Origin: a virus
Reading direction: 5' to 3' (one strand)
DNA length: 26,032 bases
Virus record (IMG/VR): IMGVR_UViG_3300042301_002920
Location: 1 to 26,032 of that record
Part shown: positions 1 through 26,032 of the stretch, piece by piece
How positions within the stretch are numbered: the stretch's first letter is position 1
Layout: each line of letters starts with the position of its first letter
Notes under the pieces: model-generated
What the model saw: the letters and a program-made list of their open reading frames with translations, nothing else
Databases searched by the model: none
What the model was told of the DNA's origin: nothing
Translations under genes and position numbers: made by a program

Positions 1-1226
1 GCGTTGTACAAACACTTGCTGCCATCTATTCTAAACGCCTCCTCCCAACTGAGTGGTTCCTTTCGGATGATTGCACTGAGTGCATGAGGATCGTTCGTTA
101 AAAGCTTTCGCTCTTCTAATATTTCATCTAATGCTTTATCTCTATCCGCCAAACCATACTGATCATAATACCTGGTCTGATCGGCAGAACAGAAATATCT
201 ATATAGTCCGCTCGGTGTTCTTTTGCCTGCCTTCTTAGTCTGATCTGAATTATCCCAGATCTTTTTGAATGCAGCACCACCTTGCTCCATATCTTCTACA
301 GTCGTAGTCAACAAAGCCTTACCAATAATCTTACCCTCATCATCCAGGTGGCAGTACCTTGTTACCAGGTATCTGTTCCACACATTCACATCGGCAGTCT
401 TCCCAACCTCATCACCTAAGTACCTATGTATCTTCTGACCATCATAAGAGATGGCTTCAGATGGTTTCCAGTCGATCATACTTTCAAGCTCATCCTCATC
501 CATTATGGTTGCAGCTTTTCTACCCTTGATAACGGTATTGAAAAATCGCAACTCGGATGTTGGCGTTAAACCCTTTGACTGATCGTATGTTGGTACAAAG
601 AAGTCAGGTAACTTTTTAAATGGTTGCACTATTGCTTTACGAAAAACCTCTTTAGCATCGCCACCAGTTTTTGACTGGATACCAGCTCGTGCATTCTTAG
701 CACGTGATGTATATTCGTAGAGGAACACGCCACCTCTGAAAGTCTTACCCTGTCTACGTTTCGTGATTTCTACCATGCCAAAACATTCTGGATCCTCAAT
801 GCAATACTGCATGAAGTAGAAATATTTTCTATCGGTGTCACGATACTTAGGTAAACCTGTATCGAGTGTCCAATAGTTTAGGTAGAAATAATGCATGCCG
901 GTTATATAAGTCGGCTTGCCATTATTGTAAAACCAGAAACCGTTCAACCTTCTATCCCATTCCTGCGTTCTGAAATTTTCCAGAACCGGATCAAAGAACT
1001 CTTTATCTTTTAACTGTTCAGTTAATTCCTTTTCTCTTAGCTTAGTATAATTCTCTGGAAGCTTTATAACCTCCCAATACTGTTCCGTTTTCTTTGGACT
1101 CCTGGCATACACAAGTCTTTTCTCTACATCACCCGTGATCTGATTGTATACATAACCAACTGGCGGTATACTACAAACAAGTCCCTGGATGTCCTCAGTA
1201 GTTCCTTTATCTATGGTTCTGAACAT
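1..1226 (-). CDS. terL: Terminase large subunit (TerL), C-terminus cut by window edge
   Basis: Packaging ATPase-nuclease that drives phage DNA into the prohead. I translated 408 codons on the minus strand from the ATG at 1226; the gene runs off the left edge, so the nuclease domain is missing. Residues about 97-119 hold the aromatic stretch NGFWFYNNGKPTYITG, which I recall from TerL of Bacteroidetes phages. A deviant Walker A, TKRRQGKT, lies at about 155-162, and a Walker B-like KIHRYLGDE at about 265-273. A GAGGAG ribosome-binding site precedes this ATG. The start lies 20 bp inside the end of the upstream gene, the usual tight coupling in a packaging operon. The family call is confident; the end of the protein is unseen. 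Confidence 0.88.
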   Translation of the reverse strand, partial: MFRTIDKGTTEDIQGLVCSIPPVGYVYNQITGDVEKRLVYARSPKKTEQYWEVIKLPENYTKLREKELTEQLKDKEFFDPVLENFRTQEWDRRLNGFWFYNNGKPTYITGMHYFYLNYWTLDTGLPKYRDTDRKYFYFMQYCIEDPECFGMVEITKRRQGKTFRGGVFLYEYTSRAKNARAGIQSKTGGDAKEVFRKAIVQPFKKLPDFFVPTYDQSKGLTPTSELRFFNTVIKGRKAATIMDEDELESMIDWKPSEAISYDGQKIHRYLGDEVGKTADVNVWNRYLVTRYCHLDDEGKIIGKALLTTTVEDMEQGGAAFKKIWDNSDQTKKAGKRTPSGLYRYFCSADQTRYYDQYGLADRDKALDEILEERKLLTNDPHALSAIIRKEPLSWEEAFRIDGSKCLYN

Positions 1227-1812
1227 TCGCTATCTCCTCAGGTCTAAGCCTTTTTCTTTTAGTCAATATCTCTTCTAGCTTTTCATCACCACCAGATAAA
1301 TCACGGAAGTACTTTTGTAACCTTAAGTAGATGTCATCCATCGAAGACATAATCTTTGTCTTGATCTCAACTGCCTGGAGAATATCTTTGTCCCTGGCAC
1401 CATCTACCGGCATCATTACACGCCTGTTGTATTCAAAGAACGCCTGCTCGTTACTTACGATCATGAACCACACCATGTTGTTCTGATACTTTAAGTACTT
1501 GATAGTCAATTCCAAAAGCTCCTCGTAAGGTTCTTCTTCATCGCCATCCTTAAGCTTGAAATCAAATAGCTGCGTCACGTCATCCTTCATCATATCATAT
1601 CCCGCCAGGTCAGCAGCAAATTCCTTACGCTTGCCCAGTTCGGGGTAATGGTGCCTGAGCGGAGAGTTAATATCATACATGAGTATGGTATACCTCACCA
1701 ACTTATCATTAGCATCACCTAATATCGATTTGAGTTTAGGGTATTCAACTATCAGGTTTTTCCGGACAGTTGGATTAAACTCCATCTTTGAAAAGTCCTT
1801 CTCTGGGATCAT
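1207..1812 (-). CDS. Hypothetical protein directly upstream of terL
   Basis: A 201-residue acidic, largely helical protein with no motif I recognise. It overlaps terL by 20 bp, and its own start overlaps the end of the next upstream gene by 4 bp, so the three are translated as a unit. The position before terL is where small terminase subunits often sit, which makes a packaging-adaptor role possible, but I see no helix-turn-helix near the N-terminus to support it. The C-terminus is basic (TKRKRLRPEE). Confidence 0.7.
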   Translation of the reverse strand: MIPEKDFSKMEFNPTVRKNLIVEYPKLKSILGDANDKLVRYTILMYDINSPLRHHYPELGKRKEFAADLAGYDMMKDDVTQLFDFKLKDGDEEEPYEELLELTIKYLKYQNNMVWFMIVSNEQAFFEYNRRVMMPVDGARDKDILQAVEIKTKIMSSMDDIYLRLQKYFRDLSGGDEKLEEILTKRKRLRPEEIANVQNHR

Positions 1813-2114
1813 AACTCTTCTAAGTATCCGTCCTTTACGAAGTTTATTACGTTAGGGAACAAACGATGAGTAAGAGTCACCTCTACCTGGTCACCGACCT
1901 CAAAGACCATGTCGTGAAACATTATAGGTTTCAATACTTTAAAAGATCTATTGTAGCCTTGGTATGGGAATAAGTGATTCAAGTACTCTTGCCTTTCCTT
2001 ACATCCACACCCTGGCGCACCAACTAGCTTGGCCACAGCATCAGCAACCTTGTCAATGCCAAAGAAGCTGGTAAGCTTAGCTACGCTATCGCCTAATCCG
2101 TTTTGTTCGCTCAT
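1809..2114 (-). CDS. Hypothetical protein with GCGC-KERxxYLN motif
   Basis: A 101-residue protein. The N-terminal third is an amphipathic helix (LGDSVAKLTSFFGIDKVADAVAKL) followed by GCGCKERQEYLNHLFPY. In my experience a Cys-Gly-Cys plus ERxxxLN signature is common in short uncharacterised proteins beside packaging genes of Bacteroidetes phages, but I know of no function. The C-terminal half looks like a beta-rich domain (FEVGDQVEVTLTHRLFPNVINFV). The stop overlaps the following gene by 4 bp (ATGA-type coupling). Confidence 0.7.
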   Translation of the reverse strand: MSEQNGLGDSVAKLTSFFGIDKVADAVAKLVGAPGCGCKERQEYLNHLFPYQGYNRSFKVLKPIMFHDMVFEVGDQVEVTLTHRLFPNVINFVKDGYLEEL

Positions 2115-2183
2115 AGTTAATATTGGTTGTACGCAAAATTACCAGAGCACTAGTCTGTGTGTGTGGAAAACAGGGGGTGGTTT

Positions 2184-2417
2184 TTAGCCGAGTAGGGCCT
2201 CTAGTTCTTTTGTGGTTTCCATGATCTCATATTCGAAACCACCACGGGAGAATATCTTGGTACCCTCTCGTTCACCAGGGATACCTTCCTCATCTACAAA
2301 GAAGATGTTGTTAGGTACATATGACTCTATCTGAAAAGGGTTGATTCTAAGGGGGGAAGAGAATAACATCTCGTCCTCATTAAAGCACAATGTCAATGAA
2401 ATAAACCTTTCGTTCAT
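2184..2417 (-). CDS. Small beta-rich protein, FlbD-like layout
   Basis: A 77-residue protein with an order resembling the small FlbD-type fold: N-terminal strand, an NPFQIESYVP segment, a strand with IFSRGGFEYEI, then a short helix METTKELEALL. The resemblance is one of pattern only and implies nothing about flagella. It begins 4 bp after the SPFH gene ends, so it is probably in the same operon. A 69-bp gap without a clear hairpin separates it from the next gene. Confidence 0.6.
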   Translation of the reverse strand: MNERFISLTLCFNEDEMLFSSPLRINPFQIESYVPNNIFFVDEEGIPGEREGTKIFSRGGFEYEIMETTKELEALLG

Positions 2418-2421
2418 GGGG

Positions 2422-2943
2422 TTACTCTTTAAATACGGTGTAGATTTTTGTTGTTACTATCCGGCCGAAATATATCTTATACACCTTGACGCCAATCTCA
2501 TCACACTCAGTTTTAAGAGAGTTCTTAATAGCGGTTAGGGTAGTCTTCTTCTTGATCTCATCCCATTCACAGTCGGTCAAATAATCAGCGATTATACCAC
2601 GGGTGATGTCATGCATATTTGATGCGCCATCATTTACATCTAGTATAAATTTCTTGGGATCGATTATCTCAAATTTTACAATAGGCTCAACGCTGACCTG
2701 CTTAGCATCAGCTGTAGTGATGTCAACAGGATTAACATGGAACGTATCCACGGTTCTGATAACAGTATGGATCTCGTCAATAAAAGGGATCTTAAAGTTT
2801 ACACCCTCAGTTAAATCCTTTTTGTATTTGCCCAGGCGTAACAATACACCGGCCTCATATGTCCTAACAATAAATACTGGGGCTAAGTAGTCTCTCCACT
2901 TTTCACCTAACCATTCGAGTAACCTAATAAATCCGTCTAGCAT
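2422..2943 (-). CDS. SPFH/band 7 (stomatin-prohibitin-like) domain protein
   Basis: A 173-residue protein whose core matches the SPFH domain of stomatins and prohibitins. Visible features are VRTYEAGVLLRLGKY at about 27-41, then LTEGVNFKIPFIDEIHTV, alternating strands in VDTFHVNPVDITTADAKQVSVEPIVKFEI, and a C-terminal helical part. There is no strong transmembrane helix; residues 1-25 (LLEWLGEKWRDYLAPVFIV) are amphipathic and could attach to a membrane. The protein is much shorter than cellular stomatins because the C-terminal coiled coil is absent. It lies between the lipoprotein gene and a small unknown with 1-4 bp spacing. A membrane or scaffolding role in infection is inference. Confidence 0.7.
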   Translation of the reverse strand: MLDGFIRLLEWLGEKWRDYLAPVFIVRTYEAGVLLRLGKYKKDLTEGVNFKIPFIDEIHTVIRTVDTFHVNPVDITTADAKQVSVEPIVKFEIIDPKKFILDVNDGASNMHDITRGIIADYLTDCEWDEIKKKTTLTAIKNSLKTECDEIGVKVYKIYFGRIVTTKIYTVFKE

Positions 2944-2944
2944 A

Positions 2945-3325
2945 TTATTTGAATTTCATGTAAAATTGTTTTGTCAGGTATTGTAACTCGTATGAATAGA
3001 TTTCTTCGGTGTGTTCGTTTAGTTCAAGCCCAGCCCACTTCATTACATCATTTGTAACATGGAGCAGTTCGTGATTAACAATGCTAGGATCATCAGCATT
3101 AGGTAACCACATAATAACAGGTAGTCCTTCCTGGGAAGGGAAAGTCACTCCTCTGCAATCGAGTACATCAGATTCTACTTCATAAAACTTCCTTATGTGA
3201 GAAAGCGCATATGCGGTATCTTCAGTCACCAGCACAATAATATTCTGATCGATGGTACCACCAGTCATTACAATCTCTTTAGGCTGGCACGCACAGAATA
3301 ATAATATGATTAGCAGGTATCTCAT
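2945..3325 (-). CDS. Putative lipoprotein with HExxH metallopeptidase motif
   Basis: A 126-residue protein. The N-terminus MRYLLIILLFCACQ is a lipoprotein signal peptide with a Cys after a hydrophobic core, so the mature protein is likely lipidated and membrane-bound. Residues about 83-93 read VNHELLHVTND, which contains a zinc-binding HExxH. A glutamate-rich downstream helix (LNEHTEEIYSYELQYL) could supply a third ligand. The small size suggests a minimal zincin or a catalytically degenerate relative. It overlaps the upstream nuclease gene by 4 bp and precedes the SPFH gene by 1 bp. The substrate is unknown; cell-envelope action is inferred from the signal. Confidence 0.7.
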   Translation of the reverse strand: MRYLLIILLFCACQPKEIVMTGGTIDQNIIVLVTEDTAYALSHIRKFYEVESDVLDCRGVTFPSQEGLPVIMWLPNADDPSIVNHELLHVTNDVMKWAGLELNEHTEEIYSYELQYLTKQFYMKFK

Positions 3326-3687
3326 TTGAATAACTTCCAGTTGTCTTTATACTTTAGTAAAGTATCGTTGCCTATGTTCATCTTAAAAACATACCTAACT
3401 TCCTCGATCGGGATTATATACCAGGCGTTGTTATCCTCGATATACAATGCTAGAATATCTGCGTCCTGCTTGGTGTAGGGCCGCTCATTGCTTTTCCCAA
3501 TACGTACAACAAATGATTTTCTCCCTTTACCTCTTCTACCTTTTATCTGTACTCTATATAATTTCTTCTTAGTATCGATGACACGATCGTACTGCGCCAT
3601 ATCGGAGCGGGGGGCGGAGACAATAAATCCTCTGGTCAATGTCTCAAACTCAAATAGCGACTCAATCGCTGGTCCGCTGATTGGCAT
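3322..3687 (-). CDS. PD-(D/E)XK-type nuclease-like protein
   Basis: A 121-residue protein with the order of a short PD-(D/E)XK endonuclease: an early helix with Glu (AIESLFEFETLTRGFIVSAP), then RSDMAQYDRVIDTKKKLYRVQIKG, where the Asp of YDRVID and the Q-I-K of RVQIKG fit the D...(E/Q)xK catalytic pair. The end is YIEDNNAWYIIPIEEV. Gln replaces Glu, as in several families of this fold. The layout resembles the group often annotated as PDDEXK or group I intron-associated endonucleases. It overlaps the upstream gene by 26 bp. The role (host DNA degradation, recombination or packaging) cannot be decided here. Confidence 0.62.
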   Translation of the reverse strand: MPISGPAIESLFEFETLTRGFIVSAPRSDMAQYDRVIDTKKKLYRVQIKGRRGKGRKSFVVRIGKSNERPYTKQDADILALYIEDNNAWYIIPIEEVRYVFKMNIGNDTLLKYKDNWKLFK

Positions 3688-3916
3688 CCTTTCTCTCTAG
3701 CTGTAGTTTATGTATCCATTCTAAATAATCTTTGATTCCTTGCATACCTAAACTCTCGTAAGCTTTGCGTAACCTGCGTTCATGATTAATATCATGCACA
3801 ACTATGTTAGGCTTGGGCTCACCATTCTCCAGGTAGTAACCACTTATTGTTTGTTCTTGTACCTTCGGCAACCTATCGGCCACCTCACGTATATATCTAA
3901 CTTCTTCCTTTTTCAT
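3662..3916 (-). CDS. Hypothetical protein
   Basis: An 84-residue charged protein ending in a predicted helix (HERRLRKAYESLGMQG, then IKDYLEWIHKLQLERK). No known motif. It overlaps the co-chaperonin gene by 20 bp upstream and the nuclease gene by 26 bp downstream, so it is an integral member of the leftward operon. It may be a small head or packaging accessory protein, but only position suggests this. Confidence 0.65.
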   Translation of the reverse strand: MKKEEVRYIREVADRLPKVQEQTISGYYLENGEPKPNIVVHDINHERRLRKAYESLGMQGIKDYLEWIHKLQLERKDANQRTSD

Positions 3917-4472
3917 GTTTGACTAGTATGTTGGAGTTGTACATCACAAAAAACTTTCTGCCTTCAATCTCATTCTCAAACTTGCCAAGCTCCTCATACT
4001 CTACAATGGATCCGTTCGGGATAGATGGGTCGTTGGAAGAAAACACTCTACCCTTAGTGGTCTGTTTCTTTTTCATCATCTCGGGTATAACCAAGAAGTC
4101 ATGAGTAACCTCTTCATCCAGGGGCTCGATAAGAATGTGTTCGCCAACAGGATAAATCTTACCATCCCTAACAGTGGCTAGGGCCTGGAAATAATCTACT
4201 AAGTAAAGGTTACTATCGATCCTGTTATCTTCATCCATCACCACTAGGTAATGGAAGTACAAGGTATCACCAACCTCAACGGTATTATAGAATCCATTAA
4301 CGGTGAAGTCCTTGGGCACACGTCTAGCAATAGCTTCAACCTTGCCGTGACTAACGACATTCCATTCAGGTTTGTAAGTTGTATCCTTGTAGAACTTGAT
4401 CCCAGAATCGGTAGTAACCTCATCATTGAATTGCTTTTCAACGGATACAATGATTTTAGTAGGGGATTGCAT
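3897..4472 (-). CDS. Tandem GroES-like co-chaperonin protein
   Basis: A 191-residue protein that appears to contain two GroES/Cpn10-like domains. The first runs from about 5 to 95 (KIIVSVEKQFNDEV, then VVSHGKVEAI, VEVGDTLYFHY). The second runs from about 108 to 188 (VGEHILIEPLDEEV, TKGRVFSS, GSIVEYEELGKFENEIEG, FFVMYNSNILVKHE). Start strands, a GxV turn and a final (I/V)LV strand are conserved in both halves, and a loop of about 10-15 residues sits where GroES has its mobile loop. Phage co-chaperonins such as T4 gp31 help host GroEL fold the major capsid protein, which fits this late-gene location. It is the first gene after the candidate promoter at 4490-4521. Confidence 0.6.
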   Translation of the reverse strand: MQSPTKIIVSVEKQFNDEVTTDSGIKFYKDTTYKPEWNVVSHGKVEAIARRVPKDFTVNGFYNTVEVGDTLYFHYLVVMDEDNRIDSNLYLVDYFQALATVRDGKIYPVGEHILIEPLDEEVTHDFLVIPEMMKKKQTTKGRVFSSNDPSIPNGSIVEYEELGKFENEIEGRKFFVMYNSNILVKHEKGRS

Positions 4473-4489
4473 AACGCTAAATTATTTAG

Positions 4490-4521
4490 TAACTCTCTAA
4501 TATAGAGATATTTATGCACAA
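4490..4521 (-). promoter_or_regulatory. Candidate phage promoter (TTG-N14-TATATTAGAGAGTTA)
   Basis: Read on the minus strand: TTG, 14 bases, then TATATTAGAGAGTTA, ending 17 bp before the ATG of the co-chaperonin gene at 4472. The TATNTTAGAGAGTTA block also occurs at 7363-7377 (minus) and 13853-13867 (plus), each in front of a gene or operon with a TTG 13 bp upstream. A near-palindrome TCTCTAATATAGAGA overlaps the box. Confidence 0.45.
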
Positions 4522-4533
4522 ACTTTTGCACAC

Positions 4534-4564
4534 AAAAAGGCCCCACCGAACCACCAGTGGAGCC
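4534..4564 (-). terminator. Rho-independent terminator after the DUF4846-like gene
   Basis: On the minus strand GGCTCCAC pairs with GTGGGGCC (8 bp, one G-U) around a 10-base loop and is followed by TTTTT. It lies about 70 bp past the stop of the gene at 4635-5312 and just before the candidate promoter of the co-chaperonin gene, so it separates two transcription units. Confidence 0.75.
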
Positions 4565-4634
4565 TAGACCATAAAACAAAATCAGTGCAAATATATAAAG
4601 GGTTGTCAGCTAACCTATGCGGTTATCCGAAGAC

Positions 4635-5312
4635 TTACCAACCTTTCAATTGGTTTGAGTAGAAGGTATATTCAGGGGTGTCAATAACATAGTCACCGTC
4701 CTGTACAAAGTACCATGGACCATCTTCTCCTTTAAGGATATGGATGTCCTGTGCTGGCATGTAGCTCTGTGCGATCATATAAGCCTTCTTGCCTTGGGCG
4801 TTTACCGCCACGTCAATAACTATTACCACATGGCCGGGGAAGCCACCTTTGATGAGTACATCCCCGATCTGGATGTCTTTCATCTTCTTAGCCTTAACCT
4901 GCTTCTCTAAGCTGGCTGAGTTGCAATTGGCGAACACGGCATCAAGGTACTTGATCTTGTGCCACTCCTCGTAAGGAGGTTTAAACCTGAACTCCTTTCC
5001 AGCGTTGCTGTAGAAGACAATCTTGCCGTACTGACCAGACGCCATTAGGTACTCAGTCCTCAGGCGCATAACTGCATCAGCACATTGCTGCAGATCTTTA
5101 TGACCGACCGGTACATCCAGGACGGCATACTGTGCAGTCTGGTTTGCCTTGGGCCTACCGTTGTACAAGTACACAGTCTTGTCCTGCTTTAAAACTATAT
5201 TACGTAAGTACTTTCCGAATCCATCTGTCTGAACTCTCGTGTATCCAGCAGGGGTGGGTATGGACTCTGTGGTGTTGACACCAATTAATAGCGAGATGAA
5301 TAGTGTTATCAT
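4635..5312 (-). CDS. DUF4846-like secreted protein
   Basis: A 225-residue protein with an N-terminal hydrophobic segment (MITLFISLLIGVNTTES) that looks like a signal peptide. The rest matches my memory of the DUF4846 family of Bacteroidetes: GFGKYLRNIVLK, LYNGRPKANQ, AVLDVPVGHKDLQQCADAVM, FANCNSASL, IGDVLIKGGFPGHVVIV and AQSYMPAQDIHIL. The ordered CNSASL Cys and GGFPGHVVIV His would fit an NlpC/P60-like or related Cys-His hydrolase fold, but that is inference. A secreted protein encoded two genes from the endolysin could act in lysis or envelope modification. It is transcribed alone, with a terminator downstream and a 390-bp untranslated gap upstream. Confidence 0.72.
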   Translation of the reverse strand: MITLFISLLIGVNTTESIPTPAGYTRVQTDGFGKYLRNIVLKQDKTVYLYNGRPKANQTAQYAVLDVPVGHKDLQQCADAVMRLRTEYLMASGQYGKIVFYSNAGKEFRFKPPYEEWHKIKYLDAVFANCNSASLEKQVKAKKMKDIQIGDVLIKGGFPGHVVIVIDVAVNAQGKKAYMIAQSYMPAQDIHILKGEDGPWYFVQDGDYVIDTPEYTFYSNQLKGW

Positions 5313-5701
5313 GCCGCTAAAATAGAGAGTTATGCAATAATATATTGTTAAGGTTTTGCCAAAGTCTAATATGGCGAACCTAATTGCTTGATACTCTGCA
5401 TGAAATTTTCTGAAAATTCATGCACAAAGTAAGGGTAAAAGTTGCCAAAGTCGGTAATAGAATGACGCCAATATTGGAAGTATAATTCTAATTGTTGGTA
5501 GTTATACTACCAATTATGGGTAAAGATTAAACAATTGGAAATATAGTTCTAGTTATGTCACCGACATCAATGTCGGGAACATCCGTCATATGTGCTATAT
5601 ATTGCACATTGTGGTGGGTTTCTGCAACATAAGGTGGGATGCACAACGTAATGTGCATTATACGACACATTTTGCTGCACTTTTGTGCATTATAAGACAC
5701 A
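5313..5701. repeat. Repeat- and hairpin-rich intergenic region
   Basis: 389 bp with no credible gene. It holds a direct repeat of 19 bp with one mismatch (5653-5671 and 5685-5703, GTGCATTATAMGACACATT); an imperfect direct repeat TTGGAARTATARTTCTARTT (5474 and 5535); TTGCCAAAGTC twice (5357 and 5442); and perfect hairpins at 5495-5513 (TTGGTAG/CTACCAA) and 5561-5576 (CCGACAT/ATGTCGG), plus a long imperfect one at 5398-5423. There is no T-tract, so these are not simple terminators. Possible roles are operators for the DUF4846-like gene, a packaging or replication site, or remnants of insertions. Confidence 0.6.
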
Positions 5702-6208
5702 TTAGATATTCACGAACCCGTTCTTGTCTACTTTACTTGCAGTATGTAACGCCAATAATTCACGTACAGATTTACCCAGGGTCTTCTGGAAATGCGGTGC
5801 ATCCACAAACTTCCAATCTCCTCCCCATTCCCATCCATACTGCTTGAAGATGGTAACCACTTCCTGCCAGTCACTCTTGCCGTCTTTATCAAAGTCACCT
5901 TTGGTATCCCAAGATGCGGTCTCGTAAGTTCCGTTTCCATCCCTGTCAACCAATAAAACAATATCAATAGCCAGGCCGTAGTTGTGGTAACTCATACCAC
6001 CTTTGGCGTTTGTTACAATCTTACCTGGCTTGGACCTACCTTGTGCATACAGGGCGTCCTGCTCAGCGAAGGTTCTAAGGGTGAATGTAAATCTACAAAT
6101 AGCCTTGCCCGTTAGGGCCTTACAGATCTCTTCATAAATCTCGGTTACTTCATCTCTTAACCTAGGGTGTAATAACTGGATCTTCTCAAGGGTTTTCTGA
6201 TCTTTCAT
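5702..6208 (-). CDS. Endolysin, M15-family L,D- or D,D-peptidase with EF-hand-like loop
   Basis: A 168-residue zinc peptidase of the M15 type (VanY / T5-lysin-like) that cuts peptidoglycan peptide bridges at lysis. Visible zinc ligands are H75 and D82 in SYHNYGLAID and H139 in VDAPHFQ, with a nearby acid at D136. GRSKPGKIVTNAKGGMSYH is the usual substrate-side sequence. Between the ligands lies an insertion with DRDGNGTYE (88-96) and DFDKDGKSDWQE (105-116). The latter fits a 12-residue EF-hand loop (D1, D3, D5, G6, D9, E12), so calcium control as reported for phage T5 endolysin is plausible. There is no signal peptide. Its start overlaps the HNH gene by 23 bp. Confidence 0.85.
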   Translation of the reverse strand: MKDQKTLEKIQLLHPRLRDEVTEIYEEICKALTGKAICRFTFTLRTFAEQDALYAQGRSKPGKIVTNAKGGMSYHNYGLAIDIVLLVDRDGNGTYETASWDTKGDFDKDGKSDWQEVVTIFKQYGWEWGGDWKFVDAPHFQKTLGKSVRELLALHTASKVDKNGFVNI

Positions 6209-6452
6209 TGATACGGATTTTATGTTTTGCTATCAGCATGTCCATATGCTGTTTTTTATCACCATATTCGACATGACATGAGCGGCACAGGGCCATAAGG
6301 TTTTCTATCTCGTCCTTATCCTTAGACCCACCCATACCCCTGCGGTATATGTGGTGGATGTCAACGGCACGGGAGGAACAGATCTCGCAAGGTATATATG
6401 AATCCAAGCCATACCCGAAATAATCGAGGTAGGTTTTAGTATGCTTTTGCAT
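6186..6452 (-). CDS. HNH endonuclease
   Basis: An 88-residue HNH nuclease starting at the ATG at 6452 (MQKHTKTYLDYFGY). A longer reading from 6527 exists but would overlap the upstream gene almost wholly, and its extra N-terminus is not protein-like. Motifs: CEIC, then the catalytic DIHHIYRRGMGGSKDKDEI, then ENLMALCRSCH with a second Cys pair (LCRSC), giving the two-Cys-pair zinc finger typical of phage HNH proteins. Phage HNH proteins near terminase or lysis genes may act in packaging or be free-standing homing nucleases; nothing here decides. It overlaps the endolysin start. Confidence 0.8.
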   Translation of the reverse strand: MQKHTKTYLDYFGYGLDSYIPCEICSSRAVDIHHIYRRGMGGSKDKDEIENLMALCRSCHVEYGDKKQHMDMLIAKHKIRINERSENP

Positions 6453-6633
6453 AGTAGAATCCGAGTACAATAAACAATATACCGATGCGAACAACCTTGT
6501 ACTGATGCAGGTCATCACAAGACTCACAATACAGATGGGAGTCGTGTATATCTAAGCCGATAACCGGGTCATCAGGGAACACGTCACAGACAAGGGATAA
6601 CTTTGGGGTAACATTTACATTGATTATTCTCAT
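6436..6633 (-). CDS. Small CxxC protein, hypothetical
   Basis: A 65-residue protein with LYCESCDDLHQY in the middle, a single CxxC that could bind metal with a partner, and a hydrophobic C-terminus (VVRIGILFIVLGFYYA) that could be one membrane segment. The ATG lies within the last codons of the upstream gene (4-bp overlap) and the stop overlaps the HNH start by 17 bp, which supports translation as part of the operon. Confidence 0.55.
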   Translation of the reverse strand: MRIINVNVTPKLSLVCDVFPDDPVIGLDIHDSHLYCESCDDLHQYKVVRIGILFIVLGFYYAKAY

Positions 6634-7103
6634 AGGTAATTAAATTTCGCATGCTGCTTGGGGATGCAATAGAGCTGCTCCATCCCCCGAACTTGACACT
6701 TCACCCACCTCAATTCGGAGATATTCCGAATAACACTATCAAATACTACAAGGTGCTGGGAGGCGTCATGATTAAACAATAACCAATGTGTAGGTCGGCC
6801 ATAGGTAAAAACCGGGTCATCCCACTTCTCCATCTTGCGAGGGAGGAACTGTATATCGTGAAAGGGGAAGGAATCTTTCCAGGCACGCTTCATCTCCACT
6901 TCCAGGTTATGGGTATGTGCGCCATTAGATCTGTCAATTAAAAGGATGTCAACCCTAAACTCGGCACGTTCATCATCAGGGTAAAAGTCTTCCGCCAGGA
7001 CAGCTTTGTACTTTGGGTGATTAGCAAATAGTCTTAAAGCCTCCAACCTGCAGATCAAGTCCGAGGACTGCTTAGCTTCAATATTGAACTGTCTAGGATT
7101 CAT
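6630..7103 (-). CDS. Putative PD-(D/E)XK-fold nuclease
   Basis: A 157-residue protein. Residues about 48-73 read FRVDILLIDRSNG...HNLEVEMKRAW, which gives the Asp, then about 16 residues later E-x-K, of the PD-(D/E)XK active site. It is followed by RKMEKWDDPVFTYGRPTHWLLFNHD, a strand often seen after the motif. A leading helix with acidic residues (LEALRLFANHPKYKAVLAEDF) fits as well. It is the first gene of the leftward operon downstream of the candidate promoter at 7363-7396. It could be a repair, restriction-like or packaging nuclease. The motif is clear but the family is not named. Confidence 0.55.
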   Translation of the reverse strand: MNPRQFNIEAKQSSDLICRLEALRLFANHPKYKAVLAEDFYPDDERAEFRVDILLIDRSNGAHTHNLEVEMKRAWKDSFPFHDIQFLPRKMEKWDDPVFTYGRPTHWLLFNHDASQHLVVFDSVIRNISELRWVKCQVRGMEQLYCIPKQHAKFNYL

Positions 7104-7942
7104 TAATACACTGCCACCAGATTCTGAGCCTTCTGAACAAGGCTTCGCCTAAAAGCACTTATATAAGTATAAGCACCGTTAAGCGAAATCACTGCCACCG
7201 AGTTCGTCACCTCCGTCACGCAGCTCCAGGAATCCTGGCAGAGAGTTAGATCTCTGTCGCCCCCTATGTCAGCTTAAACATTCCAGTCCTCTGGATAAAC
7301 ATAGCTTGGCCTTTTGTATCGGTAGCCATCCTCATAGGGTAGAACCGTAGGACAAAGATAAATAACTCTCTAAAATATATTTTAAGTTATCAACGGCCGT
7401 GCATAACAAAATAATTTAGACATAACACCGTTTACCTTTACATACCCGTTTTTGACATCCGTATCCTGGGTGAACTAACAGTAAAGGCTATACCAAAAGA
7501 GGGGCTAGAATCGCCTGTATTGAGCCAGCAGGCCTATGCAAAAACATGGGGAATTCTATGCGGGATGATTCTATCCTTTTTAGGTATGGTATGTGGGCGA
7601 GAAAGGGGGGTAATGTTATTAGAAGGCCGGGGCCGGAGGCCGATGCGAAGTCGTTTTCAGGCACTGGGTACCCCCTCAAAAGTGGAATCTGGGAACGGGA
7701 TTCGGCACAGAAACATAATGAATTATTATGAATCGGAAAATGGTAAAGCCCTGATACATAATACATTACGCAGGGTATGTGACACATGAATAGGAAAACC
7801 TGTGCTGATTGGAAAGAAAAAAGGGAAACGTAAACGATTGATAACAAAGGAATTGCGGGTAGGGTTGCACGTTAGTACGTGAACACAACAACCCCCCTTT
7901 CTTTCCTAACAACCTTAACCCCTAACAATACACCCCATCCAG
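7104..7942. other. Divergent control region, no convincing gene
   Basis: 839 bp between leftward late genes and rightward early genes. Seen: a leftward promoter-like block at 7363-7396; hairpins at 7225-7237 (CCAGG/CCTGG) and 7239-7256 (CAGAGA/TCTCTG); a palindromic ACTTATATAAGT near 7156; GGTGGCAGTG twice on the minus strand (near 7110 and 7193); and the first copy of AACGGCCNTGCA at 7392. A 30-codon open frame on the minus strand ends at 7274 (YEDGYRYKRPSYVYPEDWNV) but has no ATG. An 89-codon plus frame at 7520-7789 lacks a plausible leader and protein-like composition. GC-rich runs near 7620-7640 are unexplained. Confidence 0.5.
7363..7396 (-). promoter_or_regulatory. Candidate promoter for the leftward operon (CCGTTG-N13-TATTTTAGAGAGTTA)
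   Basis: Read on the minus strand: CCGTTG at 7396-7391, 13 bases, TATTTTAGAGAGTTA at 7377-7363. The same elements with the same 13-base spacing precede the integrase at 13834-13867. It would drive the leftward genes starting at 7103 with a leader of about 260 bases. Confidence 0.5.
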
Positions 7943-8269
7943 ATGAAGCTAGAGAAGACCATCTTTTACCTACCTAAAGCGATACGGCTGGCATCCACCC
8001 GCACCCGTATTTCTCGACCTCTGTACCCTACGGAAATCTTCCTTCTTTACGCCATCAAACGACTACCGAATCCATGCACCCAGTCACACCTCCAGAGGTT
8101 CAGCGAAAGCGTGCACAATCCCATTACACTTACCACCATCCATAAAGGCCTTACATACCTTTTAGAGCAGCATCTCATCGATCGTAACATTAGGTCCTAT
8201 TCTCTTTCCCCTCTAGGCAGGGAGTACTTATCATACATTAGGCAGTATCTTATCAATATACGGCTATAG
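7943..8269 (+). CDS. Winged-helix transcriptional regulator
   Basis: A 108-residue basic protein with the helix pattern of a MarR/PadR-type winged helix: LYPTEIFLLYAIKRLP (helix 1), TQSHLQRFSESV (helix 2), ITLTTIHKGLTYLLEQHLI (recognition helix), then the wing IDRNIRSYSLSPLGREYLSYIRQYL. The phrase YSLSPLGREYL is typical of the wing-to-helix turn in these families. It is the first rightward gene after the control region and a likely regulator of the early array. The leader CACCCCATCCAG-ATG has no Shine-Dalgarno. Codon use is Pro/Thr-rich and GC-rich compared with downstream genes. Confidence 0.6.
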   Translation: MKLEKTIFYLPKAIRLASTRTRISRPLYPTEIFLLYAIKRLPNPCTQSHLQRFSESVHNPITLTTIHKGLTYLLEQHLIDRNIRSYSLSPLGREYLSYIRQYLINIRL

Positions 8270-8489
8270 TATGCCCCCGAACTGGGCCCTTTTACCATCC
8301 AATAGATTGCATCATTTTTTTTACAAGACTATTCCGTGGATAACTTTTACACCAGATAACGGCCATGCATACCCCAAAATACAGCTTTAACATTTCTTTA
8401 ACATTTGGCTGGAGCCCTTGGGAGAGTAAGACGACAGCTTGCTAAATCTGTTTAGCACTGGTGTTTTGACACGTTGTTGCAAAAAAATA

Positions 8490-8522
8490 TTTGGTTTCGG
8501 TTATCCGCAAACGTTAGTTTTG
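8490..8522 (+). promoter_or_regulatory. Bacteroidetes-type promoter for the small-gene array
   Basis: TTTG at 8490-8493, exactly 21 bases, then TAGTTTTG at 8515-8522. This fits the published Bacteroidetes sigma consensus TTTG-N19-21-TAnnTTTG. Transcription would begin near 8530, giving a leader of roughly 325 bases before the first ATG at 8855, which includes the folded element and ribozyme below. Confidence 0.55.
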
Positions 8523-8719
8523 TGTCAACAAATCAGGGATACCCCGCTAACCACGGCCTAGTCACTCCCACCGCTCTTTGAATTTATTGCTGCGAAAGTT
8601 TTACATGCGATGCTCTTCACCGGAGCTCTGATGGACAACGGCCCTGCACCTTACACGGATGCAACCCACAAATAGCAATTGCTACCCATCTTACCCCTTA
8701 CATGTAACAACGAGTAACC

Positions 8720-8785
8720 AACCCATCGCCACCAGGTTCCGATTTATCGTCCTGGTGTTTAGCGTAGTCTTGAGGCTAATGGGTT
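8720..8785 (+). ncRNA. Three-way-junction-like leader fold adjoining the ribozyme
   Basis: AACCCAT (8720-8726) pairs with ATGGGTT (8779-8785). Inside are CACCAGG/CCTGGTG (8730-8736 with 8751-8757) and TTAGC/GCTAA (8759-8763 with 8775-8779, sharing one base with the outer stem). The layout, an outer 7-bp stem around two hairpins, resembles the intergenic elements further right, though the sequence differs. It ends where hammerhead stem III begins. Confidence 0.5.
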
Positions 8786-8845
8786 TGATGGTCTGCTAGT
8801 ATGTCGCTAGCACTGATGAGTCCCAGGCAGGACGAAACCATAAAA
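8784..8845 (+). ncRNA. Hammerhead ribozyme, type III
   Basis: All core parts are present. Stem III is ATGGT (8788-8792) with ACCAT (8837-8841), plus TTT/AAA beyond a mismatch. The cleavage triplet GTC ends at 8793. Stem I is TGCTAG (8794-8799) with CTAGCA (8807-8812). The core CTGATGA is at 8813-8819. Stem II is GTCC (8820-8823) with GGAC (8830-8833), loop CAGGCA. The core GAAA is at 8834-8837. Cleavage is predicted between 8793 and 8794. The open end is stem III, hence type III. Loops I (TATGTCG) and II could make the usual tertiary contact. It lies 9 bases before the ATG of the first array gene, and stem III captures the ACCAT of the leader. Confidence 0.88.
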
Positions 8846-8854
8846 CAAAACCAC

Positions 8855-9040
8855 ATGGAAACCAAATTATCTATGGCTATTGCATCACACCTAAGCGATG
8901 CGCAACACGAAATACTTACCGGTGAAATTAAGCTCGCCACTAAGAGGTTAAACTTTGTAAAACTTATAACCTTCAAACATAGTGACCTTAACGAGTATGT
9001 CACCTTCGATTACCTAACACAATTATGGAACCAACTATAA
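8855..9040 (+). CDS. Small hypothetical protein, first gene of the array
   Basis: A 61-residue protein starting METKLSMAIASHLSDAQ. An in-frame ATG at 8801 lies inside the hammerhead stem I loop, so the ATG at 8855, preceded by ACCATAAAACAAAACCAC, is the better start. It is probably helical, with LATKRLNFVKLITF in the middle. No known motif. The leader up to this ATG includes the ribozyme, so its mRNA would carry a processed 5' end. Confidence 0.6.
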   Translation: METKLSMAIASHLSDAQHEILTGEIKLATKRLNFVKLITFKHSDLNEYVTFDYLTQLWNQL

Positions 9041-9051
9041 AAAAGAACCAC

Positions 9052-9225
9052 ATGAAAACTTTTACCTCAATCATCAAATTTTACTTAGCAGGTGCCTTGC
9101 TTAACCCATTCACCATTGCCGGTTTGATTTCCGGTTGCCACGAGTTTACATTCTTTGGCTTTGTGTTATCTGCATTGGCTTGTAGTATTCTCTTCCTAGG
9201 TGGAGGAGTTAAAGCGTTTAAATAA
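9052..9225 (+). CDS. Small membrane protein
   Basis: 57 residues, starting at the ATG after AAAAGAACCAC, which copies the leader ending of its neighbours. An upstream in-frame ATG at 9025 overlaps the previous gene. It has two hydrophobic segments, IIKFYLAGALLNPFTIAGLI and FTFFGFVLSALACSILFLGG, separated by SGCHE, so it is likely a two-helix inner-membrane hairpin. Function unknown. Confidence 0.6.
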   Translation: MKTFTSIIKFYLAGALLNPFTIAGLISGCHEFTFFGFVLSALACSILFLGGGVKAFK

Positions 9226-9226
9226 T

Positions 9227-9244
9227 CCCCCGAGCAGCCCACAA
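9227..9244 (+). promoter_or_regulatory. CCCCCGA motif copy upstream of hammerhead 2
   Basis: CCCCCGAGCAG follows the stop codon of the previous gene by one base and leads into the hammerhead at 9245. It is the same 5' edge that begins the three-way-junction elements downstream, but here GAGCAGC has no downstream partner. Confidence 0.4.
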
Positions 9245-9294
9245 GGTTAACTGATGAGGGTTAAATACCCGAAACGCCTACGGGCGTCTTAACC
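9245..9294 (+). ncRNA. Hammerhead ribozyme, type I
   Basis: Stem I is GGTTAA (9245-9250) with TTAACC (9289-9294). The core CTGATGA is at 9251-9257. Stem II is GGGT/ACCC (9258-9261 with 9267-9270), loop TAAAT. GAAA is at 9271-9274. Stem III is CGCC/GGCG (9275-9278 with 9283-9286), loop TACG. The T at 9287 pairs with A at 9274, and the cleavage triplet GTC ends at 9288. Cleavage between 9288 and 9289 would leave an mRNA starting UUAACCAUAAAAC, 22 bases before the ATG at 9311. Every consensus core base is present; only activity is untested. Confidence 0.92.
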
Positions 9295-9310
9295 ATAAAA
9301 CACCAACACA

Positions 9311-9484
9311 ATGAGTCCAGATTTTGCTTTTAAAATCGCTATTGAAAACGGGTTGCTAAGCGATGACCCGAACGCTGAAAACTATGCCGGTCTTTACATG
9401 TACATGGGCATCCAAAACCCAGGCACAGACAGAGAGCTAATACTATTCAAAAACATTAACACCCGTGATTACCTCAAATTTTAA
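9311..9484 (+). CDS. Small hypothetical protein behind hammerhead 2
   Basis: 57 residues: MSPDFAFKIAIENGLLSDDP, then NAENYAGLYMYMGIQNPGTD, then RELILFKNINTRDYLKF. The start has the array-style leader ACCATAAAACACCAACACA-ATG. The protein is acidic and soluble-looking. The helix-then-YMYMG pattern is reminiscent of small phage proteins that are mostly helical, but I recognise no family. Confidence 0.6.
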   Translation: MSPDFAFKIAIENGLLSDDPNAENYAGLYMYMGIQNPGTDRELILFKNINTRDYLKF

Positions 9485-9497
9485 AACACCACACGCC

Positions 9498-9734
9498 ATG
9501 AATGTAATTATCCTTTATCGTGATGAAATTGCCGAAACGCCAATTTTAGTAAAACACGACACCACTGCCGAAGCAGTTTTTGAATCACTTGCCACCGAGC
9601 TACTAGGCGAAGATGCCGAAGAGGTCGACTTTTTTTGTGACTCTGCCTTAAGCAAGGTAAACTCACTTCTTAGACACCAGGACCTTAGGATTGAATGGTT
9701 CTGCGATATTGATGTAAACACCTATAAAAACTAA
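9498..9734 (+). CDS. Small acidic hypothetical protein
   Basis: 78 residues from the ATG at 9498 (MNVIILYRDEIAETPILVKH). An in-frame ATG at 9465 overlaps the previous gene and lacks the ACACCACACGCC leader. Predicted strand-helix order: VIILYRD, ILVKHDTTAEAVFESLATELLG, DAEEVDFFCD, LRIEWFCDIDVNTY. A compact alpha/beta fold is likely; no function is recognised. Confidence 0.6.
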   Translation: MNVIILYRDEIAETPILVKHDTTAEAVFESLATELLGEDAEEVDFFCDSALSKVNSLLRHQDLRIEWFCDIDVNTYKN

Positions 9735-9738
9735 TCAC

Positions 9739-9924
9739 ATGACTAATGATTTATTTGAAACACTCGAAAACTTACCCTCTGAGGTACAAATCATCTTAAA
9801 GGAATTTAGCGAAATGGAAAACACATACGACAATTGTGTAGCCCTTGTTAACGAGCTAAATCTTGTTGGGTACGGCTGCGACTACGGACTCGATGGTATA
9901 CCCTACGATTTACAACCACTTTAA
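9739..9924 (+). CDS. Small acidic hypothetical protein
   Basis: 61 residues, strongly acidic (MTNDLFETLENLPSEVQIIL, then KEFSEMENTYDNC...), 4 bp after the previous stop with leader AATCAC-ATG. The end (YGCDYGLDGIPYDLQPL) matches the tail of short proteins that I have seen as stand-alone phage products with a CDYGLDG-type end. The function is not known. Its high acidity would fit a DNA mimic, but that is speculation. Confidence 0.6.
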   Translation: MTNDLFETLENLPSEVQIILKEFSEMENTYDNCVALVNELNLVGYGCDYGLDGIPYDLQPL

Positions 9925-9936
9925 AAAATTAACCAC

Positions 9937-10008
9937 ATGAAAAGCACAACCACCGCCATTATCATTGTTATTGTCTTCTTGCTTATTACTCTAGCAGATA
10001 ACATATAA
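9937..10008 (+). CDS. Tiny single-span membrane peptide
   Basis: 23 residues: three threonines after MKS, then AIIIVIVFLLITLA, a single transmembrane helix, and DNI. It has the leader AATTAACCAC-ATG like its neighbours, and the stop is followed at once by an intergenic RNA element. The shared leader is the main reason to accept such a short gene. Confidence 0.45.
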   Translation: MKSTTTAIIIVIVFLLITLADNI

Positions 10009-10011
10009 ATA

Positions 10012-10074
10012 CCCCCGAACTGGGATGGTCGCAAAGCGGTTCGATTCCGCTTCCAGTTCCAATGCAATAATGCA
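10012..10074 (+). ncRNA. Intergenic structured RNA element, copy 1
   Basis: CCCCC then outer stem GAACTGG (10017-10023) with CCAGTTC (10053-10059). The inner hairpin AGCGG-TTCGATT-CCGCT (10035-10051) is identical in form to a tRNA T-arm (5 bp, loop TTCGATT). A trailing 4-bp hairpin TGCA-ATAA-TGCA follows (10063-10074), then GAACCATAAAAC and the next ATG at 10096. The outer stem is 7 bp, as in a tRNA acceptor, but there is no D or anticodon arm. Confidence 0.7.
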
Positions 10075-10095
10075 GAACCATAAAACAAACCAACC

Positions 10096-10299
10096 ATGAA
10101 AAAACTGTTAATTGTATGTATCGCATTTGCGGTATCATGCGCAAGTTCAAAACAACCACCAATACCTACCGAGCAATTGGATTTCCCCCCAGAGTTTGAC
10201 AAGTATACCATTAGCCATGACAGGGCCAACCCTACCTTATTAATGGCAGTTTACGACACGACAACACAGAAGTATATTTTTGAATTTATCGATAACTAA
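10096..10299 (+). CDS. Small lipoprotein
   Basis: 67 residues. MKKLLIVCIAFAVSCASSKQ is a lipoprotein signal with the lipobox VSC, so it is probably lipidated at Cys15. The mature part is about 50 residues, polar (PPEFDKYTISHDRANPTLL). It begins after the leader ACCATAAAACAAACCAACC. An envelope-located accessory protein, for example in superinfection exclusion, is a guess from location and signal only. Confidence 0.65.
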   Translation: MKKLLIVCIAFAVSCASSKQPPIPTEQLDFPPEFDKYTISHDRANPTLLMAVYDTTTQKYIFEFIDN

Positions 10300-10318
10300 A
10301 CCATAAAACAAACCAACC

Positions 10319-10504
10319 ATGAATTTAATCTACTCAACTACAATTGAAGACACCTATAGCGTGTATATTGAATGTGTTTACAAAGATGGGCAGCCTACTA
10401 CCATTTACTATGCAGAATGCGATGGTTGGTCTAGCGGAATGTATGCAATAAAGCCCGCAAATACATACTGCGCTGCCTTAAGGATTTTAGCTAGCTTAAA
10501 ATAA
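10319..10504 (+). CDS. Small hypothetical protein
   Basis: 61 residues. Alternating strands (YSVYIECVYKDGQPTTIYYAE) and then WSSGMYAIKPANTYCAALRIL, which looks like a two- or three-strand sheet with a C-terminal helix. The leader ACCATAAAACAAACCAACC is a perfect copy of the one at the preceding gene, although no RNA element sits in this 19-bp gap. Function unknown. Confidence 0.6.
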   Translation: MNLIYSTTIEDTYSVYIECVYKDGQPTTIYYAECDGWSSGMYAIKPANTYCAALRILASLK

Positions 10505-10505
10505 A

Positions 10506-10572
10506 CCCCCGAGCTGCCGACCTAAGCGGTCACACCGGAGCGATACCGGAGCAGCTCCAATGCGATAACGCA
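10506..10572 (+). ncRNA. Intergenic structured RNA element, copy 2
   Basis: CCCCC, outer stem GAGCTGC (10511-10517) with GCAGCTC (10551-10557), hairpin GACC/GGTC (10519-10522 with 10528-10531), hairpin CCGG-AGCGATA-CCGG (10535-10549), then trailing hairpin TGCG-ATAA-CGCA (10561-10572) and GAACCATAAAAC. Compared with copy 1, two outer-stem pairs are swapped in a compensated way and the trailing hairpin's inner pair changes from A-T to G-C. Confidence 0.72.
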
Positions 10573-10593
10573 GAACCATAAAACCAATTAATC

Positions 10594-10938
10594 ATGTCAA
10601 CCACAATCAACACCACACTTCAAATGCACGTCTTCACTTTAGACAACGCCTTAATCTACCTGAAAGAAAATTTACAAACAGACGCAGACTTCAGCGGTGA
10701 TAATGGCCCTGACTTCCTAGATGATGCAGCCCAAGGGTACGATTCAAATCTTGAATACTACCTCGATAAGTTCTGGAACAAGCACAAGCCAAAGAACGAA
10801 GAGACCCTAAATAACTTCTTTTTAAAGTTCTTCAAGTTCATGCAGAATAGGGACCAGTACTACTCGAATATTGAATTCGAACTTAAGTTTATTGGCGACC
10901 AAATAGTTTTAGCAGTGATGATGGAATGTGAGTGCTAA
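10594..10938 (+). CDS. Acidic hypothetical protein
   Basis: 114 residues, helical and acidic: FTLDNALIYLKENLQTDADF, then DDAAQGYDSNLEYYLDKFWN, and LNNFFLKFFKFMQNRDQYY. No enzyme motif seen. The leader is ACCATAAAACCAATTAATC-ATG after RNA element copy 2. One of the larger genes of the array, it may have a folded all-helical domain. Confidence 0.6.
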   Translation: MSTTINTTLQMHVFTLDNALIYLKENLQTDADFSGDNGPDFLDDAAQGYDSNLEYYLDKFWNKHKPKNEETLNNFFLKFFKFMQNRDQYYSNIEFELKFIGDQIVLAVMMECEC

Positions 10939-10944
10939 ACATTA

Positions 10945-11005
10945 CCCCCGACCTATCGCCCAGGGCGTGCGCTTCGATGCTAAATAGGTCCAATGCCATA
11001 TGGCA
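10945..11005 (+). ncRNA. Intergenic structured RNA element, copy 3
   Basis: CCCCC, outer stem GACCTAT (10950-10956) with ATAGGTC (10984-10990), hairpin CGCC-CAG-GGCG (10957-10967), a weak hairpin GCG/TGC with loop CTTCGA (10969-10980), and trailing hairpin TGCC-ATAT-GGCA (10994-11005), then GAACCATAAAAC. The outer stem differs at several pairs from copies 1 and 2 yet stays fully paired. Confidence 0.7.
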
Positions 11006-11026
11006 GAACCATAAAACACCAACCCT

Positions 11027-11590
11027 ATGAACCAACCAACAATTAAGTGCTCACATTGTGAGCGTGAACTGGATGAAAACGATTTCTGCACTTTTGATAA
11101 GGACGGAAATGATGTCTGTGAATCATGCGAAAGTGACGCATGGAATTACGCCAACTCAGTAATAACAATCCATGGCGAAGACAAAAAAAGCTACCTCTGG
11201 TGCGAGCCCTTCGGATTTAGAGAGCGTGAATACTTCGAAGAGGAGAGCCCCAACGGAGTCGATGGATTTAAGTATGTGCGCACCGATGCATGGCGTGGAT
11301 ATTGGGACGTTGAAATTGCCCACGGGTACACGACCCTTGCTTCTGGATGGGCCACCGGCAGTTACTCCGATGTACCATGGAAGCACGCCTTTAATGACCT
11401 TGTAGATAGGATTCAGGATGGCGAGCTGCAACCACCAGTTGAATTAATCTTTGCCTTCGGCCTTACCTCCAACGTCTTCAGCACATCCACTGATGTAATA
11501 GTGCGGGAATGCGATTTAAAGGCCCTTACAGAGTGGCTAAGCCTTGAGGCTGGTATAACTATCGAAGAACTAGAAAACGCCCTAAAATAA
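11027..11590 (+). CDS. Zinc-ribbon-tipped hypothetical protein
   Basis: 187 residues. Residues 8-35 hold CSHCERELDENDF then VCESCESDAW, two CxxC pairs making a small zinc ribbon. The rest is tryptophan- and aromatic-rich (YLWCEPFGFREREYF, VRTDAWRGYWDVEIAHGY, ASGWATGSYSDVPWKHAF) and ends with a helix (LKALTEWLSLEAGITIEELENAL). It follows element copy 3 with the leader ACCATAAAACACCAACCCT. The largest array gene; possibly nucleic-acid binding through the ribbon, no family named. Confidence 0.65.
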   Translation: MNQPTIKCSHCERELDENDFCTFDKDGNDVCESCESDAWNYANSVITIHGEDKKSYLWCEPFGFREREYFEEESPNGVDGFKYVRTDAWRGYWDVEIAHGYTTLASGWATGSYSDVPWKHAFNDLVDRIQDGELQPPVELIFAFGLTSNVFSTSTDVIVRECDLKALTEWLSLEAGITIEELENALK

Positions 11591-11601
11591 CCCTTAAAAT
11601 A

Positions 11602-11645
11602 CCCCGACCTGGCGGCACGGCCGTGGCCTTCGATGGCAACCAGGT
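11602..11645 (+). ncRNA. Intergenic structured RNA element, copy 4
   Basis: CCCCG, outer stem ACCTGG (11607-11612) with CCAGGT (11640-11645), hairpin CGGC-ACG-GCCG (11613-11623), hairpin GCC-TTCGAT-GGC (11626-11637). It lacks the trailing hairpin of copies 1-3; TACTAATCAA and then ACCATAAAACCT precede the ATG at 11667. The TTCGATG of the last loop is the same as in copy 3. Confidence 0.7.
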
Positions 11646-11666
11646 ACTAATCAAACCATAAAACCT

Positions 11667-11942
11667 ATGAAACCAATTATTGTATCTACACCGAACGCAT
11701 ACGGCTTCGGTCACGACTGGACCCTAGTAGTAAAGGGCCGCAGTTTTTACCTGGGCCAGGATGCAAAATTTTGCCAGCGTGTACTAGGCATGAGAGGTTC
11801 AGAAGTAGCCGAGGCCATCGGTTCCAATGACCTATCAAAAGACACCACACGCAGACGCCTTGCGGCCTTCATCATCCAGAGCCTGGGCCTGGACCAGGAG
11901 CAAATCGAAACCCTGGAACCCTGGGAGCTATGCTGCCAATAA
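11667..11942 (+). CDS. Hypothetical protein
   Basis: 91 residues. MKPIIVSTPNAYGFGHDWTL leads into VVKGRSFYLGQDAKFCQRVLGM, then a helical C-terminal half (RGSEVAEAIGSNDLSKDTTR, RLAAFIIQSLGLDQEQIETL). The pattern FYLGQDAKFCQRVLG followed by paired helices is one I have seen in uncharacterised Bacteroidetes proteins, but I cannot assign a role. Leader AAACCATAAAACCT-ATG. Confidence 0.62.
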   Translation: MKPIIVSTPNAYGFGHDWTLVVKGRSFYLGQDAKFCQRVLGMRGSEVAEAIGSNDLSKDTTRRRLAAFIIQSLGLDQEQIETLEPWELCCQ

Positions 11943-11946
11943 AATA

Positions 11947-11994
11947 CCGAGCTAGTAGGAACGACCGAAACCGGAGCGATGCCGGTACTAGCTC
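11947..11994 (+). ncRNA. Intergenic structured RNA element, copy 5
   Basis: CC, outer stem GAGCTAGTA (11949-11957) with TACTAGCTC (11986-11994), at 9 bp the longest of the family. A short GG-AACGA-CC (11958-11966) and hairpin CCGG-AGCGATG-CCGG (11971-11985) lie inside. The last hairpin is nearly the same as in copy 2. The C-run before the stem is reduced (TACCGA), and CTCATCAAAACACC follows. Confidence 0.7.
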
Positions 11995-12014
11995 CTCATC
12001 AAAACACCAAACAA

Positions 12015-12173
12015 ATGCAACCGCAAGACCCAAACAAAACCCACTTTTATGTAAGCCTGGTGAAGTCTTCACTCCGCTTCATAGCTTGTTACTTTCTTTA
12101 TTGTGAACGCTTCGGACCCGCTGCGCTTTTCCTTGCAGCTGCAGAGCTCCTAGGCATTATCGAAGAAATTTAA
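12015..12173 (+). CDS. Small hypothetical protein
   Basis: 52 residues from the ATG at 12015 (MQPQDPNKTHFYVSLVKSSL). A longer frame from 11979 would start inside RNA element copy 5 and is rejected. The centre (RFIACYFLYCERFGPAALFL, then AAAELLGIIEEI) is hydrophobic and looks like one membrane-associated helical hairpin. It overlaps no neighbour and has the A-rich leader AAAACACCAAACAA. Confidence 0.55.
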   Translation: MQPQDPNKTHFYVSLVKSSLRFIACYFLYCERFGPAALFLAAAELLGIIEEI

Positions 12174-12184
12174 AACCAACCCAT

Positions 12185-12397
12185 ATGACACCACAAACCA
12201 CCCTTGAAGCGTGCGAAATTATCGAAGGCGGATGCGGATACGCTCCGACAGACACCGACATTTTGCAGGCATGGTCCCTACTAATTAGCACGGGCCAAGT
12301 ATGGAAGCTACAACCATTCTATGTACGCAATGCATCCATGCTCATTGACACGGGCGTTATTGACTTGAAGGGCACGATTAATTATGATATTGAATAA
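12185..12397 (+). CDS. DUF7417-like small phage protein
   Basis: 70 residues. The segment TDTDILQAWSLLISTGQVWK, then LQPFYVRNASMLIDTGVI, matches the layout I know from a widespread small phage and plasmid protein family (xxQxLIDTGLxWxLQGxYGRxAxxLIxxGxI), for which no function is established. The N-terminus MTPQTTLEACEIIEGGCGYA fits the family too. It begins 11 bp after the previous gene with leader AAAACCAACCCAT. Confidence 0.68.
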   Translation: MTPQTTLEACEIIEGGCGYAPTDTDILQAWSLLISTGQVWKLQPFYVRNASMLIDTGVIDLKGTINYDIE

Positions 12398-12403
12398 CAC
12401 CCA

Positions 12404-18558: not shown

Positions 18559-20266
18559 TGTTCGTGAAGGGCAAAGAGGTAATATAAAGACCGTATGTCC
18601 GAAGTGTAGCGATACCAGAAAGAAAAAGAATGATCCATGCCTATCAGTAGATGTAGAAGAAGGCATTTGGAACTGCCATAACTGTGGATACAAAGGAACC
18701 GTGCGCATAAAGAACGATAAAGAATATGTACGCCCAACAGGTGAGCTAAAAACTTTAAGCCAACCAGTCATTGATTGGTTCGCAGCTCGGGGAATAAGTA
18801 ACCAAACACTACTCAGATTTAAAGTATCTGAAGGTGTCGATTATATGCCTCAGGTTAACGCAGAAACTAAAACAATTCACTTTAATTATTACTACAATGG
18901 AGAACTTCAAAACATTAAGTATCGTGATCGTGATAAGAACTTTAAGCTTGTTAGTGGGGCTAGGCTTGTGCCTTATAACATTGACGTCTGCCTTGATAAT
19001 GCTACCGATAGTATTGTTATCTGCGAGGGAGAGATCGATTGCATGGCGTTTTATGAAGCAGGAATTAAGAACGCTATATCAGTACCTAATGGTGCCAGCA
19101 AGGGCTCCCAAAAGCTTGAATGGTTAGAAGACTTCTGGAACCTGTTTGAAGGCAAGAAGATATACCTGGCCACTGATATGGATGAGGCTGGCATATCACT
19201 TAGAAATGAGCTTGCAAGAAGACTAGGCAAACAGAACTGTTTAATAATAGAATTCCCTTATAAGGACGCAAACGAAGTGTTGATTCATGGTGGACGGGAT
19301 ATACTAGTCGAGTGTTACAACTCGGCTAGTCCCTACCCGGTTGAAGGTATTGAAGATGCGTTCTCAGTTAAGGCTGATATATACAAGCTATACGATGAAG
19401 GATTCCCTACTGGTTTCGATACTGGTTACGCAACTGAATTCGTATGGCATCCAGGACAGGTAACACTCGTTACCGGCATACCTGGTCATGGTAAATCTAC
19501 CATGATAAAGAATATCATATTCAAGCTGGCTGAAAAGCATGACCTAAGATCCTTTATTTACTCAGCCGAGGAGGCCAACACGGCTTTTGCTTTAGCTGAT
19601 ATGTACCAGATCGCTACAGGTAATTCATTCTTCCAATCAAAGCTTTCCAAAAGAATAACAAGGGATGAGGTAGAAGCATGGACGCCATTCATGAACGATC
19701 ACTTCAAGTATTACAAGCTAAGTGAGAATGACCTGACCATTGAAGGCATCCTTGACAAGGCCCAGGAGATGGTTAAAAGATATGGCATTAACATACTCGT
19801 GATAGATAACATGAGTACAGTTGAGAAGAGCATGAGCAACCAGGCAGATACACGCCATCACCAGATCAAGAACATGATGAACGATGTGGCCAGGTTCGCC
19901 AGGAACCATGACATAATCGTATTCCTAGTGGCGCATCCAAAGAAGATGACTGAATTAAAGAATGGGATATACAAAGTACCTAATGGTTACGATGTGGGTG
20001 ATAGCTCACACTGGTTCAACCTACCTGATAACGGTATGACTGTTTACAGAAACTTGGAAACAAACCAGACCGAGTTGCATAGATGGAAAGTAAGGTTCAG
20101 GTATAGTGGCCAGCTCGGGGTAGACTACTTCACATTCAACGTAGCCAACAGCAGGTACCATTCAGCAGAAAGATTAAATGACGGAACAGATAAAAGCAAA
20201 TTCGTAAACCAACCCTATGGCAAGAAAGACATTGAAAACTTTGCCGCCCTCGCAGACTCTTTATAA
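18527..20266 (+). CDS. Bifunctional DNA primase-helicase (T7 gp4-like)
   Basis: 579 residues. An N-terminal zinc ribbon has C24, C27, C50 and C53 (CPKC...CHNC). A TOPRIM domain follows with E167-G-E169 in VICEGEIDCMAF and D217-M-D219 in YLATDMDEAG. A DnaB/T7-type helicase domain has Walker A GIPGHGKST (317-325), a later Walker B ILVIDNMS, and a downstream FLVAHPKKM motif with the sensor His. This is the full set of a T7-gp4-type enzyme that unwinds and primes the lagging strand. It overlaps the initiator gene upstream by 32 bp. The next gene's start lies 13 bp past the stop. Confidence 0.9.
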   Translation: MIQQLRALGINVREGQRGNIKTVCPKCSDTRKKKNDPCLSVDVEEGIWNCHNCGYKGTVRIKNDKEYVRPTGELKTLSQPVIDWFAARGISNQTLLRFKVSEGVDYMPQVNAETKTIHFNYYYNGELQNIKYRDRDKNFKLVSGARLVPYNIDVCLDNATDSIVICEGEIDCMAFYEAGIKNAISVPNGASKGSQKLEWLEDFWNLFEGKKIYLATDMDEAGISLRNELARRLGKQNCLIIEFPYKDANEVLIHGGRDILVECYNSASPYPVEGIEDAFSVKADIYKLYDEGFPTGFDTGYATEFVWHPGQVTLVTGIPGHGKSTMIKNIIFKLAEKHDLRSFIYSAEEANTAFALADMYQIATGNSFFQSKLSKRITRDEVEAWTPFMNDHFKYYKLSENDLTIEGILDKAQEMVKRYGINILVIDNMSTVEKSMSNQADTRHHQIKNMMNDVARFARNHDIIVFLVAHPKKMTELKNGIYKVPNGYDVGDSSHWFNLPDNGMTVYRNLETNQTELHRWKVRFRYSGQLGVDYFTFNVANSRYHSAERLNDGTDKSKFVNQPYGKKDIENFAALADSL

Positions 20267-20279
20267 GGAGCACTGGAAG

Positions 20280-20516
20280 ATGCTAAACAGCGGAGGCAAA
20301 ATGATGGAGCATGTAGTTGATGTGAAGGGAGACAACCTTGTGAGACCGGCTAAGCTAGATGAGATCGTACCTGGCAAGCAGTACTACATGCAAGGCATAT
20401 TTAAACCTACACATTTTACACCTACTGTCTTCGATCCAGCAGTGAGTTGGGATACTATTAAAGAACTACATAACACAGGAAGAATATGGCTACGAGAGGA
20501 AGATCAGCAAGGGTAA
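20280..20516 (+). CDS. Hypothetical protein in the replication operon
   Basis: 78 residues starting at the ATG at 20280 (MLNSGGKMMEHVVDVKGDNL). This start has AAGGAG ten bases upstream, one of the few Shine-Dalgarno sites in the window. An upstream ATG at 20217 lies in the end of the helicase gene and is less likely. The protein is beta-rich (LVRPAKLDEIVPGKQYYMQG) and overlaps the nuclease downstream by 31 bp. No family recognised. Confidence 0.6.
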   Translation: MLNSGGKMMEHVVDVKGDNLVRPAKLDEIVPGKQYYMQGIFKPTHFTPTVFDPAVSWDTIKELHNTGRIWLREEDQQG

Positions 20517-20830
20517 AAGGACACACGTTCGAAAGGGATATAGTGCAATGGTTTAAAGATCTAGGCTGGGATAAAGCAGTGACCTCCCGAGCTGAGAGTA
20601 AGAACAAAGATGACCAGGGTATTGACTTGTGTTATACCGATCCATTCTCTGTGCAAGCTAAGGCAGTAGAAAACCTTGGTAGCCTACATAAAATACTGGC
20701 AGCTATGCCTGATGACTCCAACTACAATGTAGTCTTCCACAAGCGTAGCAGACAGGGTGTTATTGTGGCCATGACACTGGATGACTTTAAAGAATTAATT
20801 CAAATGCTTAAATCAAATAAAATAATATGA
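20486..20830 (+). CDS. PD-(D/E)XK nuclease, Holliday-resolvase-like
   Basis: 114 residues. A KGHTFERDIVQWFKDLGW helix carries the first Glu. SRAESKNKDDQGIDLCYTDP has the D-x-G-x-D of the second strand, and FSVQAKAVENL supplies the Q-x-K in the third. Together they resemble archaeal Hjc/Hje-type Holliday junction nucleases. The end (VVFHKRSRQGVIVAMTLDDF) completes the fold. Beside recombination and replication genes it most likely resolves branched DNA. The overlap with the tiny gene at 20827 is ATGA-type. Confidence 0.7.
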   Translation: MATRGRSARVKGHTFERDIVQWFKDLGWDKAVTSRAESKNKDDQGIDLCYTDPFSVQAKAVENLGSLHKILAAMPDDSNYNVVFHKRSRQGVIVAMTLDDFKELIQMLKSNKII

Positions 20831-20973
20831 AAGCAACAATCGAAACAGACACTATGAGTGTGTATATGCTGCTCCCGAACATAGCATTCATATACGAACC
20901 TGATTACAAGGAGATCCAAATCGGATTCTACTTTTTAAATTTTTCACTAACAATCAAAATCTCAAAAAAATGA
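20827..20973 (+). CDS. Tiny hypothetical protein
   Basis: 48 residues: MKATIETDTMSVYMLLPNIA, then FIYEPDYKEIQIGFYFLNFS, and LTIKISKK. The gene has ATGA overlaps with both neighbours (20827-20830 and 20970-20973), which is strong support for translation despite the size. The sequence alternates hydrophobic and polar residues like a small beta sheet. Confidence 0.6.
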   Translation: MKATIETDTMSVYMLLPNIAFIYEPDYKEIQIGFYFLNFSLTIKISKK

Positions 20974-21215
20974 GTACTCAAAAATCAGACATCGCAGCTT
21001 GGAAGAAGACTGTGAACACTAAGAACGGTCCAGTAGAAGTACTGAGCGTTACTGTAGGCGACAAGCGTTACACCATGTGGCCTAACACATTTAAAAAGGA
21101 AGGCGAGAAATCTCCTGACTATCGTGGGAACTTGGATACGTATGAGCCAAAAGCAGCAGCTGCTCCAGTCGCTTCGTTCGTAGGACAAAACGAAATTGAA
21201 GAGCTTCCATTTTAA
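20970..21215 (+). CDS. Small protein with SSB-like C-terminal tail
   Basis: 81 residues. The core WKKTVNTKNGPVEVLSVTVG, DKRYTMWPNTFKKEGEKSPD, looks like strands of a small OB-like fold with aromatic and basic residues suited to single-stranded DNA. The end is a flexible Ala-Pro linker and NEIEELPF, the acidic tip with a final hydrophobic pair typical of single-stranded-DNA-binding proteins (DDxPF or similar), which binds partner repair and replication enzymes. Too short for a standard SSB, so a mini-SSB or adaptor is proposed. It is followed by a hairpin and may end a transcript here. Confidence 0.55.
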   Translation: MSTQKSDIAAWKKTVNTKNGPVEVLSVTVGDKRYTMWPNTFKKEGEKSPDYRGNLDTYEPKAAAAPVASFVGQNEIEELPF

Positions 21216-21221
21216 TTTAAC

Positions 21222-21263
21222 AGGGAGGGTGGAGATTGGTCCCGATGCCCTCCCTAAATTTTT
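21222..21263 (+). terminator. Hairpin followed by T-run after the SSB-like gene
   Basis: AGGGAGGG (21222-21229) pairs with CCCTCCCT (21248-21255) around an 18-base loop that can form a further GG/CC pair; AAATTTTT follows. It reads as a Rho-independent terminator or attenuator. The large internal loop containing CCCGATG echoes the loops of the array RNA elements, so it may be a related fold. Confidence 0.5.
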
Positions 21264-21268
21264 ACCCC

Positions 21269-21562
21269 ATGAAAGTATACATAGAAAATTATATCGGTAG
21301 GCCGCTAGAACACGATTTCGATCTTGAGTTCAAGAACAGAACTACCGTCCTCAAATACTCCAACTCAAAGGAGTGGGATCCAGAGCTACTTGGCACACAG
21401 GCATGCAGTATAGTTAATACCGGCAACGGGTATGTAGTTAAGCTTGACGGCAAGACTATACGTATTGACTACGCACAGGCGCAGCAGTTGTTAATACTTC
21501 TCATGTATATGAATGACGCCAAGATTGAAATCTGTGAAACGAAAATATTTAAAAGCATATGA
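21269..21562 (+). CDS. Hypothetical protein
   Basis: 97 residues starting at ATG 21269 (MKVYIENYIGRPLEHDFDLE). An in-frame ATG at 21236 lies within the terminator hairpin and is rejected. It is likely strand-rich: NGYVVKLDGKTIRIDYAQAQ, then QLLILLMYMNDAKIEI. No motif of known function. The stop overlaps the next gene's ATG (ATGA). Confidence 0.6.
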   Translation: MKVYIENYIGRPLEHDFDLEFKNRTTVLKYSNSKEWDPELLGTQACSIVNTGNGYVVKLDGKTIRIDYAQAQQLLILLMYMNDAKIEICETKIFKSI

Positions 21563-21813
21563 CCCCATTTGAAATGGCGGAGGAATTAAAATCAGACGCC
21601 AGAAAATTAATCCAAACCGGGATATGGTCATGTGTTGTAACTCACCTGCACTTAGTTCCCGAAGTTAATGTCGACAAGGCCGTGAAAGCTATATGCCTAT
21701 ACATGGTCGATAAGATTATTGATGAAATGGAAAACGAGGTGGATGGTAATGATGCGGAAGATAGATCCGTCTTCTACTATCAAGTAAAAAATATCCTATG
21801 CAAGCCATCATAA
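21559..21813 (+). CDS. Helical hypothetical protein
   Basis: 84 residues, helical: MTPFEMAEELKSDARKLIQT, then VNVDKAVKAICLYMVDKIID, then EMENEVDGNDAEDRSV. It overlaps the HAD gene by 16 bp. Common as a small helper in phage replication operons by position, but there is no specific motif. Confidence 0.6.
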   Translation: MTPFEMAEELKSDARKLIQTGIWSCVVTHLHLVPEVNVDKAVKAICLYMVDKIIDEMENEVDGNDAEDRSVFYYQVKNILCKPS

Positions 21814-22163
21814 GTATTGACTACGATGACACCATCGTGTATGCCGATTATCCAAACATCGGTACCATTAAACCGCATGCAGCGGATGTAATTAACAGAC
21901 TCTATGATGCTGGTCACTTCATTATCATCTGGACCTGCCGGTCTGGTGAGCACGAAACCATGGCAGCTGACTACCTCAGATCCAATGGCGTAAAGTTCCA
22001 TCACATCAACGAGAACCATCCAGATAACATAGCACAGTATGACAGCGACTCCCGTAAAATATTTGCTGACATCTACATCGATGACAAGCAGCTCGGGGGA
22101 TTACCCGAAAGCTGGTTAGAAATAGAAACAATCCTTACCCAACAAATAAACAAACTAAAATGA
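21798..22163 (+). CDS. HAD-superfamily hydrolase
   Basis: 121 residues. The HAD motifs are visible: SIDYDDTIV with the nucleophile Asp and acid Asp at 8 and 10; IIIWTCRSGEHE (motif II Thr); and IYIDDKQLGG (motif IV acidic pair). The fold is minimal, without a cap, like the small phage and Bacteroides BT0820-type proteins. The substrate is unknown; phosphate removal from a nucleotide or DNA end would fit the neighbouring nucleotide kinase. Start and stop overlap both neighbours. Confidence 0.8.
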   Translation: MQAIISIDYDDTIVYADYPNIGTIKPHAADVINRLYDAGHFIIIWTCRSGEHETMAADYLRSNGVKFHHINENHPDNIAQYDSDSRKIFADIYIDDKQLGGLPESWLEIETILTQQINKLK

Positions 22164-22741
22164 TTATTGCACTCTCTGGCTATGCTAAATCCGGCAAGGA
22201 CACAGTAGCTGAAATAGTAAAAGAGATACAACCAAACAAATGGGAGGTAAAGAAATTCTCTGGTAAACTTAAGACCATTGCATCTATCCTGTTAGGTATA
22301 CCTGAGCACATGTTTGAGGACCAGGATTTCAAAACCTCCATGCTTGGAGAGGAGTGGTGGAAAAACTATGGTGACTTCTACCATCAGATGAGCGTAAGGG
22401 ATTTCTTACAGATGTTAGGTACTGACGCCATCCGTAATGGGTTGCATAGTAACGCATGGGTGAATGCTCTTATGGCGGATTATAAGCCAGCTAAAATAGA
22501 CCAGTATAATCCATCCTACTGGATCATCACAGACTGCCGCTTCCCTAATGAAGCCCAGGCAGTGAAGGATAATGGTGGTGTAGTCATACGTATTGTACGT
22601 CCAGGTATTGAACCAGTAAACGCACACCCATCAGAGACCGCACTTGATAACTGGGACTTCGATTTCCGAATCGCAAACGCATCTGATAAGGTCGCATTAA
22701 AACAAACAATTGAAATACTATTAAATAAAATACCATGCTAG
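22160..22741 (+). CDS. Deoxynucleoside monophosphate kinase-like protein
   Basis: 193 residues. The N-terminus MIIALSGYAKSGKDTVAEIV carries the P-loop GYAKSGKDT. KFSGKLKTIASILLGIPEHM follows, then a lid-like section rich in aromatics (GEEWWKNYGDFYHQMSVRDF). WIITDCRFPNEAQAVKDNGG and VVIRIVRPGI are typical of T4 gp1-type dNMP kinases that phosphorylate dNMPs for DNA synthesis. It overlaps the HAD gene by 4 bp and the next gene by 7 bp. Confidence 0.75.
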   Translation: MIIALSGYAKSGKDTVAEIVKEIQPNKWEVKKFSGKLKTIASILLGIPEHMFEDQDFKTSMLGEEWWKNYGDFYHQMSVRDFLQMLGTDAIRNGLHSNAWVNALMADYKPAKIDQYNPSYWIITDCRFPNEAQAVKDNGGVVIRIVRPGIEPVNAHPSETALDNWDFDFRIANASDKVALKQTIEILLNKIPC

Positions 22742-22923
22742 CAACAGATCCATTTACCGGCATTACAGAATCACGCCTTAAAGCACAAGACAGGGTAAAA
22801 CCAGAGCTTAAGAATATTTACGTAGCTCTCTCCCGAGCTATAGAAGAAGGCGATCAATTAAAGATCGGAATCGTATTAGGCCAAACATTAACCAAACTAG
22901 AATCACTTATCAATGGCAGTTAA
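22735..22923 (+). CDS. Small hypothetical protein
   Basis: 62 residues: MLATDPFTGITESRLKAQDR, VKPELKNIYVALSRAIEEGD, QLKIGIVLGQTLTKLE. Probably a helical bundle. It overlaps the dNMP kinase by 7 bp upstream and the next gene by 11 bp. Confidence 0.55.
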   Translation: MLATDPFTGITESRLKAQDRVKPELKNIYVALSRAIEEGDQLKIGIVLGQTLTKLESLINGS

Positions 22924-23245
22924 ATTAACCAACTCACAAGCAGAATCATTTGAACTCATGCACTCTAGTGTGTGCAATGCATTAATCTACGCTGAAGATT
23001 TACATAAGGGTAAACATATTGCCTTAAGGGAATGCTTACCCCCGATCATAACCAAACTCAGATGGCTAAAGAACGCCATTGAATTAAAGGTACTAGCCTC
23101 ACGCAGGAAGGAGATAAGGGAAAGGGATACGTTATTCTTTGATGAGATCCTCAGGCTGGTAAGCAACATGGATGACGAACAGAAAAACAAATTAGAAATC
23201 GAAGCTAAAAAAATACTACATGGAAAGTGTTCTATACCTGAATAG
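22913..23245 (+). CDS. Helical hypothetical protein
   Basis: 110 residues, strongly helical (LTNSQAESFELMHSSVCNAL, IYAEDLHKGKHIALRECLPP, and the tail SNMDDEQKNKLEIEAKKILH). No motif. Basic and acidic clusters suggest a protein-protein adaptor. It overlaps the next gene by 26 bp. Confidence 0.6.
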   Translation: MAVKLTNSQAESFELMHSSVCNALIYAEDLHKGKHIALRECLPPIITKLRWLKNAIELKVLASRRKEIRERDTLFFDEILRLVSNMDDEQKNKLEIEAKKILHGKCSIPE

Positions 23246-23480
23246 GTACCGAGATGAGATCCGCTTCACTGAAGAGGACAACAAAGTTACAATGACTGGT
23301 GGCCAGTATATGCGTGTCGGATGGGATGAAGACCCCGAAGTAATCACTATGGTGGATCCATCTGGCGGACCATACATTACAGTCGGCAGTGACTTGCAGT
23401 CATTCTTTAGAGATGGCAAGAAAAGAATTATTGATAAGATAAAAATGGACAAAGAACAGGTAATATTCATGCTGAAATAA
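23220..23480 (+). CDS. Hypothetical beta-rich protein
   Basis: 86 residues: MESVLYLNRYRDEIRFTEED, NKVTMTGGQYMRVGWDEDPE, VITMVDPSGGPYITVGSDLQ, SFFRDGKKRIIDKIKMD. Alternating strands with turns (VGWDED, DPSGGPY) suggest a small beta barrel, with a basic C-terminal helix. It overlaps the upstream gene by 26 bp and ends the block before a hairpin and promoter-like site. Confidence 0.6.
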   Translation: MESVLYLNRYRDEIRFTEEDNKVTMTGGQYMRVGWDEDPEVITMVDPSGGPYITVGSDLQSFFRDGKKRIIDKIKMDKEQVIFMLK

Positions 23481-23483
23481 TTT

Positions 23484-23523
23484 GTTAGTTCAAACTAACG
23501 AGTATATATAACCGATAACTTTG
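23484..23523 (+). promoter_or_regulatory. Hairpin and candidate -7 box before gene 23544
   Basis: A perfect GTTAGT-TCAA-ACTAAC hairpin (23484-23499) follows the previous stop. TAACTTTG (23516-23523) matches the Bacteroidetes TAnnTTTG box, 20 bp before the next ATG, but no TTTG occurs at the right distance upstream. It may mark a new transcription start. Confidence 0.35.
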
Positions 23524-23543
23524 CATAACAAAATCACAAACCC

Positions 23544-23747
23544 ATGATGAGACGATGCTCTTCTAACCCTAACCAGTGGTGCAACTGCGTTGAGAACAAA
23601 CCATGCCCCACCTCTTTTACTCCCCCGAACTACGACCTGGCTGCAGAAGTAAAACTACTGAACGAAAAGATAAATATTATTAACGCTAAAATAGAAGCCC
23701 TTGAGGCTTTACGCTATGACAAAATCAGAGAAGGATTACGTGGATAA
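23544..23747 (+). CDS. Cys-rich N-terminus, coiled-coil C-terminus, hypothetical
   Basis: 67 residues. CSSNPNQWCNCVENKPC is a cluster of four Cys that could bind zinc; the rest, LAAEVKLLNEKINIINAKIE, then ALEALRYDKI, is a parallel coiled coil. The CCCCCGAAC motif overlaps its middle (23622). It overlaps the next gene by 32 bp. Confidence 0.6.
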   Translation: MMRRCSSNPNQWCNCVENKPCPTSFTPPNYDLAAEVKLLNEKINIINAKIEALEALRYDKIREGLRG

Positions 23748-23931
23748 ATACCACGCAACAGAACCAGTGTCAGTGATGGCTACGCATACCGGCCTTACGT
23801 ATTTAGAAATAATTACCTACTGTGAGGAGATGGGTTACCAGCCTGTACGAAAAAGAAAGCGTAGACCGGAAGATGAACCTACGCCAGAAGGATACTTTGA
23901 CATTAACAATTATAACCCCGCAACCATATGA
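23716..23931 (+). CDS. Small basic hypothetical protein
   Basis: 71 residues from ATG 23716 (MTKSEKDYVDKYHATEPVSV), preferred over an in-frame ATG at 23701. VMATHTGLTYLEIITYCEEM has the spacing of a small helix-turn-helix, followed by a basic stretch RKRKRRPEDEP. A DNA-binding regulator is possible but unproved. The stop overlaps the next ATG by 4 bp (ATGA). Confidence 0.55.
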   Translation: MTKSEKDYVDKYHATEPVSVMATHTGLTYLEIITYCEEMGYQPVRKRKRRPEDEPTPEGYFDINNYNPATI

Positions 23932-24047
23932 TGATCCTATTTATTCTAGTTGTAGTGACGCCAATTGTAGCAGCCTGGGTATACCTGGTATCCAAGCAGG
24001 CCGATGAAGAAAACACTATTGATTTAACCGATGAAGATATTTGGTAA
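23928..24047 (+). CDS. Small single-span membrane protein (paralog A)
   Basis: 39 residues: MMILFILVVVTPIVAAWVYL, then VSKQADEENTIDLTDED. One transmembrane helix with an acidic cytoplasmic or periplasmic tail. It shares TPI-A--WVY--(S/T)K with the small protein at 24332, so the two are probably paralogs. It has ATGA overlap with the previous gene. Confidence 0.5.
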   Translation: MMILFILVVVTPIVAAWVYLVSKQADEENTIDLTDEDIW

Positions 24048-24056
24048 ATATTTATT

Positions 24057-24254
24057 ATGAAAGATACTTGCAGTAAAAGATTTTACAAATGCAAATGTGG
24101 AACTTTAAACGAGTGCTATGTTTGGGAATCGCAATTAAAAACACACGATTTTGGATGTGTTAAGTGTAATGCATTATTAGGATTAAAGCAATTGCAGAAG
24201 AAGAAAGAGGTTAATAAATCTGCAGCTATCCGAACTCCAACTAAAAACAGATAA
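24057..24254 (+). CDS. Zinc-ribbon-like hypothetical protein
   Basis: 65 residues. FYKCKCGTLNECYVWESQ and DFGCVKCNALLGLKQL give a CxC...CxxC ribbon, likely binding one zinc. Basic tail (LQKKKEVNKSAAIRTPTKNR). The ribbon-and-basic-tail layout suits nucleic-acid binding. It is flanked by small membrane proteins. Confidence 0.55.
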   Translation: MKDTCSKRFYKCKCGTLNECYVWESQLKTHDFGCVKCNALLGLKQLQKKKEVNKSAAIRTPTKNR

Positions 24255-24255
24255 G

Positions 24256-24330
24256 ATGATATTAATATTCCTAGTAGGTGTAGTAACCGTAATAGGTTGC
24301 GTATCTATTTATAAACAAACAAAAGATTGA
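24256..24330 (+). CDS. Tiny single-span membrane peptide
   Basis: 24 residues: MILIFLVGVVTVIGCVSIYK and QTKD. One transmembrane segment and a short basic end. It starts 1 bp after the zinc-ribbon gene and ends 1 bp before the next. Accepted mainly for the tight packing. Confidence 0.4.
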   Translation: MILIFLVGVVTVIGCVSIYKQTKD

Positions 24331-24331
24331 T

Positions 24332-24436
24332 ATGGACTTAATACCTTTTTTAATCTCCTGTGCAGTAGCTACACCGATAGCTATTCTATGGGTATATATA
24401 CTAACTAAAAATAAAAAAGAAAATGAGCATTTATGA
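24332..24436 (+). CDS. Small single-span membrane protein (paralog B)
   Basis: 34 residues: MDLIPFLISCAVATPIAILW, then VYILTKNKKENEHL. It shares the TPI-A--WVY--TK core with the gene at 23928, with an additional N-terminal hydrophobic stretch and a basic tail. It overlaps the next gene by 14 bp. Confidence 0.45.
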   Translation: MDLIPFLISCAVATPIAILWVYILTKNKKENEHL

Positions 24437-24668
24437 TCCGGGAACAATCCCACAAGAAGTTGAAGGTCCTGTAGAGTATATCCCAAGCAGGTCAGAACTA
24501 TTAAGGCAACACTCAATTAGGATAGAATTCATGTCAAGGGGGTGCGTTATTCATGTTGGCTGTAAGTCTATTCCTTTTGAGAGTATAGATCTGGCTATTA
24601 GATGCTTGAACGACTACATAGCGGAGCCCTACAAGCAAGGTAAAGAATGGGAGAGAATCCTAAGTTAA
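24423..24668 (+). CDS. Hypothetical protein before the tRNA-like genes
   Basis: 81 residues: MSIYDPGTIPQEVEGPVEYI, PSRSELLRQHSIRIEFMSRG, CVIHVGCKSIPFESIDLAIR, CLNDYIAEPYKQGKEWERI. The central strand pattern FMSRGCVIHVGCKSIPFESI and following helix suggest a small alpha/beta fold. Common in Bacteroidetes phages by my memory, function unknown. Confidence 0.6.
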   Translation: MSIYDPGTIPQEVEGPVEYIPSRSELLRQHSIRIEFMSRGCVIHVGCKSIPFESIDLAIRCLNDYIAEPYKQGKEWERILS

Positions 24669-24675
24669 ATATTTT

Positions 24676-24777
24676 AGTCAGGTGGCGGAATGGTTGTAGA
24701 CGCTAGTTAAATGTATTGATTAATTCTGACGCATTTGATGAACAATTAATTGTTAGGTTCGAATCCTGCCCTGACTA
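24676..24777 (+). tRNA. tRNA-like gene 1 (class II-like, isotype unresolved)
   Basis: Acceptor AGTCAGG (24676-24682) pairs perfectly with CCTGACT (24770-24776), then A73. T8, G9 and D-arm GCGG-AATGGTTGTAGA-CGC are leucine-like (GGCGGAAT, GTAGACGC). The T-loop is TTCGAAT. Anticodon arm: the stem AGTTA/TGATT gives loop AATGTAT, with A where U33 is expected; an alternative pairing AGTTAA/TTAATT gives a 9-base loop. The variable region is long (about 30 bases) and contains the palindrome CAATTAATTG. A T-stem mismatch remains. The fold is tRNA-like, but the anticodon cannot be assigned safely, so it may be a divergent or non-canonical tRNA. Confidence 0.6.
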
Positions 24778-24919
24778 CGCATTCCTGCTTAACACGTTAA
24801 GAATCCGTTGGCAAGTGTTAAGTGTAGGAGCCAACCCCATGCTGCACGTGGCGAACGCTGGTAAAACAATTACCAAGGAGGCAGTGTAAAATAGTGACTG
24901 CTCGGAAAGACGAGCACCT
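24778..24919 (+). other. Structured spacer between the tRNA-like genes
   Basis: 142 bp, no gene. CTTAACAC (24788-24795) can pair with GTGTTAAG (24815-24822), and GTTGGC (24807-24812) with GCCAAC (24830-24835). The two stems interleave as an H-type pseudoknot. A hairpin GGTAA/TTACC (near 24860-24875) and GCTCG-GAAAGA-CGAGC (24900-24915) follow. It may be an RNA in its own right. Confidence 0.4.
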
Positions 24920-25014
24920 AGTCAGGTAGCTCAAATTTTGGGAGCACATGCATCATTGCGTGTTCAATACAAGTCTGCTTTAGGCTTGTTCAGGTTCGAA
25001 TCCTGTCCTGACTA
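24920..25014 (+). tRNA. tRNA-like gene 2 (long variable arm, isotype unresolved)
   Basis: Acceptor AGTCAGG (24920-24926) with CCTGACT (25007-25013), A73 at 25014: the same 14 bases as gene 1. T8, A9, D-stem GCTC/GAGC with loop AAATTTTGG. Anticodon stem CATGC/GCGTG would leave a 6-base loop ATCATT; a 4-bp version gives an 8-base loop with CAT in place. Variable arm ACAAG/CTTGT is 5 bp, class II type. T-arm CAGG-TTCGAAT-CCTG. The anticodon is not clear. It looks like a class II tRNA with a damaged or unusual anticodon loop. Confidence 0.6.
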
Positions 25015-25026
25015 CAAACTAAATCT

Positions 25027-25647
25027 ATGAAACTAAACTCAAGTATACCCAGCTTCAAGGCCTTAGTAAAGAAATCATATTTCACCAAGGATCCTGGTGA
25101 CGATAACGAATACTACAACGTGTACGTATTCGGGATCCAGTCATGCGGTGGTAAGATACTTACGTTCCATGTGATGACCGACTCCGGTATGCTGAGAAGC
25201 AGGGTGCCATTGTCTGAGATATATACCCATGTTCCCACAAACGATATACCCTTTAACTACAAGCAGCTATGGGATTGTTTCAGTGAGAACGTATCCGTAG
25301 TTGAGTACGATTTCCTGGCGTTTCACAGGGGCCAGGTTGTGTTAAGAGATGGCAGTAAGGTATGGGCTACTTATATATTCACCGTTGACTGGTACAACAA
25401 TCCATACAGTGATGAACCTTCCGACTACAAGTGTGGCCACGTGATGGAATCTGATGATGGCTACCTCTTATGTATGCCTAACAACAGAATCTTTTGGAAG
25501 GATTCTAACTGGGTAACAAAACAATTACCCGAGGACCTGAAGCAGTTTAAGGTAGACACCGACCTTCCTTCTGTAGAAAACCAATCGGATCGATGGGTGG
25601 CAGAGGATACCAATTCATTTTATTACGACATAATAGAAAACAAATAA
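25027..25647 (+). CDS. Conserved-looking phage hypothetical protein
   Basis: 206 residues, aromatic-rich. The middle (WDCFSENVSVVEYDFLAFHR, GQVVLRDGSKVWATYIFTVD, WYNNPYSDEPSDYKCGHVME) has a pattern I associate with a widespread phage family of unknown function. Near the end, NNRIFWKDSNWVTKQLPED. No catalytic motif recognised. Leader AAACTAAATCT-ATG directly after the second tRNA-like gene. Confidence 0.65.
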   Translation: MKLNSSIPSFKALVKKSYFTKDPGDDNEYYNVYVFGIQSCGGKILTFHVMTDSGMLRSRVPLSEIYTHVPTNDIPFNYKQLWDCFSENVSVVEYDFLAFHRGQVVLRDGSKVWATYIFTVDWYNNPYSDEPSDYKCGHVMESDDGYLLCMPNNRIFWKDSNWVTKQLPEDLKQFKVDTDLPSVENQSDRWVAEDTNSFYYDIIENK

Positions 25648-25737
25648 CCTATGAGAAAAATATTAGTATCAAAACATTAATAAATTGCAAGTTTTGATAA
25701 AAATAAATTACAAACCTATAACCAAAACAAATGACCT
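25648..25737 (+). repeat. Duplicated gene start
   Basis: ACAAATAACCTATGAGAAAA at 25640-25660 repeats, with one change, the start region of the next gene (ACAAATGACCTATGAGAAAA at 25727-25746). The first copy opens only nine codons (MRKILVSKH). Looks like a small tandem duplication or a decayed gene start. Confidence 0.45.
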
Positions 25738-25965
25738 ATGAGAAAATTAATTATCCCCTTAGCAATACTATTAGTACTTGCAGCTTACGTATCAAACGAT
25801 AGGAATAAAATGCAGGTTGAAATGGCTGCAATACAATTAAAGGCAGATAGCTTATACTATGAAGTCATCGCATTGAAATATCAAAAACAGAGGTATGAAT
25901 TTATCTACGACCAGTTAAGTATTACAAACCCAGAAATAATAAAAGCATTTAACGAAACCGAATAA
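25738..25965 (+). CDS. Membrane-anchored coiled-coil protein
   Basis: 75 residues: MRKLIIPLAILLVLAAYVSN is one N-terminal transmembrane helix or signal anchor; VEMAAIQLKADSLYYEVIAL, KYQKQRYEFIYDQL is a coiled coil. The layout resembles small spanin-like or holin-accessory proteins, but also many phage proteins of unknown role. Leader AAATGACCT-ATG; it ends 3 bp before the next start. Confidence 0.55.
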   Translation: MRKLIIPLAILLVLAAYVSNDRNKMQVEMAAIQLKADSLYYEVIALKYQKQRYEFIYDQLSITNPEIIKAFNETE

Positions 25966-25968
25966 CCT

Positions 25969-26032
25969 ATGAGCGTAGAATGCATCTGTATAAACGACAA
26001 GAACAGGCCAAGGGAAATCCCAGCAGGTAAGT
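25969..26032 (+). CDS. Start of a small conserved-looking phage protein, cut by window edge
   Basis: Begins MSVECICINDKNRPREIPAG; the C-terminus is outside the window. The CICINDKNRPREIP start is one I have seen in small conserved proteins of Bacteroidetes phages with no known function. Leader AATAACCT-ATG, same type as the upstream gene. Confidence 0.6.
   Translation, partial: MSVECICINDKNRPREIPAGK

Follow-up and report, generated by a model that had tools for sequence, protein, structure and literature searches.

A type I hammerhead ribozyme and mini tRNA-like elements as candidate mRNA processing sites between the small genes of a phage operon

Hammerhead ribozymes of phages and prophages comprise types I–III, and several of them are located around single phage genes, as described in the available part of PMC3088659. 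Therein, Perreault et al. proposed in 2011 that hammerhead cutting generates gene-length mRNAs from long phage transcripts. Tandem bacterial and prophage hammerheads were found to cut in vitro, those of Agrobacterium also in E. coli, and the HHphage ribozyme is positioned 13 nt before a start codon (PMC3088659, same part). According to the accessible text of a 2017 review (PMC6155905), the role of prokaryotic hammerheads is an open question. The ribozyme described in this article has the same core and fold as these phage hammerheads.

The window, meaning the whole analyzed stretch of 26,032 nucleotides of viral DNA (record IMGVR_UViG_3300042301_002920), contains a cluster of small genes on the + strand that extends from 8855 to about 13,170. 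An integrase gene is found at 13901–15193 (Pfam PF00589), and recombination and primase/helicase genes are located further on. The type I hammerhead ribozyme lies on the + strand of this cluster at 9245–9294; its anatomy is confirmed by direct reading, and it is predicted to be a self-cleaver. Stem I consists of GGTTAA (9245–9250) and TTAACC (9289–9294) and is a plain 6-bp helix. It is followed by the core CTGATGA (9251–9257), by stem II made of GGGT (9258–9261) and ACCC (9267–9270) with the loop TAAAT, by the GAAA element (9271–9274), and by stem III made of ACGCC (9274–9278) and GGCGT (9283–9287) with a UACG tetraloop. The NUH cleavage triplet GUC (9286–9288), with C9288 as H17, is placed between stems III and I, and the predicted cut at 9288/9289 separates GUC from UUAACC. 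The sequence and fold features that define a type I hammerhead are found herein: the CUGANGA...GAAA core, loop-closed stems II and III, an open stem I, an NUH triplet, and stems that are kept by compensatory change among the relatives. The predicted 3′ cleavage product starts with a leader of 22 nt (9289–9310, + strand), which carries AACCATAAAAC at 9291–9301, and continues with a 57-aa ORF (9311–9484, + strand) that is opened by ATG 9311 and has no match in Pfam or PHROG. The three stems, the core, the predicted cut, and the 22-base leader had all been named in the preliminary description of this stretch and are borne out by direct reading. We interpret the element as a self-cleaving hammerhead that would process an early phage transcript in cis between its cistrons, with a probability of roughly three in four.

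A strict descriptor was defined by CTGANGA, a stem II of at least 3 bp, GAAA, a stem III of at least 4 bp including A15.1–U16.1, an NUH triplet, and a stem I of at least 4 bp, in type I or type III topology. It matches the 26,032-base window exactly twice, in the type I element at 9245–9294 and in a type III hammerhead with its predicted cut at 8793/8794, and yields no match in 300 dinucleotide shuffles of the window (both strands). The minimum-free-energy fold of 9240–9300 is exactly the hammerhead secondary structure, with −17.8 kcal/mol and a z score of −3.17 (1 of 200 shuffles folds equally well); with longer flanks, z amounts to only −1.48. The CTGANGA..GAAA pattern alone is found four times in the window against 2.0 expected matches, which is not significant. 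Hence, the evidence for the type I hammerhead is the full fold together with the relatives.

The element at 9245–9294 is absent from the Rfam scan both at gathering (0 matches) and at E ≤ 5, and an RF00163 search of the record at E ≤ 1 matches the type III site and leaves the type I element unmatched. It stays below the gathering score of RF00163 (34 bits) and is hence not assigned to this model, although it has the class-defining hammerhead features; it likewise stays below that of RF03152 RAGATH-1 (56.3 bits). The type I hammerheads of the related locus L148 score between 25.9 and 28.6 bits with RF03152 (four) and 19.9 bits with RF00163 (one), all under the cut-offs. Because the Rfam models miss the element, the type I assignment is built on the defining core, the fold, and the relatives.

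The primase/helicase protein was used as a query to collect 24 related viral loci. Type I hammerheads with the same GGTTAA/TTAACC stem I are found by the descriptor in G007, G016 (near-identical to G007), G009, and G011, where stems II and III differ from those of the window, yet are complementary. A seed pattern that fixes only TTAA, CTGATGA, GAAA, and TCTTAA occurs in at least 119 stretches of viral contigs. In the loci examined, both stem II and stem III form in 87 of 132 distinct pattern matches, as opposed to 0.45% of shuffled inserts. These 87 matches display several Watson–Crick types at every stem pair except for the invariant G10.1–C11.1 and A15.1–U16.1. Among the first 12 of the 45 remaining matches, several combine one clear stem with a second that is bulged or offset, and others are chance-like. 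At least 128 distinct type I hammerheads, from related and unrelated viral loci, pass the descriptor. Herein, the cleavage triplet is GUC in 107 of 128, loop II is often UNANU, and two or more copies are present in 28 of 77 loci (up to six per locus, with some loci overlapping in origin). The conservation of stem I is partly a seed bias, as TTAA is fixed in the seed and only 33 of the 128 members lie outside of it, 24 of these still with TTAA. The exact pattern of the window's own hammerhead and leader has no match in viral contigs, and nucleotide comparison of the operon with the phage database gives no match either.

The distance to the following gene was determined by searching for an ATG that opens at least 25 codons and lies at most 80 nt from the cut. 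Such an ORF follows 125 of the 128 type I hammerheads, with a median distance of 22 nt—exactly the leader length in the window—and a 10th–90th percentile range of 19–29 nt. In the controls, it is found at 46% of random same-strand positions and at 36 of 128 antisense positions. The three misses are two contig ends and the G011 copy, which precedes an apparently truncated gene without a reachable ATG. In 70 of 126 relatives, the stop codon of the upstream gene falls within stem I or the core, so that the ribozyme occupies the space between two genes; the window differs from most relatives in that this stop codon is located ~20 nt before stem I. This placement of the stop codon would couple translation termination with ribozyme folding, as expected if the hammerhead cuts to set the fate of the upstream transcript (3′-end formation, down-regulation, or shut-off of read-through) and not to shape the leader. 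However, the tightly held quantity is the distance to the downstream ATG (19–29 nt), and the mini tRNA-like elements described below are similar in this respect, so that a role in upstream fate appears unlikely.

The leader of L149 (IMGVR_UViG_3300049491_000350) is of a different type. Its six type I hammerheads have a longer distance to the ATG, of about 44 nt, and their leaders share a repeated stretch resembling AAAAGT.AGG.GCA.ACTATAACAGGC. A type I descriptor match is also found in the Pelagibacter phage Jormungand (L390, MT375528), whose host is a very different one; the core of this match at locus position 5003 lies inside an annotated hypothetical gene, near ArdA-like genes.

No tertiary-contact partner between the stem I and stem II regions is identified and stem I is a plain helix, hence cleavage at cellular Mg2+ could be slow. 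Together with the Rfam models missing the element and the truncated gene behind the G011 copy, the lack of a visible contact would fit a catalytically weak relic, or a neutral hitchhiker spread with gene cassettes, for which cleavage is irrelevant. We consider this very unlikely, since stems II and III carry many compensatory changes, core and triplet are intact, and multiple copies occur at fixed spacing.

The preliminary description had further pointed out that stem I contains TTAACC, the start of the leader, and had proposed that the leader is sequestered before cleavage and free thereafter. The pairing is correct, and the six paired leader bases speak for a switch regulating translation. 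A special sequester-and-release function is, however, unsupported, as only six of 22 leader bases are paired and this pairing is largely a trivial consequence of topology: the 3′ strand of any type I stem I begins the 3′ product. The remaining, AU-rich leader and ATG 9311 are already unpaired in the predicted pre-cleavage fold, and no ligand or trigger domain is seen. Such a switch is therefore highly improbable.

The type III hammerhead (8788–8841, + strand; RF00008 match 8786–8843) stands at the opening of the small-gene operon, with its predicted cut at 8793/8794 and 13 nt before ATG 8855. In contrast to type I, its 3′ product would retain the ribozyme as a 5′ structure. With RF00008, it reaches 42 bits and stays under the gathering score (48.5). 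The same model finds a type III element in 5 of 20 related records at 34–44 bits, none above the cut-off, and a sixth match of 15.7 bits in G009 overlaps that record's type I hammerhead. Two topologically different hammerheads 500 bp apart in one operon had been called unusual, which does not hold. A type III hammerhead with a type I hammerhead downstream of it, in the same orientation, is also present in G007/G016, G011, L117, L158, and L206; L153 contains both types, and one of its type I copies is located upstream. In the cultured Flavobacterium phage elemoC_14-1A (MT497067), a type III hammerhead precedes the first gene of a small-gene operon at a distance of 14 nt. The same phage carries a type I hammerhead, read by eye and with a single mismatch in stem III, at 28 nt from the following ATG. 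End mapping in a laboratory infection of Flavobacterium sp. BAL314 is thus possible, with new 5′ ends predicted on the minus strand of MT497067 at 16957 (type I) and 19091 (type III).

By reading, all seven intergenic gaps of at least 60 nt within 8855–12,970 hold a structured element, namely the type I hammerhead and the mini tRNA-like elements e3–e8. The latter start with CCCCC and a 7-bp acceptor-like stem (often GAACTGC/GCAGTTC), followed by a D-loop-like stretch such as AATGGTTGTA, a 5–6-bp stem capped by a T-loop of seven bases (TTCGATT or AGCGATA), the complementary strand of the 7-bp stem, and a C. Compared with a tRNA, they possess the acceptor stem and the T-arm with its T-loop and are devoid of the anticodon arm and CCA. 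A model built from 24 mini-elements, termed R1, scores e3 (10012–10059) with 67.2 bits, e4 (10506–10557) with 46.6 bits, e7 (11944–11994) with 46.0 bits, and e8 (12404–12451) with 38.3 bits. The elements e5 (10945–10990; a weak 23.4 bits) and e6 (11601–11646; window copy missed by R1 at E ≤ 1) were identified by eye, and a copy in L095 that is similar to e6 reaches 31.0 bits. All six are located on the + strand. In e3, the plan is realized as CCCCC, the 7-bp stem, the D-like GATGGTCGCAA, and a T-arm with TTCGATT.

The leader motif AACCATAAAAC is found at 8836–8846 and in further exact copies at 9291, 10076, 10299, 10574, 11007, and 11654, all on the + strand and just before an ATG. With at most one mismatch, it has 10 matches in the window (seven of them exact) against 0.87 expected. 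Small hairpins of the form UGCN-AUAA or AUAU-NGCA, with compensatory changes, stand between three mini-elements and the AACCATAAAAC leader (10060–10075, 10558–10573, and 10991–11006). At 24920–25015, ARAGORN predicts a tRNA-like gene whose anticodon has the odd length of four bases and whose variable arm is long. This gene is separated by 11 nt from ATG 25027 of the same strand and may be a further punctuation module. Together with a tRNA-Trp in G007, whose end is 12 nt upstream of an ATG, it shows that complete or near-complete tRNAs can also directly precede genes.

Upstream of the type I hammerhead, the non-coding sequence CCCCCGAGCAG (9227–9237, + strand) resembles the 5′ end of a mini-element, which is suggestive of one that was lost. 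Motifs like this occur at most 45 nt upstream of 3 of 128 hammerheads and are clearly non-coding in two. L268 has a remnant similar to CCCCCGAGCAG before its hammerhead, and the third case lies inside coding sequence.

At E ≤ 0.01, R1 matches 12 of 25 virus records, 11 of these with copies in the small-gene region; G009 contains one extra weak match outside this region, and the only match in G008 is borderline (E 0.00996). Across an enlarged set of 23 loci, R1 has 95 matches. In their alignment, which is fitted to R1, paired cells amount to 95.1% (69.9% shuffled), covariation to 0.543 (0.101 shuffled), and both-side changes are seen in 11 of 13 pairs. The unfitted alignment of 24 sequences agrees, with 93.2% versus 69.5% paired and a covariation of 0.575 versus 0.142. 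An ATG ORF follows 91 of 93 distinct mini-elements at a median of 19 nt from the stem end (approximate for a few partial matches), and the stem is followed by C in 88 of 93. The copies found in a locus are all on one strand in 23 of 23 loci. The outer stem is GAACTGC, GAACTGG, or GAACTGA in 73 of 95 mini-elements, and the T-loop is TTCGANT in 36 of 48 TGGT mini-elements versus 9 of 46 others, with D-classes defined after seeing the data.

ARAGORN does not detect the mini-elements of the window as tRNAs, and Rfam scans return no family for them, only the T-arm below significance (E 0.91 and 0.47). The first mini-element pattern gives 53 stretches, none of which shows the element apart from the contig of L044, a near-identical relative that was excluded from the first pattern scan and also appears as L056, L057, and L059. 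The 80 loci listed by a genome pattern scan are mostly chance; R1 gives seven weak matches on 55 of these 80, the best with 27.8 bits, and none at E ≤ 0.01 on nine Bacteroidota loci from the scan. As the best control reaches 27.8 bits in pattern-preselected loci, R1 scores below ~30 bits are unsafe alone, which concerns 12 of the 95 matches including e5. In host genomes (one phylum sample, without positive control), 0 of 395 match either pattern and 0 of 6 match R1.

Known ribozyme classes were compared with the mini-elements. An HDV-like ribozyme fits e3 by the 7-bp P1 and a possible P2; e4–e8 have no matching P2 partner, and e6–e8 are devoid of the P4 and J4/2 region (by eye), so that this class was rejected. 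Twister, pistol, and hatchet were rejected for want of an Rfam match. In the near-identical phage of L057, the mini-element after the same gene (258–303, compared with 10017–10059 of the window) keeps the 7-bp stem and the next small hairpin, and its interior and the downstream gene differ. Terminator-like hairpins followed by T-runs occur in L093 (4375–4430) and L101 (3533–3590) and begin with CCCCCGAAC like the 5′ end of a mini-element; a shared origin with the mini-elements is possible.

The proteins encoded just downstream of hammerheads and mini-elements were clustered, and seven gene pairs were aligned whose two members, from different phages, are preceded by a hammerhead and by a mini-element, respectively. 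Homologous genes are preceded by either module: 45 of 58 residues are identical between G007 and L258, and three further exchanged pairs have 150/246, 47/78, and 153/280 identical residues. The remaining pairs are one weak case (25/47) and two with negative global scores. Three of 12 nominally mixed gene clusters (L109, L122, and L185) were dropped, as the same core had been read as both types. Since hammerheads and mini-elements replace each other before homologous genes, both probably mark mRNA processing sites. An alternative would be that the elements are recombination boundaries at the level of DNA, like the cassette borders of integrons, with outer stems that serve gene exchange and incidental RNA folding. 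The unusually conserved outer stems (73/95), the different genes that flank shared elements in the window and L057, and the integrase gene at 13901–15193 agree with this. However, all copies within a locus share the strand and have a constant spacing to the downstream ATG, the T-loop and hammerhead-core motifs make sense in RNA, and no sequence is common to hammerheads and mini-elements on which one recombinase could act. Recombination boundaries are accordingly a highly unlikely explanation.

The preferred reading, RNA processing between cistrons, takes up the observed structure and its compensatory conservation, the position relative to start codons, the recurrence, and the module exchange. 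The folded RNA would cut at 9288/9289 and thereby part the upstream cistron, left with the ribozyme and a 2′,3′-cyclic phosphate end, from a downstream mRNA with a 5′-OH, an unstructured leader of 22 nt, and ATG 9311. If this takes place in the cell, the resulting single-gene mRNAs may benefit in translation or stability. At the other gene boundaries of the operon, the same job would be done by the type III hammerhead at the operon start and by the mini tRNA-like elements. RNase P and RNase Z recognize the shape of tRNA precursors. By analogy, the mini-elements are most likely substrates of host RNase P on the 5′ side (between CCCCC and G) and of RNase Z on the 3′ side, after the base that follows the stem. 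With either module, the mRNA of the downstream gene would have its 5′ end about 20 nt upstream of the ATG and would carry a leader that is AU-rich and unstructured; in the window phage, this leader is often AACCATAAAAC. In its widest form, for which and against which we see equal odds, the proposal extends to a large phage group whose hosts are probably Bacteroidota. In these phages, interchangeable RNA modules located ~20 nt upstream of start codons would divide the early operons into mRNAs for single genes. The modules would comprise self-cleaving hammerheads of types I and III and a new family of anticodon-less mini-tRNAs, which either recruit host RNase P/Z, as a phage version of tRNA punctuation, or are themselves a novel self-cleaving ribozyme.

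The rule of ~22 nt between cut and start codon, with more than 100 cases, makes the purpose of phage hammerheads testable, as exact 5′-OH ends are predicted. The exchangeable mini-elements point to a wider strategy in which phage operons are cut into single-gene messages. As clearly delimited candidates, they may constitute a novel element that either depends on RNase P/Z or cleaves itself; protein-free cutting would make them a new ribozyme. Searches in the vicinity of hammerhead- and twister-associated genes led to the discovery of pistol, twister sister, and hatchet, as stated in the available part of PMC4604425, and the mini-elements occur in the same hammerhead-gene setting.

Compared with the hammerheads in the available part of PMC3088659, the window family is distinguished by the recurrent TTAA stem I, the near-constant 22-nt spacing, and the mixing with mini-elements in the same operon; nearly constant spacing to the ATG and mixing with tRNA-like mini-elements are absent from that part. 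In the open-licence literature, nothing was found on leaders of constant length or on punctuation of phage transcripts by tRNA-like elements. Hence, the hammerhead itself is of a known kind, and the ~22-nt spacing rule and the mixing with mini tRNA-like elements look new. RAGATH-1 (RF03152), the best Rfam match of the type I relatives in L148, differs by an extra upstream hairpin and another stem I. The tRNA-like domain of tmRNA consists of an acceptor stem, a D-loop without a regular stem, and a T-arm, with no anticodon arm. The mini-elements share this anatomy and differ by having neither CCA nor a tag-encoding part. In mitochondrial tRNA punctuation, intergenic tRNAs are excised by tRNA-processing enzymes, which frees the mRNAs. 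Although devoid of an anticodon arm and an encoded CCA, the phage mini-elements are likewise RNA modules placed between genes.
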